A stretch of 64,000 nt of DNA from Bacteroides sp. Its GTDB lineage: Bacteria > Bacteroidota > Bacteroidia > Bacteroidales > Muribaculaceae. Within the stretch, counting starts at the first letter, position 1. The number at the start of each line of letters is the position of its first letter. The translations under genes and the position numbers were made by a program. The notes under the pieces are model-generated. The model saw only the letters and a list, made by a program, of their open reading frames with translations. It made no database searches and was not told the origin of the DNA. Positions 1 to 64,000 of the stretch are shown here, in pieces. Location: contig JAAVDM010000032.1 of the NCBI GenBank assembly GCA_014801815.1, forward strand, positions 62,001 to 126,000, read 5' to 3'.

Positions 1-854
1 AAACGTCCATCTTTCACAGCCTGAATACCGACATGTGGAAATCCGTCTATACCCATTACCGCTACATCGTGACGACCATGCTTCTCAACAGCTCGGGCTG
101 CTCCTATAGCCATGTGGTCGGTATGAGCATATATCAGATTTATGTCCGGATAAAGCGTAAGCAGCGAGTCGGCAAGCTGTTCGGCCAACCAGTCGTGCCA
201 GTTGCCGTATTCACTTGCCAGAATACGGGCAGAAGTATCTTCGCCGAGACCGTCAGTGAAACCCTGATGACGGCGCTGTGCGGGCGAAGCACTTGCCGGG
301 CCTTGAATTTCTATAGCTCTTATAGGCCGGCGTATGTCGGAAAGGGCATAATGTGCCACTGACTTTCCAAGTTCATAGTTGTCAACCTCCATGTGTGCCG
401 TGTATGAATCACCCTCTATACTGCGATCGAAGGTAACAACGGGAATCCCCTTCTTATATGCTTCACTAACTATCGGTGTTATAGCTGCCGCTTCATTTGG
501 AGAGATTATTATGAGGTCAAAACCGTTATCCATAAAGTATTTGATATCATCCGTCTGACGCTTATTATCATTTTCAGCCGAACGTATCTCAAGTTCCACG
601 TCATCATGCAGAAGCAGTTCGCGTTCGAGGTCTTCATTAGTCTTTACGCGCCAGTAATCACCGCTGCACTGTGACACTCCTATCCTGTACTTCTTCTTAT
701 TCGATCCACCGCAGGCGGACAACAACAATACTGTCAAAATCACCATAACGACAGAGCACAAAGTCTTCCATCCTCCTGCAACAATATATTTTTCCAGCCG
801 ATATTGCATTTCTTTGAGATTTAGGCGCTCTATTACATTCTGAGTTAGTTTCAT
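1..854 (-). CDS. Hybrid two-component sensor (HTCS)-like protein, N-terminal part only, runs off left edge
   Basis: A reading frame open to the left edge starts at ATG 854 and encodes about 284 residues. An N-terminal hydrophobic stretch ends in a lipobox-like LLLSAC, followed by a periplasmic LacI/ribose-type sugar-binding domain (YRIGVSQC near residue 56, then GFDLIIISPNEA, GIPVVTFDRS). It is clearly homologous to the sensor domain of the full HTCS at 12633-15455, which shares the GVSQC/GISQC, ISP/MSP and TFDR landmarks. By analogy the missing part should carry the kinase, receiver and AraC domains, but only the binding domain is seen, so a free-standing binding protein is possible. An internal Met at residue 16 is an alternative start, giving a shorter, more signal-like N-terminus. 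Its target genes lie outside the window. Confidence 0.75.
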   Translation of the reverse strand, partial: MKLTQNVIERLNLKEMQYRLEKYIVAGGWKTLCSVVMVILTVLLLSACGGSNKKKYRIGVSQCSGDYWRVKTNEDLERELLLHDDVELEIRSAENDNKRQTDDIKYFMDNGFDLIIISPNEAAAITPIVSEAYKKGIPVVTFDRSIEGDSYTAHMEVDNYELGKSVAHYALSDIRRPIRAIEIQGPASASPAQRRHQGFTDGLGEDTSARILASEYGNWHDWLAEQLADSLLTLYPDINLIYAHTDHMAIGAARAVEKHGRHDVAVMGIDGFPHVGIQAVKDGR

Positions 855-856
855 GA

Positions 857-877
857 TGTTAAGTAGCTCTTAAAAAT
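857..877. repeat. Solo terminal inverted repeat of the 195-bp element
   Basis: TTAAGTAGCTCTTAAAAAT lies 3 bp upstream of the start codon at 854 and matches one terminal repeat of the three complete elements at 20071, 23355 and 49305. No partner end or element body is seen nearby, so this is a solo end or relic in the leader of the sensor gene. Confidence 0.6.
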
Positions 878-949
878 AATAGAACCGAGCGATTTGACAC
901 AAAATTAAGATGTTTTCACGAATACTCCAAACAAAACGTCAAATATTCA

Positions 950-1173
950 CTAAATAACTACATCTAAAGTTTTTATAACTATAAATCTGCTTAATTTTAA
1001 ATCAATAGTCAAATAATGAGACCATGACAATTTACCGGACACACCATCCGGTAAATTGGAAAAGTCTGATAGAATTTACGCATATCTCTTAGGTTTGAAC
1101 GTTTGAATCCACGTCCAAACTCCTTTGTTAAACGGCGTGATATTTCGGCTATTAATCCATCGCCATACTTAAT
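950..1173 (-). pseudogene. DUF1016 (YhcG-type) N-terminal domain remnant, frameshifted
   Basis: On the minus strand 1173-1030 reads KYGDGLIAEISRRLTKEFG and then GFKRSNLRDMRKFYQTFP, the landmark of the DUF1016 N-terminal domain. A shift of reading frame near 1035 restores the next family landmark, KLSWSHY, after which the frame degenerates and stops at 950. There is no start codon; a stop codon lies just upstream of the first matching residue. An 11-bp perfect inverted repeat (AATTTACCGGA, 1029-1039 and 1047-1057) sits at the frameshift and may have helped create it. DUF1016 proteins carry a PD-(D/E)XK nuclease fold and often accompany restriction-modification genes; here only the N-terminal fragment survives. 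Confidence 0.75.
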
Positions 1174-1232
1174 TTATCTTACCGTCCTGTGGTCTCAACA
1201 ATCAGTTTTTTGATATGCCAATACGCCTTCTG

Positions 1233-1475
1233 TCAGATATTTCTTTCTTTTCTACGACTTTGCTTATTGCTTACAATTAAATCTTTAACATCAATGTCAA
1301 GTAATTCTGAAATCCTGACAAGTGTCTCAAGCGAAGGCTGCATTTTGTTGGAACACCAGCGGGAAACAGTAGCTTCATTTTTACCGATCTGTTCGGCAAG
1401 CCATTTGCCTGTTTTGCCGCTCTCAACTAACGCAACTTTTATCCTATTTATTCTTCGTAATTCCATTTCATTCAA
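1233..1475 (-). CDS. XRE-family helix-turn-helix regulator
   Basis: An 80-residue single-domain DNA-binding protein. The five-helix Cro/C1 fold is readable: WLAEQIGKNEATVSRWCSNK (helices 2-3, recognition helix around TVSRW), then QPSLETLVRISELLDIDVKDLI. The C-terminus is a short basic tail. Small regulators of this type (DIDVKDLI ending) occur next to restriction-modification and DUF1016 genes in Bacteroidales, and the adjacent gene at 950-1173 is a decayed DUF1016, so this is probably the surviving control gene of a lost defence cassette (inference). It has the same strand as that remnant and lies directly upstream of it. Confidence 0.8.
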   Translation of the reverse strand: MNEMELRRINRIKVALVESGKTGKWLAEQIGKNEATVSRWCSNKMQPSLETLVRISELLDIDVKDLIVSNKQSRRKERNI

Positions 1476-1655
1476 TTATTTTGCTTACTAATTACAATGT
1501 TTTGATGTCATGAGCAAAGCTACAAATAATTTATGAAATAACAATCAAAACTTGCATATAATTTGTAACCACATTTTATTAGGCCATTAAACGCAAAAAA
1601 ACTATTGAGATAAAGATAGCGCCCGGTGTCTACGACAGCAGCATAATCTATATTT

Positions 1656-1722
1656 AAAATGAGGCGACATTTAGCTATAAGTATGTAAAAATACCACTTA
1701 TAGCTAAATGTCGCCTCATTTT
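1656..1722. repeat. Long perfect palindrome upstream of the ATPase gene
   Basis: Two 27-bp perfectly complementary arms (1656-1682 and 1696-1722) enclose a 13-nt loop. The arm core is GACATTTAGCTATAAGT. The right arm ends 20 nt before the ATPase start codon at 1743. A second copy at 3261-3327 has the same core and the same 24-nt distance from its CAT trinucleotide to an ATG; where the arms differ between copies the differences are matched on both arms, so pairing is preserved. It could act as an mRNA hairpin, an operator or a mobility signal. Confidence 0.9.
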
Positions 1723-1742
1723 ATTATTTTTGCAAAAAATTT

Positions 1743-3170
1743 ATGAACATGTTAGTCGGACGCAAGGAAGAAATCGAGCAGTTAAAAAGAGCCTACAATT
1801 CTGAATATTCAGAATTTGTTGCCGTGTATGGTCGCAGGCGTATCGGGAAAACCTTTCTGATAAGGGAAACTTTCAGAGATCAGTTTACTTTCCAATACAC
1901 CGGAGTTTCGGACATATCAAATCAGGAACAGTTAGAGGAATTTTATAAAGATATGATTCAGCAGGGTCTGGCCGTTCAGAATCAATCACCCAAAACATGG
2001 TTTAAGGCATTCCGTCTTCTTGAAGAGATCATAACAGCATCTAAACAAAAGCGAAAAATCATATTCCTTGATGAATTACCCTGGATGGACTCACCAAACT
2101 CTAAGTTTGTAGCTGCTTTTGAGCATTTCTGGAATGGTTGGGCTTCTGCACGGAAAGACATATTGCTCATTATATGTGGCAGCGCTACCTCATGGATAAT
2201 CAATAAAATATTCCGCAATAAAGGTGGCCTTTATAACCGTGTGACTTATAGATTGAAGCTACAGCAGTTCTCTCTGGCAGAATGTGAGGAATTTTGTAAA
2301 GTCCATAGATTGCCTCAAAACCGCAATATGATATTGGAAGGTTATATGGTAATGGGTGGTGTACCATATTACTGGACCAAGCTCGATGCTACAAAAAGCA
2401 TGACACAAAATATCAATGACTTATTTTTGAAAGAAAACGGTGCTCTACGAGATGAATTTAACTTTATATACGCTTCTGTTTTCAACAGACCGGAAAAATA
2501 CTTAAAAGTCCTAGAGGCTTTAGCAGGTAAAAAATCCGGTCTCACAAGAGAAGAAATAATAAAAAAGAGTAAGCTGGATAACAACGGTCAACTGAGCAGA
2601 ATCATTGAAGACCTGATAGAATGTGGTTTCATCCGAAAATATTGCCACACAAATAAAATACTACGTGATGCCATTTATCAGCTTATAGACTGTTATACCC
2701 TATTTTACTATCAATTTATACAAAAAGCCTATAACACGGATGATGAATATTGGATAAAACTAATGCGGACTCCGACTTATAACACATGGTGCGGACTGGC
2801 ATTTGAACGTGTATGTCTTCTTCACTCACGCCAGATAAAAGCTGCATTAGGTATCTCCGGAATAATGGCAAATATATTCTCTTGGCATATCAAGGCTAAT
2901 GAAACAAATCCCGGCGTACAGATAGACTTTCTTATCGATCGTTCTGATAATGTGATAAATTTATGCGAAATGAAATATGCACCCAACGGATATATCATGA
3001 CAGCGGCCGCTCTTAATAATATTAATACAAAAGTCGCTGTTCTTCAGCAGCATGTATCCGCACGTAAGTTTATTTCACCGGTACTGATTACCTCTAATGG
3101 CATAATACGCAATAAATACTCCGAAGCTATACAACAGTCTGTGACAGCTGAACAGTTATTCTTACTTTAA
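1743..3170 (+). CDS. Archaeal-type AAA ATPase with C-terminal DUF234 nuclease-like domain
   Basis: A 475-residue protein. Walker A is GRRRIGKT (residues 30-37) and Walker B is IIFLDELPW (D110, E111), followed by a sensor-like ICGSATSW. The middle part (about 255-330) is a winged-helix region (LTREEIIKKSK, LIECGFIRKY). The C-terminal domain, from about residue 350, keeps a PD-(D/E)XK-like pattern, QIDFLIDR followed by LCEMKYA. This is the ATPase_2/DUF234 family, very abundant in Bacteroidales and archaea, often multicopy and of unknown function. The gene stands alone between two near-identical long palindromes, and a decayed copy of its own 5' end follows the second one. That suggests a duplicating or mobile unit. 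Confidence 0.85.
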   Translation: MNMLVGRKEEIEQLKRAYNSEYSEFVAVYGRRRIGKTFLIRETFRDQFTFQYTGVSDISNQEQLEEFYKDMIQQGLAVQNQSPKTWFKAFRLLEEIITASKQKRKIIFLDELPWMDSPNSKFVAAFEHFWNGWASARKDILLIICGSATSWIINKIFRNKGGLYNRVTYRLKLQQFSLAECEEFCKVHRLPQNRNMILEGYMVMGGVPYYWTKLDATKSMTQNINDLFLKENGALRDEFNFIYASVFNRPEKYLKVLEALAGKKSGLTREEIIKKSKLDNNGQLSRIIEDLIECGFIRKYCHTNKILRDAIYQLIDCYTLFYYQFIQKAYNTDDEYWIKLMRTPTYNTWCGLAFERVCLLHSRQIKAALGISGIMANIFSWHIKANETNPGVQIDFLIDRSDNVINLCEMKYAPNGYIMTAAALNNINTKVAVLQQHVSARKFISPVLITSNGIIRNKYSEAIQQSVTAEQLFLL

Positions 3171-3260
3171 GCCTCCGGCCGACTATTAATAGCAAAAAAG
3201 ATAATAACCGGTAACTTATCTTATTTTCATAGCAGGCAAATAACAATATAATTTAAATTC

Positions 3261-3327
3261 CCAATGGGACGACATTTAGCTATAAGTTGATAAAAATACA
3301 ACTTATAGCTAAATGTCGTCCCATTGG
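3261..3327. repeat. Second copy of the ATPase-associated palindrome
   Basis: Perfect 29-bp arms (3261-3289 and 3299-3327) with a 9-nt loop. The core GACATTTAGCTATAAGT is identical to the palindrome at 1656-1722, while the flanking arm bases differ (GGGAC here, GAGGC there) and are changed in concert on the opposite arm. It lies downstream of the intact ATPase gene and 20 nt upstream of a decayed second ATPase start at 3348. The interval 3171-3582 otherwise holds only that remnant and the terminator at 3519. Confidence 0.9.
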
Positions 3328-3347
3328 ATTACTTGTATAAGAATTTT

Positions 3348-3390
3348 ATGAATATGTAAGTCAGCCATAAAGAAAAATTGAGTATTAAAA
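3348..3390 (+). pseudogene. Ghost of a second ATPase gene 5' end
   Basis: The first about 43 bases after palindrome 2 align with the first codons of the ATPase gene at 1743 (ATGAAyATGTwAGTC, then matching purine-rich codons to TTAAAA). A stop appears at codon 4 and similarity fades after 3390. Both copies start at the same distance from their palindrome, so the palindrome and gene start duplicated as a unit and this copy decayed or was truncated. Confidence 0.65.
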
Positions 3391-3518
3391 TTATATCTAT
3401 TCAAAACTATTTATAAGATAAGAATGTTATAAAGACAGAAAATCGTTTGAGACGACCGCGATTTAGCGGTTTTCGATTCATGATGTTAGGTTAGTTGAAA
3501 GTATTATGAAAAAACAAA

Positions 3519-3550
3519 CAAGGCGCCGATCCGTGAGGACAGGCGCCTTG
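3519..3550 (-). terminator. Rho-independent terminator of the susC operon
   Basis: A perfect 9-bp GC-rich stem CAAGGCGCC / GGCGCCTTG with a 14-nt loop. Read on the minus strand it is followed by a T-rich tract (GTTTGTTTTTTC). It lies 33 bp after the GH32 stop codon and closes the fructan operon. Confidence 0.8.
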
Positions 3551-3582
3551 AATTTTTTATCTGTTGATTATTCTATCCGGCA

Positions 3583-5940
3583 TTACTTTATGATACGGGG
3601 TTTGCCGTCAATAATGTATACACCTTTGGGCAGGGTATTGGTATTAACCTCCGAACTTAGACCCCATACGGTACCGTCAAGACCTATCACACGGCTGTCA
3701 GCAATCGGTGCGGCGGCCACTGAACCGATACCGGCACCACCGTCTGACTCCAGACGCCATGCTTCGGCTGATTTTACTTTGACATCGCCGGCCGACCAGA
3801 GAGCCACACTGTCTGAATCGGTATCGTTAGGGAACACTCGTATTGAAGTTGCCCAACGGTCATTGACAAAAATATCAACCACCGAGTGGTCAGCATAAAC
3901 ATCAAGTGTGACTTCGCCACCGTCAAGTACATTTTCCGGCAGAATAGCGGTGTACACGCCATTATAGAGATGACTGTCGTTACTGATACGGTTAAGAGTC
4001 GAAAAATCGGCTGTCAGCGTACGTGTGGACGGATTGAAGGAGATTACACCCTCACCATGCGCATTACCGAACAGACTTATACCAAACGGAGCCGAACCGG
4101 TCTCAAATGTGGCGCGAACCTCAACAGCACGACCGGAAACAGCGTCAAAAGAATGGCGTCCGTTGAAAGATATCTCCCCTACCGACTGACGGGCAGAAGC
4201 CGAACGCATCTGTTTCAGACCTTCGTATGGACGCTGTATAAGATTGCCTTGTGAATCGAGACTCCATTCGCGGGGAAGCGAATAAGTATGTGCCCAACCG
4301 AGACGATGGTTGGTTTCACCTGGTAGCTTGTCGGGTACGATACCAAGTACGATAGTCTTACCGTCATGCTGATATATAGTCGGTGACAAGAGACCGTAAC
4401 CGTCCTCGCTTATCATTTCCACCATACGCGGAGCCGATGAATCGGAATCGGGTACAAAATGTCCCTGAGCGTCTATATCACCTGTCCAGTAAAGAGTACG
4501 GACACCTTTGGAGGTATTGAGCGGAGTAGCGGTGAAGAGCCAGCAGTCACCGATACGTGTCACGGTAGGCATTTCCCAGAATATGCCACAAGTAGCTGCA
4601 TCACTGCCGGTAAAGAATAAGTCACCGTCATTACTCCACGAACCTGAGGAGGCATTGTAGCGGTGTAGTGTCGTGGTACCCACACCATTGCGCGAACTGC
4701 CTACTATTATATAAGCATTATCACCGTTACGGAAGAAATAAGGATCACGGAAGTCATCGCTCAGACCGGAAGGACGTCCGTTGATTATCGGATTGAGAGC
4801 ACTTTTATTCCAGTCAAGCAGGCTCTCGTCTTCAGGAGTGGCCATAGCGATTGTGGCGCGTGCATAATCCACGGCTGTATATATGATAGCAGGTTTGCCA
4901 CCGCTGACCACATCGTCAGTAAAGACATTACCCGACCAACAGCCTTTTATGTCGTAGTCCTCACCCGGAGCAACAGCTATAGGTTCTTCCTGCCAGTCAA
5001 AGAGATTGGCAGAGCTGATATGACCCCAGTGCAGACGTGCCATATACGGCCCCTGCGGATTTTTCTGGAAGAATACGTGATAACGTCCGTCACTATACGT
5101 CATACCGTGAGGCTCGTTGGTCCAGCCGGCAGAAGGCATACCGTGAAAACGCGGACGCAGCAGGTCATCGGCAAAACGCGAGGCAGGAACCACAAAATCG
5201 GCCTTGTTTTCGGCCTTCTGTGCGGTAATCCAGCTTTCATCCTTAGTTTCGTCAAAGATAGTGAGGTCATCAAGCATACCCGAGAATGACGATAGTCTGA
5301 AAGAACCGCTCTTTTTCTCCTGCCGGTCATAACCCATCAGTATATCGTTACCACCTATAGTAACAGCACCATTACAACGGCTCTCACCTACCTGCTCGCC
5401 ATTGAGATAAAGACGTGCCTTACGATCGGCCGAGCTGACAGTCAGAGCTATGTGGCACCACTCGCCACGCGGCAGTATCCGGTCAGCTTCGATAGTCAGC
5501 GGCCAGCCTCCGGCGTAAAACTCCACACCCCACTTGCCATGTATTCCCAGAGAAAACTCAAAACCGGACTTAGCATCAGCATCAAGACAGTCCACTATCG
5601 CCACACGCTCAGTGGTCTGCTGGTCAATGCCGATGATAGGATAAGCCTCGACAGCACACCACAGCGACACAGTAAGGTCTCCGGCCTGATCAAGCACTTT
5701 ATCAAGCTGTCCGTATACGGTAGTAGTATAACCGTCAAGGCGAAGAGCCTGACCTACGGCACCGGCTACATTTTCGGGAGCAAAATTACCGTTCACACCA
5801 TACACGGCACCGCTGACAGTCTCGACAATAGTTCCGTTTTTAAGGTCGAAAGGATAATGAGCCACAACAGCGGCCTGTGCGCTTGCAGCAGCAGTGATAG
5901 CCAGCAGAAGCGACATAGAGGGGGAAAGATGTTGTTTCAT
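3583..5940 (-). CDS. GH32 fructan hydrolase with N-terminal LamG-like domain and altered catalytic motif
   Basis: A 785-residue secreted protein with an N-terminal signal peptide (cleavage near residue 23, SAQA). A concanavalin/LamG-type beta-sandwich follows (about 25-245: HYPFD, RLYLNGEQVGE, GMLDDLTIFD). The GH32 five-bladed propeller starts near 262 and a beta-sandwich C-terminal module near 590. The nucleophile motif, WMNDPNG in most GH32 enzymes, reads WTNEPHG (273-279), with Glu at the nucleophile position. The RDP motif is present (398-400), and the EC motif reads WEMP (455-458), keeping the acid/base Glu but losing the Cys. The last about 45 residues (LPKGVYIIDGK) resemble a sorting-type tail. 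It is the last gene of the susC operon. The fold is secure; activity or specificity may differ from canonical fructanases. Confidence 0.85.
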   Translation of the reverse strand: MKQHLSPSMSLLLAITAAASAQAAVVAHYPFDLKNGTIVETVSGAVYGVNGNFAPENVAGAVGQALRLDGYTTTVYGQLDKVLDQAGDLTVSLWCAVEAYPIIGIDQQTTERVAIVDCLDADAKSGFEFSLGIHGKWGVEFYAGGWPLTIEADRILPRGEWCHIALTVSSADRKARLYLNGEQVGESRCNGAVTIGGNDILMGYDRQEKKSGSFRLSSFSGMLDDLTIFDETKDESWITAQKAENKADFVVPASRFADDLLRPRFHGMPSAGWTNEPHGMTYSDGRYHVFFQKNPQGPYMARLHWGHISSANLFDWQEEPIAVAPGEDYDIKGCWSGNVFTDDVVSGGKPAIIYTAVDYARATIAMATPEDESLLDWNKSALNPIINGRPSGLSDDFRDPYFFRNGDNAYIIVGSSRNGVGTTTLHRYNASSGSWSNDGDLFFTGSDAATCGIFWEMPTVTRIGDCWLFTATPLNTSKGVRTLYWTGDIDAQGHFVPDSDSSAPRMVEMISEDGYGLLSPTIYQHDGKTIVLGIVPDKLPGETNHRLGWAHTYSLPREWSLDSQGNLIQRPYEGLKQMRSASARQSVGEISFNGRHSFDAVSGRAVEVRATFETGSAPFGISLFGNAHGEGVISFNPSTRTLTADFSTLNRISNDSHLYNGVYTAILPENVLDGGEVTLDVYADHSVVDIFVNDRWATSIRVFPNDTDSDSVALWSAGDVKVKSAEAWRLESDGGAGIGSVAAAPIADSRVIGLDGTVWGLSSEVNTNTLPKGVYIIDGKPRIIK

Positions 5941-6039
5941 AAAGGGATTTAAATGCTGATTATTGTTTTTGATAGCCGGAAACGTTCTTCCGTTCTGAAA
6001 CTACGCGGATAAGAAAAAGGATTGGGAAAAACAAGAGAA

Positions 6040-6078
6040 TGGTCCCGGCAGACAGGTCTGAGGCTGCCACCGGGACCA
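6040..6078 (-). promoter_or_regulatory. Intercistronic hairpin between surface lipoprotein and GH32 genes
   Basis: Within the 203-bp gap, TGGTCCCGG (6040-6048) pairs with CCGGGACCA (6070-6078), with CAG/CTG pairing inside. Elsewhere this operon has gaps of only 30-34 bp. On the minus strand a T-rich tract (TTGTTTTTCCC) follows about 12 nt downstream, so it may be a partial terminator or RNA-processing site that sets GH32 level below susCD. Confidence 0.5.
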
Positions 6079-6143
6079 AATTATCTGTGTATGTTAACGG
6101 AAGAACTACTAAAATATTATTAGTTATCCGTTCAAAGATCCGT

Positions 6144-7613
6144 TTATTTCAGATAGTTAATGATATTGAGAGTCAGCTGTTCAATATTATGCTGATAAGG
6201 ATTGGTACCTGAGTTCTGGTTCCATTCGTAGGCTGCGAAACCGTTAGCTATGCAACGGCCATGCTGACTGTTGGGATTGAAGTCTACAAGACCGGCTACG
6301 CAGTGGTCACGTACATGACCCCATGTTGCGAGTACAAGCGAATTGGTTATCACCTCAAAGTTCTTGATAACGTCAGCATAACCGCCGTTGCCATAGAGAT
6401 TGCAATCCCACATACAGTTATGGTCTTCACGCTGACCGGGGCCAATCAGGGGCACTGTAAGATAACCGTAGTTGTTGGGGTCTTCAAGAGTGATGTCCTT
6501 GTAGATAGCATGAGCTGTGCGGTCATAGTAGCCCTGTGCGCCGTTGTCCTTGAAGTCAACACCAAGGTAAGGATTGATTACCCAAACATCGTCACCACTG
6601 CCGCCGTCACCGTTACCGAATAGGCTCGGAGCCATATTGTCAGGCACGATGCCTAAGGGAACAGTCAGCTGTGTAGCCATGTTGGAAAGATAGAGATTAC
6701 CGCCGCCTGCAGTATAAGCCTTAAGAGCCTCTATAGTTTCAGATGAGCTGACACCATCGGGAAGATTCTCCCAGCCATAAGCCAAACCGACACGGTCTAT
6801 CTCAATCCAGAGCACAGTGTATTCTTCAGGGTCAAGAGATGATATCTGAGAGATAGTCACAAATTCAGCATCAGGCAGAGTAGCGAACCATGCGGCTGCG
6901 GCGCGCTCGTCATCGTCAGGAAGCTGTGAGGGTGAATCGGCCAGAAGCAGATAGGCTGCTTTGGTAGCAACTTTTTCTATCACAATAGCTGTACCGGCTG
7001 TAGCTTTGGCAGTATAGAAATCGTCATAGATAACCTCAACCGAATATACCAGTTCCTCACCCATAGGCTGCTGTTTGAGTTCACAATTTGTGACAGCGCC
7101 TTCAAACTGTGCTACCTGAGTGCCGTTGCAGAGCACACGCACACCGGTGATACCGGCTGCTGAAGGTAGGCTCCAGTGCAGTGTCACTGTACGACCCGAT
7201 ACCTCCGAACGCACACCGCTGGCAGCGGGAAGTTCTTCAAAAGGAACAGTAGCATCTACCGATACACCTTCCGACACGTGATTGTCACTATAGAGCACCT
7301 TGACAGTGTAAAGCACTGTCTGATCCATAGCCTGACCTTTCACGGTATATTCTGTGACGTTACCTTCAAGAGTGACTGCATTATGGAAGTCACCGTCGCG
7401 CATCACACTCACACCCGTTATGTCCTTTGCCGAAGGCAGAGCCCATGTCAGGGTCACGACTCTGTTTTCAACCGATGCCTTGAGGTCGCGCACACTTTCA
7501 AGACCGGTTACCTCCTCGTAGCCTCTGGGAGTGTAGTCGGAACAAGCACCCAGCATCGAGAAGATTGCCATCACCAGCACGGCGAGGCTATATGATTTTA
7601 TTTTCTTCATCAC
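6144..7613 (-). CDS. Surface lipoprotein of the fructan locus (SusE-position, DUF4960-like)
   Basis: A 489-residue protein with a lipoprotein signal (IFSMLGAC, lipid Cys near residue 24) and acidic residues after it, compatible with surface export. Two Ig/fibronectin III-like repeats follow: VRDLKASVENRVVTLTWALPSA and its paralogous copy SGVRSEVSGRTVTLHWSLPSA, each continuing ITGV.V. The C-terminal half (about 225-489) is a globular domain rich in Trp, Tyr and Asn, resembling the DUF4960 family. The position after susC-susD matches the levan-binding surface lipoprotein of the Bacteroides thetaiotaomicron levan locus, so it probably captures fructan at the cell surface (inference). It is co-transcribed with susD, with a 34-bp gap. 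Confidence 0.75.
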   Translation of the reverse strand: MMKKIKSYSLAVLVMAIFSMLGACSDYTPRGYEEVTGLESVRDLKASVENRVVTLTWALPSAKDITGVSVMRDGDFHNAVTLEGNVTEYTVKGQAMDQTVLYTVKVLYSDNHVSEGVSVDATVPFEELPAASGVRSEVSGRTVTLHWSLPSAAGITGVRVLCNGTQVAQFEGAVTNCELKQQPMGEELVYSVEVIYDDFYTAKATAGTAIVIEKVATKAAYLLLADSPSQLPDDDERAAAAWFATLPDAEFVTISQISSLDPEEYTVLWIEIDRVGLAYGWENLPDGVSSSETIEALKAYTAGGGNLYLSNMATQLTVPLGIVPDNMAPSLFGNGDGGSGDDVWVINPYLGVDFKDNGAQGYYDRTAHAIYKDITLEDPNNYGYLTVPLIGPGQREDHNCMWDCNLYGNGGYADVIKNFEVITNSLVLATWGHVRDHCVAGLVDFNPNSQHGRCIANGFAAYEWNQNSGTNPYQHNIEQLTLNIINYLK

Positions 7614-7647
7614 TGTTTATTTGTATGAATCTGAGGTTAGATATGGA

Positions 7648-9321
7648 TTACTTATAAAGGTCACCTGCATTGTCCACCTGATTTATAGGAATCGGGAAGT
7701 AGAGCTCGTCTTCGCTCAGGTTAGCACCTTCGTAGTATGAATGATGTTTAACCTCTGAAGCGTAATAAGCATTAACCACCTCGACGGCATTACCCCAGCG
7801 CAGCAGGTCGAACCAGCGCAGACCTTCCATTGCAAGTTCCAGACGACGCTCCATGCGCACAGCCTTACGGGCATAGTCCTGAGTCCAGCCGGTGGCAGGA
7901 TACTGACCTACGTAATAGCTGGCTACGTTAGGATTGCAGTCTATCGGAGTATACGAACCGTCAACCGAACGGGAAGCTTTGGCACGCACATCATTGATAA
8001 GCTGACGAGCTTCCTCAAGGCCGGTGTTCTGCTCGATAAGAGCCTCGGCACGCATCAGCAGTACGTCTGCGTAACGAATGAGCTGGAAGTTGAGAGACGA
8101 CGCACCCCAAGGCACAATACCTTTCTCTACGTATGGAGAATCAGGCGACGGATAAGGTTTCTTGCCTGAGTATTGTCCGTACATCTCAATGTTGCGGCAC
8201 CACTTCTCATTATACATGTAGCTGCGCCAGTACATACCGATACGGCCTACTGTGAAGTCGAGACGCGGGTCAACATTGCCTTCATAGTCTACACTGAGAA
8301 CATCAACATCATTGAAGGTATCGAAGTAAGGAAGACCCTGCTCATCGGTACGGAATGCGTTGACAAGATTCTGCGAAGCGAGGTAGAAATCATCTCCGTT
8401 ACCGTAGAGATTACCCTCCGACCATGTGCAGTTAAGACAATTGTTGTAGTTGTACTGGTCCGGTGTGTTGGCTGAAGAGAACTGTATAGCCATAACCGAT
8501 TCGTACTGATTGTTCATCTCCGGCTTCGACATATCGAGGAAGTTGGGATAAAGTTCATATTTTCCCGAAGAGATGACATAACCGGCATATTCACCGGCCT
8601 CAGCCCAGTCTGAAGTGAAGAGGTCTACACGTGCCAGAATAGCGGCAGCCACATATTTATTGAAGCGTCCCGGGTCTTTCTGAGTTTCCTTCATCACCTT
8701 GTAGGCGTCACGAAGATCCTGTTTGATAAACTCGGCTATCTGCTGACGGGTGTATTCGTCGGCACGACAGGAGCTGGGATCTTCGACAGTCTCGTCAAAG
8801 TAGGGGAACTTCTGGAACAGACGAAGCATATCGAAATAATAGTAGGCACGCAGCGCCTTCATTTCACCTATGGCAGCTGCACGATCGGCCTCGTCCATGT
8901 TGTTGGCACTCTGCAGAGCGCGTATAGCCGTGTTACAGCGGCTGACAGAGAAGAAGTTATTGCGCCATTTGAAGTTAATGACATCGTTGTCGCTCTGTAC
9001 ATTGCCTACTTCGAGCTGGTGCATGTAGCCCTCCATAGTCACACCATCACCACCTTTAAGAGCATCGTCAGAACGGAGGTCGAGCACCCAGTTGGTGATC
9101 GGACCGGCAAACGACTCGTTATTGCCGAAATAGTGGCACAGCAGTGTAGCGTAGGCAGCCACCATGATGTCGGTAGCCTCATCTTCGCCTATCTGCTCTT
9201 CGGTAAAGACGCCCTGAGGCTTGGTGTCGAGCAGGTCGTCGCATGACGTGAAGGTCGCACCGGCCGACATAGCTACCGCCGAGATAAGAACCTTGCTTAT
9301 GATATTTTTGCTGAGTTTCAT
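7648..9321 (-). CDS. susD-like: SusD/RagB family outer-membrane glycan-binding lipoprotein
   Basis: A 557-residue protein with lipoprotein signal (GATFTSC). SusD hallmarks are readable: an N-terminal TPR-like helical part (EIGEDEATDIMVAAYATL, MKALRAYYYFDMLRLFQKFPYF), the mid helix RYADVLLMRAEALIEQ, and the C-terminal ERRLELAMEGLRWFDLLRWG. It forms the lid of the SusCD transporter and binds fructan oligosaccharides at the surface. It directly follows susC (30-bp gap) in the same transcript. Confidence 0.95.
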   Translation of the reverse strand: MKLSKNIISKVLISAVAMSAGATFTSCDDLLDTKPQGVFTEEQIGEDEATDIMVAAYATLLCHYFGNNESFAGPITNWVLDLRSDDALKGGDGVTMEGYMHQLEVGNVQSDNDVINFKWRNNFFSVSRCNTAIRALQSANNMDEADRAAAIGEMKALRAYYYFDMLRLFQKFPYFDETVEDPSSCRADEYTRQQIAEFIKQDLRDAYKVMKETQKDPGRFNKYVAAAILARVDLFTSDWAEAGEYAGYVISSGKYELYPNFLDMSKPEMNNQYESVMAIQFSSANTPDQYNYNNCLNCTWSEGNLYGNGDDFYLASQNLVNAFRTDEQGLPYFDTFNDVDVLSVDYEGNVDPRLDFTVGRIGMYWRSYMYNEKWCRNIEMYGQYSGKKPYPSPDSPYVEKGIVPWGASSLNFQLIRYADVLLMRAEALIEQNTGLEEARQLINDVRAKASRSVDGSYTPIDCNPNVASYYVGQYPATGWTQDYARKAVRMERRLELAMEGLRWFDLLRWGNAVEVVNAYYASEVKHHSYYEGANLSEDELYFPIPINQVDNAGDLYK

Positions 9322-9351
9322 TGTGTTGTACTTAATTAGAGAGATTTGGAC

Positions 9352-12300
9352 TTAGAACTGAAGGTTAAGACCGAGTGTGAATGTGCGCGGACGGGGATAT
9401 GCACCGTTGTCGATGCGTGCGCCGTATTCGCCGGGCAGTATCTCGGGGTCAAGACCCGTGTAATCGGTAATTGTGAATACGTTTTCCACCTGACCGTAAA
9501 CATCAAGCGAGCTTGCACCAATCTTACTTACTATGTGCGAAGGAAGCTGGTATGAGAGCTTGATGTATTTCATCTTCATATATGAACCGTTCTCAACATA
9601 GTAGGTCGAGAAGCGTGCCTCGTTGTTGTCATCGGTCAGAGAAAGAGCCGGAATATTACTGCTTGTGTTAGTTGGGGTCCATGCGTTGAGGATATCGGCG
9701 GCACGGTTGGTAGCAAGGTTACCATAGCTCATTGAATAGAGCTGACGCTTCATGTGATTCTGAATATCAAAACCGAAGTCACCGGCCATGAACATATCAA
9801 GTGTGAAAGCTTTATAGCGGAAAGCGAGATTCAGACCGAGTGACAAATCGGGATTGGGGTCACCGATGATGCAGCGGTCATTGTCGTCAATCACACCGTC
9901 ACCGTTAAGGTCGCGGTAAATCAGACGGCCCGGAGCTGCACCTGTCTGCGAAGCGTGGTTGGCTACCTGCTCGGCATTCTGGAAGATACCGTCACATACA
10001 TAACCGTAGTAGACACCCATAGGCTCGCCGGGTATAAGGCGCTGGTCACCGCCGATGAACTTCTGACGTGAGTTAAGCTCGGTGAGTTTATTCTTATACT
10101 GCGATATGTTTACCGAACCGTTCCATGAGAAATCACCGTACATAGGGCTGCTGTAGCCTAATGTAACTTCCCAACCGTGATTCTTCATGCTGCCTGTATT
10201 GAGCCATTTGGAAGCATTCTCACCGGCAACTTCAAGAGCCGGCGGAATGGTAAGCATGTTCTTGGTGTTTTTGATAAAGTAGTCGGCGCTAAGGTTAATG
10301 GCTCCGTTGAGGAACTGCAGGTCGATACCGATATTGTTCTGGTAAGTTGTCTCCCATGTCAGGTCGGGGTTACCGGTGGCAGAGAGTGTGATACCTGATA
10401 CGGTGTTGGAGTTTGTACCCTCGATGTCGTATGCACCGTTGCCGGTGTTGAAGATATAAGTTGAGTAAGCGGGATAGAGCGGCGGTATGTTGGCATTACC
10501 GTTCTGACCCCATGAGTAACGTATCTTAAGGTCATTCAGCACTTCGTTCTGGGGGAAGAAAGCCTCCTGAGTAGGACGCCATGCAACAGACACAGCGGGG
10601 AACGTGCCGCCGCGATGACCCTTGGCGAAACGTGAGTTCTCGTCACGACGTATGGTGAAAGCTACCAGATAGCGGTCGGCGAAATTATAGTCGATCTTAC
10701 CGAAGAGTGAGAATACTGACCACTGGGTCTTGCCGCCGCCACTGTTCTGTGTGCCTGTGCCGGCGCCTACCTGCATGTAATCGGTGTCTGTGAAGGCATA
10801 GCCCTGACGCGAACCGCTGAGGTCTTTGAATGTGTAACCGATGGCTTCTGTACCGAGAAGTACTGAAAGATGGTGTACATCATTGAACGTATTGTTATAG
10901 GTTGCGGTATTGGTCCATGTCCAAGTGTCACCCTGACCGTATACACTGCTTACGCTGTTAACGTCACTGGGGTTGGTGGCACGTCCAAGTGTTACGTTGA
11001 AATACTGGCTGTGCTCGATACCGATATTCGATTTGAGCATCAGACCATCTATGGGTTTTACCTCGATAAAGGCGTTACCGAGTATACGCCATGAGCTGAG
11101 GTCATTGTCACGCTGGTTGGCTATGAGCTGTACGGGGTTGGCAAGGTCTGAACCTATCAGCGACAGCGGGAGAGCCCAATCACCGTTAAGACCGCGTACG
11201 GGCAGCGCCGGGTGCTGACTCATGGCTGTGAAGGGAATACCTCGGTCACCGGATACATCGACACCACGGTTTTTCCAGTTAGCCACAACAAGATTCTCAC
11301 CTACACTTACATATTTGCAGAGGTCATAACGTGTGTTCAGACGTGCGGAATAGCGGCGGTAGAAAGTATCGTCGATGTTACCGTTCTGATTGATATAGTT
11401 GAGTGAGAAGAGTACCGAACCTTTCTCAGTGTTGTTGGTCACTGTGGCGGTAAGATTGTTGGTCCAAGCAGTGCGGTAAACTTCATCCTGCCAGTCGGTA
11501 TTGGCGGTAGGGAAATTGGTGTTGCCGTCTACATAAGGTTGAAGCACGGGAGTCTCACCTGAACCGTAGAGAGTGTGTGAGGGAGTGATATGCGAAGCTT
11601 TTGACGCAGCCCAGTAAGCAACACCCCACTGTTCGGCGTCAAGCATGTCATAACGCTTTGCGATAGTCTGTGCGCTGACAGCGTAGTTGACACTCACTGT
11701 CATGCGGTCGCCCTTACCATGCTTGGTGGTGATGATTACAACACCGTTGGCAGCACGTGAACCGTAGATTGATGCCGAAGCAGCATCTTTAAGTACCTGC
11801 AGGCTCTCAATATCCGAGGGGTTGATACAGTTAAGGTTGTCAGTAGGCACACCGTCGATGATGTAAAGCGGGTCGTTGCTTGAGTTGGCAGTCGACATAC
11901 CACGCACGCGGATTGAGCCTGTACCGCCCGGAGCTGCGTCTGGCACCACATTAACACCCGGGAGCTTACCGGCCATAGAGTTCATGATGTTACCGGAGTT
12001 CTCACTCAGCGGTTCCTTCATATTCATGACCGATACAGAACCTGTAAGGTCAGCCTTGCGCACTGTCTGATAACCTACAACGACGAGTTCATCAAGCACT
12101 GCGTTGTCTTCGGACATCTCGACTACCATACCATCTTTAGCAGGCACAACTACGGGAGTGTAACCTACATACGACACCTTCAGGTTGTCGCCCTCGGCTG
12201 CCTTGATAACGAAGTTGCCGTCAATATCGGTGGCAGTACCCGATGAGGGATTGTTTACTGGAATGACTGTAGCACCTATTAAAGGCTCACCGTCAGTCTT

Positions 12301-12390
12301 TGAGAGGACCGTTCCTCTGATAGTCTGATTCTGGGCGTATGCCCCTAAGGAGACAAGGGCCAGAATCATCCATGTCAAGAAATTTTTCAT
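9352..12390 (-). CDS. susC-like: SusC/RagA family TonB-dependent outer-membrane transporter
   Basis: A 1012-residue protein with signal peptide (cleaved near AYAQ), a CarboxypepD_reg-like domain (about 22-95: IRGTVLSKTDGEPLIGATV, GTATDIDGNF) and a plug domain (about 105-225, including LDELVVVGYQTVRKADLTGSV and DPLYIIDGVP, SIYGSRAANGVVIITTK). The beta-barrel runs to a terminal aromatic (LGLNLQF). It imports oligofructans captured by the partner SusD into the periplasm using TonB energy. It is the first gene of the minus-strand fructan operon, about 80 nt downstream of the predicted start site. Fructan specificity is inferred from the two GH32 genes and the fructokinase nearby. Confidence 0.95.
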   Translation of the reverse strand: MKNFLTWMILALVSLGAYAQNQTIRGTVLSKTDGEPLIGATVIPVNNPSSGTATDIDGNFVIKAAEGDNLKVSYVGYTPVVVPAKDGMVVEMSEDNAVLDELVVVGYQTVRKADLTGSVSVMNMKEPLSENSGNIMNSMAGKLPGVNVVPDAAPGGTGSIRVRGMSTANSSNDPLYIIDGVPTDNLNCINPSDIESLQVLKDAASASIYGSRAANGVVIITTKHGKGDRMTVSVNYAVSAQTIAKRYDMLDAEQWGVAYWAASKASHITPSHTLYGSGETPVLQPYVDGNTNFPTANTDWQDEVYRTAWTNNLTATVTNNTEKGSVLFSLNYINQNGNIDDTFYRRYSARLNTRYDLCKYVSVGENLVVANWKNRGVDVSGDRGIPFTAMSQHPALPVRGLNGDWALPLSLIGSDLANPVQLIANQRDNDLSSWRILGNAFIEVKPIDGLMLKSNIGIEHSQYFNVTLGRATNPSDVNSVSSVYGQGDTWTWTNTATYNNTFNDVHHLSVLLGTEAIGYTFKDLSGSRQGYAFTDTDYMQVGAGTGTQNSGGGKTQWSVFSLFGKIDYNFADRYLVAFTIRRDENSRFAKGHRGGTFPAVSVAWRPTQEAFFPQNEVLNDLKIRYSWGQNGNANIPPLYPAYSTYIFNTGNGAYDIEGTNSNTVSGITLSATGNPDLTWETTYQNNIGIDLQFLNGAINLSADYFIKNTKNMLTIPPALEVAGENASKWLNTGSMKNHGWEVTLGYSSPMYGDFSWNGSVNISQYKNKLTELNSRQKFIGGDQRLIPGEPMGVYYGYVCDGIFQNAEQVANHASQTGAAPGRLIYRDLNGDGVIDDNDRCIIGDPNPDLSLGLNLAFRYKAFTLDMFMAGDFGFDIQNHMKRQLYSMSYGNLATNRAADILNAWTPTNTSSNIPALSLTDDNNEARFSTYYVENGSYMKMKYIKLSYQLPSHIVSKIGASSLDVYGQVENVFTITDYTGLDPEILPGEYGARIDNGAYPRPRTFTLGLNLQF

Positions 12391-12442
12391 TGGTCGGTTG
12401 AGTTAGTTATTTTGTTTGTTTAGGATAACACGACTTTACGCC

Positions 12443-12472
12443 GTCACCTGTCCGATACCGGTATCGGGTGAC
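12443..12472 (-). promoter_or_regulatory. Hairpin at the start of the susC transcript
   Basis: CCGATACC/GGTATCGG (12452-12467) is a perfect 16-bp palindrome, further bracketed by GTCACC (12443-12448) and GGTGAC (12467-12472). It covers the first bases after the predicted transcription start (about 12470), so the susC mRNA would begin with a stable hairpin. That could protect the 5' end or act in post-transcriptional control. Confidence 0.6.
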
Positions 12473-12476
12473 AGCG

Positions 12477-12484
12477 CAAAGTTA
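12477..12484 (-). promoter_or_regulatory. -7 box of the susC operon promoter
   Basis: On the minus strand TAACTTTG (12484 to 12477) is an exact match to the Bacteroidetes -7 consensus TAnnTTTG. No good TTTG -33 element is present about 20 nt upstream, as expected of an activator-dependent promoter. Tandem ATGTTGC elements lie 62 nt upstream. Confidence 0.7.
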
Positions 12485-12545
12485 CATCTGTTTATAAAAA
12501 TCAGGCTACTATAAAAAATTCGTACTATAAAAAAATTGTGACACC

Positions 12546-12573
12546 GCAACATCTATCACATACATTGCAACAT
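12546..12573 (-). promoter_or_regulatory. Tandem ATGTTGC operator upstream of susC (putative HTCS site)
   Basis: On the minus strand ATGTTGC occurs at 12573-12567 and again at 12552-12546, exactly 21 bp apart (two helical turns) and pointing towards susC. The upstream copy is also part of an inverted pair, GCAACA-T-TGTTGC (12567-12579). The same motif, spacing and distance to the -7 box (62 nt) recur upstream of the divergent GH32 gene, which makes a shared activator site very likely. Confidence 0.7.
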
Positions 12574-12632
12574 TGTTGCTATTATCCCCTTTTCTATCAC
12601 AGTATTTCAACAGGTTACCATCCGTACAATAT

Positions 12633-15455
12633 TCATACTTTAGATGTACGCTTCTGTACATCAGCGGGCAGTTCGCCGTAACATTCCCTGAAACATTTGG
12701 AGAAATATGACGGTGAATTGAAGCCCACAGCATAGGCTATCTGCGACACGGTATCTTCAGTAGTGGCAAGCAAATGACGTGCTTTGCGCAGGCGCATGTT
12801 ACGTATAAGTTCGTTAGGCGAGTAGTTGGTCAGTGCTTTCAGTTTGCGGTAAAGCTGTGTACGGCTGAAGCCCATCTGTTCAGCTACTTCTTCAGTAGTA
12901 AGTTCGCTATTGGCAAGCTGTTCCTCTACTATTTTGGTAAAGGCCCGGTAGAAATCAGAATCGAGGTCACCGCTCTTAGCTTTAGTAGGATCTGCCTTAG
13001 GTGCAGGATCAGATTTGACGGAGGTAGCATTGCGCTCTGCAAGGGCTTCGCTGAGACGGCGCCGGTTGGTTATAAGCGACTCGACACGTGCCTGAAGCAC
13101 ATCGCCCGAGAATGGTTTGGACAGATAACCGTCGGCTCCATGACGGTAGCCTTCGCTTCGCTGCTCGTCAAGAGCGCAGGCTGTCAGCAGCAGCACAGGT
13201 ATATGACTTGTGGCTGTCTCCTCTTTCAGACGCCGGCAACACTCCATACCGTCCATCCCCGGCATCATGACATCACATATTACAAGGTCGGGCAGATAAC
13301 GGGTCGCCATCTTTATACCATAGCGTCCGTCAGGAGCCTCAAGCACCGTGTAGGTGTTACTGAGAAGCTGTTTGAGCATAGTGCGTATATCAGCATTATC
13401 ATCTATCACGAGCACACACGGTCTGTCGCCCAATTCCATTTCCGGCATCTCCTCAGGCTCACCGAGTTCCATATTGACTTCCTCACTGCCGATACGCACA
13501 TTCTCCGTCACTGCCGTTGTATCGTCAGCACCGACATGAGTTATAGGTATCGTAAGTGTGAACACCGAACCTTCTCCCTCACGGCTGTCAACAGTTATGT
13601 CGCCTCCGTGCATATTGGCAAAGGCTTTGGACACAGCCAAACCGATACCCGACCCTTCAGGTCGTACAGTCTCCGCCTGATAAAAACGCTCGAACACACG
13701 CTTCATATCTTCAGCGTTCATACCGCGTCCGGTATCTGTCACACTGACAGTAAGCACATCGTCAGCACAGTTTACATTTACGGTTATACTGCCGTTATCC
13801 GGAGTGAACTTGAAAGCATTACTCATTATATTAAAATATATTCTCTCCACCTTCTCCACGTCCATTGCCATAGTGCTCTCCATAGGCCACTTATCATCAA
13901 AGCGCAGTTTTATGTGTCGCTTTGAGGCCAGAGTTCTGAACGAACCTGTCCAGTCAGCAAAGCACTCACCGACATTGACCTCACTGAGTTTCAGCGTGAG
14001 TTTGCCATTCTCATACTTACGGAAGTCAAGAATCTGATTTATAAGACGCATCAGGATTTTGACATTTTTCGATGCTAATCCCAATAAAGTACGCTGCGCA
14101 TCGGTAAGCTGCGATGCCTCACGAAGCTGACGCAACGGTTCGGCTATAAGAGTCAGCGGAGTACGCAAATCATGCGATACATTGGTAAAGAAAGCTAACT
14201 TGGCGGTTGTGGCTGTATTGAGACGCTCGTTAAGCTCGGCCATACGGTCACGCTGCTCTGTAAGCTCGGCTTTCTGGTCGGTAAGTTCCTTCTTCTGCTG
14301 CTCAAGCTGCTCATTCTGTTGCTCAAGCTGTTCGTTCTGACGTGCAAGGGCTTCCTGCGAACGCTGACGCTCCCAATAACCGCGCAACAGAGCGAATATA
14401 CTCACAGCACACAGCAGCAATATGCACACAATAGAATATATAAGTGCTCTCTGGGTTGAATGTAAAGTAGAGAATTCGTCTATCTTATCTTTCAGGCGTG
14501 CAATCTTACGTGTATCTTCGGCAAGACTGGCACCCTGCAGCTGCATCATATCGACATTAGACGAATCAACCCATCTTCCCGTCGATAATATCAGCTTACG
14601 TTCTACCGGACGTCCGGACAGAACATCGTCTACCATACGCATTATTTCATGTCCGCCGGTCGGATAGAACACAGTGGCGTCCAGTACACCGTCGGCCACA
14701 GCCTTTATACCGGTAGAGTCCACACCGTCGACTCCGGTTATCACAATTCTGTCAAGCCCCCGTTTCTCAGCCACTTTACGGGCTGCTATACCCATACGGT
14801 CATTTTGTACTACAAGTGCATCGACATCAGGGTACAGAGCCAGCAGTGAGTCAGCCAGACGCTCGCCGGAAGCAGGTTTCCAGTCGGAGGCGTACACTGT
14901 AGCCACCAACTGCATTCCGGGGTGATGATTTATGACTTCGGCCAGCCCGATATGACGATCGCGGGCAGGTGTGGAACCGGCCAGACCGCCGATTTCCAAT
15001 ACTCGTCCTTTGCCATTAAGCCGTTCGACAACAAACTCACCGGCATTGTGACCTATCAGACGGTTATCGGCACCGATATGCGCAGTATAGGCATCACCTT
15101 CGACCATACGGTCGAAAGTCAGCACGGGTATCCCCGCTTCTATAGCTTCACGTACCACAGGAGTCAGTCTCTGAGCCTCAACAGGTGACATTACTATCAT
15201 GTCGAAGCCTTCATCTATAAAGTAACGTATGTCACTCTCCTGTTTCACCGGGTCGTCATCAGCTGACAGAATTTCCACTTTGGTATCTGGATAGAAGATA
15301 AGTTCGCGCTCAATTTCATCATTGAATTTCTCGCGCCAGTCGTCAAGACTGCATTGCGATATTCCCACACGACGTATCTGCCGTTGACGACACGAAGCTA
15401 CGCCAAGAATAAGCACAACGCCAAGTAAAATAATAAACAGGTATCTGAGTTTCAT
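12633..15455 (-). CDS. Hybrid two-component sensor-regulator with periplasmic sugar-binding domain (fructose-type HTCS)
   Basis: A 940-residue protein joining a whole signalling pathway. It has an N-terminal export signal with a lipobox-like VASC (residue 22), a LacI/ribose-type periplasmic binding domain (about 28-310; DWKPASGE, VVQNDRMGI, TGVDGVDSTG) and a membrane helix (about 337-358). A Q/E-rich coiled coil follows (365-412), then HisKA (VSHDLRTPL, H428), HATPase_c (NIMSNAFKFTPDNG, DTGRGM, GSGIGLA), a receiver domain (IDDN 685-688, phospho-acceptor D728 in CDVMMPGMDG) and AraC-type HTH (about 830-937). This matches the architecture of BT1754, the fructose-sensing regulator of the B. thetaiotaomicron levan locus. 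It probably senses periplasmic fructose and activates both arms of this locus through the tandem ATGTTGC sites. Confidence 0.93.
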   Translation of the reverse strand: MKLRYLFIILLGVVLILGVASCRQRQIRRVGISQCSLDDWREKFNDEIERELIFYPDTKVEILSADDDPVKQESDIRYFIDEGFDMIVMSPVEAQRLTPVVREAIEAGIPVLTFDRMVEGDAYTAHIGADNRLIGHNAGEFVVERLNGKGRVLEIGGLAGSTPARDRHIGLAEVINHHPGMQLVATVYASDWKPASGERLADSLLALYPDVDALVVQNDRMGIAARKVAEKRGLDRIVITGVDGVDSTGIKAVADGVLDATVFYPTGGHEIMRMVDDVLSGRPVERKLILSTGRWVDSSNVDMMQLQGASLAEDTRKIARLKDKIDEFSTLHSTQRALIYSIVCILLLCAVSIFALLRGYWERQRSQEALARQNEQLEQQNEQLEQQKKELTDQKAELTEQRDRMAELNERLNTATTAKLAFFTNVSHDLRTPLTLIAEPLRQLREASQLTDAQRTLLGLASKNVKILMRLINQILDFRKYENGKLTLKLSEVNVGECFADWTGSFRTLASKRHIKLRFDDKWPMESTMAMDVEKVERIYFNIMSNAFKFTPDNGSITVNVNCADDVLTVSVTDTGRGMNAEDMKRVFERFYQAETVRPEGSGIGLAVSKAFANMHGGDITVDSREGEGSVFTLTIPITHVGADDTTAVTENVRIGSEEVNMELGEPEEMPEMELGDRPCVLVIDDNADIRTMLKQLLSNTYTVLEAPDGRYGIKMATRYLPDLVICDVMMPGMDGMECCRRLKEETATSHIPVLLLTACALDEQRSEGYRHGADGYLSKPFSGDVLQARVESLITNRRRLSEALAERNATSVKSDPAPKADPTKAKSGDLDSDFYRAFTKIVEEQLANSELTTEEVAEQMGFSRTQLYRKLKALTNYSPNELIRNMRLRKARHLLATTEDTVSQIAYAVGFNSPSYFSKCFRECYGELPADVQKRTSKV

Positions 15456-15519
15456 GATTCGCGGTTATTAGGATAATTATTCAGCCGCCAAAGAGCAGAC
15501 AAATATTTTTTCAGGGTTA

Positions 15520-15534
15520 CATTGTGTTACAATG
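15520..15534. promoter_or_regulatory. Short palindrome upstream of the HTCS gene
   Basis: CATTGT-GTT-ACAATG lies 65 bp upstream of the HTCS start codon. It is a perfect 6-bp inverted repeat and could be an operator for the sensor gene. No convincing -7 box was found for this gene. Confidence 0.3.
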
Positions 15535-15658
15535 CTCTTTACATCTGCAATACTTATGGCTGCCTTACATACAGTCAAGGTGTCTGAAAGTCCTGCAAAT
15601 TTAAAACAAAATGTTTAATCAACCAAAAACTTTAATGCAAATATCCTCAATACACTAT

Positions 15659-15688
15659 ATGTTGCATCTTATGCAACGGATGTTGCAT
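15659..15688 (+). promoter_or_regulatory. Tandem ATGTTGCAT operator upstream of the plus-strand fructan genes (putative HTCS site)
   Basis: ATGTTGCAT occurs at 15659-15667 and 15680-15688, 21 bp apart, with an inverted ATGCAAC (15671-15677) between them, so the first copy also forms a GTTGCAT-CTT-ATGCAAC palindrome. The second ATGTTGC ends 62 nt before the TAATTTTG -7 box. Motif, 21-bp period, orientation towards the gene and 62-nt distance are the same as at the susC promoter. Confidence 0.7.
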
Positions 15689-15747
15689 TTCTTGTTTTGT
15701 TAAGCCTTTTGTATCATAAGTATTATATAAAAGCTATTGTCATAGTG

Positions 15748-15755
15748 TAATTTTG
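15748..15755 (+). promoter_or_regulatory. -7 box of the GH32-MFS-fructokinase promoter
   Basis: TAATTTTG matches TAnnTTTG. There is no clear TTTG about 20 nt upstream, consistent with dependence on an activator. Predicted transcription would start near 15762. Confidence 0.6.
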
Positions 15756-16056
15756 CACCGGACAAAAACAGATGACACATTCGTTTTTAAGTGAGTATTT
15801 AGGTTTAGTTTTTAGGTTAGTTTCGAAAAATAAAAATCATAAGGTAAAAAAGATTGTTTTAATTTTATATACCTTAAAATTCCGGTACCATATACCACCG
15901 GTCTACTTATATCCCCTCTTCTCTACCCGTCGCGGACAGCGATGCCAATAACTTCATCACCATTCTGACAAAGGTGAAGTCGACTTTCTATCCCTCTCTC
16001 TCCCCATACCAGAACAGATTAATAAAAATAACCCCACATATTTTAAGATCAGACAC
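15756..16056 (+). other. Long 5' leader of the plus-strand fructan operon
   Basis: If transcription starts near 15762 the leader is about 295 nt, without an obvious gene. It contains several local inverted repeats: AAGGTA (15841) with TACCTT (15870), CCGGT (15882) with ACCGG (15897), and a CTTCATCACC / GGTGAAG pair near 15949-15982. No known riboswitch class was recognised. A closer secondary promoter cannot be excluded. Confidence 0.35.
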
Positions 16057-17880
16057 ATGAAAAGTTTCCTTCATAGCGGTCTTATGGCAGTCGCAACTCT
16101 TCTCCCTCTGTCGGCTTCGGCCGCTGACGGTCTACGCATCGAGCGTCAGAATCCGTCACATTCCATGGTCCGTGTCGACTCTACGGCTCATTACATTCTT
16201 CTCCCGGTGCAGGAGGGTGTACCTATCAGCAATATAGAAGTACTCGCCAACGGTAAGCTGGCCAACAAGCTCAACGTAGCGCTGGCCGAAAACCATGTCG
16301 ACTATTATGTCCCCTTCGATCTCACACCTTTCGGCAACGACGAGGTTGCCTTGAGCATTGTCTCTCATGTAAGCCGTAACAATATCCGTGAGGCCGAAGA
16401 TGCAGTATGGAATCAACATCTTATGCTTTCAGATACTTTTGACAAAAGTAATACTGAAAAGTTCCGTCCTCTGTTCCATCACACTCCTGAATACGGTTGG
16501 ATGAACGACCCCAACGGTATGTTCTACAAAGATGGTGTATGGCATCTCTACTATCAATACAATCCCTACGGGTCAAAATGGGAAAATATGAGCTGGGGAC
16601 ACTCCACCAGCCGTGACCTCATCAACTGGGAGCATCAGCCCGTAGCACTTGTGGCAGACGATCTGGGTGCTATTTTCAGCGGTTCGTCAGTAGTTGACCA
16701 TAACAATACAGCCGGTTTCGGCAAAGATGCAGTCATATCTCTATACACCTCAGCCGGTCCGAGTCAGACACAGAGCCTCGTATGGAGTGATGATAACGGC
16801 CAAACATTCAAACACTACAACGGTAACCCCGTAATATTCTACGGACGTGAAAGCCGTGACCCCAATATGTTCTGGTACGAACCGCTGCAGCAGTGGGTAC
16901 TCATACTGGCTTCGGCTCTCGATCATGAAATGCTTATCTTTAACTCTCCCGACCTCAAGAACTGGACTCTCGCAAGCAAATTCGGCCAGGGCTTCGGGGC
17001 ACAGGACGGTGTATGGGAATGTCCCGACCTCGTGGAACTGAGTGTCGACGGCAGTGACCGTAAGAAATGGGTACTGCTCTGCAACCTCAACCCCGGCGGT
17101 ATCTTCGGCGGCAGTGCCACACAGTATTTCATAGGTGACTTCGACGGCAAAACATTCACTCCCGACGACCCGCAGAGCGTCACCAAGTGGATGGACTATG
17201 GTAAGGATCACTATGCTACCGTTACTTTCAGCGGCGCTCCTGATGGACGCACCACCGCACTGGGTTGGATGAGCAACTGGGAGTATGCTAACGATGTCCC
17301 CACAATGCAGTTCCGTTCGGCTAACACCATAGCACGTGACCTGTCTCTCTTCACAGCCCCCGACGGCAAGCTCTATCTGGCTTCAACTCCCTCTGCCGAG
17401 TATGACGCAATGCGTGGCAAAGTAAGCCGCTATGGCTCCACTTCACTCAGCAATAAAGCCCGCAGTTACTCTCTGCCGACAGCCAATCAGGGCATCTGCG
17501 AGATTGTATTCGACATAGAGATGGATGCCAACGCCGTAGCTGACGTTACTCTGTCAAACTCCAAGGGGGAGAAAGTTGTTATGACACTGAATGCAAAGAA
17601 TGACACTTTCTCTATGGACCGCACCGCAAGCGGCGTGACTTCGTTCAGCGACCACTTCCCTGCAGTTACAGTAGCACCCATGCATGCTGACTCCAAAAAC
17701 TGGAAGATACGTCTCTTCGTTGACCGCAGCAGTATCGAGGCTTTCGAAGGTCGCGGACGCATGGCGATGACCAACCTTGTATTCCCCGAGAATCCCTACA
17801 CTTCAATTTCTATGTCGGCTACAACCGGCAAGGCTAAACTCAAGAGTCTGGAGATCTACCCCATTCAGCCTTCAAAGTAA
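16057..17880 (+). CDS. GH32 exo-type fructanase (levanase/inulinase), canonical catalytic triad
   Basis: A 607-residue protein with signal peptide (cleaved near SASAAD). A small N-terminal beta domain (about 25-115) precedes the GH32 propeller. All three catalytic motifs are intact: WMNDPNG (148-154, nucleophile D151), RDP (267-269, transition-state Asp) and WECP (320-323, acid/base E321). The C-terminal sandwich carries VDRSSIEAFEGRGR, the usual SSIE-F element. It probably releases fructose from imported oligofructans in the periplasm. It is the first gene of the plus-strand arm, 36 bp ahead of the transporter. Compare its sister at 3583-5940, which has variant motifs. Confidence 0.93.
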   Translation: MKSFLHSGLMAVATLLPLSASAADGLRIERQNPSHSMVRVDSTAHYILLPVQEGVPISNIEVLANGKLANKLNVALAENHVDYYVPFDLTPFGNDEVALSIVSHVSRNNIREAEDAVWNQHLMLSDTFDKSNTEKFRPLFHHTPEYGWMNDPNGMFYKDGVWHLYYQYNPYGSKWENMSWGHSTSRDLINWEHQPVALVADDLGAIFSGSSVVDHNNTAGFGKDAVISLYTSAGPSQTQSLVWSDDNGQTFKHYNGNPVIFYGRESRDPNMFWYEPLQQWVLILASALDHEMLIFNSPDLKNWTLASKFGQGFGAQDGVWECPDLVELSVDGSDRKKWVLLCNLNPGGIFGGSATQYFIGDFDGKTFTPDDPQSVTKWMDYGKDHYATVTFSGAPDGRTTALGWMSNWEYANDVPTMQFRSANTIARDLSLFTAPDGKLYLASTPSAEYDAMRGKVSRYGSTSLSNKARSYSLPTANQGICEIVFDIEMDANAVADVTLSNSKGEKVVMTLNAKNDTFSMDRTASGVTSFSDHFPAVTVAPMHADSKNWKIRLFVDRSSIEAFEGRGRMAMTNLVFPENPYTSISMSATTGKAKLKSLEIYPIQPSK

Positions 17881-17916
17881 GCCACAATAACATCTCTAAC
17901 CCCAACTCTGAAAATT

Positions 17917-19107
17917 ATGCCAACAAAACAGAACATAGCCGAAACACCGGCTAAAACAACTATGGCTCAGATGGTGCCTGTGATGCTGTGCTTCTTCACC
18001 ATGGGCTTTGTCGATCTCGTAGGCTCGGCTACCAACTTCGTCAAGGAAGACCTCAATCTCTCGTCTGCCGAAGCAGGTTTTATACCCTCGTTAGTATTCT
18101 TCTGGTTCCTCATATTTGCAGTGCCTACAGGTATACTGATGAATAAGATCGGCCGTAAGAAAACGGTGATGCTCTCACAGCTACTCACACTGGTATCTCT
18201 GATCATACCTATTTTCTTTGAAGGCTACTACACCATGCTTATAGCTTTCTCCCTGTTAGGTATCGGCAACGCCGTGATGCAGACTTCGCTCAACCCCCTC
18301 GTATCCGGCCTTATATCTCCCGCCCGTCTGGCCTCGACCCTTACTTTCGGTCAGTTTGTGAAGGCACTCGCCTCTCTGCTCGCTCCCTATCTTATGGCCT
18401 GGGGTGCAGCTCAGCTCATTCCGACATTCGGTCTTGACTGGCGTATAGTATTCCCGGTATTCGCTATCGTCAATGTCTTCTCTATCGCTATGCTCAGTGC
18501 TACTCCCATACGTGAAGAAAAGGCTGACCGTGTCACCGGTTTCATGGAGTGTGTCAAACTGCTCAGTATTCCTTTCGTATCCCTCTGCTTCGTAGGCATC
18601 ATGTGTCATGTGGGTATCGATGTGGGTACCAATACATTCGCTCCGCAGATTCTCATTGAGAAATTCGGTTTATCTACCGCCGATGCCGTTATCGGTACAC
18701 AGATATACTTCTACTTCCGTACAGGCGGCTGTCTGCTGGGCTCATACATTCTCGCCCGCATGTCGGCACGCAGCTTCTTCGGGTTTAGCGTAGTCTGCAT
18801 GATACTCGGTATCGCAGCCCTCTTCATAGCTTCGTCACAGTTTATCGTCCTTGCCGGTATAGCTCTCATCGGCTTCGGTAACTCAAATATATTCTCGGTT
18901 GTATTTGCACAAGCTCTTAACCGCCAGCCCAAAGAGAAGAACGAAGTATCAGGTCTTATGATCATGGGTCTCTTCGGCGGCACTATATTCCCTCTCTGTA
19001 TGGGCTACGCCCAGGGAGGCATGGGTGTTGCCGGTGCCGTAGGCGTAATGGCGATAGGTGTCCTCTATCTCCTCTATTATACATTCCAAATCAAGAAAAC
19101 AGTATAA
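17917..19107 (+). CDS. MFS sugar transporter, probable fructose permease
   Basis: A 396-residue polytopic inner-membrane protein with about 12 predicted helices. The MFS signature after helix 2 reads NKIGRKKT (loop 2-3), and QTSLNPLVSGL is reminiscent of the FucP-like group. It sits between the periplasmic GH32 and the fructokinase (12-bp gap to the latter), the order of the B. thetaiotaomicron levan locus where the MFS protein imports fructose. The substrate is inferred from context. Confidence 0.88.
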   Translation: MPTKQNIAETPAKTTMAQMVPVMLCFFTMGFVDLVGSATNFVKEDLNLSSAEAGFIPSLVFFWFLIFAVPTGILMNKIGRKKTVMLSQLLTLVSLIIPIFFEGYYTMLIAFSLLGIGNAVMQTSLNPLVSGLISPARLASTLTFGQFVKALASLLAPYLMAWGAAQLIPTFGLDWRIVFPVFAIVNVFSIAMLSATPIREEKADRVTGFMECVKLLSIPFVSLCFVGIMCHVGIDVGTNTFAPQILIEKFGLSTADAVIGTQIYFYFRTGGCLLGSYILARMSARSFFGFSVVCMILGIAALFIASSQFIVLAGIALIGFGNSNIFSVVFAQALNRQPKEKNEVSGLMIMGLFGGTIFPLCMGYAQGGMGVAGAVGVMAIGVLYLLYYTFQIKKTV

Positions 19108-19119
19108 AATTTCTTTATC

Positions 19120-20052
19120 ATGAAAAAGTATGTAGTCGGTATGGGCGAGGCTCTCTGGGATGTCCTGCCCGAAGGTAAAAAAATAGGTGGTGCTCCCGCC
19201 AACTTCGCTTATCACGTGTCACAATTCGGTCTTGACAGCTGTGCTGTCAGTGCCATAGGCGATGACGAACTCGGCAAAGAACTGCTCGATAACTTTAATA
19301 AGGTCGGCCTCAACTACAATATAGCCACTGTACCCTATGCTACCGGAACAGTACTTGTAGAGTTAGATCCCGCCGGTATACCTCAGTACAACATTAAGGA
19401 GAATGTAGCATGGGATAACATTCCCTTCACTCCCGAACTCGAAGAGTTGGCTCACAACACCACCGCCGTATGTTTTGGCTCGCTTGCTCAGCGTAACATA
19501 GTGTCTCGTGAGACCATGATGCGCTTCCTTGATGCTATGCCCAAAAATGATCCGGACCAGCTGCGTGTGTTCGATATCAATCTCCGTCAAGGTTTCTACA
19601 CCAAAGAAATCATCACGGAGTCTATGGAACGCTGCAATGTACTCAAGATAAATGACGAGGAACTCGTCACTATCAGCCGTCTGTTCGGTTATCCCGGTAT
19701 AGACCTGCAGGACAAGTGCTGGATTCTGCTCGGCAAATACAATCTCAAGATGCTTATTCTCACCTGCGGTGTTAACGGCAGCTACGTCTTCACTCCGGGT
19801 AGTGTATCATTTGTAGAGACACCCAAAGTAGAAGTAGCCGATACAGTAGGCGCCGGCGACTCGTTCACCGCTACTTTCATCGCACAGATTCTTAAAGGCG
19901 CTTCGGTACGCGATGCCCATAAGGCTGCAGTAGAAGCTTCAGCTTTCGTCTGCACACAGCAGGGTGCAATGCCGCGTTTCCCCGAGTATATCCTTAATTC
20001 CAAATCGGAAAAGGCAAAGGACGTTACAGATGAACAAGTCATAATCAAATAA
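19120..20052 (+). CDS. Fructokinase, PfkB family
   Basis: A 310-residue cytoplasmic sugar kinase. The N-terminal ribokinase signature is seen as GGAPANFAYH, and the catalytic C-terminal motif as DTVGAGDSFTA, with the catalytic Asp in GAGD. It phosphorylates fructose entering through the adjacent MFS protein to fructose-6-phosphate. It is the last gene of the plus-strand operon, followed by a 195-bp repeat element and a hairpin. Confidence 0.92.
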   Translation: MKKYVVGMGEALWDVLPEGKKIGGAPANFAYHVSQFGLDSCAVSAIGDDELGKELLDNFNKVGLNYNIATVPYATGTVLVELDPAGIPQYNIKENVAWDNIPFTPELEELAHNTTAVCFGSLAQRNIVSRETMMRFLDAMPKNDPDQLRVFDINLRQGFYTKEIITESMERCNVLKINDEELVTISRLFGYPGIDLQDKCWILLGKYNLKMLILTCGVNGSYVFTPGSVSFVETPKVEVADTVGAGDSFTATFIAQILKGASVRDAHKAAVEASAFVCTQQGAMPRFPEYILNSKSEKAKDVTDEQVIIK

Positions 20053-20070
20053 CAATCCTTTTCTAACCTT

Positions 20071-20265
20071 TAAGTAGCTCTTAAAAATTAATGAATATAT
20101 AAAACGCAGTTATTTTTGAGGCGATTCGGACGCGGAGCGAAGGAGAATACTTCAGTATCCGACTGAGTGACAAGTCCGAAGCGCCCAAAAATAACAAGTT
20201 TTATGGTTCAGGATTCAAAGACTTTACCTCAAAACATGTATCGTTTAATTTTTAAGAGCTACTTA
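20071..20265 (+). repeat. Inverted-repeat-bounded interspersed element, copy A (195 bp)
   Basis: Bounded by perfect 21-bp terminal inverted repeats (TAAGTAGCTCTTAAAAATTA.. and its complement). Inside are nested inverted pairs, GTTATTTTTG with CAAAAATAAC and TTCGGAC with GTCCGAA, around ATACTTCAGTAT. No coding frame is evident. Copy B at 23355-23549 has exactly the same length and differs at about a dozen positions; copy C at 49305-49495 is inverted and more diverged. It lies between the convergent 3' ends of the fructokinase and GSCFA genes. Confidence 0.9.
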
Positions 20266-20267
20266 TC

Positions 20268-20303
20268 TTAAAGGCCGTGTGCTATGTAGCACGCGGCCTT
20301 TAA
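20268..20303. terminator. Bidirectional hairpin between convergent genes
   Basis: TTAAAGGCCGTGTGCT pairs with AGCACGCGGCCTTTAA around an ATGT loop, with one mismatched pair in a 16-bp stem. It probably ends both the fructokinase and GSCFA transcripts, although the T tract is short. Confidence 0.65.
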
Positions 20304-20306
20304 TTA

Positions 20307-20322
20307 TTTCAAGAGCTACTTA
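20307..20322. repeat. Solo terminal repeat of the 195-bp element
   Basis: TTTCAAGAGCTACTTA matches the right end of element A with one change. It lies just beyond the hairpin, so a second, mostly lost element or a shifted end is possible. Confidence 0.5.
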
Positions 20323-20331
20323 TTTATAGTC

Positions 20332-21318
20332 TTACCGACTGATGTCGGGAGGCAGCACATTCGGATAACGCTCTCTGAAAAGTTCGTAGCGCCGGGCCAC
20401 CTTCCTGAGACGTGCCTGTTCCATATCCAGGTCTTCATCACTACGCAGCGGTAATAGCGGACGATGAGCATAAGCAGCCGTTATCTTACCACCTTCGGTA
20501 AGTGCGGCAATACCTTCCGGCTCAATATATGTGGAGCAAAGCATATCCCACAGATACTCTACCGCCTGCGGCGACGGATGCACCATGTCGGTGTCATAAA
20601 AACGGTAGTCGCGCAGGTCGTCGTTGACAATCTCAAACGCCGGGAAATAATCACACTCTTCCATGTCCTCGCAAAGTTGCGCCACTGCCAGACGCAGTAT
20701 GGATTTTGACAGAGAATTGCCTGCGAATCCATCTTTAAGATGACGTACGGGACTGACCGTAAAAACAAGCTTCAGTCCGGGATAACGCTGCCGCAGACGA
20801 CGGATAAGGTCATGCCACACATCGGTTATATCACCGGGGTCAAGTCGACGGCGTTCAAATATGGCAGACGGCTGCTTGTGACAGTTGGCAACAAGATAGT
20901 CCGGTCGGTCGGACAGAAAATAACACCATGCCGTACCGAAAGTCACAAACATCACCTGCGACTGCGACAGTGCAAGGTCAAGCCAGTGCCGGCGTTCCAT
21001 AAGCGTCACAGTACCGGAATGATTGTCACGTGCCGAGAAAGCCGTATCAAACAGCCACGAATGCCACACTCCGTCAGCCTGCATCAGTGTGGAGGCAAAA
21101 TCATCTTCGGGTGTCTCGGACAGGAGAACCGTATCAAGGGCACGGGCTATCGACAACGGATTGTAGAGCGTACCTAACGGGTTACGGGCGTCCCACAGAC
21201 AACGCCTCATACGTGCCGCTATATTGTCGGCGAAACATGACCCCAGCATGGCCAGCGGCCGATAGGGAGTCAATGTCAGATTGCTGCGTTCGGGACAGTA
21301 GGAAGTACGGAATTGCAT
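20332..21318 (-). CDS. GSCFA domain protein
   Basis: 328 residues from ATG 21318. This start puts the family-naming block MLGSCFADNIAARM near residue 24 in the usual place; a longer frame to 21366 adds residues that look untranslated. GSCFA proteins resemble SGNH/GDSL hydrolases: the block-I-like GSCF, TFGTAWCY and a C-terminal D..HPSPQAVEYLW (catalytic Asp-His) are all seen. The function in Bacteroidetes is unknown. Its neighbour upstream is the DUF1015 gene on the same strand. Confidence 0.85.
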   Translation of the reverse strand: MQFRTSYCPERSNLTLTPYRPLAMLGSCFADNIAARMRRCLWDARNPLGTLYNPLSIARALDTVLLSETPEDDFASTLMQADGVWHSWLFDTAFSARDNHSGTVTLMERRHWLDLALSQSQVMFVTFGTAWCYFLSDRPDYLVANCHKQPSAIFERRRLDPGDITDVWHDLIRRLRQRYPGLKLVFTVSPVRHLKDGFAGNSLSKSILRLAVAQLCEDMEECDYFPAFEIVNDDLRDYRFYDTDMVHPSPQAVEYLWDMLCSTYIEPEGIAALTEGGKITAAYAHRPLLPLRSDEDLDMEQARLRKVARRYELFRERYPNVLPPDISR

Positions 21319-21444
21319 AGTGTGTATGTACAAAAAATTGCGGTGGCTATCATCACTGACCACCACCGCCGCGTCTTGTTGATATTCTTATTCTGTTTAT
21401 GCTGTTCTGTCTATGCTGTTGCTGTATTTACACACAGTCAGACA

Positions 21445-22689
21445 TTAGTCCAGCTTGTGTATTACGAGGCCCGAACGAAGTTTGGGTTCGAACCATGTAG
21501 TCTTGGGAGGCATGATGTTGCCGGAGTCAGCTATATTGATAAGCTGATCCATAGTGACAGGATAAAGAGCCAGAGCCATCTTCATCTCACCGCTGTCAAC
21601 ACGGCGCTTCAGCTCGCCGAGACCACGAATACCGCCTACGAAGTCGATACGCTTGTCGCTGCGGAGGTCATGGATGCCGAGTATGTCACGAAGTATAAGA
21701 TTGCTCGATACAGTCACATCAAGCACACCGATAGGATCATTGTCATCGTATGTGCCCGGTTTGGCAGTAAGACTCCACCACTTGCCGTCAAGATAGAGCG
21801 AGAAGTTGTGCAGACCGGAGGGAGTATAGATTTCCTCTCCCATTTCCTTAACTTCAAAGTTCTCGCGCAGACGCTCTATGAACTCTTCGGGAGTAAGACC
21901 GTTGAGATCGCGTACCACACGGTTATAGTCGATAATCTTGAGGTGTGACGAAGGGAAGGCCACAGCAAGGAAGTAGTTGTACTCCTCATCACCCTTATGG
22001 TTGGGATTGTTGCGTGCTTTCTCGTTGCCTACCAGAGCGGCGGCTGCACTACGGTGGTGACCGTCAGCTATATAAAGATTGGGGATTTTTGCAAATTCCT
22101 CAGTGATTTCATTGATAAGAGCTTCGTCCTCGATTACCCACAGTGTGTGACCGAAACCGTCGGGAGCCACAAAGTCATATTCAGGCTTTTCGGCAGTCAC
22201 AGTGCGGATTATCTCCTCCAGACGCTCGTTGTCAGGGAAGGCGAAGAATACCGGCTCGATGTTAGCGTTGTTGACACGCACGTGTTTCATGCGGTCTTCC
22301 TCTTTATCGCGGCGGGTAAGCTCGTGTTTCTTGATACGGCCCTCCATGTAGTCATCTACCCATGCGCCTACTACGAAACCGTACTGAGTACGGCCGTCCA
22401 TAGTCTGGGCATATATATAATAGTTCTCCTTGTTGTCCTGTACAAGCCAGCCATTCTCCTGGAACTTCTTGAAGTTCTCTACGGCGCGGGCATATACCTT
22501 CTCATCGTGCTCGTCAGTACCCTCTTCGAAATCAATTTCGGGTTTGATAATGTGATAGAGCGACTTATCGTTGCCCTCGGCCTCGGCGCGTGCCTCGGCT
22601 GAGTTGAGCACGTCATAGGGACGTGATACTACCTCCTCTACCAGTTCCTTGGGAGGACGTACGCCCTTGAAAGGTTTTACTTTTGCCAT
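21445..22689 (-). CDS. DUF1015 family protein
   Basis: A 414-residue cytoplasmic protein. Family landmarks are the N-terminal KPFKGVRPP and SRPYDVLN, and the central YIADGHHRSAAA. DUF1015 proteins are widespread in Bacteroidetes, Clostridia and archaea and are often found near serine biosynthesis genes; no such genes are present here, so no function is assigned. The same strand as the GSCFA gene allows co-transcription (about 126-bp gap). Confidence 0.88.
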   Translation of the reverse strand: MAKVKPFKGVRPPKELVEEVVSRPYDVLNSAEARAEAEGNDKSLYHIIKPEIDFEEGTDEHDEKVYARAVENFKKFQENGWLVQDNKENYYIYAQTMDGRTQYGFVVGAWVDDYMEGRIKKHELTRRDKEEDRMKHVRVNNANIEPVFFAFPDNERLEEIIRTVTAEKPEYDFVAPDGFGHTLWVIEDEALINEITEEFAKIPNLYIADGHHRSAAAALVGNEKARNNPNHKGDEEYNYFLAVAFPSSHLKIIDYNRVVRDLNGLTPEEFIERLRENFEVKEMGEEIYTPSGLHNFSLYLDGKWWSLTAKPGTYDDNDPIGVLDVTVSSNLILRDILGIHDLRSDKRIDFVGGIRGLGELKRRVDSGEMKMALALYPVTMDQLINIADSGNIMPPKTTWFEPKLRSGLVIHKLD

Positions 22690-22770
22690 GGTATGATGTT
22701 CAGATTTAAGATATTATGGTTTATGGTTATAATTCACATATATTACATGTCGTGAGCGGCCGGAATTATC

Positions 22771-23244
22771 TCAGTCCGACTGTGTACTCTCAGGAGTCTG
22801 CTGACCGGAATTGCGGCGGCAATTGGCACACAGACCGTACACACACATGGTGTAATAGCTTGGGGTGAAACCTTCAAGCAGATGACTCTCCATCATGTGT
22901 TCCATACCGGGAGCTTCCGCTTCGGCAAGGGCACCGCACTGCGAGCATACGAGATGCAGATGATTGCTGTCAGCCACTTCATAGCGTACCTTACGCACAT
23001 CAAACATCAGACGCCTTAACACACCGCAACGGCACAACAGTTCGACCGTATTATAGACAGTGGCCCGGCTTACATGAAAACCGCTTTCGTCGAGAGCGCG
23101 ATGCACATCATCGGCTTCAAAATGCGGCGGCTGTTTCATAACACGGGCAAGTATGGCGTAGCGTTCCGGAGTCTTCTTGAGATGTTGCGACTCCAGAAAC
23201 CGCGTGAACCGCTCCACCATCTTCCTATAGGTCTGCTCTTTCAT
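22771..23244 (-). CDS. Fur-family metal/peroxide-responsive repressor
   Basis: 157 residues from ATG 23244 (MKEQTYRKMVERF); upstream in-frame codons to 23355 look like non-coding hydrophobic sequence. The winged helix is readable (KKTPERYAILARVM, FEADDVHRAL, VSRATVYNTVELL), as is a metal site region (HLHLVCSQCG) with a second Cys pair, CANC. The two CxxC pairs form the structural Zn site found in Fur and PerR proteins. Metal specificity cannot be read. Copy B of the 195-bp element lies 111 bp upstream of the start, in its promoter region. Confidence 0.88.
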   Translation of the reverse strand: MKEQTYRKMVERFTRFLESQHLKKTPERYAILARVMKQPPHFEADDVHRALDESGFHVSRATVYNTVELLCRCGVLRRLMFDVRKVRYEVADSNHLHLVCSQCGALAEAEAPGMEHMMESHLLEGFTPSYYTMCVYGLCANCRRNSGQQTPESTQSD

Positions 23245-23354
23245 TTGCACTCGCTGTGTCGCCCGTATGCAGGCTGTTCGGTATCCTGTCACCAACGACA
23301 CTGCAAAGGTAAAAACCACCGCGCAAACTTCCAAACATATCTCCGTTTTTTTCA

Positions 23355-23549
23355 TAAGTAGCTCTTAAAAATTAATGAACACATAAAACGTAGTTATTTT
23401 TGAGGAGATTCGGACGCGGAGCGGAGGAGAATACTTCAGTATTCGACTGAGTGACAAGTCCGAAGCGGCAAAAAATAACAAGTTTTATGGTTCAGGATTC
23501 AAAGACTGTACCTCAAAACATGTATCGTTTAATTTTTAAGAGCTACTTA
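23355..23549 (+). repeat. Inverted-repeat-bounded interspersed element, copy B (195 bp)
   Basis: Same ends, length and nested inverted repeats as copy A (20071-20265), differing at about a dozen scattered positions. It separates the divergent Fur and rubredoxin genes, so it occupies a promoter region, unlike copy A. No target-site duplication beyond the shared TA at each end was apparent. Confidence 0.9.
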
Positions 23550-23685
23550 TTTCCCCACCTTTCCACATCATTATTTTTTACCGCAGGTGCGATTTTTTCC
23601 TTTCTCGTCTCAATACTGTGAACCATAAAACAGTTTAATCCGTTATACAGACAGAAATTTAAAACAACTTAAAAGATATAGAAAG

Positions 23686-23850
23686 ATGAAAAAGTACAGA
23701 TGCGTAGTGTGCGATTGGATATATGATCCCGCAGTAGGTGACCCCGATGCCGGTATAGGTCCCGGTGTAGCTTTTGAAGATCTGCCCGAAGATTGGGTAT
23801 GCCCGCTTTGTGGTGTAGGCAAAGACGATTTCGAGCCTGTTGAGGACTGA
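23686..23850 (+). CDS. Rubredoxin
   Basis: A 54-residue iron protein. Both iron-binding knuckles are present, [10 protein letters not shown] near the N-terminus and [11 protein letters not shown] near the C-terminus, with the conserved GDPDAGI and [12 protein letters not shown] between them. It transfers single electrons in the cytoplasm, typically to oxygen or peroxide detoxification enzymes of anaerobes. It lies divergent from the Fur-family gene, which suggests a link to iron or oxidative stress (inference). A long hairpin follows. Confidence 0.97.
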
Positions 23851-23862
23851 TTGTCTGCTGAT

Positions 23863-23940
23863 TCATATACGCACTAAACCCTGTGCCTACCGAGGATTCT
23901 CACTGAGATAGCGGCGGCACAGGGCTTAGTGCGTATATGA
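23863..23940. terminator. Long hairpin after rubredoxin
   Basis: 25-bp arms, 23863-23887 (beginning TCATATACGCACTAA) and 23916-23940, match with one mismatch around a 28-nt loop. On the plus strand GTATTTTTTC follows, compatible with termination. The arms are longer than a typical terminator. Confidence 0.6.
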
Positions 23941-23989
23941 ACGTCTGTATTTTTTCATTTGTAGTTGTGGGACATTGGTTTTTTTTACC

Positions 23990-23997
23990 TAATTTTG
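23990..23997 (+). promoter_or_regulatory. -7 box for the EamA transporter gene
   Basis: TAATTTTG matches TAnnTTTG, 23 nt upstream of the start codon at 24021. The -33 region (GTTGTG, about 20 nt upstream) is only a partial match. Confidence 0.5.
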
Positions 23998-24020
23998 CGT
24001 ACTCTTAAATCTGACTGACC

Positions 24021-24956
24021 ATGACCTCCAACCGAACAACGGCCGGAAAAAAATATCTCGTACTTCTGGCACATCTCGGAGCCCTCATCACCATGGGTGC
24101 ATGGGGCACTTCGTTCCTTTCATCAAAAATCCTGATGCAGGACGGCGGTTTTACTCCCGTCGAGACCTTCATTTACCGTTTCACAGCCGCCTATTTGCTA
24201 CTGCTGGCTCTTACATTCCGTAAAATTCTCTCTCTGTCATGGCGTGACGAACTGCAGTTCCTCGTCTGCGGTATATGTGCCGGCTCACTCTATTTCATCA
24301 CCGAGAACTACGCCCTCAAATATACTACTACCGGTAATGTCTCGTTGCTGGCCTCAATCTCTCCGCTGTTTACCACTATACTGATGGGAATAGTATTCAA
24401 GACACGTATCAAAACCGGCGAGATAATCGGTTCGATTGTGGCTTTCGCCGGTGTGGGCTGCGTGGTGTTCAGTTCGGGTGATACCCTCGAAATTCACCCG
24501 AAAGGTGACTTTCTTGCTCTCTCGGCCGCTCTCTCATGGGCAATATACACAATAGTGGTGAAACGTCTGATACCGCATTATTCCTCTCTCTTCATCACCC
24601 GCAAGCTCTTCTTCTACGGTGTACTGACCGCTCTGCCACTCCTTCTGTTACAGCACGAGCCTTATCATCTTCATCTGCTTTTCGACTTCTCGCAGCCTCA
24701 GTATATCATGAACCTCGCGTTCCTTGCGCTCATGTGTTCTGCCGCCGCATACCTTATCTGGAACGAAGTTATGAAGATACTCGGTTCCGTAACCGCCAGC
24801 AATTACCTCTATCTGCAGCCTATAGTCACTCTGGTGGCCGCTTATTTCGTCTTCGGCGAACACGTATATCTCTTAGGCTATATCGGCTGTGCCCTCATCA
24901 TCGGTGGACTTGTCATAGCCGACAAGCTCAATCTCGATAAAAAACTGAAGAAATAG
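24021..24956 (+). CDS. EamA/DMT-family transporter
   Basis: A 311-residue inner-membrane protein with ten predicted helices arranged as two EamA repeats. The first repeat has WGTSFLSSKILMQDGGFTPVETFIYRF; the second begins near residue 165 with ALSAALSWAIYTIVVKRL and ends in the GYIGCALIIGGLVIAD signature. It is a probable metabolite exporter of unknown substrate. The 22-bp gap to the inositol monophosphatase gene suggests one transcript. Confidence 0.88.
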   Translation: MTSNRTTAGKKYLVLLAHLGALITMGAWGTSFLSSKILMQDGGFTPVETFIYRFTAAYLLLLALTFRKILSLSWRDELQFLVCGICAGSLYFITENYALKYTTTGNVSLLASISPLFTTILMGIVFKTRIKTGEIIGSIVAFAGVGCVVFSSGDTLEIHPKGDFLALSAALSWAIYTIVVKRLIPHYSSLFITRKLFFYGVLTALPLLLLQHEPYHLHLLFDFSQPQYIMNLAFLALMCSAAAYLIWNEVMKILGSVTASNYLYLQPIVTLVAAYFVFGEHVYLLGYIGCALIIGGLVIADKLNLDKKLKK

Positions 24957-24978
24957 CTCACCCTGATTATCAATCTTT

Positions 24979-25776
24979 ATGGATCACGATTACACCCCCT
25001 ATCTGATGGCGGCCATAACATGGGCCCGTCAGGCCGGAAGCCGCCAGCTCGACTTCTTCCGCTCGCGTCATCTCGAAATGTACACCAAATCAAACGCCAA
25101 TGACATTGTCACTGCCGCCGACCGCGAATCGGAACATATCATTCTTGACAGTATAAGGCGTGATTATCCCGAGCACTCGATTCTGTCGGAAGAAGCCGGT
25201 GTCATAGAATCGACTACCGAAACCGATTCGGTATGGCAATGGGTGGTAGACCCTCTTGACGGAACCACCAATTTCAGTCAGGGACTACCCATATTCACGG
25301 TTTCCATAGCGTTGCGTCATCGCGGGCGCACTGTTGTGGGTGTGGTCTATGCTCCCTATCTTAACGAACTTTTCCATGCCGTTCTGCACGGCGGTGCATT
25401 TCTGAACGGTCACGCCATACAGTGCTCTCAAAAAACCGAATGGAGCACAGCCGTGCTGGGCACCGGTATGCCTTATGATAAAGCTGTAAATCCTGACAAC
25501 AATCTTGACAACGTGTCACGCATCGCTCCGCAGGTGCGCGGAGTAAGACGTCTGGGTTCGGCCGCTCTTGACCTGTGCTATGTTGCTGCCGGATTCTTTG
25601 ACGGCTATTGGGAACTGAATCTCAACCCCTGGGATGTCGCTGCCGGCGAACTTATCGCTTCCGAAGCCGGCGCCCGTACCGGACGTTTCCGCAGCGATCG
25701 CGGCGAATCAGTGTATGCGGCCACACCCTCTATCGCTCCCAAGCTACTGCGCCGTCTCAACAGACCGGGACGCTGA
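24979..25776 (+). CDS. Inositol monophosphatase family phosphatase (SuhB-like)
   Basis: A 265-residue Mg-dependent phosphatase. Metal-site motifs are SEEAG, DPLDGTTNFSQGLP and the C-terminal WDVAAGELIASEAG. The family acts on inositol-1-phosphate, related sugar phosphates or 3'-phosphoadenosine-5'-phosphate; the substrate cannot be told here. Its stop codon abuts the stop codon of the convergent AraC gene with no intervening base. Confidence 0.9.
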   Translation: MDHDYTPYLMAAITWARQAGSRQLDFFRSRHLEMYTKSNANDIVTAADRESEHIILDSIRRDYPEHSILSEEAGVIESTTETDSVWQWVVDPLDGTTNFSQGLPIFTVSIALRHRGRTVVGVVYAPYLNELFHAVLHGGAFLNGHAIQCSQKTEWSTAVLGTGMPYDKAVNPDNNLDNVSRIAPQVRGVRRLGSAALDLCYVAAGFFDGYWELNLNPWDVAAGELIASEAGARTGRFRSDRGESVYAATPSIAPKLLRRLNRPGR

Positions 25777-26640
25777 TTAATGATTGCGGTATTCCTTAGG
25801 CGTCATACCCACATTTTTCTTGAAATATTTGCCAAACAGTGACTGCGAAGGGAAATGCAGTTCTTCGGCTATCTGCTGTATGGTGAGAGTCGATGATTTA
25901 AGCATCACTTTTGCCTCCAGTATCACGAATCTTTCTATCCATTCCACTGCCGTATAGCCGGTCTGATCTTTCACAGTACGGCTAAGATGCTTTTTTGTCA
26001 GACCTAAATGTGCAGCATAGAAATCAAGAAAGCGTTCATGACGGAAGTGCATCTGCACAAGAAGAAGAAACTGCTGGCTAATAAATGACTGCCTGTGTTT
26101 TATCTGCTCGGAATGAAGACGATAACACTTGTAGATCGTACGGAAAAAGAAAGCTACAATCTCAAAACAGATGGCATGAAACAGATGCCTGTTATCAACC
26201 TCATTGCTTATGGCTTTAAGTGTGGTGTAGTGACGGTCAAAGGCTTCCGTATCTTCCGCCGCTATCGGAGCCACTGCATAACGATGAGCCAGCACAAACT
26301 CAGGTGCCGAGTTCATGTACATGAACAGACTGTCGGTCATACGTTTTGAAAGCACCATAAATGAAGCATCGAAATCAGGACTCACATAACTTGTCTGCAA
26401 TATATGTCCTACTCCTATATTGACCATACACGGAGCCTTGATGTCATACTTGACCAAGTTGATTTCGGCCCGACATTCTCCCCGACGTATATACACAGAC
26501 ACACATGAAGAGAATTTCATCGGACGGTGTCGACCAAGAAGTACGGAACTGTTCAGATGTTCGTACATCCAGAAGTCCTGCTTAAGTATATAACTTACAT
26601 GAGCCGGCAATTCTATATCATATTTCAGTTTGGAGGTCAT
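25777..26640 (-). CDS. AraC-family transcriptional regulator
   Basis: 287 residues from ATG 26640 (MTSKLKYDIEL). The N-terminal about 180 residues form a cupin-like sensor-type domain; the C-terminal HTH pair is clear (HLGLTKKHLSRTVKDQTGYTAVEWI, then LTIQQIAEELHFPSQSLFGKYFKKNVGMTPKEYR). It is divergent from a nitroreductase gene with back-to-back consensus promoters, so it may regulate that gene. The effector is unknown. Confidence 0.9.
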   Translation of the reverse strand: MTSKLKYDIELPAHVSYILKQDFWMYEHLNSSVLLGRHRPMKFSSCVSVYIRRGECRAEINLVKYDIKAPCMVNIGVGHILQTSYVSPDFDASFMVLSKRMTDSLFMYMNSAPEFVLAHRYAVAPIAAEDTEAFDRHYTTLKAISNEVDNRHLFHAICFEIVAFFFRTIYKCYRLHSEQIKHRQSFISQQFLLLVQMHFRHERFLDFYAAHLGLTKKHLSRTVKDQTGYTAVEWIERFVILEAKVMLKSSTLTIQQIAEELHFPSQSLFGKYFKKNVGMTPKEYRNH

Positions 26641-26673
26641 AAGAAATTCACGCATTTAATATCTGCGCGGATT

Positions 26674-26705
26674 CAAAGTTACATTCTTTTTGGCAAACCA
26701 GCAAA
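26674..26705 (-). promoter_or_regulatory. Promoter of the AraC gene
   Basis: On the minus strand TTTG (26705-26702), 20 nt, TAACTTTG (26681-26674): a full match to the Bacteroidetes consensus, 34 nt before the start codon. Confidence 0.75.
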
Positions 26706-26722
26706 GTCCGGTAAGACTTTTA

Positions 26723-26754
26723 TTTGCATAATTGACATAAACACATTAACTTTG
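26723..26754 (+). promoter_or_regulatory. Promoter of the nitroreductase gene
   Basis: TTTG (26723-26726), 20 nt, TAACTTTG (26747-26754): a full consensus match, with the start codon 38 nt further on. It stands back-to-back with the AraC promoter. Confidence 0.75.
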
Positions 26755-26792
26755 GTCTTAAAATCCAATCCAGAAAATATTATACCGATAAA

Positions 26793-27542
26793 ATGGAAAA
26801 AGATTATTTCGCTTCACGAGCCACAGTACGCGCCTACGACCCCGAGCGACACATATCTGACGAACTGCTCGATTCCATACTCGAACGCGCCATGCGTGCC
26901 CCCACCACCGGTAACATGCAGCTCTATACCGTTATCGTCACACGCGACCCTGAGCGTAAGGCTGCCTTAACACCGCTTCATTTTAATCAGCCGGCTTCTA
27001 CCGGCGCCGATGTGATTCTGACAATATGTGCTGATTTCAATCGCTTCACACGCTGGTGCCGCCTGTCTGACGCTGACGCAGGCTACGACAATCTGCTGAG
27101 TTTTCTGTCTGCTATGACCGACGCGGTCATCGTAGCACAGCAGATAGTGACTATCGCCGAAACCGAAGGTCTCGGCACATGCTATCTCGGCACAGTAACC
27201 TATAATGCTGATAAAATTTCAGAACTTCTTAATCTCCCCGAACTTGTCGTGCCTGTAGCCTGCCTGAGTCTCGGTTATCCGGCTGGCCCTACAGTACAGT
27301 GTGAACGTCTGCCTCTTAACGCAGTCGTTCACCGCGAGCAGTACCGTCCCGACAGCGACGAAGACGTAATCGAACTTTTCCGTACAAAAGAAGAATACGC
27401 TCCCAATAAGCAATTTGTTGCAGAGAACGGCAAAGCCAATCTCGCACAGGTGTTTACTGATATACGTTATCCGCGTTCGCTAAATGAAAGCGTTTCCAAG
27501 ATGCTCGTACAGCATCTCCGTGACAAAGGTTTCCTCAGCTGA
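26793..27542 (+). CDS. Nitroreductase family FMN enzyme (NfsA/FRP-like)
   Basis: A 249-residue flavin oxidoreductase. The family start is SRATVRAYDPERHISDELLDSILERAMRAPTTGNMQLYT, with the FMN-phosphate contacts RATVR and the APTTGN motif. GLGTCYLGTVTYN and VPVACLSLGYPA are the other FMN-binding blocks. The C-terminal extension (about 190-249) is typical of the NADPH-dependent NfsA-type group. The physiological substrate is unknown. Transcription is probably under the divergent AraC regulator. Confidence 0.88.
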   Translation: MEKDYFASRATVRAYDPERHISDELLDSILERAMRAPTTGNMQLYTVIVTRDPERKAALTPLHFNQPASTGADVILTICADFNRFTRWCRLSDADAGYDNLLSFLSAMTDAVIVAQQIVTIAETEGLGTCYLGTVTYNADKISELLNLPELVVPVACLSLGYPAGPTVQCERLPLNAVVHREQYRPDSDEDVIELFRTKEEYAPNKQFVAENGKANLAQVFTDIRYPRSLNESVSKMLVQHLRDKGFLS

Positions 27543-27671
27543 CGCAGTAACCACTAAAATAGACTCTCTCCTCCCCCTTCTTACTCCTTTACTTTACTGC
27601 TATTCTTTTCTTTATTCTTATAGCGTGTATAATGTGCGGACTGCACGCTCCACAACAAGTCCGTCACACGT

Positions 27672-28322
27672 TCAGTTCTGGTAGAGAACGATTCTCTGCG
27701 GGCCTTCCACAGTCATCTTATAAGGCTCGGCCATATCAGTCGCAACCTGACGTGCCTTATATGTTTCAGCATCCGAATGAAATACCACTATGCCCATTAT
27801 CATGCTGTCGCAATCGCCGTAACTTTGCTGTTCGCATACGTAGCAACCTGTCATAACAGTTGAAGCAAGTACATGCGACACAACCTCGGCATCACCCAAC
27901 ATAAGGCGTCCTATACGCAGACCACGCGAATAAACATTGATAAATTCACAGTCATTCTCCGAAGCACGACGAAGTGTCAGAGGATCACCCGGAAGCAGAC
28001 GGTGAAATTCCTTCGCAGCCTCCTCCGAATCAGGCCCGGCTGTAAGTCTTACAGAGACACTGCGGTCCAGACGATGATGACGTAATATACCGTCAACTAT
28101 GTTTGTCATTCGGTCATAAGCCTCATTGCCTATCAGCTGACGGGTCTGGCGCTCTGTCTCGCTTACCGGATGGTCAACAGGCTGTACTCCCGCACCTTTC
28201 ATATCAACAGGAGCCACATAGCAACGGCGTCCTGTCTGAGCGGCCTTCACATTAAAGTGCCATATTATAGCGGCTGTCATCACAGCTATAAGCAGTATTA
28301 TAAAGTAAACATAGTGTGACAT
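27672..28322 (-). CDS. Hypothetical membrane-anchored protein
   Basis: 216 residues, not recognised. One N-terminal membrane helix (residues 4-25, rich in Ile, Leu and Ala) precedes a linker and a globular part from about 50 to 216. The globular part reads like a small alpha/beta domain (VSVRLTAGPDSEEAAKEFHRLL, LRIGRLMLGD) with four cysteines, two in the patch CYVCEQQSYGDC. The topology suggests a periplasmic or cytoplasmic domain tethered to the inner membrane. It stands alone on its strand. Confidence 0.65.
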   Translation of the reverse strand: MSHYVYFIILLIAVMTAAIIWHFNVKAAQTGRRCYVAPVDMKGAGVQPVDHPVSETERQTRQLIGNEAYDRMTNIVDGILRHHRLDRSVSVRLTAGPDSEEAAKEFHRLLPGDPLTLRRASENDCEFINVYSRGLRIGRLMLGDAEVVSHVLASTVMTGCYVCEQQSYGDCDSMIMGIVVFHSDAETYKARQVATDMAEPYKMTVEGPQRIVLYQN

Positions 28323-28805
28323 AGCAGTCTTGAGTTTAAGGTTTTGTTGTTCAGTTTATTCCGACTTGGCAGCTGAAGCTTTGCAGCTCTTATGTCCGCC
28401 GTTCATTTCTATAACCTCTCCCGCCTCAAATTAGTTCTGAAAAAAACATTTTTTTATTGCAGATTTTTTACTTTTTCCTGTTTCTTAATCCAAGTAGAAA
28501 AAATAATCTGATTGCAGTCGTGAAATCTTCATACTAAGAGTTATAGCATTCCGACACCACAATCGAAAAAACTGATTATATCGCAGAAGAAAAGCAGCTG
28601 TGAGCCATAGTCTACCGACACTGCACGGATTAAAAACAACTCTTACATACTGAGACTACAGATTTTTTTTGTAGCAAGGTGCAAGTCTAACGGGGTGTAT
28701 ATCGCCTCTTATGTCAATGGAGGAAATACATTGACAACTCAGAAAATAACAATAAAATAGACAGCGCTGAACGATAACAACGAACATATACGGTTAATCT
28801 TGGAC
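28323..28805. other. Intergenic stretch without recognised gene
   Basis: About 480 bp between the hypothetical membrane protein and the ExoVII genes. It holds an inverted pair TGTCAATG / CATTGACA near 28713-28736 and a T8 run at 28665, but no credible reading frame or recognised RNA family. Confidence 0.4.
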
Positions 28806-28840
28806 AAAAGCTCTCGACATAAATTATGTCGGGAGCTTTT
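28806..28840 (-). terminator. Terminator of the ExoVII operon
   Basis: AAAAGCTCTCGACATAA pairs with TTATGTCGGGAGCTTTT, giving a 17-bp stem with one mismatch and a one-base loop. It lies about 70 bp after the xseB stop codon, with T residues on the minus strand. Confidence 0.75.
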
Positions 28841-28911
28841 GTATCCGGCCTACCGGCAGTCAATCGTCATTTGACTGTAAGTAGCCCGTAAAGGTATACC
28901 GCCAACTTGAA

Positions 28912-29124
28912 TTATTTGGCGAGAGTAGACTGAAGTTCTTCGAGGCAGCGTTTTACATCTTCATCGGCTTTGAAGAGCTTTTGTTTGCAGAGTTTCAAGA
29001 GTTCGAGAGCACGCGAGGTATAACCGGCCAGACTGTCAATATCACAGTCATCGCGTTGCATACTGGCCACTATCTGTTCAAGCTCGGTTATAGCCTGGGT
29101 ATATGTAAGTTCTGTAGTTGACAT
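28912..29124 (-). CDS. xseB: Exodeoxyribonuclease VII small subunit
   Basis: 70 residues, the usual length. It has the family pattern LTYTQAITELEQIVASMQRDDCDIDSL, then a helix with LLKLCKQKL. It forms the multi-copy cap of ExoVII with XseA, which degrades single-stranded DNA to oligonucleotides. It follows xseA by 16 bp in the same transcript. Confidence 0.92.
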   Translation of the reverse strand: MSTTELTYTQAITELEQIVASMQRDDCDIDSLAGYTSRALELLKLCKQKLFKADEDVKRCLEELQSTLAK

Positions 29125-29140
29125 TATTGGTATGTGATTT

Positions 29141-30619
29141 TTAAGTTGGAGTATTTTCAGAGAGAGCGGTTACTTCTGATTCTATGGTACCGTTGTAGAG
29201 TTGTGTAGTGAGTCGGGTACCGGGTGCAAGTTTCGAGGCATCGGTGACTGCACGTCCATCAACACGGGTGACAGAATAACCGCGACGCAACGTATTATTC
29301 GGACTGAGAGCCTGTACTACGTCTGAAATACGTTGCAGTTGCTGACGTGAGCGCTCTGCAGCGCTTGTAGCAGCCATCCCGAGTCGTGAACAGACATTGT
29401 TGAGACGTCCGACAGCGCGTTCGGTGACATTAGCCGAGACCGGCTCTATCATAGCGGCAAGACTGCAAAGACGAGCGGTAGCGCGTTCGGTGACATTAGA
29501 CGAGACCGGCCCTATCATAGCGGCAAGACTGTCAAGACGGGCGGTAGCGGCAGAGGTACGATTACCGACAACAGAAGGTAACCCGGCAGCCACAAATCTT
29601 AGATAACTGCGAGCCGAATCCAGACAACGACCGGCGGACGCAGGAAGCATATTCTCGGCATTATGCAACCGCTGGCGTTCGCCATTGGTCAGTGCCGCTC
29701 CCTGACGCACTATATAGTCCATACACTGTGCGGCACGGTTGTAGCTCTGACGTAAGGCATCAATAAGATAGGCAGCGACAGCAGTAGGAGTCTTGCAACG
29801 CGTATGGGCAATCTCATCAAGTACTGTACGGTCACGTTCATGGCCGATTCCGACGATTACCGGCAAAGGGCACAAAGCCACACGCCTTGCCAGCTCATAG
29901 TTATCAAAACCGTTCAGGTCGGTTGTAGCACCGCCGCCACGTATTATTACCACACAGTCCCAAAGGTCAACGGTATGTTCTATAAGGCCAAGAGCCTCAA
30001 TAACCGAAGCAGCCGTACGCTCGCCCTGCATCACAGCACCGAACAGAAAAGGATAAAAAACAAAACCTTCCTGAGCGGAATCAAGCTGATTGAGAAAGTC
30101 ACCGTAACCGGCTGCACCGGCAGCAGATATTACGGCTATACGCTGCGGTGCCCACGGTATATGTAGCTGTTTGTTACGTTCGAGAATCCCCTCATAACGC
30201 AGACGTTCCAATATTTCACGTCTCAGGCGTTCCATATCACCCAGAGTGTAAGCCGGGTCAATATCAGTCACCGAAAATGACAGACCATACACCGGATGAT
30301 GGGAGGCACTACCGTAAAGCAACACCTTTATACCGCTTCCTATCTGACGCCCCGTAGCACCGGTAAACTTAGTCTGTATCATACGCAATTGGTTAGCCCA
30401 AACGGTAGCGCGGAGTTTGGCCACAGTGTTGCCGGAAGCATTTTTCTCTATCAACTCCATATAACAGTGGCCTCCGCTGACTCGTACATCACTAAGTTCG
30501 GCAATAACCCATGCCCCCTGGAGTGAAGGATTTGTACGTACCGAATTACCTATAGCTTGTGCAAGCTGCGTAAGAGTCAGAGCGGCTCGCCCCGCCTGAT
30601 TAATCTGACGTCCGTCCAT
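29141..30619 (-). CDS. xseA: Exodeoxyribonuclease VII large subunit
   Basis: A 492-residue protein. The N-terminal OB-fold lies at about 15-120 (GAWVIAELSDVRVSGGHCYMELIEK). The catalytic core follows with IAVISAAGAAGYGDFLNQL, VVIIRGGGATTDLNGFDNYELA and VGIGHERDRTVLDEIAHTRCKTPTAVAAYLID. The long coiled-coil part (about 290-430) contains a 22-residue tandem duplication, and the C-terminal barrel-like end reads LRRGYSVTRVDGRAV. The initial Met is followed by a DUF4831 gene 3 bp upstream, so the two probably form one transcript. Confidence 0.93.
   Translation of the reverse strand: MDGRQINQAGRAALTLTQLAQAIGNSVRTNPSLQGAWVIAELSDVRVSGGHCYMELIEKNASGNTVAKLRATVWANQLRMIQTKFTGATGRQIGSGIKVLLYGSASHHPVYGLSFSVTDIDPAYTLGDMERLRREILERLRYEGILERNKQLHIPWAPQRIAVISAAGAAGYGDFLNQLDSAQEGFVFYPFLFGAVMQGERTAASVIEALGLIEHTVDLWDCVVIIRGGGATTDLNGFDNYELARRVALCPLPVIVGIGHERDRTVLDEIAHTRCKTPTAVAAYLIDALRQSYNRAAQCMDYIVRQGAALTNGERQRLHNAENMLPASAGRCLDSARSYLRFVAAGLPSVVGNRTSAATARLDSLAAMIGPVSSNVTERATARLCSLAAMIEPVSANVTERAVGRLNNVCSRLGMAATSAAERSRQQLQRISDVVQALSPNNTLRRGYSVTRVDGRAVTDASKLAPGTRLTTQLYNGTIESEVTALSENTPT
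29415..29546. repeat. 66-bp tandem duplication inside xseA
   Basis: Two adjacent 66-bp units (29415-29480 and 29481-29546) differ at a handful of bases. They encode two copies of a 22-residue block around SLAAMI.PVS.NVTERA in the coiled-coil region. The reading frame is kept. Confidence 0.85.
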
Positions 30620-30622
30620 AAA

Positions 30623-31744
30623 TCAAGGCATATCCTCCTCACGCATTACCCCTATCTCTTTCAGAGCGCCGGTGGCAGGGTCGAAAATAGCATAAGACGG
30701 ACTCTTCTTATCGGTGAACAGAATCGGATTAAGACCGAATTCCATACCGAATTGAGCGAAATCAAGTTCGCCGTCATACAGTATGGCGTCATCAAGCGTG
30801 AGAGTCACCTGTGCCGAACCCGGTATGCAATACATGACGGCATCTTTAGGCACTTTCTTTGTTTCGCCCTTGGCATCGACAGGAAGCTGAGCCGGGTCGG
30901 TAGTTCTGATATTGACACGCACAGCCGCTCCCGAATAGTCATCGGCATCAACAAAGCCGGCAAAATCACTCAGACGGAACAGAACCGAATTACCTTCGGC
31001 ATCAGGCAGGAAAGTATAGGTACGTGTGACAGTCTCCACATCGGTTATACCGAGAAAAGCCGAAGTCATAGCGGCCTCCTGATGAGCCAGTGAATTGAGC
31101 ATAAGTTCGAGCTGACGCCCGTCTTTAGGCATCGAATCGGCAGTGCCGCGTGTCAGGGACACCTTTGCATCGCGTATCTCCATAAGCGTCTCAGCCAGCA
31201 TACTCGCCTGCTTTGCGCTTGACTGCGAAGCGATGAAATCCTCATTTACATATTGCAGATACTCACCCGGTGCTATACGGTCGGCAGTCACGTCATTACG
31301 TGCCGGTGCTGCAGCAGGCAACGTATTAATCGGCTCGGGACGGCGGTTGATACTGAGCAGCATACCGTCGTCACCAACACCTATGTAGGTAGTGGCACCC
31401 GGTTTGAGCTGCATAAGGTACTGACGGCTGTTGTCCGACACTCCGTAAGGGGTAACAGTCACACGTGTTATAGTCCACGACTCTGAGTCGTGAGTCACGG
31501 CCCGATCTGTACCTACATACTTCTTGGCATACTGCCAGTAGGGCCCGGCCTTACGGCTTTCATGGCGTGCCTCCACCTCAATACGCAAGGCAGTGAGTGG
31601 CAGCGAGTAGACAAGGCCATACTCATTGTGCTTCTCGGCAGTCAGCAGACGTGTCTGCTGTGCCGCCGCCTGTGGTGTCATAACCGGCAGCACAGCCGCA
31701 GCAAGGGCACCGCCCAGAATTATTCTTCTTAAGGTCATGGTCAT
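30623..31744 (-). CDS. DUF4831 family protein
   Basis: A 373-residue protein with a signal peptide (cleaved near AAAQQ), so periplasmic or surface-exposed. The N-terminal block TAEKHNEYGLVYSLPLTALRIEVEA and KKYVGTDRAV are typical of the Bacteroidales family DUF4831. The C-terminal ends in a sheet-rich segment. The function is unknown. Neighbours on the same strand are nnr upstream (8-bp gap) and xseA downstream (3-bp gap), so it is in one operon with them. Confidence 0.85.
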   Translation of the reverse strand: MTMTLRRIILGGALAAAVLPVMTPQAAAQQTRLLTAEKHNEYGLVYSLPLTALRIEVEARHESRKAGPYWQYAKKYVGTDRAVTHDSESWTITRVTVTPYGVSDNSRQYLMQLKPGATTYIGVGDDGMLLSINRRPEPINTLPAAAPARNDVTADRIAPGEYLQYVNEDFIASQSSAKQASMLAETLMEIRDAKVSLTRGTADSMPKDGRQLELMLNSLAHQEAAMTSAFLGITDVETVTRTYTFLPDAEGNSVLFRLSDFAGFVDADDYSGAAVRVNIRTTDPAQLPVDAKGETKKVPKDAVMYCIPGSAQVTLTLDDAILYDGELDFAQFGMEFGLNPILFTDKKSPSYAIFDPATGALKEIGVMREEDMP

Positions 31745-31752
31745 GTACTTGG

Positions 31753-33309
31753 TCAGTTTATATTGAATACTTCTTCGGAAGGTATGGGTTTACGTTCCAT
31801 TATGTGGCGTATGGCCACACCTAAATTATTGGCTATATCGGAAGCCATAAGACCGTATTCTCCGGTTTCGGCCACAGCAAGGTCTCCGGCAAGCCCATGT
31901 ATATACACACCGATAGTTGCTGCCTGTTCCGGCAGATAACCCTGTGCCAGAAAAGCGGCTATCACGCCTGTAAGCACATCGCCGGCACCGGCGGTAGCCA
32001 TACCAGGATTACCGGTCGAATTGAAATACACCTTTCCCGTAGGACGTATGGTTGCCGTATAGTGGCCTTTCAGCACTATGATGATATTATAGTACTTGGC
32101 CACCTCTACAGCTTTACGCAAACGTGCCTCACTACTCTTCTGCTCACCGAAAAGACGGTCAAATTCACCCACATGAGGAGAAATAATAGTCTTAGGAGGT
32201 AACATGGTCAGCAGAGCAGGACGCTTCGAGATACAGTTAAGGGCATCGGCATCAAGCAGCAGACGGAGTTTGGTAGTTTTAAGCAGGGTCTCCAGAGCAT
32301 CTATCGTAGAATCCTGTGTGCCGATACCGGGACCTACTGCGACAACCTGATGGTCATGGTGTACTTTCATATCGGTAATGATATGTTCACCACGATCAGG
32401 CTCGAACATAGCTTCGGGCACCGCCGTCTGCAGTATCTCAAGCCCCCGGTGCGCACTGTGTACCGTCACAAGACCCGCGCCGCTCTTCAGTGTGGCACGC
32501 GCACACATCACGGCAGCCCCCATCATACCCGTACTGCCTGCTATCAGAAGAGCCGAACCGTAATTACGTTTGCCGGTAAACTTGTTGCGTGGCCGCAACA
32601 ACGGACGCACACTGCGGCTCTCGACAAACATGTAGTCGGTAGGAAGCTCTTTCATCTTGTGGAGGTTCAGGTCGATGTCAAGCAACTTCCAGTCGCCGAG
32701 CACCTGTTCATTTTCCTCAAAGAAAAATGACAGACGCGGAAACTGTAAAGCCAGCGTCATGTTGGCATGAACCATATCACGGCGTGTGACATTGTCGTTC
32801 CACTCACAGAACATACCCGACGGCATGTCTATGGATATAACGTAAGCTCCCGATTCATTGATATAGCGGGCTACAGCAATGAAGCCTCCGGCAAGCGGTT
32901 GTTTGAGCCCGGACCCGAAAAGACCGTCAACCACAACATCATTAGGACTAAGATAGGGAGGAGTAAACTCACGCTTGACTTCGGTAAAGTCTACCTCCTC
33001 TTCAAGCTCCGTAAGGAGTTTACGTGCATGTTCACAATCATGACTAAGTTTATTCTTGACATTGAACAGAAATACCTCCACCTTTTTATAGCCCTGCTCT
33101 ATGAGTTTACGCGCCACGGTCAGAGCTTTACCCCCATTATTGCCCGGACCGGCGATAATAACGATGCGACGGCTTGGAACAAACAGAGATATAAGCTCAC
33201 AGCTCACAGCCAGAGCGGCACGCTCCATAAGATCCGCCGATTCAATACTCTCTGTCTCGCATGTGGCACTATTTATAATAGGTATATTGTCAGATGTAAA
33301 TATTTTCAT
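31753..33309 (-). CDS. nnr: Bifunctional NAD(P)H-hydrate epimerase / ADP-dependent dehydratase
   Basis: 518 residues in two fused repair enzymes. The N-terminal epimerase (about 1-215) has AGPGNNGGKALTVARKL and VVDGLFGSGLKQPL. The C-terminal ribokinase-like dehydratase has GSTGMMGAAVMCARATLKSGAGLVTV, VGPGIG, LLLDADALN and GNPGMATAGAGDVLTGVIAAFL, with GAGD as nucleotide site. It converts damaged NAD(P)H hydrates back to NAD(P)H. It heads the transcript that continues into DUF4831 and xseAB. Confidence 0.93.
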   Translation of the reverse strand: MKIFTSDNIPIINSATCETESIESADLMERAALAVSCELISLFVPSRRIVIIAGPGNNGGKALTVARKLIEQGYKKVEVFLFNVKNKLSHDCEHARKLLTELEEEVDFTEVKREFTPPYLSPNDVVVDGLFGSGLKQPLAGGFIAVARYINESGAYVISIDMPSGMFCEWNDNVTRRDMVHANMTLALQFPRLSFFFEENEQVLGDWKLLDIDLNLHKMKELPTDYMFVESRSVRPLLRPRNKFTGKRNYGSALLIAGSTGMMGAAVMCARATLKSGAGLVTVHSAHRGLEILQTAVPEAMFEPDRGEHIITDMKVHHDHQVVAVGPGIGTQDSTIDALETLLKTTKLRLLLDADALNCISKRPALLTMLPPKTIISPHVGEFDRLFGEQKSSEARLRKAVEVAKYYNIIIVLKGHYTATIRPTGKVYFNSTGNPGMATAGAGDVLTGVIAAFLAQGYLPEQAATIGVYIHGLAGDLAVAETGEYGLMASDIANNLGVAIRHIMERKPIPSEEVFNIN

Positions 33310-33514
33310 GTAATCCTGTCTTGGCTCAAAATTGTATGAACCCCTGTCAGCACCGGTATAAGAACGGAGCGGAAAAGTTCAGACTACAAAATTAACTATC
33401 CAAACCCATTTATGCAAAGTTTGAGTTAAGAATTAAACTTTCTGCCTTACATACACGCCTGCATAAAACCATATAGCCATTTCGTGTGTTTTATTTATAC
33501 GAATGACGGCACGG

Positions 33515-33545
33515 TTTGGTGTCTTAGGCTTTTTTTGTATTTTTG
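33515..33545 (+). promoter_or_regulatory. Promoter of fba
   Basis: TTTG (33515-33518), 19 nt, TATTTTTG (33538-33545): a full Bacteroidetes consensus. The predicted start near 33552 gives a leader of about 120 nt. The divergent nnr start is at 33309; nothing else is seen in this 365-bp gap. Confidence 0.75.
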
Positions 33546-33674
33546 CATCAGCTTAAAGCCTACTGACCCCGTATTCCGGCCTCAGGAAGCATAAGGTTCC
33601 TGTCCGGTCGATTTGCCGTGTCAATTCCGCTTATAATTAATAAACTTTCAACCATAAGTTCAGATATAAAAATC

Positions 33675-34676
33675 ATGGTAGATTACAAATCACTCGGCCT
33701 GGTCAACACAAGAGAGATGTTTGCCAAGGCAGTACATGGCGGTTATGCTATTCCCGCGTTCAACTTCAACAACATGGAGCAGCTTCAGGCTATCATCAAG
33801 GCCGCTGCCGACACCAAATCGCCTGTAATTCTGCAGGTATCTAAGGGTGCCCGTCAGTATGCCAATCCTATCCTGCTGCGCTACATGGCCCAGGGTGCTG
33901 TTGAGTATGCCAAGTCGTTGGGTTGGGAGCATCCTCAGATTGTGCTCCACCTCGACCACGGTGACACTTTCGAGACCTGCAAGGATTGCATCGACAACGG
34001 TTTCTCTTCAGTGATGATTGACGGTAGCCACCTTCCTTTCGACGAGAACGCCGAGCTTACAAAGAAGGTTGTTGACTATGCACATCAGTTTGATGTTACC
34101 GTAGAGGCCGAGTTAGGCGTATTGGCCGGTGTTGAGGACGAAGTTTCTTCAGACCACCACACCTACACAAACCCCGAGGAGGTTATCGACTTCGTAGCCC
34201 GTACAGGTTGCGACAGCCTCGCTATTTCAATCGGTACTTCGCACGGTGCTTACAAGTTCACTCCCGAACAGTGCACACGCGACCCCAAGACAGGTCTGCT
34301 CGTTCCTCCTCCATTGGCTTTCAACGTGCTTGAGGCTGTTGAGGAGAAACTTCCCGACTTCCCCATTGTACTCCACGGCTCATCTTCAGTACCTCAGGAG
34401 TATGTAAAGATTATCGACGAGAACGGCGGCAAACTGCCCGACGCTATCGGTATTCCCGAGGAGCAGCTCCGCAAGGCAGCCAAGATGGACGTCTGCAAAA
34501 TCAACATCGACTCTGACAGCCGTCTGGCCATGACTGCAGCCATACGTAAGGTATTCAACGAGAAGCCCGCTGAGTTTGACCCCCGCAAATATCTCGGTCC
34601 GGCTCGTGACGAGATGGAGAAGCTCTACAAGCACAAAATTGAGGCTGTGCTCGGCAGCAACGGTAAGGCTGAGTAA
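33675..34676 (+). CDS. fba: Class II fructose-1,6-bisphosphate aldolase
   Basis: 333 residues from ATG 33675 (MVDYKSLGLVNTREMF); the in-frame ATG at 33618 would add an atypical leader. Zinc and substrate motifs: LHLDHGDTFETC (Zn His, catalytic Asp), VEAELGVLAGVEDE, SIGTSHGAYKF and VLHGSSSVP. It splits fructose-1,6-bisphosphate into two triose phosphates. Together with the fructokinase at 19120 and the FBPase at 39116 it links the fructan locus to central metabolism. A consensus promoter lies upstream and a strong terminator follows. Confidence 0.95.
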   Translation: MVDYKSLGLVNTREMFAKAVHGGYAIPAFNFNNMEQLQAIIKAAADTKSPVILQVSKGARQYANPILLRYMAQGAVEYAKSLGWEHPQIVLHLDHGDTFETCKDCIDNGFSSVMIDGSHLPFDENAELTKKVVDYAHQFDVTVEAELGVLAGVEDEVSSDHHTYTNPEEVIDFVARTGCDSLAISIGTSHGAYKFTPEQCTRDPKTGLLVPPPLAFNVLEAVEEKLPDFPIVLHGSSSVPQEYVKIIDENGGKLPDAIGIPEEQLRKAAKMDVCKINIDSDSRLAMTAAIRKVFNEKPAEFDPRKYLGPARDEMEKLYKHKIEAVLGSNGKAE

Positions 34677-34700
34677 TGTCGGCTCTTTCTGTCACAACTT

Positions 34701-34753
34701 ATAGAAAATAAGAAACTCCACGTTTGTCGAACGTGGAGTTTCTTATTTTCTAT
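34701..34753. terminator. Strong bidirectional terminator after fba
   Basis: 24-bp perfect arms (34701-34724 and 34730-34753) around TGTCG, with the core AAACTCCACGTT. A/T runs on both ends suit termination of fba and of the convergent polysaccharide operon. Confidence 0.88.
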
Positions 34754-34785
34754 GTTATACCGTATCATATCTGACAAGCGGCACA

Positions 34786-35508
34786 TCAGTCAAGCGTCTT
34801 ACGCGACAATTCCACCAGACGGTTAAGATGACGTTTCTTACGCGGACTCTGCCCCATTGACTGTTCTATGAAGGGGAGGCGGTGCAGGTCACTGCCCATT
34901 AGGTCATACATGCCCTGTTCAAGCAGCCACTCGGCTTTGCGGCGTGCAGTCTCACCGTAGCCACCCACAGCACTCACGAAGTTAGCCTGCAACAATACGC
35001 CACGATCCTTGAGTTTCGTGTAATCGCGTGTCTCCATATAGCGGTAGCGCTCAGGGTGAGCAAGTACGGGGAAATAGCCTGCCTTCATTATGTCATCAAG
35101 CATTCTGTCCATATCCATCGGCGGCGTAAAGTAAGATGTTTCCACAAGCAGATGACGTCCGTCATTGCCTATCGGCAGCAGGTCTTTATGCTCCAGTCGC
35201 TCTTCAAAGAGGCTGTCAAGCATATTCTCGGCTGCCAGAGCTATCTCTACTTTGCCCGACCAGGCCTTTCTGAGTTCGTTAAAGCGATTACGAAGCTCGG
35301 CGGTGCCGTTGGGACAGTCTTCCATCACATGAGGTGTAAGCCACACCTTTGCCACTCCGAGCTGTTCGTAACGGCTTAGTATCTCAAGAGATGTCTGCAT
35401 ATCCTTCACACCGTCGTCCACACCCGGAAGTATGTGGGAATGCCAGTCGGTAAAACCTTCGAACATTCCCGAATCTTTAAGACTTTCTACTTTATTGAAT
35501 GGCCACAT
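34786..35508 (-). CDS. CpsB/CapC-type tyrosine-protein phosphatase (PHP family)
   Basis: 240 residues. The PHP metal-binding start is DWHSHILPGVDDG, followed by WLTPHV, LLVETSY, PVLAHPERY and GSDLHRLP. It dephosphorylates the BY-kinase encoded next to it and so controls polysaccharide chain assembly. It is the last gene of the wza-wzc-cpsB transcript, 32 bp after the kinase. Confidence 0.9.
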   Translation of the reverse strand: MWPFNKVESLKDSGMFEGFTDWHSHILPGVDDGVKDMQTSLEILSRYEQLGVAKVWLTPHVMEDCPNGTAELRNRFNELRKAWSGKVEIALAAENMLDSLFEERLEHKDLLPIGNDGRHLLVETSYFTPPMDMDRMLDDIMKAGYFPVLAHPERYRYMETRDYTKLKDRGVLLQANFVSAVGGYGETARRKAEWLLEQGMYDLMGSDLHRLPFIEQSMGQSPRKKRHLNRLVELSRKTLD

Positions 35509-35540
35509 GGCTTGTTATTACTTTATTTCTCTCTGCCGAT

Positions 35541-37952
35541 TTATGAACCGTAAGACCCATACGAGCTGTTGCCGTATGAACCGTAACGGCTGTCTTTAGA
35601 CTCGGTTCCGTTAAGCACCAGACACATGTTCTTGTACTTATGGTCGGCATAGAGCTGGTCTATCTCTACTATTGCTCCGCGTTCAAGCAGACCGGCGCGC
35701 ACCACGAATATCGTGCGGTCGACATGCTGGGCTATAATCTGTGTATCTACCACCAGATCGATAGGCGGACAGTCAATGATGATTATATCATAATCTTTTC
35801 TGAGTTCACGCAGCAGACGCTCGAATATATCGGTGTCAAGAAGTTCGGCAGGATTCGGCGGCATCGGGCCCATACCCATGACATCAAGCCCCTTAACTTC
35901 GGTAGACACTATCAGCTTATGCCAGTCGGACTCACGCTGTGTCAGATAGGTGGTAAGACCCTTTGATGGTGACGACACATAAGTAGAGGTCGTGCCACGA
36001 CGCAGGTCACCGTCTATAAGCAGCACTCTCTTACCCTTCAGAGCGAAAGTATGGGCAAGATTGTAGCCTATGAACGACTTACCGCTACCCGGATTAAGTG
36101 AGGTCAGCATCACAATCTGACTGCCGCTGTCGCGTCCCATCATAAACTCAAGGTTGCTTCGTACTACGCGGAATGCCTCATTCGGAATATCACGCTTACC
36201 CTGCTCAATGACTTTAAGCGGCTCTTCGGCTTTCTCCTTACGGCGCTTCGTACTCATGAACAGGTCGGAAAGTTTGCGAGGTTTGCTTATGGCGGGCAAC
36301 TCGCCGGCAAAAGGCACGCTGCTGCGTTCCAAATCCTTACGGCTGTGAACCTTAGTGTCAGATGAACTCTTGACATAAATAAATGTGGCAGGTACTATCA
36401 CACCGAGAGCACAAGCTATGAAGAGTATAGTCGGTACTTTGGGCGACACCGGAGCTATCGGACCCGAAGGAGGCGTGATAACACGTGTGTTATAAGCGGT
36501 GAATGACTGTGAGAGGTCATTCTCCTCACGCTTCTCCAGCAGATAGAGATAGAGTGACTCCTTGACACGCTGCTGACGGCCTACGGTCTGAAGATACTTG
36601 GCCTGTTCGGGAGTTGATGCCATCTGACTCTGTGTCTGATTGTGAGCTGTCTGCATGGTACGCAGACTGGCGTTAAGCTGAGCCTCGCGGGCTATGACAG
36701 CCTTGACTATAGCCTCACGCATACCTTCAAGCTGATGGTCATAGTCAACTACAAGCGGATTGGTAGCCGACGAGTTCTCCACAAGACTGTTGCGGGCTAA
36801 AAGCAACTGGTTGTAGTTGGCTATCTGAGCCTCAAGCTGCTGACTGCCGAGGCCGGTATTGACCGGCACAACGCTGAAACGGTTGCCGGGATTAGCCATA
36901 TACTCACGCAGGAAGCTACTCATAGCAAGCTCGTTATGAAGCTGAAGCAGATTCTCTTCGATATTGGCGTTGACAGACATCTGTGCCTCAGCCATCTGAC
37001 GCGGGTCAATGACACGGTGACGTGCCTGGAAATCGGATATGTCGCTGTCCACGATACCGAGTTCCTCCTCTATAACTTTGAGACGGTCATCGATAAACTT
37101 GGAAGTCGACACGGCCATAAGGTTACGGTTCTCTATCCAATTGCTGTTATATATGTCTATTATTGCATTGAGTATATCGTTGGCACGCGCTTTCGATACA
37201 TCATCAATAGACAGCTTTATTACCTCAGCCTCCTGATCCACAAGGTCAACCTTGAGTTTGGAACAATACAATTCGACCGCCGACTGAAGTCCGAGGCGTA
37301 TAACCTTGATTTCAACAGGTTCCTCTTCAGGATAGTGTTCAGCACACTCGGGATTAGGCACCATAGTAACACGTCCCAGAGGTGTCTGTATCACAGTCTG
37401 GCCCGACTTGAACGGTACCACATCATTGTATTTTTTGGTCTTACCCTGTATGCTGGTGCGGAATTTCAGAAGTTCACCGCTACCGTCAGGGTTGAGGCGC
37501 ATACGCATCGTAGCACCCTGATCCTCTTCAAGGTCGGCAAAACTGATAAGGAACGGCTGTGTCTTACCGTACAGAGTAGTACCGTGCGGTATGCCGCGCT
37601 CCACATAATTCATGGTCAGCGTCAGACGCTTCACCACTTCAAGCATGATAGCAGGCGACTGAAATGTAATCAGCTCATTATTGACAAGCGTATTGCCGCC
37701 GCCAAAGCCGAAAGTGGCAAAGGCATTCGAGAAGTCGACACCTCCGGCATTTTCCTGATCCTTAATCAGTACTTCGGTGTATCGGTTGTAGCTCGGCTGA
37801 CGGGTGACGCAATAAAAGGCACCTAACAGCATGAACAATATCACTGAAAGAGCGAACCACTTCCAATGCTCTGCACACTTACTGTAAAAGTCCTTGAGCG
37901 AGAAGTATTCGGTCTCATCGCGTCTGCTGCTGGCGGAAGTCTTTTCTTTCAT
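35541..37952 (-). CDS. Wzc-like polysaccharide co-polymerase with BY-kinase domain
   Basis: An 803-residue inner-membrane protein. A Wzz domain follows the first membrane helix (about 32-52); a long periplasmic coiled-coil part (about 280-470) leads to the second helix (about 505-525). The C-terminal tyrosine kinase has Walker A SLNPGSGKS, A' LLIDGDLRRG and Walker B IIIIDCPP. The tail is a Gly/Ser/Tyr cluster (YGSYGNSSYGSYGS) that is the usual autophosphorylation site. It works with Wza and the CpsB phosphatase in export of capsule or exopolysaccharide. No sugar-building glycosyltransferase cluster is adjacent, so the exported glycan is unknown. Confidence 0.93.
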   Translation of the reverse strand: MKEKTSASSRRDETEYFSLKDFYSKCAEHWKWFALSVILFMLLGAFYCVTRQPSYNRYTEVLIKDQENAGGVDFSNAFATFGFGGGNTLVNNELITFQSPAIMLEVVKRLTLTMNYVERGIPHGTTLYGKTQPFLISFADLEEDQGATMRMRLNPDGSGELLKFRTSIQGKTKKYNDVVPFKSGQTVIQTPLGRVTMVPNPECAEHYPEEEPVEIKVIRLGLQSAVELYCSKLKVDLVDQEAEVIKLSIDDVSKARANDILNAIIDIYNSNWIENRNLMAVSTSKFIDDRLKVIEEELGIVDSDISDFQARHRVIDPRQMAEAQMSVNANIEENLLQLHNELAMSSFLREYMANPGNRFSVVPVNTGLGSQQLEAQIANYNQLLLARNSLVENSSATNPLVVDYDHQLEGMREAIVKAVIAREAQLNASLRTMQTAHNQTQSQMASTPEQAKYLQTVGRQQRVKESLYLYLLEKREENDLSQSFTAYNTRVITPPSGPIAPVSPKVPTILFIACALGVIVPATFIYVKSSSDTKVHSRKDLERSSVPFAGELPAISKPRKLSDLFMSTKRRKEKAEEPLKVIEQGKRDIPNEAFRVVRSNLEFMMGRDSGSQIVMLTSLNPGSGKSFIGYNLAHTFALKGKRVLLIDGDLRRGTTSTYVSSPSKGLTTYLTQRESDWHKLIVSTEVKGLDVMGMGPMPPNPAELLDTDIFERLLRELRKDYDIIIIDCPPIDLVVDTQIIAQHVDRTIFVVRAGLLERGAIVEIDQLYADHKYKNMCLVLNGTESKDSRYGSYGNSSYGSYGS

Positions 37953-38014
37953 GTCTCGTGTCGGGTTTATTAGATTGACGCATACAAAGCCGTTTTATTG
38001 CCTTACGATGCTTA

Positions 38015-38869
38015 TCATCTTACCAAAAGTATAGTAACTATTGTCGACGCTACAGAAGTGAGTAGTGAAGCCACCGATACCCAGAACGATGCCGACATAG
38101 TCGTATTACCGTTATTGGTAGTCTGACGCTTGCGGTAGTCATTAGGCTCCACATATATTATATCATCTTGCTTCAGATAATAACCCGGACTGTTCAGAAG
38201 CTGCTGGGCATTGGTCATGTCAAGACGGTAACTGTTCATAACACCGTTTTCCTCACGCATCACCAGCACATTGTCACGCCGTCCCTGTATATTGATGTCG
38301 CCGGCAAGAGTCAGAGCATCAATAACTGTGAGATAGTCACTGTTAGTATCGTAACGTCCCGGATTTCGGACTTCACCCAACACACTCACACCGGTGTTCA
38401 GGAACTCGACTGTCACCACAGGGTCTTTGATAAGATTACGTCCCATAAGCTCACCCTTTATAAAACCGGCAAGTTCCTCGCGGGTCATACCCTGTATGTG
38501 AAGAGTGCCGAGTACGGGGAAATCAATATTACCGTCTTTTGTAACCGTGTATGCTGCCAGACCCTCAGCCTGAGCAGCCGTATTGCGAAGCACCGAACCC
38601 GTACCGCTCTGCGAGTTGGTCTGTCCGAGACGATTGCTCACCACATTGAGATTGAACAGCTCGGCAAGAGCGGGATCTTTCGATTTGATTACTATGGACA
38701 ATTTGTCCTCCGGCTCTATGCGTATGGCACGGCGGGCGGCCACCTCAGTCACCGCAACTGTATCCAGATCCTGAAAATAGGCGATATTCTTGGGGGTACA
38801 GCTACCCAGAGCAAGAACCATCAGGGACACGGCGCTGCCGTTAAGCAGCAGTTTCTTGATCGATATCAT
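38015..38869 (-). CDS. Wza-like polysaccharide export lipoprotein
   Basis: 284 residues from ATG 38869, the start that gives a proper lipoprotein signal (MVLALGSC, lipid Cys at residue 24). PES domain: IRIEPEDKLSIVI and the repeated outer-membrane export pattern FPVLGTLHIQGMTREELAGFI. An SLBB-like part follows (VSVLGEVRNPGRYDTNSDYLTVIDALTLAG). The C-terminal hydrophobic helix (WVSVASLLTSVASTIVTILL) would span the outer membrane. It is the first gene of the export operon. Confidence 0.92.
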   Translation of the reverse strand: MISIKKLLLNGSAVSLMVLALGSCTPKNIAYFQDLDTVAVTEVAARRAIRIEPEDKLSIVIKSKDPALAELFNLNVVSNRLGQTNSQSGTGSVLRNTAAQAEGLAAYTVTKDGNIDFPVLGTLHIQGMTREELAGFIKGELMGRNLIKDPVVTVEFLNTGVSVLGEVRNPGRYDTNSDYLTVIDALTLAGDINIQGRRDNVLVMREENGVMNSYRLDMTNAQQLLNSPGYYLKQDDIIYVEPNDYRKRQTTNNGNTTMSASFWVSVASLLTSVASTIVTILLVR

Positions 38870-38926
38870 GATTGTTGGTATGTTGTTGTATTTTATATCG
38901 CCCGGCCGCCTGCCGGGTTGAAAATG

Positions 38927-38958
38927 CAAAATTACATATTTCCCTCCATATTTTCAAC
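38927..38958 (-). promoter_or_regulatory. Promoter of the polysaccharide export operon
   Basis: On the minus strand TAATTTTG (38934-38927) with GTTG 20 nt upstream (38958-38955). A CCCGGC/GCCGGG hairpin (38901-38916) lies in the predicted 5' leader. Confidence 0.55.
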
Positions 38959-39115
38959 TTTCGTACCCGAAGCAACTTTTTTTGGCTTTTTTTGAGTTAC
39001 TTCAATATTTAACACCCGCTTCCTCACGTTATACTTTTAAACAGTGTTCCGTTTCCGGTTCACGGTGCGTTATACTGCTTCTTTCTTATCTAAAACCTGC
39101 AAAAACTCTTTTATT

Positions 39116-41110
39116 ATGTCTGATACTTTCCGTTCGCCCGACGGTCTGTTCCGTTCCGATCCACGGGTACTCGAACTGCTGTCTCAGTCTTTCGGTGATA
39201 TTTCGGCCGCCGGCACCGAAATTATCAATCTTGAAGCCATACTTAACCTCCCCAAAGGTACCGAGCATTTCGTAGCCGACATACACGGCGAACATGAAGC
39301 TTTCCTACACATTCTCAAGAACGCCTCCGGCAATATCAAGCGCAAAGTGCGTGAGCTGTTCAGTACAAGTCTGCGCGAAGAGGACATACATCAGCTCTGC
39401 ACACTCATCTATTACCCTTCGCGCAAACTCGCTCTTATCAAAAGCGTGGAACCTGACCTCAACAATTTCTATCAGGTCACTCTCAACCGTCTGGTGAAAG
39501 TGCTGCAGAGTATATCATCGAAATACACCCGCTCCAAAGTGCGTAAGAATCTTCCTAAAGAATTCGCCTACATCATCGAGGAGCTGCTGCACGAGGCACC
39601 TTCGGACGAAAACAAACAGTCATACTACAATCAGATTATCTCCACTATCGTTTCCACACAGCAGGCTGACGCCTTTATCAAAGCCATCTGCCGTGTCATA
39701 CAGCGTCTGAGCATAGACCAGCTGCATATACTCGGAGATATATATGACCGAGGACAAGGTGCCCATATCATTATGGATACTCTGCATAATTACAAACATT
39801 ACGACATACAGTGGGGCAATCATGACGCGCTGTGGATGGGTGCCGCCGCAGGTAACGAATGTTGTATCGCCAATGTACTGCGTATATCGCTGCGTTATGA
39901 CAATATGGCTACTCTCGAAGACGGTTACGGCATCAATCTCGTACCCCTCGCTACGTTCGCCATGGAGACATACGTCGATGATCCTTGTGAAGTATTCGAG
40001 CCTAAAGTGTCAGCCGAGACGAACACCTTGTCACTCAAAAACCGCAAACTGATAGCACGTATGCACAAAGCCATAACCGCTATACAGTTCAAACTTGAAG
40101 GCGCAATGATAGAGCGTTATCCGGAGTGGAATATGGACGACAGACGTCTGTTGCACAAAATTGATTTTGAAAAGGGCACTATCACCATAGATGATAAGGA
40201 ATACCCTATGCACGACTCTCACTTCCCCACTATTGACCCTGCAGATCCCTATCGTCTGACACCCGAAGAACGAGAGCTTATGGATAAGCTCACCCACTCG
40301 TTTAAGGTCAGTGACAAGCTCAAGGCTCACATGGATATATTTTTCACACATGGTGCCATCTACACTATATGCAACTCAAATCTGCTCTTTCACGCCTCCA
40401 TACCTCTTGAGGCAGACGGCTCTCTGCGCACCGTGCGTGTAGGTAAACACTACTATAAGGGACGTGAGCTGCTTGACCACGTAGGTATGCTGATGCGGGC
40501 TGCTTTCAACGCTGACACTCCGGCCGACCTAAAACAATTTGCCATAGATTACTATTTCTATCTGTGGTGCGGGCCTGATTCTCCGCTTTTCGACAAGAAG
40601 AAAATGGCCACATTCGAGCGCTATCTGTTGTCTGACAAGGGTGTACAAGCCGAACCCAAAGGCCATTACTACAAACTGAGGGAACAGCCCGAAGTGTGCA
40701 ACCGTATACTCGATGCCTTTGACGTCACAGGTGAACACCGTCACATCATCAACGGCCACGTACCTGTAAAAGTAGGAGAAGGTGAGAATCCTATCAAGGC
40801 TGACGGTATGCTGATGGTAATAGACGGCGGCTTCTCAAAAGCATACCACAACACTACAGGTATAGCCGGATATACGTTGGTATATCATTCGCGGGGCTTC
40901 GAACTTGTACAGCACGAGCCTTTCACGTCAGCAGAGGACGCTATCACTCAGGGCACCGACATCAAGAGCATAACACAGGTGGTGGAGCTTAATTCCCAGC
41001 GTGTGCGTGTACGTGACACCGATAAAGGCACCGAATTGCAGAGTCAGATTGACGAACTTCTTGAATTGCTCTATGCCTACCGTCACGGTCTAATCAAGGA
41101 GCGGAAGTAA
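39116..41110 (+). CDS. fbp: Fructose-1,6-bisphosphatase, class III
   Basis: 664 residues from ATG 39116 (MSDTFRSPDGLF). The metallophosphatase blocks are readable: VADIHGEHEAFLHIL, LGDIYDRGQGAHIIMDTL, QWGNHDALWMGAA and INGHVPVK. This class is typical of Bacteroidetes and Firmicutes and runs gluconeogenesis by making fructose-6-phosphate. The 3' end overlaps the convergent glycosyltransferase gene by 17 bp. Confidence 0.95.
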   Translation: MSDTFRSPDGLFRSDPRVLELLSQSFGDISAAGTEIINLEAILNLPKGTEHFVADIHGEHEAFLHILKNASGNIKRKVRELFSTSLREEDIHQLCTLIYYPSRKLALIKSVEPDLNNFYQVTLNRLVKVLQSISSKYTRSKVRKNLPKEFAYIIEELLHEAPSDENKQSYYNQIISTIVSTQQADAFIKAICRVIQRLSIDQLHILGDIYDRGQGAHIIMDTLHNYKHYDIQWGNHDALWMGAAAGNECCIANVLRISLRYDNMATLEDGYGINLVPLATFAMETYVDDPCEVFEPKVSAETNTLSLKNRKLIARMHKAITAIQFKLEGAMIERYPEWNMDDRRLLHKIDFEKGTITIDDKEYPMHDSHFPTIDPADPYRLTPEERELMDKLTHSFKVSDKLKAHMDIFFTHGAIYTICNSNLLFHASIPLEADGSLRTVRVGKHYYKGRELLDHVGMLMRAAFNADTPADLKQFAIDYYFYLWCGPDSPLFDKKKMATFERYLLSDKGVQAEPKGHYYKLREQPEVCNRILDAFDVTGEHRHIINGHVPVKVGEGENPIKADGMLMVIDGGFSKAYHNTTGIAGYTLVYHSRGFELVQHEPFTSAEDAITQGTDIKSITQVVELNSQRVRVRDTDKGTELQSQIDELLELLYAYRHGLIKERK

Positions 41111-42098
41111 GAGGTCGTCCGTTGACAGTATCGATAATATAGGGCGGACGGCCTTTGGTCTCAATAAATATCCGTCCTATATACTCCCCTATTATACCCA
41201 GACACAGCAGCTGAAGACCACCTAAAAGCAGCATAACACAAAGCAGCGTGGCGAATCCGCGTACCGGGTCTCCGTAACATGCATATTTCACAAGAGCATA
41301 GACCAGATACACAAAGGCTCCTATACTTATGGTGATACCCGAAATAGAGGCAAAGCGTAAAGGTGCGGTTGTGAAGCCTGTAAGACCTTGAAGAGCAAGT
41401 GCGACAAGCTGACGCGGCCCGAAAGATGAATGTCCGCCGGCTCTGTCAGCCACATCGAAATCTATACCGTATTTCGAGCCTCCTATCCAGCTGAACATAC
41501 CTTTGGTGTAGCGCTGTGTCTCGCGCATTGAGGTCAGTGCATTTACCGCTCGGCGGTCGAGTAGACGGAAGTCTCCGACGCCGGGCATCATTTCTATACT
41601 CGTAAGAGCCTGCAATGTCCGGTAAAACACCGAAGTGAGATTATGCCTCAGCCATGACTCACGTCCGCGACTGCGACGGCGCCCGTAGACATCGACATAT
41701 CCCAATTCCCAGTATTTCACCATCTCCGGCACCGTCTCGGGAGGATGCTGCAGGTCTGCATCCATTACCACCACTGCATCGCCGGAGGCAATATCGAAAC
41801 CTGCAAGAAGGGCATTCTCCTTGCCGAAGTTACGCGCAAGGTCGACCACCGTCACTCTCGGGTCGGTGCGGCGCAAAGTGTTGAGTACCGCTAAGGTATT
41901 ATCGCTGCTGCCGTCGTTGACAAACAGAAATTCCCACTCATAGTCTGTCATACGCGGTCGCTCGGCCGAGTTATCCGTCCCAGTCTGAGCGGATACATTG
42001 TCAAGCTCACCGGACGCCAACGCACACAGCCGTGTGTGAAGAGCCGGAAGATTGACGGCCTCATTATATGCCGGTATAAGTACGGTTATCTTTTTCAT
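41094..42098 (-). CDS. GT2 glycosyltransferase, polyprenyl-phosphate type
   Basis: 334 residues. A GT-A domain comes first (VLIPAYNEAVNLPAL, FVNDGSSDNTL, VVDLARNFGKENALLAGFDIASGDAVVVMDADLQHPPE). Two C-terminal membrane helices (about 238-258 and 275-300) with GEYIGRIF follow, as in ArnC/GtrB proteins. It probably loads a sugar on undecaprenyl phosphate. It sits 15 bp after a polytopic protein gene, a pairing typical of flippable lipid-sugar transfer systems; it is last in the acyl-CoA synthetase-prfB transcript. Confidence 0.9.
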   Translation of the reverse strand: MKKITVLIPAYNEAVNLPALHTRLCALASGELDNVSAQTGTDNSAERPRMTDYEWEFLFVNDGSSDNTLAVLNTLRRTDPRVTVVDLARNFGKENALLAGFDIASGDAVVVMDADLQHPPETVPEMVKYWELGYVDVYGRRRSRGRESWLRHNLTSVFYRTLQALTSIEMMPGVGDFRLLDRRAVNALTSMRETQRYTKGMFSWIGGSKYGIDFDVADRAGGHSSFGPRQLVALALQGLTGFTTAPLRFASISGITISIGAFVYLVYALVKYACYGDPVRGFATLLCVMLLLGGLQLLCLGIIGEYIGRIFIETKGRPPYIIDTVNGRPLTSAP

Positions 42099-42113
42099 CT
42101 CTTCTCTGTCGGG

Positions 42114-43529
42114 TCAGTATCTGTCACCGGGGTCAATCACACGCCTGTTAAGGTGCCAACGGCCAGCAGCCGGAGTCACCGTGTATTCAATACCGTCACG
42201 TTCAGTCACATATACCTCATTATATTCGTCAGTCAGTAACCGTGTTCCTGCCGGCATTGTATCATACACTTCACCTTTCAATACAGGCCAAGGAGCGGCC
42301 TCACCTCGCAGATACAGTCTCAGGTTTTCTAAAAGATACACATCATCGCCATCGGGCACTCCCCGGGCACGCCAAAGGGTCAGCAATGGCTGTGCATCAT
42401 CGGGAGTAGGCTGCATGTCAGCCATACCATCAGGACTACACAGATAAATTCCGATAAACTGCCGGTGTTCCATACCCAAAAGACGTTGCCACCACGCCAC
42501 CGCACCAAGTTGTAATACGGTCACAGCCGCTATCAGCAGGCCAAGACCGCGACGTGGACGTGTGAGCCGCTCACCACACCATGCTGCTAACGATATAAGC
42601 GCAAAGAGTTCGGCATACCAGCCGCTACGCCCCACCACACCGCTGACAACACTTATAGCGGCAGCCGGCAATGTGGCAAGCGCAAAGATTCCGGCACGGC
42701 TACGCAACATGACGGTCAGTGAATACCGGCCGGCGGAAGTACAACCGCAGACAGTCATCATTATCCACAGCACACCGGCTATCGCGTCCGATTTAAGAAA
42801 CAGCCATAGAGGCGTGTCATCCGGGATACCCCCGCCCGTAGCTGTCAGGAAACGACTCCATAACGCCGGCGAGCAAAGCGTAAAGGCAAGTCCGAAACAG
42901 AAACATAATGCAAGACGTCTCTCACCGCCTTCCGGAATACGTCTGTTGAGCCACATATAGCCTATATAACCTATTACAAGAGGTAAAGCTCCGGCTTCAT
43001 GACCACAGCCGCCTATAAAGGCCACAGCATACATCCACCACGGTGTATAATCCTTCGAGGCATCATTCCGTGTTATGAGCAGCACGGTGCCGAGCATAAA
43101 CACCGAAGGCCAGACATAATTGACATTGCAGGCGTAAAGGAAAAATGAATCCCACCAAGGCATCAGCAGCCAAATAGCGGCAATAAGCGCAACCGGAAGC
43201 CAACCACGCTTCAACCGCGCACATATCACCGCCAGCAGGCACATACCCACAGCCCCGGCCGCTCCAAGCAGGGCTCGCAGCCACTGTGGTGACTCAACAA
43301 CTAAAGGAAGTATGTAATTACCCCACCGTCCATTGACATGCAGCCAGTGACGTACACACCAGACTCCGTATTTCCACCAAGGCACACTGTACGGTTCCGC
43401 ACCTCCTACAACACGCGCATAGCCCAGGTCATCGCCTGCAGGCACCACATACAGGTAGTACACAAGGCTCAGACCCAGGCTTATTATCAGCAGCCATTGC
43501 CAGATGGCCACACGGCGGAGAGCATTCAC
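42114..43529 (-). CDS. Polytopic membrane protein, probable GT-C-like glycosyltransferase (DUF6056-like)
   Basis: 471 residues with about ten to eleven membrane helices and a soluble C-terminal part (from about 355). The early acidic loop PAGDDLGYARVV resembles the Asp-rich first loop of GT-C enzymes, with a following W/H-rich loop (WLHVNGRWGNYILPL). No family is certain. Next to a polyprenyl-phosphate GT2, it may use the lipid-linked sugar to decorate a surface polymer (inference). The start codon overlaps the prfB stop codon by 4 bp. Confidence 0.65.
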   Translation of the reverse strand: MNALRRVAIWQWLLIISLGLSLVYYLYVVPAGDDLGYARVVGGAEPYSVPWWKYGVWCVRHWLHVNGRWGNYILPLVVESPQWLRALLGAAGAVGMCLLAVICARLKRGWLPVALIAAIWLLMPWWDSFFLYACNVNYVWPSVFMLGTVLLITRNDASKDYTPWWMYAVAFIGGCGHEAGALPLVIGYIGYMWLNRRIPEGGERRLALCFCFGLAFTLCSPALWSRFLTATGGGIPDDTPLWLFLKSDAIAGVLWIMMTVCGCTSAGRYSLTVMLRSRAGIFALATLPAAAISVVSGVVGRSGWYAELFALISLAAWCGERLTRPRRGLGLLIAAVTVLQLGAVAWWQRLLGMEHRQFIGIYLCSPDGMADMQPTPDDAQPLLTLWRARGVPDGDDVYLLENLRLYLRGEAAPWPVLKGEVYDTMPAGTRLLTDEYNEVYVTERDGIEYTVTPAAGRWHLNRRVIDPGDRY

Positions 43530-44641
43530 TGTTCGACAGCTGCGAACTCCATAAGGTAAGCCTTGATGAAGTCATCTATCTCACCGTCCATCACACCGCC
43601 GACATCGGAAGTCTGGTAGTTGGTACGGTGATCCTTGACACGGCGGTCGTCAAACACATACGACCGTATCTGGCTTCCCCATTCTATCTTTTTCTTACCG
43701 GCCTCGATTTTAGCCTGTTCCTCCATACGGTGATTCAGCTCCTTCTCATAGAGAATTGATTTAAGCTGACGCATGGCGTTCTCTTTATTCTTCGGCTGGT
43801 CACGGGTCTCGGTATTTTCAATAAGTATCTCTTCCTCCTCACCGGTATAAGGATCCTTATACTGATAACGCAGACGTACACCTGATTCCACTTTGTTCAC
43901 ATTCTGACCGCCGGCACCTCCAGAACGGAATGTATCCCACGACACACGGGCAGTCTCGACGTTGATTTCGATAGTGTCGTCAACCAGAGGAGTGACAAAG
44001 ACGGAAGCGAAAGAAGTCATACGCTTACCCTGCGCGTTATAAGGGCTGACACGTACCAGACGATGCACACCATTCTCACTCTTCAGGAAACCGTAGGCAT
44101 AATCGCCTTCTATGTTTATGGTTACAGACTTGATACCCGCCTCATCACCTTCGAGCAACTGTGCTATCGAAGTCTTGTAGCCATGACGTTCGGCATAACG
44201 AAGATACATACGCATCAGCATCTGAGCCCAATCCTGACTCTCGGTGCCTCCGGCGCCTGAATTTATTTTGAGTACCACGCCGAGTTTATCCTCCTCGCGG
44301 CGCAGCATATTGCGCAGTTCAAGTTTCTCAAGGGTCTTTATGACCTGTGCGTAGAGTTCATCAACCTCATCTTCGGTCATCAGACCCTCCTTGACGAAAT
44401 CGAAAGCCAGTTCAAGCTCTCCGCACATCTTGTCAATCTCTTCGTATGAATCTATCCAGAAATGGAGTTCCTTGATTTTACGCATCTGGGCCTCAGCCTT
44501 CTCACGGTCGTCCCAGAAATCAGCCACGTGTGTACGCAGCTCTTCCTCTTCCACTTCTATCTTCTTATTGTCAACATCAAGGTAATGCCGCAGCGCCTCC
44601 TTGCGCTCAAGGGCTTCCTTCAGCTGGTCTTGTGTGGTCAT
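43526..44641 (-). CDS. prfB: Peptide chain release factor 2
   Basis: 371 residues. The GGQ loop is SGGAGGQNVNKVES; the stop-codon recognition region is VRVSPYNAQGKRMTSFASV. It reads in one frame from ATG 44641: the usual position of the autoregulatory +1 frameshift (CTT TGA) here reads CTT GAT at codons 21-22, so no frameshift is needed. It follows the acyl-CoA synthetase gene by 15 bp and overlaps the next gene by 4 bp. Confidence 0.95.
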   Translation of the reverse strand: MTTQDQLKEALERKEALRHYLDVDNKKIEVEEEELRTHVADFWDDREKAEAQMRKIKELHFWIDSYEEIDKMCGELELAFDFVKEGLMTEDEVDELYAQVIKTLEKLELRNMLRREEDKLGVVLKINSGAGGTESQDWAQMLMRMYLRYAERHGYKTSIAQLLEGDEAGIKSVTINIEGDYAYGFLKSENGVHRLVRVSPYNAQGKRMTSFASVFVTPLVDDTIEINVETARVSWDTFRSGGAGGQNVNKVESGVRLRYQYKDPYTGEEEEILIENTETRDQPKNKENAMRQLKSILYEKELNHRMEEQAKIEAGKKKIEWGSQIRSYVFDDRRVKDHRTNYQTSDVGGVMDGEIDDFIKAYLMEFAAVEQ

Positions 44642-44656
44642 ATATCTGTATTGTTC

Positions 44657-46477
44657 TTATTTATCGTCGTACATACTCTCTATCTCGGCTGCATAACGTC
44701 GGGCCACGATAGGACGGCGCACCTTCATAGTGTTTGTAACCTCGCCGTTCATTATTGAGAAGTGATTCGGCAGCAGTGTGATTTTCTTTATTTTCTCATA
44801 CTCGGCCACACCTTTCTGCACCTCATTGATCTGCGACATCATAAAGTCTATGGTCACAGGCAGTTTCAGCAGCTTTTCAGTGTCTTCGTTGCCGAGTCCC
44901 TTACGTTCAGCCCACTTGCGCAACTGCGAAAGATTGGGCACAACAAGAGCCGTCACATATTTGCGGTTGTCACCTATGACAGCCACCTCGTCGATATATT
45001 TATTCTCGGCCAGACGGCTCTCAAGCATCTGAGGAGCGATATATTTGCCGTTCGATGTCTTGAACAGGTCTTTGACACGTTCGGTCAGCACAAGTGCGCC
45101 ATGCTGGGTGAAATAGCCTGCGTCGCCTGTCCGGAAGTAGCCGTCAGCAGTGAAAGCCTGCGCGTTGGCTTCGGGATTTTTGTAATAACCGGGAGTCACG
45201 GTCGGGCCTTTGACAAGTATCTCGCCGCTTTTGTCTATTTTGACATCAACTCCGTCAAGCGGCATACCCACCGTACCTATCTGATAATTGTATTCACGGA
45301 AACAGCTTACAGTAGCGGTAGTCTCGCTGAGACCGTAACCTATCTTCACATCAATACCTACCGAACGCATAAATTCCACAATACGGTCACTCAGCGGTGC
45401 GCCGGCAGTCGGAAACATATTCGGATTAGGTATGCCTATGGCGTCCTTGAGTTTCTGAAATATACGGCGATTCCAGAACTGATATTCCTTTTCCAGATAC
45501 CAAGGCACTTTACGGTTCAGACGGCGGTAGTCAATGTTGCGGCGATGGCCGACACGGAGAGCACGGTTAACAGCGGTACGCTGCAGAGCCGACATGTGAG
45601 CGATTTTCTCTCTGACGCCGGCATAGACCTTCTCCCAGAAACGGGGCACACAGGTCATAAGATTAGGATGTACCGTGTGTATTGTATCCTGTATCAGACG
45701 CGGGTCATAATTGACAGCTATGGCCACTCCTTTGGTCAGACAGAAAAAGCACCACGCTTTTTCAAGTATGTGGCTCATCGGCAGGAAAGCCATCGACAGT
45801 TCAGTGTCACTGACATTGGTCAGCATCTTCAGATGTGCCTCCATTGCCGCGTCATAATTGGCATGTGTTATACATACGCCTTTCGGCTCGCCGGTAGTGC
45901 CTGAGGTATAAATAAGTGTAGCCATATCCTCGGGCAGTCCGTGTTCCATACGTTCGCTCACCAACTGTCTGACCGAGTCGTCGGCCTCCATGCCGAGACG
46001 CACGAAGTCGTCCCAAAATATGCTCACACTGTCGTCAGCCTCCAGCTGCAGACCGTCATTCTTAAAGACCACTATATGTCTTACCCGGTCGGGGTGACGG
46101 CGCCAATAGCTGACAGCAAGCGGGTACTGGTGTTTATCACCTACAAACAGTACGGCAGCCTCACCGTTCGAGACGATGAAATCATATTGTTCCTGCGAAC
46201 TGCTTGAATAGAGAGGTATGACAGCCAGACGGTTACGGAAAGCACCGAATTCCGTTATCAGTATCTGCGGCGTATTGGGCGAGCAGATGGCTATGGTGTC
46301 CTTCTCGGACAGTCCCATACGTGCGAGGGCACGTGAGGCTACCTCAACCTGGGTTCTGAATTCCTTCCAGGAAGTCGACAGCCACTCTCCGTCTTTACGC
46401 CAGCAGAAGCGGTACGCTTCGCGGTCACCGTACTTTGCGGCCTGACGGTCTATCATTTCTACAAGTCTGTTTGCCAT
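44657..46477 (-). CDS. Long-chain acyl-CoA synthetase (AMP-forming)
   Basis: 606 residues from ATG 46477 (MANRLVEMIDRQ). Adenylate-forming motifs: LIYTSGTTGEPKGVCITH (P-loop), GYGLSETTATVSC, GYFRTGDAGYF and LFKTSNGKYIAPQMLE with the catalytic Lys. It activates fatty acids to acyl-CoA at the membrane. The upstream 5' leader holds a stable hairpin. It heads the transcript continuing into prfB. Confidence 0.92.
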   Translation of the reverse strand: MANRLVEMIDRQAAKYGDREAYRFCWRKDGEWLSTSWKEFRTQVEVASRALARMGLSEKDTIAICSPNTPQILITEFGAFRNRLAVIPLYSSSSQEQYDFIVSNGEAAVLFVGDKHQYPLAVSYWRRHPDRVRHIVVFKNDGLQLEADDSVSIFWDDFVRLGMEADDSVRQLVSERMEHGLPEDMATLIYTSGTTGEPKGVCITHANYDAAMEAHLKMLTNVSDTELSMAFLPMSHILEKAWCFFCLTKGVAIAVNYDPRLIQDTIHTVHPNLMTCVPRFWEKVYAGVREKIAHMSALQRTAVNRALRVGHRRNIDYRRLNRKVPWYLEKEYQFWNRRIFQKLKDAIGIPNPNMFPTAGAPLSDRIVEFMRSVGIDVKIGYGLSETTATVSCFREYNYQIGTVGMPLDGVDVKIDKSGEILVKGPTVTPGYYKNPEANAQAFTADGYFRTGDAGYFTQHGALVLTERVKDLFKTSNGKYIAPQMLESRLAENKYIDEVAVIGDNRKYVTALVVPNLSQLRKWAERKGLGNEDTEKLLKLPVTIDFMMSQINEVQKGVAEYEKIKKITLLPNHFSIMNGEVTNTMKVRRPIVARRYAAEIESMYDDK

Positions 46478-46500
46478 ATACTCTGTGCTTTGTGGGTGTG

Positions 46501-46546
46501 GTGTGTCCGTATGTCTCCGTTTTATACCGGAAACATACGGACACAC
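46501..46546 (-). promoter_or_regulatory. Leader hairpin of the acyl-CoA synthetase operon
   Basis: GTGTGTCCGTATGT (46501-46514) pairs perfectly with ACATACGGACACAC (46533-46546). It lies between the predicted promoter at 46570-46577 and the start codon; it could also serve as the meaB terminator. Confidence 0.55.
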
Positions 46547-46569
46547 TGTTATAACACACTTTGCCGCCG

Positions 46570-46577
46570 CAAAGTTA
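46570..46577 (-). promoter_or_regulatory. -7 box for the acyl-CoA synthetase operon
   Basis: TAACTTTG on the minus strand matches TAnnTTTG. No clear -33 element is seen. Confidence 0.45.
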
Positions 46578-46602
46578 ACACTTTTTCACCACACGGCCAT
46601 AC

Positions 46603-47724
46603 TCACTTGTCGCTGCGCAAACTCTCGAAATAAAAATCAAGCACGTCTTTAGCAGCCGTGAACGATGATTGCTCGTTGTTGAGTACACGCATCTCTTTCT
46701 GTTCGAGAAGCGCTCTGACTTCAGGACGCTGATAGAAATGTGCGCGGAGTTGCTCGTCTATGGTTTCTATCATCCAGTACTTTGCCTGCTCGTTGCGCTT
46801 ACGCTCGAAATAGCCGGTCTCTTTCACATAAGCGAAATAACGGTCAATCATATCCCATACCTTGTCGATACCCAGCTCGTAATAACCGCTGTAGGTAAGC
46901 ACCTCCGGGCGCCACTTACTGGGCGTCGGCGGGAAGAGATGCAGAGCATTGCGGAACTGTCCTGCAGCCAGATTCGCACGGTCTATGTTATCACCGTCAG
47001 CCTTGTTGATTACAATACCGTCGGCCATCTCCATGATACCGCGCTTTATACCCTGCAATTCGTCACCCGTGCCGGCAAGCTGTATGAGTAGGAAGAAGTC
47101 CACCATCGAGTGTACGGCAGTCTCACTCTGTCCCACTCCGACAGTCTCGACAAAGATATTGTTATAACCTGCCGCCTCGCAAAGTACTATTGTCTCACGT
47201 GTCTTGCGTGCCACGCCGCCAAGTGAGCCGGCAGAAGGAGAAGGACGTATAAACGCATCGTGTTCCTGCGAAAGTTTTTCCATACGTGTCTTATCGCCGA
47301 GAATACTGCCCTGAGTGCGTTCGGAACTGGGGTCAATAGCAAGCACGGCTAATTTTCCGCCCTGACACAGAACGTGCAGACCGAAGACATCAATTGAGGT
47401 CGATTTACCCGCTCCGGGTACACCGGTTATACCTATACGCCGCGAATTACCACTGTATGGCAGACATTTCTCTATCACTTCCTGCGCTATAGCCTGATGT
47501 GCATCGGCTGTACTCTCGATGAGAGTCACGGCCTGACCGAGAATACTGACATTTCCTTTGAGTATTCCCTCAACATAGTCTGACACACTCAGCTGGCGCC
47601 GCCGTGCCGTGCGGCGGTAAGGGTTTACTATAGGCTGCGAGGTCACGCCGCTGTTGACCTGCAGCCCTTTGTACCGGCTGTCATTCTCAGGGTGCCGGTA
47701 TTGAGTTTCGGTTGTATGTTCCAT
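46603..47724 (-). CDS. meaB: MeaB/ArgK-type GTPase, methylmalonyl-CoA mutase chaperone
   Basis: 373 residues from ATG 47724 (MEHTTETQYRHPEN). G1 GVPGAGKST, LAIDPSS, VETVGVGQSE and INKADGD mark the G3E SIMIBI GTPase. It protects and reloads adenosylcobalamin-dependent methylmalonyl-CoA mutase in the propionate/succinate pathway. The mutase genes are not in the window. Confidence 0.92.
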   Translation of the reverse strand: MEHTTETQYRHPENDSRYKGLQVNSGVTSQPIVNPYRRTARRRQLSVSDYVEGILKGNVSILGQAVTLIESTADAHQAIAQEVIEKCLPYSGNSRRIGITGVPGAGKSTSIDVFGLHVLCQGGKLAVLAIDPSSERTQGSILGDKTRMEKLSQEHDAFIRPSPSAGSLGGVARKTRETIVLCEAAGYNNIFVETVGVGQSETAVHSMVDFFLLIQLAGTGDELQGIKRGIMEMADGIVINKADGDNIDRANLAAGQFRNALHLFPPTPSKWRPEVLTYSGYYELGIDKVWDMIDRYFAYVKETGYFERKRNEQAKYWMIETIDEQLRAHFYQRPEVRALLEQKEMRVLNNEQSSFTAAKDVLDFYFESLRSDK

Positions 47725-47783
47725 GGTGTTATATTCTTGGGAATTGGGTATCTGTTTTGACTTTATGCCGCAGCACGGACGAT

Positions 47784-48863
47784 TCACTTTTTCACACCGG
47801 CCACAGGCACCTTGACGACAGGATGAAGCGGGTCGTCGGTCACTATCTCGATATAAAGACGGAAAGGCCCGTCAGGAAGAAGTGCGTTCTTAAGAACACC
47901 TTCGACACGCGCCCGCTTGCCGGGCTTGACACTCTGCGGCTGACGCTTTACCTTCATTGCTGGCGACCCGGAGGCCACACGTACTACATTAAGACGTCTT
48001 GCGCCCTCATTGGCTATCTCAAACTGCCAGCGCACATCTTTTTTATCACCGCTGATTTCGCCCAGTTCTACCGTCGCGGGTACTATTCTTATCGAGGGGA
48101 CATTGTTAAGGTCACTGCCGCTGACACTGCTCAGGTCGGGAGTCACGTCGGCCGTGACTTTCAGCAACACGCTTTCAGATGAATCTGCCGACGGTCTTAC
48201 CGTATAATCATAGCTGACTTCACCTAGCTCCGGCAATGCGGTAGTGTTCAGATAGATGCTGAACGTACCCACATCACCCGGGCCGATAGCAGGCGTGGCA
48301 AGTTCGAGTTCAAGACCTGCACCCCCACCGCTTACCTGCGGCACTATAGGCGTGTCGCTTGTATTGTAAAGTTTGATGTAGCTGTGCCGACCCGAACCCT
48401 GACGTACCTTGCCGAAGTCTACATGGTCTGCCGACATACGCAGAACACCTGCCACAATCGGGAAATCAGTGTCAAGAGTAGCCGGTGTGCCTATGACAGT
48501 GCCTCTTATGTGTATCGTAGTGAGGTCACTCTCCTCTCCCATATAGACCTTTACAGTCTTCTCAAAACGCCCGGGGCGACCTAAAGGATTGTAAGTGAAG
48601 CTTATCTTGGCCGTGTCGCCGGGCATTATCAGTTCTTCGGTATATGCAGCACCGGTGCAACCGCAACTCGGCCGCACACGGCTGATATAGGTAGGTTCAG
48701 ACCCGTGATTCACCAGCAGCACGCTGCCCGTCTGTGGACCTTCAACCTCCTTCATTACGCCGAAGTCATAATCTGTGGTCAGCCATTCTATTTCAGCCAT
48801 ACCATACTGACAGCCAAACACGGCAGACAGACAGACCAATATGATTTTCAGCATATTCTCCAT
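47784..48863 (-). CDS. DUF1573 protein, 359 aa
   Basis: Signal peptide (cleaved near GMAE). DUF1573 block near the N-terminus: YDFGVMKEVEGPQTGSVLLVNHG, then RPSCGCTGAAY and FTYNPLGRPGRFEKTVKVY. Two further Ig/ASPM-like beta domains follow (to 359). Periplasmic and of unknown role. It lies 9 bp after the shorter DUF1573 gene on the same strand and is probably co-transcribed. Confidence 0.85.
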   Translation of the reverse strand: MENMLKIILVCLSAVFGCQYGMAEIEWLTTDYDFGVMKEVEGPQTGSVLLVNHGSEPTYISRVRPSCGCTGAAYTEELIMPGDTAKISFTYNPLGRPGRFEKTVKVYMGEESDLTTIHIRGTVIGTPATLDTDFPIVAGVLRMSADHVDFGKVRQGSGRHSYIKLYNTSDTPIVPQVSGGGAGLELELATPAIGPGDVGTFSIYLNTTALPELGEVSYDYTVRPSADSSESVLLKVTADVTPDLSSVSGSDLNNVPSIRIVPATVELGEISGDKKDVRWQFEIANEGARRLNVVRVASGSPAMKVKRQPQSVKPGKRARVEGVLKNALLPDGPFRLYIEIVTDDPLHPVVKVPVAGVKK

Positions 48864-48872
48864 AACGTCCTT

Positions 48873-49271
48873 TTATTTACCCGGCACTACCGTACCACGT
48901 ATCTTTATACGCACTTTCTTCGGATTACCGTTGGTCTTTATCGTAACGGTTTTCTCGAAAGCTCCAGGCCGAGCCAGAGGATTATACGTGACTTTCAGTT
49001 TCGATTTCTTTCCCGGCGCCACCGGTGCCTCGGGAAATTCGGGCTGCGTACATCCGCACTCAGCCGTAGCATTGAGTATCACCAGATTACCATCACCTGT
49101 ATTGGTAAACTCAAATTCATGGCTAACAGGGCCACCATTCTCCTTGATTACACCGAAATCATACACCTGTTCGGTAAACTTAGCTGAGGCTTTCTTTCCA
49201 CCGGCACCAAAAGCAGGCACTGCCATCACACATACTACAAGGAGCATCATTAGCTTGATTGCAAGTTTCAT
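48873..49271 (-). CDS. DUF1573 protein, 132 aa
   Basis: Signal peptide (cleaved near FGAG). A single DUF1573 domain: VYDFGVIKENGGPVSHEFEFTNTGDG, TAECGCTQPEFPEAP and TYNPLARPGAFEKTVTIKTNG. The CGC pair is the family cysteine motif. It is paralogous to the first domain of the neighbour at 47784-48863. Copy C of the 195-bp element ends 33 bp upstream of the start codon. Confidence 0.9.
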   Translation of the reverse strand: MKLAIKLMMLLVVCVMAVPAFGAGGKKASAKFTEQVYDFGVIKENGGPVSHEFEFTNTGDGNLVILNATAECGCTQPEFPEAPVAPGKKSKLKVTYNPLARPGAFEKTVTIKTNGNPKKVRIKIRGTVVPGK

Positions 49272-49304
49272 ATCTTTATCTGTTTTTCCTGTTTGCTTTT
49301 AATT

Positions 49305-49495
49305 TAAGTATCTCTTAAAAATTAAATGATATACATTTCCGGTTACACTGAATCTTGAACTATAAAACTTGTTATTTTTAAACGCTTCACACTTGTCATT
49401 CAGTCAAATACTGAAGTATTCTCCTTTGCTCCGCGTCCGAATCGCCTCAAAAATAACTGTGTTTTATATGTCCATTATTTTTTAAGAGCTACTTA
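49305..49495 (-). repeat. Inverted-repeat-bounded interspersed element, copy C (191 bp, inverted)
   Basis: Same ends and internal blocks as copies A and B (reverse complement), with one end changed by one base (AAGTATCTC) and the right third more diverged. The conserved middle includes GATTCGGACGCGGAGC and AATACTTCAGTATT. It sits directly upstream of a DUF1573 gene. Confidence 0.88.
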
Positions 49496-50038
49496 TCCAT
49501 TTTATTATTCAGACATTTCTCCCCCCGCTTTGGTTTACACCTACGACACAACTTGTCACAACGTACTGTATTCTCATCTGACAACCGGAATGAGACAAAT
49601 CAGAAACTATAAGTTCAATTAACCGCGTAAGCCAACCGAAGAGATACAGAGAGACATAAAGCACCCCTTAGTTCAGAGACCCAAAAGGTAGTATTAAATA
49701 CTTTACTCTCTGTCATACTTTCTCTCAATATTTATTTTTCACTGCAAATTTACCATTTATATTTCAGTTTCAGGTTGTCACTGTAAATCTAAGGTAGTGC
49801 AAAGTTATGTCAAGTTTTTCAGACTGCCATACCTCTTCAATATTATCATATCATGTTTTTGGTTCCTGTTATGTGATGTTCATCACATAACAGGAACCAA
49901 AAACATGATATGTCCCCAAATCTACGTCAGATCTTTCGGTTTCGTTAATGGTGATAAATTGTGTGCCGATAAGATTTCAAGCTCCGTAATAATCGGTCGG
50001 AATTATATGTTATGATTAAGGTAATAAGGGATACGGAG
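49496..50038. other. Intergenic stretch with a 66-bp palindrome, no gene recognised
   Basis: About 540 bp between element C and the rSAM gene. Besides the palindrome at 49847-49912 it has a minus-strand TAACTTTG at 49807-49800, a possible promoter pointing to the DUF1573 genes. A short frame from ATG 49904 (about 36 codons) is not convincing. Confidence 0.4.
49847..49912. repeat. Perfect 66-bp palindrome
   Basis: 32-bp arms (49847-49878 and 49881-49912) are perfectly complementary around TT; the arm core is GGTTCCTGTTATGTGATG. It is far longer and more perfect than a terminator, and unlike the ATPase palindromes in sequence. No gene lies immediately beside it: the nearest stop codon (rSAM) is 127 bp away. 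Confidence 0.92.
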
Positions 50039-51115
50039 TCAGAAATGGGAAAATGATGTGAGCAGATGACAATGCAGCAGATTGCCTTCGCCGTCGCGCA
50101 GGTGCATACCGTTGCCTTCACAATGACGCCACATGGAACACTCGGCACAGACACCGCGCCGCATCCACGAACGGTCTCGGTAAGGCTTGAAACGCTCCTG
50201 CCATACGGTCCAGAAATCATCACAGTATATGTTGCCTTGTGTATAATCGGCTCTTATACTCGGACAAGCACCTATACTGCCGTCGAGCAGCACCGAAGCC
50301 ACGTTGACTCCGGCTGAACAGTCGAAAAAGTAGTCACGTATCTCGCCCTCATAACCGCCCATAAAACCTTCACAGCAGAACGAAGCATGTATCAGACCCT
50401 CCTTGCGGGTAGCCTTTATGAATTCCATAAGCCGTTCAAGTTCTGCATCATCAAGCTCAAACTCCGGATATTGTGCGGCTCTTCCGGCAGGAAAAACGGT
50501 AAAGAGGCGCCAGCGTTTCACTCCGGCAGTGACAAGCAGCTGTTTCAGTTCGTCAAGACGCGACAGTGAACGGCGGTTGACACAAGTCACCACATCGAAA
50601 TTCAGATCAGAAGCGGCTACTACCCGCTTTATAGCCTCGTATGCACGCCTGAACGACTGCGGATGACAACGCATCCAATTGTGGTCTTCTTCAAGACCGT
50701 CAAGACTGATGGTAATATTATGCAATCCGGCACAACGCAGACTGAGCAAACGCTCCTCAGAAAGCAACAATCCATTGGTGACTATTCCCCATGGAATCTC
50801 ACGGTCATACAGTTGCCGTCCGACTTCCTCTATATCACGGCGTACCAACGGCTCACCGCCTGTAATGATGATATTCAGTCTGTGACGGTCTACATTAGGA
50901 AGCAGTGAGTCAACAACTTTGATAAAGTCAGCTCCCGGCATATCAGGCACGGCAGAAGAACTTTTACAATCGCTGCCGCAATGACGGCAACTGAGATTAC
51001 ATCGCCATGTACACTCCCAGAACAATTGCCTCAGCACATGCACACGACGCCTTTCTTCCTTTACTTTCCGGTTCAGTTCAAGAAGAACACGCTGTTTCAG
51101 GCTCAGTCGCTTCAT
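50039..51115 (-). CDS. Radical SAM/SPASM enzyme of the rSAM/lipoprotein system (TIGR04133-like)
   Basis: 358 residues. The radical SAM cluster motif CNLSCRHC (C39, C43, C46) is followed by GGEPL and TNGLLL. The C-terminal SPASM domain has many cysteines: DCSAGVNVAS, GACPS, GNIYCDDFWTVW, CAECSMWRHCEGNGMHLRD and LLHCHLL. This pattern and the two lipoprotein genes directly upstream match the rSAM/lipoprotein family defined bioinformatically in Bacteroidetes; the chemistry is not known. SPASM enzymes usually modify a peptide or protein, so the small lipoproteins are the natural candidate substrates. The start codon overlaps the stop codon of the preceding lipoprotein gene by 4 bp. Confidence 0.88.
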   Translation of the reverse strand: MKRLSLKQRVLLELNRKVKEERRRVHVLRQLFWECTWRCNLSCRHCGSDCKSSSAVPDMPGADFIKVVDSLLPNVDRHRLNIIITGGEPLVRRDIEEVGRQLYDREIPWGIVTNGLLLSEERLLSLRCAGLHNITISLDGLEEDHNWMRCHPQSFRRAYEAIKRVVAASDLNFDVVTCVNRRSLSRLDELKQLLVTAGVKRWRLFTVFPAGRAAQYPEFELDDAELERLMEFIKATRKEGLIHASFCCEGFMGGYEGEIRDYFFDCSAGVNVASVLLDGSIGACPSIRADYTQGNIYCDDFWTVWQERFKPYRDRSWMRRGVCAECSMWRHCEGNGMHLRDGEGNLLHCHLLTSFSHF

Positions 51116-51597
51116 CGCTCCACAGGTTTTTCCTTTAGGCTGAAATTAACCTCCGCTGTGGCTTTACCATAATACCAGGGATTATTGTTATTTCCGTCTT
51201 CTACAAACTCCAGCCTTATCAGAACAGTATCGGATTGTAAATTAATCTCGGGAGGCACACAAACTACCTTGACAATCCCTACCGGAAGTAAGCCTTCTGT
51301 AGCTGAATAACAACCCTGATTATCGGTTGCAGTTCTAAAATATGTAACTTCACGGTCTGTAATATCTTCCTCCGGGAAATAAGGATCAGGAACAGGCACC
51401 TCCATAACCTTGATTACAGCGTCAGGCACAGGCTTATTACCTTTCTCGGTAAATACCACACCCTTAATTTCAAAATCAGCAATAGGAGTACCATACATTA
51501 GAGCCATATCTTCATCATTTGAGCAACTGAATCCCAACAGACCCATAATAGCAGCGCAGATACTCGCCCAAAAACTTGAAAATCTAAATGAATTCAT
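51112..51597 (-). CDS. Radical SAM-associated lipoprotein, 161 aa
   Basis: Lipoprotein signal (GLLGFSCSNDE), then MYGTP.ADFEIKG, which is the start of a CarboxypepD_reg-like beta domain (PVPDAVIKV, TDNQGCYS, VGIVKVVCVP, PWYYGKATAEVNFSLK). It is paralogous to the neighbour at 51594-52037: the shared points are FS, SIC, SCSN.E, MYGTP, ADFE.KG, PV.DA.IKV, VKV.CVP, PWY and EVNF.LK. It is a candidate target of the rSAM enzyme encoded next. The start codon overlaps the preceding gene's stop codon by 4 bp. Confidence 0.85.
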   Translation of the reverse strand: MNSFRFSSFWASICAAIMGLLGFSCSNDEDMALMYGTPIADFEIKGVVFTEKGNKPVPDAVIKVMEVPVPDPYFPEEDITDREVTYFRTATDNQGCYSATEGLLPVGIVKVVCVPPEINLQSDTVLIRLEFVEDGNNNNPWYYGKATAEVNFSLKEKPVER

Positions 51598-52037
51598 AAT
51601 TTATCTTGTTTAAGACAGAAGTTTACCTCAACCTTAGCTTTATCTTCATACCAAGGCTCACTATTATCACTATATTTTATGTACTCTAACTTTACTACTA
51701 CTGTATCAGGATGTAGATCTGAATTAATAGGAACACATGCAACTTTCACTGAGCTTAAAGGAAATATTGTGCCGGTAGTACTATAATTTCCACGCTCATC
51801 AGTTACAGTCTTACTGAAGACCATAATATCGTACTCATCCGACATGTCAGGGAGTACTTTAATAATAGCATCACACACAGGAGCATTATCACTCTCAGAC
51901 GTTACTATACCTTTAACTTCAAAATCAGCAGTAGGTGTACCATACATCTCTTCTTCATTTGAGCAGCTTACTCCAATAAAACTCAGAATAGCAGTGCAGA
52001 TACTCACTAAAAGAGTGGAGAATTTAACTGAAAACAT
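51594..52037 (-). CDS. Radical SAM-associated lipoprotein, 147 aa
   Basis: Lipoprotein signal (SFIGVSCSNEE). A MYGTPTADFEVKG core and a small beta-rich domain (PVCDAIIKV, TDERGNYSTTG, SSVKVACVP, PWYEDKAKVEVNFCLK) align throughout with the 161-residue paralogue. The cysteine of VKV.CVP is conserved in both. The first 14 bp overlap the 3' end of the upstream lipoprotein gene. Confidence 0.85.
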   Translation of the reverse strand: MFSVKFSTLLVSICTAILSFIGVSCSNEEEMYGTPTADFEVKGIVTSESDNAPVCDAIIKVLPDMSDEYDIMVFSKTVTDERGNYSTTGTIFPLSSVKVACVPINSDLHPDTVVVKLEYIKYSDNSEPWYEDKAKVEVNFCLKQDKL

Positions 52038-52521
52038 AATTTATTCTAATTAATTTAAATATCAGTACTTTGTCTGAATCCGTAGAGTATTTACTACCGG
52101 AAAAATCTGTAGAACCTATGAAACAGTAGTCCTGAGTAAGGAAACATACCGTATAAAGCCCGTTTGCAGAACCTATAAAGGAGATAAAATTCCCTTCATT
52201 GCCGAATAGACCCACACACTCACCGGATTCATCATATACTTCATACGAAAGTATCTCTTCCATATTCATATCTTCTATCCACACACCATCACAATCAACT
52301 GTACAGTTGAAAATATGTGGCGGCACACGGTGCCCATGAGGTTCCTCCTCAATTTCCGACATTCTTGTAGCGAAAGGATAGTTGCGCAAATTGGGAATCA
52401 AGGGTGGAAAACAGATACTCGGATTAAAGTCAGTCCTAAGGTCACTCTCATCTTTGCTACAGGAGCTGAAAAGTACACTGCTGCAAAGTAAAAGAAATAT
52501 TATATGTCGGTAAAGTGTCAT
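52024..52521 (-). CDS. Lipoprotein at the head of the rSAM/lipoprotein operon, 165 aa
   Basis: Lipoprotein signal (SVLFSSCSKDE). It is not homologous to the two following lipoproteins and not recognised. The mature part is acidic and aromatic-rich, with cysteines in CFPP, NCTVDCDG and the later ESGECVG and VCFLTQDYCFIG. It is the first gene of the operon, with a very short leader (start codon about 13 nt after the predicted transcription start). Confidence 0.75.
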   Translation of the reverse strand: MTLYRHIIFLLLCSSVLFSSCSKDESDLRTDFNPSICFPPLIPNLRNYPFATRMSEIEEEPHGHRVPPHIFNCTVDCDGVWIEDMNMEEILSYEVYDESGECVGLFGNEGNFISFIGSANGLYTVCFLTQDYCFIGSTDFSGSKYSTDSDKVLIFKLIRINYVFS

Positions 52522-52540
52522 GATGGGAGTTATTTTTTTG

Positions 52541-52548
52541 CAAAGTTA
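52541..52548 (-). promoter_or_regulatory. -7 box of the rSAM/lipoprotein operon
   Basis: TAACTTTG on the minus strand (52548 to 52541), 20 nt before the start codon of the first lipoprotein gene. There is no TTTG at -33; the region is occupied by the operator-like array at 52581-52624. Confidence 0.6.
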
Positions 52549-52580
52549 ATTCTGCAGAGTCCGAAACATATTAAAAAATT

Positions 52581-52624
52581 GTGCGGAAATTGTGCGGAAA
52601 TTCTATCTCGCACTATTCCCGCAC
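52581..52624. promoter_or_regulatory. Four-site operator-like array before the rSAM/lipoprotein operon
   Basis: GTGCGGAAATT occurs twice in tandem, 11 bp apart (52581 and 52592). Facing it, CGCAC (52609-52613) and CCGCAC (52619-52624) carry GCAC also 11 bp apart, in inverted orientation. The result is a two-fold symmetric array of four GTGC half-sites on helical-turn spacing, between the TPR-HTH regulator gene and the operon's -7 box. It is a likely site for that regulator. Confidence 0.6.
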
Positions 52625-52648
52625 ATTACAAAAAGGAAATTAATGTTT

Positions 52649-54406
52649 TTACAACAGCCGTATTATCCCATCGATAACTTTAACACTCAATTTCTCGTTA
52701 AAAACTTTAAAGCCGATAGACTCGCGGCGTGAAGATATGCTGCCCTTGGTGCGCCCGAGCAGACAGCTCATCTGCGTCGGAGCCACATGGCATTTCACAA
52801 GATAAGCAGTATGCAGATCAGACTGAGTAAGGCGTCCTCCCGTGAGCAGCTGAAGATTGGTCTTAAAGTCGGGCGAAGCCTGAAGTATCACCTCCTCCAA
52901 CTGTTTCCACAAAGTACTGTTCTCCCCGATAATACTTTTCTCCTCGATATGCCGCTGCAGCAAACGATAGGCATCTGAATCAACTATACGTGGAGAGAGA
53001 CCGATATTTCTTTCGGTGCTCTCCTGATAAAGTTTCATAAGTTCATCGCGCAGTCTCTCCCTCAGCACTTCCGACGAATCATCAGCTCGCAAAGGCTCAC
53101 ATTCATCCGTGCCAACACTTTCAGACAGTAGCACATCTGAGGGTTCATCGTCACTCCGGGGCTGTACTTCTATAGTCTTTTCGCGTGCCAGTGCCTCACG
53201 CAAAGCGCCGATATTGGATAACGCTATCCTCAGTCTGAGCAGCTGCCGCTGATTCTTATATTTTAAATAGAATACAACCGCCGCTAACGCCAGCACACCG
53301 CAAAGCAACCAGAAAGCCCGGCGCTCATAACGCATCTTGTCAGCCTCAGCTCTGTGGCGTTCACGCTCATGCACCTGATAATTGTACATCGAGTTCTGAA
53401 TCAGAGCCGCCTCGGCATCATGCCGTGACAACAGGGACTCAATCACCTCACGGTATTCGCGCACATAACGTCGTGCAGTGTCGGCGGGAATATAAGACGC
53501 CATTTCAGGTGCCAGCAATATCTTATAACCGTTCTGACGGTTGCGCGGACTCGAACTGGCCACAAGTTTGTGGGCATAATGATAAGCCGAATCAAGACGG
53601 CCGGCGGCAAAATAAATTCTCGCCGCATAAGCCGATGAAATACTGAAATAGTCAGGACTTATAAAACGCATCACCGGTCCGATAAGCGACACGGCAAGAT
53701 CCGTTCTACCCTCTTTCTCACTTATAGCGGCAAGATACATGTCCTGCGGCCATACAGCCTCAGGCGATACCAACTCGGCTATCTCACGGGCTCGCAGAAA
53801 CTCACTCTCTGCCGCACCGTATTTACCGTTATGCAAATAAACGGCACCTAACAGCTGACGGTCATCTATATAGCTTAACGAATCACCCGTTATCGAATCC
53901 AGTCTTATACTCTCCTCCAGATAAGGCACAGCCTGTTCATACAGACGCAACGTGTTTAGCAACCGGCCTGTCTGACTCGACACAGTGCTTTTAAGCGGTA
54001 GATATTCCTCACCCTCCGGTATAGCCTCAAGTGCGTTCTGAAAATATCGTAATGCCGTAGGGAAATCACCTATATCACTATATACCCTACCCCCGTAATA
54101 CAGTGCCTCCGGATACAATACTTTATCATGGTGACGTCGGTAATAGTCCGTGACATCGAGTATCAGGCTGTCCGAAGTATGCACTATATATGCTTTATCC
54201 TTAGCCTTGATACTTAACAGATCATAATAATGACGGTCATTTTCGCCAAGAGCGGTCACATCAATGCTGTCAAGCGCCCGCAAAGCTGCCTCGGGGTTTT
54301 TCTGCACCATCTGTGCGACAGCCGTAAGGCGCGCATCACGGTCCGGACGCACGCAGGCACCCGGAAGCATAAGTAACATCAGTATGATATACAGATATAT
54401 CCGCAT
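52649..54406 (-). CDS. Membrane-anchored TPR protein with C-terminal HTH, putative regulator of the rSAM operon
   Basis: 585 residues. A lipoprotein-like signal (MLLMLPGAC) is followed by TPR repeats (about 40-330: PEALYYGGRVYSDIGDFPTALRYFQNAL, AAESEFLRAREIA). A membrane helix lies at about 366-385 (WLLCGVLALAAVVFYLKY), then a cytoplasmic coiled coil and a C-terminal DNA-binding-like part (QSDLHTAYLVKCHVAPTQMSCLLGRTKGSISSRRESIGFKVF). The N-terminal part would be periplasmic and the C-terminal cytoplasmic, so it could carry a signal across the membrane to DNA. It is directly upstream of the operon and its array. Confidence 0.75.
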   Translation of the reverse strand: MRIYLYIILMLLMLPGACVRPDRDARLTAVAQMVQKNPEAALRALDSIDVTALGENDRHYYDLLSIKAKDKAYIVHTSDSLILDVTDYYRRHHDKVLYPEALYYGGRVYSDIGDFPTALRYFQNALEAIPEGEEYLPLKSTVSSQTGRLLNTLRLYEQAVPYLEESIRLDSITGDSLSYIDDRQLLGAVYLHNGKYGAAESEFLRAREIAELVSPEAVWPQDMYLAAISEKEGRTDLAVSLIGPVMRFISPDYFSISSAYAARIYFAAGRLDSAYHYAHKLVASSSPRNRQNGYKILLAPEMASYIPADTARRYVREYREVIESLLSRHDAEAALIQNSMYNYQVHERERHRAEADKMRYERRAFWLLCGVLALAAVVFYLKYKNQRQLLRLRIALSNIGALREALAREKTIEVQPRSDDEPSDVLLSESVGTDECEPLRADDSSEVLRERLRDELMKLYQESTERNIGLSPRIVDSDAYRLLQRHIEEKSIIGENSTLWKQLEEVILQASPDFKTNLQLLTGGRLTQSDLHTAYLVKCHVAPTQMSCLLGRTKGSISSRRESIGFKVFNEKLSVKVIDGIIRLL

Positions 54407-54484
54407 AGTTATGGCCGCCGATACACGTAATGTTATATCCTAAAAAATACTTCAGCTTACAAATTTACAACTTTTTCCCTATTG

Positions 54485-54516
54485 TTTGGGAACTTAATTT
54501 TAAATTACGACCTTTG
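54485..54516 (+). promoter_or_regulatory. Candidate promoter before a structured leader
   Basis: TTTG (54485-54488), 20 nt, then GACCTTTG (54509-54516), one base off the TAnnTTTG consensus. It points to the nested hairpin, a 28-codon frame and the microsatellite ahead of the membrane protein gene. Confidence 0.4.
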
Positions 54517-54538
54517 CCTCCGGATATAAAAGACTACT

Positions 54539-54600
54539 GTCAGCATGACAACTCTCTACAAATTCGAGACAGGTCAGGTCATCGACCTGTCGATGCTGAC
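54539..54600 (+). other. Nested stem-loop
   Basis: GTCAGCAT (54539) pairs with ATGCTGAC (54593), enclosing GACAGGTC (54568) with GACCTGTC (54584). It overlaps a 28-codon frame (ATG 54545 to TAG 54631, beginning MTTLYKFETG). Either a structured leader RNA or a tiny gene; neither is proven. Confidence 0.4.
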
Positions 54601-54632
54601 CTTGTTAAAACTGCTGCCCTGTAACGGATAGT

Positions 54633-54711
54633 ATAAGTTTTATAAGTTTTATAAGTTTTATAAGTTTTATAAGTTTTATAAGTTTTATAAGTTTTATAAG
54701 TTTTATAAGTT
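54633..54711. repeat. 9-bp microsatellite upstream of a membrane protein gene
   Basis: ATAAGTTTT repeats eight times in full plus a partial ninth unit (54633-54711), perfectly. It ends 57 bp before the start codon at 54768. Slippage here would change the length of the leader or promoter spacing in 9-bp steps, so a phase-variable expression switch is possible. Confidence 0.9.
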
Positions 54712-54767
54712 AATAAACTTTCTTTGTCTTTTCATGTCTAAATCATAGATTTAATAACTTTCTCACT

Positions 54768-55256
54768 ATGAAGTCTTGGCTTAAATACGGCTTCCTCTCA
54801 GCCGGCAGCTATGTTTTTGTTATAGCTATTCTAATCGCTATTTTTCATTGTATAAACAGTGCATCCGGTAGTCAGACCATTAACAATGATAACAGGTTGT
54901 TCTATGCCTTGGTAGCGGCAGCCGGTCTCGTGATGGCTTTCCTTGCAGGCTTCTGTTTCCGTCCTATTCTGGCACGTATGACTTCGAGGTATTCGTTAGA
55001 GTATCCCGATATACCGGTGGAAGACATACGCTACCTATGCCGTGAAAAGCTGTTAGTACAATATTTCGGTATCCTTACCTGCGGGTGCTTCCTGCCGGCC
55101 ATAGCTATGGTTGGTGTGTTAGATTCCTATCCTGAAATGGTATGTACACTGTCCGGTGGAGGTTTTTCATTCGCCTACCTATATTTTCAATGCCGCAACC
55201 GCTATAAGCACCTCTGCAGAGAATACAGAAAACATTACGACTTCGAAACAGTGTAA
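54768..55256 (+). CDS. Hypothetical membrane protein, four helices
   Basis: 162 residues, not recognised. Predicted helices at about 8-28, 45-65, 98-118 and 124-142, with a cytoplasmic loop (RPILARMTSRYSLEYPDIPVEDIRYLCREKL) between the second and third. It has both termini likely on the same side and a basic C-terminal tail. Expression may vary with the 9-bp microsatellite upstream. 55257-55463 after it holds nothing recognised. Confidence 0.6.
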   Translation: MKSWLKYGFLSAGSYVFVIAILIAIFHCINSASGSQTINNDNRLFYALVAAAGLVMAFLAGFCFRPILARMTSRYSLEYPDIPVEDIRYLCREKLLVQYFGILTCGCFLPAIAMVGVLDSYPEMVCTLSGGGFSFAYLYFQCRNRYKHLCREYRKHYDFETV

Positions 55257-55463
55257 TGCACACCTATCCGAATACAAAGAATCCTACCGTTAGACTCCGG
55301 CAAACCATACAACCTTCTGACGTAACCAACGTAACTCAAACATATACGCTCGCATTTCTACCCTGCACAGCCTATCGCCGTATGTCCCCAAGCGTTAATA
55401 ACATTTTAAATACTCCGAAGTAAACAGATATCAATAACGGATAGTATTGTCAGCAAAGTTATT

Positions 55464-55524
55464 GTAGTAAATATTTTCATAGTAAATTACACTAAGTGTA
55501 ATTTACTATGAAAATATTTACTAC
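55464..55524. promoter_or_regulatory. Perfect 61-bp palindrome at the AbiE promoter
   Basis: 30-bp arms (55464-55493 and 55495-55524) around one base, with the central AAATTACACT/AGTGTAATTT. A further half-site AGTTACACT follows at 55536-55546. The right end overlaps a TACCTTTG -7 box (55522-55529). AbiEi antitoxins are known to repress their own promoter through inverted repeats, so this is the probable operator. Confidence 0.7.
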
Positions 55525-55570
55525 CTTTGTATTGTAAGTTACACTGAATCACCTTTGGACTACATAGATT

Positions 55571-56203
55571 ATGACATTAAAAAACATTGGAAATATTCCA
55601 TTCAAACTATCAGTACTACAATCGGTATTCCCCGACCATACTGCAATAACCGCTAAAGCCAAACGACTGAAAGATGCCGGCGCCATCATACGTCTCAAAC
55701 CGGGTTTATATGTGGTTAGTTCGGTAATAAGCGGAAAAAGAGTGAATGAATTTCTTGTTGCCAATCATCTTCATGGACCATCGTATGTATCTATGCAGAC
55801 AGCATTAAGGTATTATGGACTGATACCGGAACACGTTATTGAGATAATATCAATAACACCAAGACTGAAAAAGACATTTTCCAATAAAATTAGTCATTTC
55901 AGCTATATACATTGCTCGGAGTCGTACTTCCCGATAGGTATTACTTCAGCAACTGATGAAGACGTTTCGTTCCTCATAGCGACTCCTGAGAAGGCTCTAT
56001 GCGATTTAGTGTCATACACACCAAAGCTCAACTTACGTTATATGTCGGAAATCCGAACCTATCTTAAGGAAGACCTCAGAATGGATCGGGAAGACATAAT
56101 CGGACTTAATACTGAGATTCTCAGAGAATGTGCCGATGTAGGTAAAAAGAAAACAATGATAAATCAATTGATAAAAATCATAGAATATGAGCGGAATGTT
56201 TGA
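55571..56203 (+). CDS. AbiEi-type antitoxin / transcriptional repressor
   Basis: 210 residues. N-terminal winged helix (FPDHTAITAKAKRLKDAGAIIRLKPGLYVV), then the AbiEi core (LHGPSYVSMQTALRYYGLIPE, FSYIHCSESYFPIGI, ATPEKALCDLV). It neutralises the AbiEii nucleotidyltransferase toxin in a type IV toxin-antitoxin/abortive-infection module and represses the operon. Intact. Its end overlaps the toxin gene by 17 bp, or 8 bp from the second toxin ATG. Confidence 0.9.
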   Translation: MTLKNIGNIPFKLSVLQSVFPDHTAITAKAKRLKDAGAIIRLKPGLYVVSSVISGKRVNEFLVANHLHGPSYVSMQTALRYYGLIPEHVIEIISITPRLKKTFSNKISHFSYIHCSESYFPIGITSATDEDVSFLIATPEKALCDLVSYTPKLNLRYMSEIRTYLKEDLRMDREDIIGLNTEILRECADVGKKKTMINQLIKIIEYERNV

Positions 56204-57011
56204 TCAGATGCTGTCATACTATGACACATCTACCTCATCGGCATTAAGAAATGCCACATTTGAAGTAATGCAGCAAGTTGCACTGGCCGGATTACAGAGA
56301 GGTGGCTTTTTCGAAAAAGCAGCTTTCTACGGAGGTACCTGCCTACGTATATTCCATGGACGCGGTAGGTTCAGTGAAGGTCTTGACTTCTCATTACTCA
56401 AACCTGATGACAATTTCAACATCGAAAATTATTTCTCTGCCATAATAATGGAATTCAAAACTCTCGGAAGAGAAGTTACTATAACAAAGAAAGATAAGAA
56501 AAACTTCGGTAAAATAGAGTCCGCATTCCTAAAAGATAGTACTCATGTCTATAATCTGTCGTTCCAGACTGAAAAAAGCTACAAAATAAAAATAGAGGTT
56601 GATACACAGCCACCACTCGGTTTTTCGACAGAACAAAAGCTTCTTCTACATCCATTTTCATTTATGACTAGATGTATAACTTTACCCGGACTTTTTGCTG
56701 GCAAGATGCACGCACTGATTTTCAGAGCCTGGGGAAATCGTGTTAAAGGTCGAGACTGGTACGACTTTGAATAGTATGTACGTAATGGTGTGAAACTCGA
56801 CTTCAATCATCTTAGAGAAAGAGCAAAGGAATTTAATAATCTCAATCTTACACCAGAGTTATTTCGAGAGAAACTGATAGGGCGTCTATATTCAACCGAT
56901 ATCAATATGGTTAAAAAAGATGTCCGTCCATTTGTAAAGAACCCGCAAGAGCTTGAAATTTGGAGTACGGAATACTTCATTGCTCTTACCGAAATGATAG
57001 AATTTCAATAA
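56187..57011 (+). pseudogene. AbiEii-type nucleotidyltransferase toxin, interrupted by a stop codon
   Basis: The frame reads 195 codons to TAG at 56772-56774 and continues open in the same frame for 78 more codons to 57011 (YVRNGVKLDFNHLRERAKEF). At the break DWYDFE-stop-YVRNG, a Trp (TGG) is expected, so one G-to-A change explains it. The catalytic motif, normally SEDLDF after GGT.LR, reads SEGLDF: the first metal-binding Asp is Gly65 (codon 56379-56381). AbiEii family proteins transfer nucleotides to targets and are toxic. Two separate changes predict loss of toxicity while the antitoxin stays intact. Confidence 0.88.
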
Positions 57012-57134
57012 GTATTCTTAGCCGTCAGTGACGCATATCAGTCCGTTATATTCAGGATGAGCCATATAGAAGTCGGCTGCCATACGGAAGGCAGATGGTC
57101 AAGCATAAGATTTATCAAAGAAGTTTGATTTTTA

Positions 57135-57166
57135 TTTGGTAGTTTCAATTTTTAGAACTAACTTTG
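57135..57166 (+). promoter_or_regulatory. Promoter of tRNA-Pro
   Basis: TTTG (57135-57138), 20 nt, TAACTTTG (57159-57166): a full consensus, 10 bp ahead of the tRNA. Between 57012 and 57134 only a short open minus-strand fragment with no start is seen. Confidence 0.75.
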
Positions 57167-57176
57167 CCGACACTTT

Positions 57177-57251
57177 CGGGGCGTAGCGCAGTCCGGTTAG
57201 CGCACCTGCTTTGGGAGCAGGGGGTCGAAGGTTCGAATCCTTTCACCCCGA
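57177..57251 (+). tRNA. tRNA-Pro (anticodon TGG)
   Basis: 75 nt; the cloverleaf closes. Acceptor CGGGGCG/CACCCCG, D stem GCGC/GCGC, anticodon stem CCTGC/GCAGG with loop TTTGGGA, T stem GAAGG/CCTTT with TTCGAAT. The discriminator is A; CCA is not encoded. The sixth acceptor pair is C with A, an unpaired position where U-A would be expected. Confidence 0.95.
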
Positions 57252-57265
57252 CAAAAACCACGATG

Positions 57266-57309
57266 GCAGAGCCGTTTCAGTCTTTCAGACTGAAACGGCT
57301 CTGCATTTT
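57266..57309. terminator. Terminator between tRNA-Pro and the nonulosonate operon
   Basis: A perfect 18-bp stem with core GCAGAGCCGTTTCAGTCT and loop TTC, followed by ATTTTG. It probably ends both the tRNA and the convergent operon. Confidence 0.88.
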
Positions 57310-57310
57310 G

Positions 57311-58000
57311 TTATAAACTGTGTTTCGCTATGTGTTCGGCTATTTCCCAGTCGAGCGGAGTGTCGAGGTCAACACTGCGTTCGGAAGGCATTACGCTCGG
57401 CACCACACGGCGGAAACCGGACATCGGACCGCGCAGCAGCGAAGCTACTGTCATCACGTAGACAGCGCCGTTATATTCCCACACTTCGGGAGCGTCCTGA
57501 CGGCGTGTATAACGGCCGTCGCCTTTGCTTATATGAAGCAGACCATCGGCGTCAGTCTCGAAAGCGCCGTAATAGGGATTCGTTTTGGCAGGACATACAC
57601 TTACAACCATATCTATATCAGGGCGCCACAATGCTTCGGCACGGAGTATGTCATCGGCGGTACGCAGTGGTGAAGTCGGCTGTAATAATACGACCCGGTC
57701 ATAATCATGCCCCAAGGCAGACAGGCGGTGCAGACAGTCTATTATCACATCATAACTCGACGCAGTATCAGTAGCAAGATGCTCCGGACGCATAAAGGGC
57801 ACTGTCAAACCGTAATCTTCGGCTACTTTCCTTATCTCTTCGCTATCGGTACTGACAAGTATATCGGCATCACAGGCCCCTGCGTCACGGGCATTGTCGA
57901 TAGCATGACATATAAGAGGTTTGCCTAAGAAAGGTCGGATATTTTTACCCGGAATACCCTTGCTACCTCCCCGGGCGGTTATCAGATAGAGTGTTCTCAT
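57311..58000 (-). CDS. neuA: CMP-nonulosonate (acylneuraminate) cytidylyltransferase
   Basis: 229 residues. Nucleotide-binding start ITARGGSKGIPGKNIRPFLGKPL, then STDSEEI, LLQPTSPLR and PLDWEIAEH. It activates a nonulosonic acid as its CMP-sugar. It is the last gene of the operon, overlapping neuC by 4 bp. Whether the sugar is neuraminic or legionaminic cannot be read from this enzyme. Confidence 0.9.
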   Translation of the reverse strand: MRTLYLITARGGSKGIPGKNIRPFLGKPLICHAIDNARDAGACDADILVSTDSEEIRKVAEDYGLTVPFMRPEHLATDTASSYDVIIDCLHRLSALGHDYDRVVLLQPTSPLRTADDILRAEALWRPDIDMVVSVCPAKTNPYYGAFETDADGLLHISKGDGRYTRRQDAPEVWEYNGAVYVMTVASLLRGPMSGFRRVVPSVMPSERSVDLDTPLDWEIAEHIAKHSL

Positions 58001-59145
58001 TGATTGTCGGATTCATAAAACTTCTTAACCGGATACGGCCTGAAATCGTGAGCTTCTATGGCGTCTGCCATAAGTGAGGCAGTGTGAGAGCGAGCATAAG
58101 GATTCTCACGACGTGCCGCTAAGGTCTGCATCGGTTCTGACAGCACATATTCCAGACCTTCGGCCACTTCAGTAGCCGTAGAGCCGCAATGCCATACAGA
58201 CGGACCGTGTTCACGCCCTGCCTGACGTATACCCACATCAAGGGTGGGTATTCCCACTGAGGGAACCTCAACCAGACCGCTCGATGAATTTCCAGCCACA
58301 GCACTCGCCAGATGCAGCGCTGACATATAGCGTACACGACCCAATGATGGTACAAGACATACTCTGGCGCTATGTGCCGAAGCAAATTCTTCAAGCAAAG
58401 CTATCTGAGGCGCCGGGTCAACATCATTATTAGGATAAGTCAGCAGTACCTGTATATCTTCATGACGGTGCATTACAATGTCAAGACCGGAAAGGAAATC
58501 CTGCATCTGCTGACGGGGTGATACGGTACTCAGGGTTGCGGCATGAAGTGTAGCCACTATCAGACGCCCGGTGAGACGTCGACCGAGAGAGCGTTCCAAC
58601 TCCTCACGTGTCATAAGCGGAGTCTTCAGTACGTTTTCCACTCCTATCGCTCCTGTCGTAATAACCTGCTCAGGTTGCTCTCCCATAGCTATCAGCCGTG
58701 CGCGGCAACGCTCGGTCTCAGTAAGATGCAATGTCGCCATTTTGCTTATGGAATGACGTATGGAGTCATCAAAGGCTCCTTCCGAGACAGTACCTCCGGC
58801 TATATGTATTATAGGCACACCACACAGCAGAGCAGCCGTAGCCGCTCCCAACATCTCGAAACGGTCGCCGAGAATCACTACAGCACGCGGACACAGACTA
58901 CCGAAAGCAGAGGCAAATCCGGCGGTGGAGGCTGCCGTTATCTGTGCCGGAGTGCCTTCAGTCGGTATCTCGGCCACCGGTACGAAGCCGTCACGCACTA
59001 TCTCGTCAACAGTATGCCCGCAATCCTCGCGCAGGTGCATATTGGTAGCCATAACTCCTACCTTATGTCCACGACGGCGCAGTTCGGCAGCTAAAGGACT
59101 CAGCAGTCCCCAGTCAGCACGAGTGCCGGTGGCTATGGCTATCAT
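57997..59145 (-). CDS. neuC: Hydrolysing UDP-GlcNAc-type 2-epimerase
   Basis: 382 residues from ATG 59145 (MIAIATGTRADWGLL), 10 bp after neuB. GT-B-like epimerase motifs: GTRADWGLL, VILGDRFEML, IIHIAGGTVSEGAFDD and GNSSSGLVEVPSVGIPTLDVG. It releases UDP and gives a free ManNAc-type sugar, or the 2,4-diamino analogue in a legionaminic pathway. Confidence 0.9.
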   Translation of the reverse strand: MIAIATGTRADWGLLSPLAAELRRRGHKVGVMATNMHLREDCGHTVDEIVRDGFVPVAEIPTEGTPAQITAASTAGFASAFGSLCPRAVVILGDRFEMLGAATAALLCGVPIIHIAGGTVSEGAFDDSIRHSISKMATLHLTETERCRARLIAMGEQPEQVITTGAIGVENVLKTPLMTREELERSLGRRLTGRLIVATLHAATLSTVSPRQQMQDFLSGLDIVMHRHEDIQVLLTYPNNDVDPAPQIALLEEFASAHSARVCLVPSLGRVRYMSALHLASAVAGNSSSGLVEVPSVGIPTLDVGIRQAGREHGPSVWHCGSTATEVAEGLEYVLSEPMQTLAARRENPYARSHTASLMADAIEAHDFRPYPVKKFYESDNQ

Positions 59146-59155
59146 ATTGTCCCGC

Positions 59156-60202
59156 TCAGAGAGTGATGAGTTCGTCATAGCCGAAATCACGTACAGCCGC
59201 AGTACCTATAATCTCATCCCAACGCATGGGACTGATACCTGAGCCGGGACGCTTGACCGTTATATTTTCTTCGGTAAGTACTTCTCCTTTACTTATAGGA
59301 CGCGCTGCCACGATACTCTTACGTGCCACTTCGATATTCGGCGCTTCGCTAACGCTCACCTGCTTTTCAGCACTGCCGAGAGCCTGTTCTATATTACGTA
59401 TGGAACGCACCATAGCGGCAAGTTCGTGAGGTTCGAGACTGGCCTTGTGGTCTGGGCCGGGCAGATTACGGTCAAGGGTAAAATGCTTCTCAATCATTCC
59501 TGCCCCCAAGGCGACCGCAGCCACAGGCACTTCGATGCCGACAGTATGGTCACTGTAACCTGTACGCACCCCGAGACGCTCACCGATAGTAAGCATGGCA
59601 CGAAGATTAACATCGTTCATGGGTGTAGGATACTGCGTGTTGCAGTGAAGCACCCATATATCGTCACGTGTCAGCCGTGACTGTGAGGGATAACGGTCAT
59701 GTGTGCCGGTAAGTATGCGCACGGCATCCTCTATCTCATCGAGCGTTGACATACCGGTACTCAGTATCACGGGACGTCCTACAGCAGCCACACGGCGCAA
59801 ATAAGGAAGATTGGTGATTTCGCCTGAAGGTATCTTGAAATAATCCTGTCCGACTTCCGCCAACAGGTCGATTGAAACCAGATCGAACGGAGTACTCATG
59901 AAACCTATCCCCTCCTCTTCACACAGCGCTTTCAGACCGGCATAGTCACTGAGAGGCAAATGTATAGCCCGGCACATATCGAGCTGTGACTCACCGGCAC
60001 CGGTAGTTTCTTTCTGATACTCGGCTTTGGGTGCTATGCTCGATATTACAAGTTCGGGCACTGCGGTCTGAAACTTCACATAGTCAGCGCCTGCTTCGCG
60101 GGCAGCTCTAACCATGCGGCGTGCCATATCAATGTCGCCGTTGTGATTGACACCGGCTTCGGCTATGATTATGACACGTCCGGGATTATACTTTGTCTGC
60201 AT
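59156..60202 (-). CDS. neuB: N-acetylneuraminate/legionaminate-type synthase
   Basis: 348 residues. NeuB domain: IIAEAGVNHNGDIDMARRMVRAA, DYVKFQTA, FMSTPFD, KIPSGEITNLPYL and GYSDHTVGIEVPVAAVALGA. The C-terminal SAF/antifreeze-like domain runs from about residue 285 (SIVAARPISKGEVLTEENITVKRPG). It condenses a hexosamine derivative with phosphoenolpyruvate. Confidence 0.93.
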   Translation of the reverse strand: MQTKYNPGRVIIIAEAGVNHNGDIDMARRMVRAAREAGADYVKFQTAVPELVISSIAPKAEYQKETTGAGESQLDMCRAIHLPLSDYAGLKALCEEEGIGFMSTPFDLVSIDLLAEVGQDYFKIPSGEITNLPYLRRVAAVGRPVILSTGMSTLDEIEDAVRILTGTHDRYPSQSRLTRDDIWVLHCNTQYPTPMNDVNLRAMLTIGERLGVRTGYSDHTVGIEVPVAAVALGAGMIEKHFTLDRNLPGPDHKASLEPHELAAMVRSIRNIEQALGSAEKQVSVSEAPNIEVARKSIVAARPISKGEVLTEENITVKRPGSGISPMRWDEIIGTAAVRDFGYDELITL

Positions 60203-60212
60203 ATTGTCTGAT

Positions 60213-61211
60213 TCAGTCAGCCGTAGGTGATGTGTTGTCGAGGTGCATCATACGCTCCTCCTCATCGGCGTAGAATATAGTCTCTTTCAGGTAACGCGCC
60301 ATGAGCGTCTGCGAGGCCCAGTTGTCACACGGACTCACGGGATGACCGAGCGCCTCGTCAAGGATGTAATCCGTAATCGGGGCACCGGCATATATGGAGC
60401 AAACCACACCGCCCCCAAGACGCGGATTCACCTCCATAAGCAGATACCGGTCACGATTCAGATCATGCAGGAACTGAAGTGTCACAGGGCCACGAAGATT
60501 AAAAGATTCTATCACCTTACGGCTCATATCCATAAGTGTAGGTATACGGCACGTCACCGTACGTGTCACCTCGCCACCCATCACTTCCAGACGCCGGCGG
60601 GGAACAGTGACAAGAATTTCACCCTGCTGACTTACATAACAATCGACCGTATACTCATGGCAGCGCTCTATGAATTCCTGCACCAGATAGTCACCTATAT
60701 TATCAAGGTGCATCAGGTCGTCTATGTTATGGAATATTTTTATACCGCGCGAGGCCGAGCCATGACGAGGTTTGGCAATAGCGGGCATCTCGGCCGTTAT
60801 CACCGAATAGGTGGCCGGTATAGGACAACCGGCTTTTTTAAACGCCCTTGCAGCCTCCACCTTATCGAACATTATCCGTGCTGTCTCAAAGTCACTGACG
60901 GGTACAAACACGCCTTTTATCTGCTCGCGGCACTTAGCCGCTATCTCTATGGCCCCATCTACGAAAGGCAGAATTATGTCTACATCGTATTCATGTACCA
61001 CACGCTCTATATCGTTGACCACATCGGGGTCAGTCCAGCGTTTTCCTACCACTACCTTGCCGACGATAGCTATGGGAACCTCCTCGTTCAGCTCGTAACT
61101 TACAAGGTCAACTTCGTAACCTGTGCGACGGCCGCTATTCTTTATAAGCTCGGCCACCGACACCCGCCGTGCTCCACCGAGGGCCAGCACGGTAAGTTTC
61201 TGTTTTTTCAT
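60213..61211 (-). CDS. ATP-grasp enzyme of the nonulosonate operon
   Basis: 332 residues. Pre-ATP-grasp N-terminal part (VLALGGARRVSVAELIKNSG), an ATP-grasp core with AIAKPRHGSASRGIKIF and a metal-binding segment DRYLLMEVNPRLGGGVV. ATP-grasp enzymes join a carboxylate to an amine or thiol; the substrate here is not known. It overlaps the LegB-like gene by 4 bp, so it is a member of the pathway. It may add an amino acid or similar group to the sugar. Confidence 0.82.
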   Translation of the reverse strand: MKKQKLTVLALGGARRVSVAELIKNSGRRTGYEVDLVSYELNEEVPIAIVGKVVVGKRWTDPDVVNDIERVVHEYDVDIILPFVDGAIEIAAKCREQIKGVFVPVSDFETARIMFDKVEAARAFKKAGCPIPATYSVITAEMPAIAKPRHGSASRGIKIFHNIDDLMHLDNIGDYLVQEFIERCHEYTVDCYVSQQGEILVTVPRRRLEVMGGEVTRTVTCRIPTLMDMSRKVIESFNLRGPVTLQFLHDLNRDRYLLMEVNPRLGGGVVCSIYAGAPITDYILDEALGHPVSPCDNWASQTLMARYLKETIFYADEEERMMHLDNTSPTAD

Positions 61212-62185
61212 CGGTTATAGATATTGGGTTTATATTGTTTGAGATTTTCGGTATCGGTCAGCCAGATGGCTGTGCGACGCAGACCCTCCTCCAGACTCAC
61301 CTGCGGACGCCATCCGGTGAGACGTGTTATCTTTTCGTTAGAACCACACAAACGATATACTTCACTATCACGCGGGCGCAGACGTTCAGGGTCTGTCTCA
61401 AATGTGATGTCTGCATTCATGACCCGGGCTATGGTCTCCAGAGTCTCCCCCATACTCACTTCGGTGCCTGTAGCTATATTCACCTCCTCGCCTATCGTGG
61501 CTTCGCTACGAGCTATGGCTATAAAACCGGCTGCCGTATCTGTGACATAATTAAAATCGCGTGTCGGTGTCAGGTCGCCGACTTTTATCACTTTCCGTCC
61601 CGAAGCTATCTGGCTGATGATAGTCGGTATGATAGCCCGTGCCGACTGACGCGGGCCATACGTGTTGAATGGACGCACCAGTGTCACAGGCAGCCCGAAG
61701 GCATGGCGGAAGCTCATGGCTATGGCATCGGCACCTATCTTGGAGGCCGAATAGGGTGACTGAGGCTGACGCGGGTGAGTTTCGTCAATGGGTACCTTCA
61801 GGGCCGTACCGTACACTTCGGAAGTCGATGTCACCAGCAGACGATCACAGCCGGCATCACGCACGGCCTGACACATATTCAGCGTACCCTTTACATTTGT
61901 GTCTATGTAGCTGTCAGGCGCCAAGTAACTGTAAGGTATGGCTATAAGGGCCGCGAGATGAAACACCGTATCGGCACCCTGCACAAGCTGACGGCAGAAA
62001 TTGGGGTCACGCACATCACCTGTCACCACTTCAAGCTGAGGGTGATGCACCTGTTCGAGCCAGCCCCATGTGTTCTGCGAGTTATATTGTGCCAAAGCTC
62101 TGACATGGCAGCCCTCGCTCAGAAGGGCTTCGGTAAGGTGACTGCCGATAAAACCATCAGCACCCGTGACAACTACATTTTTCAT
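61208..62185 (-). CDS. NAD-dependent 4,6-dehydratase, LegB-like
   Basis: 325 residues, extended SDR. Rossmann GADGFIGSHLTEALL, then NSQNTWGWLEQ typical of the legionaminic-pathway dehydratase LegB, STSEVYG and the catalytic YSASKIGAD. It removes water from a UDP-hexose(amine) to give the 4-keto-6-deoxy sugar. No aminotransferase (LegC) or acetyltransferase (LegH) follows; these may lie beyond the window's right edge. Confidence 0.85.
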   Translation of the reverse strand: MKNVVVTGADGFIGSHLTEALLSEGCHVRALAQYNSQNTWGWLEQVHHPQLEVVTGDVRDPNFCRQLVQGADTVFHLAALIAIPYSYLAPDSYIDTNVKGTLNMCQAVRDAGCDRLLVTSTSEVYGTALKVPIDETHPRQPQSPYSASKIGADAIAMSFRHAFGLPVTLVRPFNTYGPRQSARAIIPTIISQIASGRKVIKVGDLTPTRDFNYVTDTAAGFIAIARSEATIGEEVNIATGTEVSMGETLETIARVMNADITFETDPERLRPRDSEVYRLCGSNEKITRLTGWRPQVSLEEGLRRTAIWLTDTENLKQYKPNIYNR

Positions 62186-62211
62186 CGTATAGGTAGTTAA
62201 AGATTGAGGAT

Positions 62212-63180
62212 TCAGTCTATATGGAAGCCCGTCAGTCGGGGGTCTTCAGTAAATGTGCCGATATGGCGTTTCTTCTTTTCTTCAAATATTTCGGATATTT
62301 TCAGGAAAATACCGGTTTCCTCAACATCGCCGAATTCCGTATTGATTGCCGTACCGAATACTTTCATTGTAGGCGACAGAGCCATATAAGCATTGACAAG
62401 AGGCGGAATGTTAAGACCTTCATCGCGTATGGCACGATTAAGTATGCGGTAGTCTTCCTTAAAGCTCCCTCCGCTGAGACGACTCTGGACGGCCTCGCTC
62501 AGAGCTTCGGTAGCCAGAGGTGTGATAGGACGCACAAGGCCATCAGGATCGGGGAAATGCTTATAGAGGAATCCTAAAAGCAAATCACGGCAGTTGATTT
62601 TATAACTCGGATACATCGTGACCTTACCGAACAAATACTCTATCTGAGGGTATATAACCGTCAGAGCCCCGAGACCGTCCCACAGGTTGTCGAGTGTGTA
62701 AAGAGCGCGTGACCCGGCTTTGCTCGACTGATAAGGAGGTGCCACAAACGAGCGTCCCAGCTCAAGTGTGGCGGGGAGATACTCCTTAATAAAGCGGTCC
62801 GAGAAACGAAACATATGTGAAGTGGCGATATGAGGTACACCAGAGGAGTCAAGGCGTATGTTCTCGCCTAATATGAACCGGTAGCCGCCTGTTATCTCAC
62901 GGGCCACAGGATCCCACACTATGAGCTGCCGACAAGGCTGCTCCATAGTGTCAAACTCGTCGATGTCGTAAGCCTTGCCTGTGCCGCCGCCGGCACCACG
63001 GAAAGCCACCTCACGGATACGGCCTATCTCAAGCATGGTGTTTGGCGCCGTGTGCGCGTCGACCACATAAAGATGGTTGTCGCCCTTATTGGCATGGCGA
63101 AGCAAGCGGTCGGAGGTCAGTTCCCTTTCTATGAGTTTAGGGTCAATGGGGTCGATTATCTTATCCATAGTCTCTGTCAT
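62212..63180 (-). CDS. glsB: GNAT-type N-acyltransferase, GlsB-like (glycine lipid synthesis)
   Basis: 322 residues from ATG 63180 (MTETMDKIIDP); longer starts are unlikely. The Acetyltransf_5/OlsB-like fold is readable (EIGRIREVAFRGAGGGTG, ITGGYRFILG, LELGRSFVAPPYQ). In Bacteroides the GlsB/GlsA pair makes glycine lipids; GlsB attaches the first acyl chain to glycine. No glsA partner is visible here. It is 26 bp ahead of the LegB-like gene on the same strand, so it may share the transcript, but the connection may be coincidental. Confidence 0.75.
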   Translation of the reverse strand: MTETMDKIIDPIDPKLIERELTSDRLLRHANKGDNHLYVVDAHTAPNTMLEIGRIREVAFRGAGGGTGKAYDIDEFDTMEQPCRQLIVWDPVAREITGGYRFILGENIRLDSSGVPHIATSHMFRFSDRFIKEYLPATLELGRSFVAPPYQSSKAGSRALYTLDNLWDGLGALTVIYPQIEYLFGKVTMYPSYKINCRDLLLGFLYKHFPDPDGLVRPITPLATEALSEAVQSRLSGGSFKEDYRILNRAIRDEGLNIPPLVNAYMALSPTMKVFGTAINTEFGDVEETGIFLKISEIFEEKKKRHIGTFTEDPRLTGFHID

Positions 63181-63282
63181 GTCGGCCTGAGCGGTTAGCT
63201 TGTTCGCAGGGCCACACTGTAACAGTCGCAAAATTAATAATAATCGTTGAGGTCTGCAAATGCTTTTACATCCTGCGAACAT

Positions 63283-64000
63283 TCAGACAGTCTGCCGATG
63301 TGCCTGAACGAGTCTGCGAAGCCGCATCAGGACTGCGTTGCGCTCATCTGATCCAAGGCCGAAAAACCATACACAGATGACAGCCGACACTGTCGAGACA
63401 CTACCGGTGAGTATCGTATCAGACAGATATTCACCCATGAAGAACTGCAGGGACAGCGGCAGCGGCAAAGCCGACAAAATAACAATCATCGCCGGACGAA
63501 GCACATGACGACAATAACTGACTACCGACAGACCTGCCATAGCACGCAGAAACCACAGCCTTGCACACAGACAGAACGTTGCTATTATCAGCGAGATAAC
63601 ATACACTGACCACGGTAGTGCCCCACATCGCAGCACAAAATAACTGATTGGAAAATTAAGCAATAGTAACCCTCCCACAGCTATCTGGTAGTTGCGGATA
63701 CGTCCTGTAGCCACCTGCAAAGTTATCAACGTCAACGACAGGGTTTCTATCAGACAACCTATAAGTGTCAGTCTTACGAAGACGACAGTAAAACAGGGAT
63801 ATTCATCGAGCCACAGACGAAGCACGGCCGGAGTTACCAATAATAGCGGCAGTACTACAATAAAGGTCAGACAAAAGCCTAAACGTGCGCCCCGTTCAAC
63901 AAGACTGAGACTCCGTGCCGTATCGCCGGCAGCATATAACTTTGTTATATGTGGTCGTAGAGCAGTCATGAAATTATCACTGAAAGCCAAAGCCACTATA
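63283..64000 (-). CDS. Oligosaccharide flippase (Wzx/MATE-like), C-terminal part, runs off right edge
   Basis: About 239 residues visible, no start in the window (GTG 63996 is internal). The motif ALRPHITKLYAAGDTARSLSLVERGARLG is the central loop of polysaccharide flippases, followed by six membrane helices. It probably flips the lipid-linked glycan of a surface polymer that contains the nonulosonic acid. The first gene seen of the right-hand locus. Confidence 0.8.
   Translation of the reverse strand, partial: IVALAFSDNFMTALRPHITKLYAAGDTARSLSLVERGARLGFCLTFIVVLPLLLVTPAVLRLWLDEYPCFTVVFVRLTLIGCLIETLSLTLITLQVATGRIRNYQIAVGGLLLLNFPISYFVLRCGALPWSVYVISLIIATFCLCARLWFLRAMAGLSVVSYCRHVLRPAMIVILSALPLPLSLQFFMGEYLSDTILTGSVSTVSAVICVWFFGLGSDERNAVLMRLRRLVQAHRQTV

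Follow-up and report, generated by a model that had tools for sequence, protein, structure and literature searches.

The window, the 64,000 nucleotide stretch of DNA that was analyzed, from a Bacteroidales bacterium of the gut, holds a minus-strand operon which from its open reading frames (ORFs) comprises four genes, three for lipoproteins and one for a TIGR04133 radical SAM/SPASM enzyme. The ORFs lie at 52521-52024 (165 aa), 52037-51594 (147 aa, lipoprotein A), 51597-51112 (161 aa, lipoprotein B) and 51115-50039 (358 aa, the predicted modifying enzyme), coordinates that bear out the overlaps of 14, 4 and 4 bp described in the initial annotation. The HMM check proposed in that annotation was run. 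The enzyme scores 548.5 bits with TIGR04133 (rSAM_w_lipo; curated cut-off 425), and lipoproteins A and B score 71.9 and 69.4 bits with TIGR04134 (lipo_with_rSAM; curated cut-off 39.8), a family that the 165-aa protein does not match.

Lipoproteins A and B are TIGR04134 paralogues with 47% identity across 156 columns, in keeping with the two homologous lipoproteins first noticed. Lipoprotein A has a signal peptide with lipobox Cys25 and carries Met-Tyr-Gly-Thr-Pro at residues 31-35 (51933..51947, minus strand); lipoprotein B carries the same motif at residues 34-38 (51484..51498, minus strand). From sequence and family context both motifs, found within the stretches MYGTPTADFEVKG and MYGTPIADFEIKG, are predicted modification sites. 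A fold search with the AF2 model of lipoprotein A (mean pLDDT 89.1) points to a transthyretin/CnaB-like beta-sandwich, in which the aromatic residue at motif position +7 (counted from Tyr) leads into the first strand, E36-47. The 165-aa protein at the head of the operon lacks an X-Tyr-Gly (XYG) motif, and neither NCBIfam nor Pfam gives it a match at E<=1. Its proposed role as a conserved third component was dropped, as tblastn (E<=1e-3) against the loci collected by that stage found homologues at L035 and L036 only, and the protein is best regarded as lineage-specific.

In the enzyme the CX3CX2C radical SAM motif (C39, C43, C46; 50978..51001 on the minus strand, counted from the ORF) is invariant across 38 aligned homologues. 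The same holds for six Cys of the C-terminal SPASM region (C266, C284, C323, C326, C332, C349), so both the motif and the Cys-rich tail are present as originally described. The AF2 model has a mean pLDDT of 90.0, and SkfB, SuiB, BlsE and PqqE are the top Foldseek matches among those listed. No PDB structure named splicease is found among the best 50 of 128 fold matches at E<=0.001, nor is a PDB splicease among the 8 phmmer matches at E<=1e-5.

PlpX-type spliceases remove tyramine at MYG and LYG sites. PlpX of Pleurocapsa lies in IPR026482, which we take to be TIGR04103. With 106 bits against a curated cut-off of 725 the window enzyme is far too low to be classed as a TIGR04103 member, and its scores with AhbD heme b synthase (118.6 bits), TIGR04053 (113.0) and MftC (111.8) are all slightly higher. 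In trees of 36 and 43 hand-picked rows, with the root assumed among the nine others and AhbD absent, TIGR04133 clusters with TIGR04103, GDL/DUF1843 and related enzymes (support 95/87 and 100/98, respectively), and MftC, NirJ, PqqE, TIGR04053, TIGR04347 and three unnamed enzymes fall outside that clade. Rows L217 and L219 are in the smaller tree and were left out of the larger, and L246 and L248 are in neither. By its sequence, then, the enzyme groups with a wider SPASM clade that holds the spliceases. G47, T177, W202 and G250 are present in 19/19 TIGR04133-type and 5/5 PlpX-type rows, and in 0, 1, 1 and 2 of the 9 other SPASM rows, respectively (a comparison which leaves out L217 and L219). 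G47-S48, directly after CX3CX2C, is common to PlpX-type enzymes. The tree and these shared residues support a splicease-like reading of the enzyme; the HMM scores above that of TIGR04103, together with the absence of AhbD from the tree, count against it.

Across genomes, a lipobox-like ORF containing YGx[PA] was found close to 164 of 189 TIGR04133-type genes. The background frequency of this motif is 3/343 among same-strand lipobox-like ORFs more than 2.5 kb away and 9/1033 on the opposite strand, and the motif was absent from all 40 background lipoprotein-like ORFs that were at least 150 aa long. Because 164/189 stands against 3/343, the pairing exceeds chance. One row of the 164, locus L093, is a spurious ORF that also enters the counts of 153 and 169 below; L093 has a real CYGPAP partner. 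For a further 12 of the 189 genes inspection turned up an XYG partner, and 3 others are truncated where the contig ends; the remaining 10 have no XYG partner nearby, which counts against splicing. The local profile excludes L037 and L043, whose translated match contained a stop.

The partners vary in scaffold and include domain lipoproteins, lipopeptides of 58-82 residues with CYGPAP, MYGPAP or MYGGP, proteins with tandem XYG copies, and secreted QYG proteins without a lipobox. The common feature is a short motif, X-Tyr-Gly-x-Pro, near the start of an exported protein; the TIGR04134 domain and the lipid were each rejected as the defining substrate feature, since partners without either exist. 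The initial proposal of a lipidated envelope protein as the target therefore holds in part: the two lipoproteins are likely substrates, but lipidation and the domain do not define a substrate. Recurrence of XYG beside the enzyme on unrelated scaffolds supports a splicease-like activity. It also bears on the idea that these are ordinary lipoproteins, whose beta-sandwich depends on YGxPxAxF to fold, with the radical SAM gene merely riding in the operon. The entry of the +7 aromatic into the first strand of the domain proteins would suit such a role; however, the motif persists on peptides that have no domain, and we consider this explanation very improbable. Another account has the enzyme making a small molecule or acting on some other protein, with the lipoproteins binding or delivering and XYG serving as a binding epitope. 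Although the heme-pathway enzymes AhbD and NirJ2 rank near the top by HMM score, some partners are reduced to peptides that retain little more than a signal sequence and XYG, at times as tandem copies, and homologues encoded on contigs other than the enzyme's retain XYG in 12/13 cases in enzyme-bearing genomes, so we judge this account improbable as well.

Among 62 aligned partners, whose rows were picked by YGx[PA], the invariant columns are Y32, G33 and P35, and the sole near-invariant Cys is the lipobox Cys25. Sactipeptide and ranthipeptide maturases act on stretches with a conserved Cys, which these partners do not have beyond the lipobox. Over 169 motif instances Pro stands at +3 in 155 and Ala in 14, in a test that admitted only Pro or Ala, and +2 is Gly in 5 and Pro in 14. 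The enzyme might instead modify Tyr-Gly in another way, by hydroxylating Tyr at its beta-carbon, epimerising it, crosslinking it to Pro, or joining it to residue +2 in a three-residue cyclophane; we give this possibility limited weight. No reactive side chain other than that of Tyr persists throughout the motif, Pro predominates at +3, and many SPASM enzymes crosslink aromatic residues. However, a three-residue cyclophane needs a beta-carbon at its third residue, where Gly and Pro both occur, Ala takes the place of Pro at +3 in some instances, Gly at +1 would have no obvious role in crosslinking, and the enzyme clusters with the spliceases in the tree. Cyclophane, sactionine and heme-type small-molecule chemistry are all ranked low. 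Splicing itself meets a difficulty where X is Cys (38/169), as it would strike the residue due for lipidation. Gly is no universal mark, because L062 reads IYAGP, with Ala in its place, and 4/8 DUF1843-type peptides have Ala or Met after Tyr.

Near the Cys, LG[FYILVW] is found in 91/153 partners versus 0/40 background lipoprotein-like ORFs. The number of acidic residues that follow the lipobox Cys, an indicator of surface export, averages 1.47 in partners (n=95) and does not differ from the 1.58 of the background (n=40), so surface exposure gains no special support.

TIGR04133 was detected in 97/393 sampled genomes of the window's order at E<=1e-60, and is also on records labelled as plasmids. 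In a class-wide draw it is rare (5/295 genomes, E<=1e-50); TIGR04134 (E<=1e-8) occurs there in 3/295 genomes, the window's own included, all three with TIGR04133, and that draw of 295 holds no further genome with TIGR04134 and no enzyme. In the order sample, 55/58 genomes whose TIGR04134 passes the cut-off also carry TIGR04133 (E<=1e-60), which upholds the view of enzyme and lipoproteins as a unit and speaks against a purely structural motif. The initial annotation had reasoned that regular occurrence of the enzyme without such lipoproteins would tell against it, and this is nearly the case, with 42/97 enzyme-bearing genomes showing no TIGR04134 match over the cut-off. Yet most of these enzymes, where the DNA was examined, adjoin a protein with X-Tyr-Gly, whether a short lipopeptide, a homologue scoring under the cut-off or a secreted protein.

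Loss of Tyr offers a control that is small and mixed, and to that extent counts against splicing. Genome G306 has no TIGR04133 match, and its TIGR04134 protein reads NGSPYAKFKIKG, with Asn where Tyr stands; the domain is kept, contrary to a folding role, and the substitution fits a splicease. G227, another of the three genomes with TIGR04134 and no enzyme, retains XYG, and Tyr-less homologues also occur in two enzyme-bearing genomes, G129 and G245. Because the G245 enzyme frame is intact, open over 381 codons and carrying a short insertion, this genome counts against the control. The accompanying Fisher test compares 43/44 with 2/4 (p = 0.0155, the G340 match counted once).

On balance we lean towards the TIGR04133 enzyme being a splicease-like radical SAM/SPASM enzyme that acts on X-Tyr-Gly, excises tyramine and so yields exported, reactive ketoamide proteins. 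Tyr-Gly as the target is well supported, and tyramine excision (about -135.07 Da) would be the chemistry by analogy with PlpX. The enzyme would act in the cytoplasm before export, modifying the X-Tyr-Gly(-x-Pro) site that closely follows the signal sequence in its partner proteins; these would then be exported and lipidated at Cys25, leaving an envelope protein whose reactive ketoamide sits between the lipid and the beta-sandwich. That such proteins serve as covalent protease traps or electrophilic anchors is speculative. More tentatively, and with considerable doubt, we suggest that Bacteroidales have a splicease free of both PlpY and a RiPP leader, making alpha-keto-beta-amino acids near the N-terminus of exported proteins, with the Sec signal peptide as leader (the enrichment of LG[FYILVW] near the Cys is consistent with this double use) and with ketoamide warheads held by a lipid anchor, where the nature of X (Glu, Met, Cys, Lys, Leu) might tune the protease or nucleophile trapped.

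Bacteroidales envelopes may thus carry chemically reactive, backbone-edited proteins, as the enzyme adjoins lipoproteins with a Met-Tyr-Gly like the known tyrosine-excision site. If so, such electrophilic proteins would be a regular part of many of these envelopes, splicing would require neither PlpY nor a RiPP leader, and protein labelling would gain compact new spliceases. This makes for a sharp prediction of one mass at one site in two proteins. TIGR04133/TIGR04134 is a common pair in the window's order without a described function in the literature searched, where no paper naming both families was found, in agreement with the initial annotation; a search on splicease together with lipoprotein also found none.

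Several known systems can be compared. SkfB, SuiB, PqqE and MftC are likewise RiPP-type radical SAM/SPASM enzymes, the first three among the best fold matches listed, but they have other target motifs, and MftC and PqqE lie outside the enzyme's clade. The NCBIfam hypothetical equivalogs TIGR04133 and TIGR04134 both include the window genes above cut-off, yet as a pair cover only part of the system, since the partners of many TIGR04133 genes are XYG proteins, short or without lipidation, that escape TIGR04134. GDL-motif/DUF1843-associated enzymes (Azospirillum, Aureibacter) belong to the same wider clade and have small upstream partner genes, with X-Tyr-Gly in 4 of the 8 DUF1843-type peptides counted beside three GDL-type or similar enzymes. 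However, those peptides have no lipobox-type signal, half depart from Gly after Tyr as above, and the enzymes bear C-terminal extensions.

PlpX acts with an RRE partner, PlpY (PMC11002830). The window operon contains no PlpY gene, and none of its proteins matches RRE-type families in Pfam/NCBIfam; this too counts against splicing. A 71-aa ORF at a Nostoc plasmid locus likewise has no NCBIfam match. The window enzyme differs from PlpX in its score far under the TIGR04103 cut-off. Its targets begin with Sec-type signal peptides, mostly with a lipobox and often a folded domain, and the window lipoproteins, with lipoprotein-type signal peptides, match no leader family in NCBIfam or Pfam, Nif11/NHLP included. 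The Nostoc enzyme passes that cut-off (853.1 bits versus 725), and scores 154.1 with AhbD, just above its 152.0 with TIGR04133. In other respects there is a likeness to PlpXY: a radical SAM/SPASM enzyme, precursors that may carry several sites, HCGS following CX3CX2C in the Nostoc TIGR04103 enzyme, and an X-Tyr-Gly target of the MYG/LYG type, present as MYGTP in both lipoproteins adjacent to the window enzyme. The YGxP context recurs in the published PlpXY tag and in the Nif11 precursor adjoining the Nostoc enzyme, which ends ALYGLPPELF, the same X-Y-G-x-P-x-x-x-F pattern, and this supports the splicease-like reading.

The four genes lie on the minus strand in the order head lipoprotein (52521-52024, 165 aa), lipoprotein A (52037-51594, 147 aa), lipoprotein B (51597-51112, 161 aa) and radical SAM (rSAM) enzyme (51115-50039, 358 aa). 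The initial annotation of a coupled operon of three lipoproteins and an rSAM enzyme holds, with successive overlaps of 14, 4 and 4 bp, as does its reading of two lipoproteins as paralogues, A and B being 47% identical. Profile searches placed the enzyme in TIGR04133 and both A and B in TIGR04134, the families already named for them, and gave no family match for the head lipoprotein. Lipoproteins A and B each carry MYGTP, an instance of the X-Tyr-Gly motif (XYG). A perfect inverted repeat with 32-nt arms and a 2-nt loop is located 3' of the rSAM gene (49847-49912) and is a possible terminator or regulatory site. The host genome consists of 63 contigs at 78.6% completeness. The closest homologues of the enzyme are found in MAGs labelled Porphyromonadaceae (92-93% identity), and the next-closest include Muribaculaceae, Muribaculum and Duncaniella; on this basis the order is taken as Bacteroidales.

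Two sets of sequences were surveyed: 73 loci obtained when GTDB contigs were scanned once with the enzyme as query, and a draw of 393 genomes from the window's order. Within the draw, TIGR04134 was found in 124 genomes at E ≤ 1e-3 (above cut-off in 58) and TIGR04133 in 97 at E ≤ 1e-60 (above cut-off in 87). The proposed association of the two was borne out, in that TIGR04133 is present in 55 of the 58 genomes with TIGR04134 above cut-off (Fisher p = 1.5e-36). DNA flanking the enzyme was extracted for the matches of both sets, from which a local profile identified 189 rSAM genes across 187 loci (L035-L221), 73 from the first set and 116 from the second, pooled without mutual de-duplication.

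A strict test was used to count partners. An ORF qualified if it shared the strand of the rSAM gene, lay no further than 1.3 kb from it on the upstream side or 1 kb on the downstream side, and contained a hydrophobic stretch, a Cys and then, within 75 residues, YGx[PA]. Such a partner is present for 164 of the 189 rSAM genes (68/73 and 96/116 in the two sets), and in 144 of these 164 the closest partner on the upstream side has its end no more than 60 bp from the enzyme. As background, same-strand lipobox-like ORFs at distances above 2.5 kb carry the motif in 3 of 343 cases and opposite-strand ones in 9 of 1033, both counts including spurious ORFs; among lipoprotein-like ORFs of at least 150 aa it occurs in 0 of 40. 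Inspection of the 25 failures revealed an XYG partner at 12 (L078, L149, L157, L159, L168, L169, L172, L189, L194, L195, L198 and L204), a contig end at three (L046, L145 and L214), and no nearby XYG partner at ten (L062, L090, L092, L148, L153, L179, L217, L219, L220 and L221). Among these ten, L062 has IYAGP in place of the motif, L221 has an XYG lipoprotein approximately 2.4 kb upstream, and L217, L219 and L220 are distant family outliers by local-profile score.

Judged from their sequences, the partners differ in scaffold, and the constant X-Tyr-Gly is their common feature. Besides the TIGR04134 domain lipoproteins there are short lipopeptides (58-82 residues) bearing CYGPAP, MYGPAP or MYGGP (e.g. 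L055, L058, L060, L061, L099, L103), the motif being present in two or three copies in some of them, and sets of KYGxP lipopeptides (L146, L158, L162). Secreted partners without a lipobox (L149, L159, L169; L260-L264) have Gln as X directly after the apparent end of a type-I signal peptide. At L172 (genome G328) the partner lies 3' of the rSAM gene, with three tandem CIYGPPPGF-like repeats around CIYGPPPGFDDDYREIDDVE and no evident signal peptide. At L047 and L054, two upstream XYG lipoprotein paralogues have LGF[DE]SSS replacing the lipobox Cys and are therefore apparently not lipidated. A 214-aa protein 3' of an rSAM gene from the wider clade that also holds TIGR04133 (L243:2949-3596, genome G165, same order) has six KYGYP repeats in its C-terminal part, five KYGYPC and one KYGYPG, and is a candidate for another multi-site substrate. 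Treponema saccharophilum plasmid pTS1 (L223:2547-4023) carries a TIGR04133/lipoprotein pair with SCYGMPENYYSIKG adjoining a serine recombinase gene, an arrangement in a spirochaete that suggests transfer out of Bacteroidota.

The 153 partners non-redundant at 60% identity yielded 169 motif instances, in which X is Glu (52), Met (43), Cys (38), Lys (14), Leu (8), Ala (7), Val (3) or one of four other residues occurring once each; an aromatic residue stands at +6 or +7 in 134. The invariance of Tyr and Gly in these partners and in alignment A1 is by construction, because the rows were selected by motif. A motif-independent test used 32 matches to the TIGR04134 profile: both of the window's, plus the 30, one per genome, for which the draw supplied loci. 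XYG is found in the ORF at the match for 31, and for the remaining match (L022) it is seen where that place is covered a second time, as L141; these matches are high scorers, so the profile itself is biased towards the motif.

Natural controls on loss of the Tyr are few and mixed. Genome G306 (95% complete), with no TIGR04133 match even on a repeat search, has a TIGR04134 protein, VAGNGSPYAKFKIKG, in which Tyr is replaced by Asn and the other motif residues are kept. Of the other two genomes with TIGR04134 above cut-off but no TIGR04133, G369 (75% complete) lacks Tyr-Gly (EDNKTPHADYIFRG), and G227 retains QYG and CYG proteins. In enzyme-bearing genomes, XYG is retained in 12 of 13 TIGR04134 matches on contigs apart from the enzyme, the exception being a G129 protein similar to that of G369. 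G245, with an intact enzyme frame, has a sub-cut-off match without the Tyr adjoining the enzyme and an above-cut-off match with KYGAPPLVKYGSPY 2.4 kb off; with this genome left out, the comparison stands at 43/44 vs 2/4 (p = 0.0155).

Tyr-Gly is very probably the modified site. In the predicted structure the lipoprotein domain is a beta-sandwich, with Foldseek matches to transthyretin-like, CnaB and carboxypeptidase D regulatory domains at modest TM-scores (about 0.3-0.5, query-normalised), and Tyr32-Gly33 lies in a coil (residues 23-35) between the signal-peptide helix and the first strand. Close to the Cys, 91/153 partners carry LG[FYILVW], vs 0/40 background lipoprotein-like ORFs, a small set for which a canonical lipobox was required; this enrichment suggests that the signal peptide may double as a leader. 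In full-text literature searches, neither TIGR04133 nor TIGR04134 turned up in any paper, by identifier or family name, and no paper combined splicease or spliceotide with lipoprotein. Broader searches showed nothing that we recognised on the pair among the matches listed. The paper most likely to touch the pair, Scott et al. 2022, lies outside their coverage.

Among 38 homologues of the enzyme, C39, C43, C46, six cysteines of the SPASM region, and G47, S48, D49 and C50 are invariant. When 43 hand-picked rows are placed in a tree, TIGR04133 groups with TIGR04103, GDL/DUF1843-type and other HC[GA]S enzymes (support 100/98; 95/87 in a 36-row tree), which would mean kinship only if the root falls among the nine other rows (MftC, NirJ, PqqE, TIGR04053, TIGR04347 and unnamed enzymes). 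Branching order inside the clade is poorly supported, with TIGR04133 on a long stem. G47, T177, W202 and G250, columns chosen post hoc from an alignment already inspected, are common to 19/19 TIGR04133-type and 5/5 PlpX-type rows; among the nine remaining rows they occur in only 0, 1, 1 and 2, respectively. The order of NCBIfam scores speaks against a special tie of TIGR04133 to TIGR04103: AhbD, TIGR04053 and MftC score slightly higher than TIGR04103 on the window enzyme, and AhbD just higher than TIGR04133 on a Nostoc TIGR04103 enzyme. A fold search with the window enzyme gave SkfB, SuiB, BlsE and PqqE as top matches.

TIGR04103 is presumably the family of PlpX. The Nostoc plasmid enzyme scores 853.1 bits, above the TIGR04103 cut-off, and adjoins a Nif11 precursor ending in GGRGSIALYGLPPELF and a 71-aa ORF that we take, from position alone, to be PlpY-like. 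A review (PMC11002830) lists PlpX under IPR026482, with PlpY as its RRE partner. On a Tropicibacter oceani plasmid (L230:2174-4982), an rSAM gene of the TIGR04103-like clade is followed directly by a trypsin-like peptidase gene, a neighbour of interest because ketoamides inhibit proteases. The ketoamide predicted for the partners could serve as a protease trap or an amine anchor. We lean slightly towards the full splicing account, PlpX-type excision of tyramine at X-Tyr-Gly, for which the net loss would be C8H9NO, computed as 135.068 Da and given as 135.0757 in the splicease paper.
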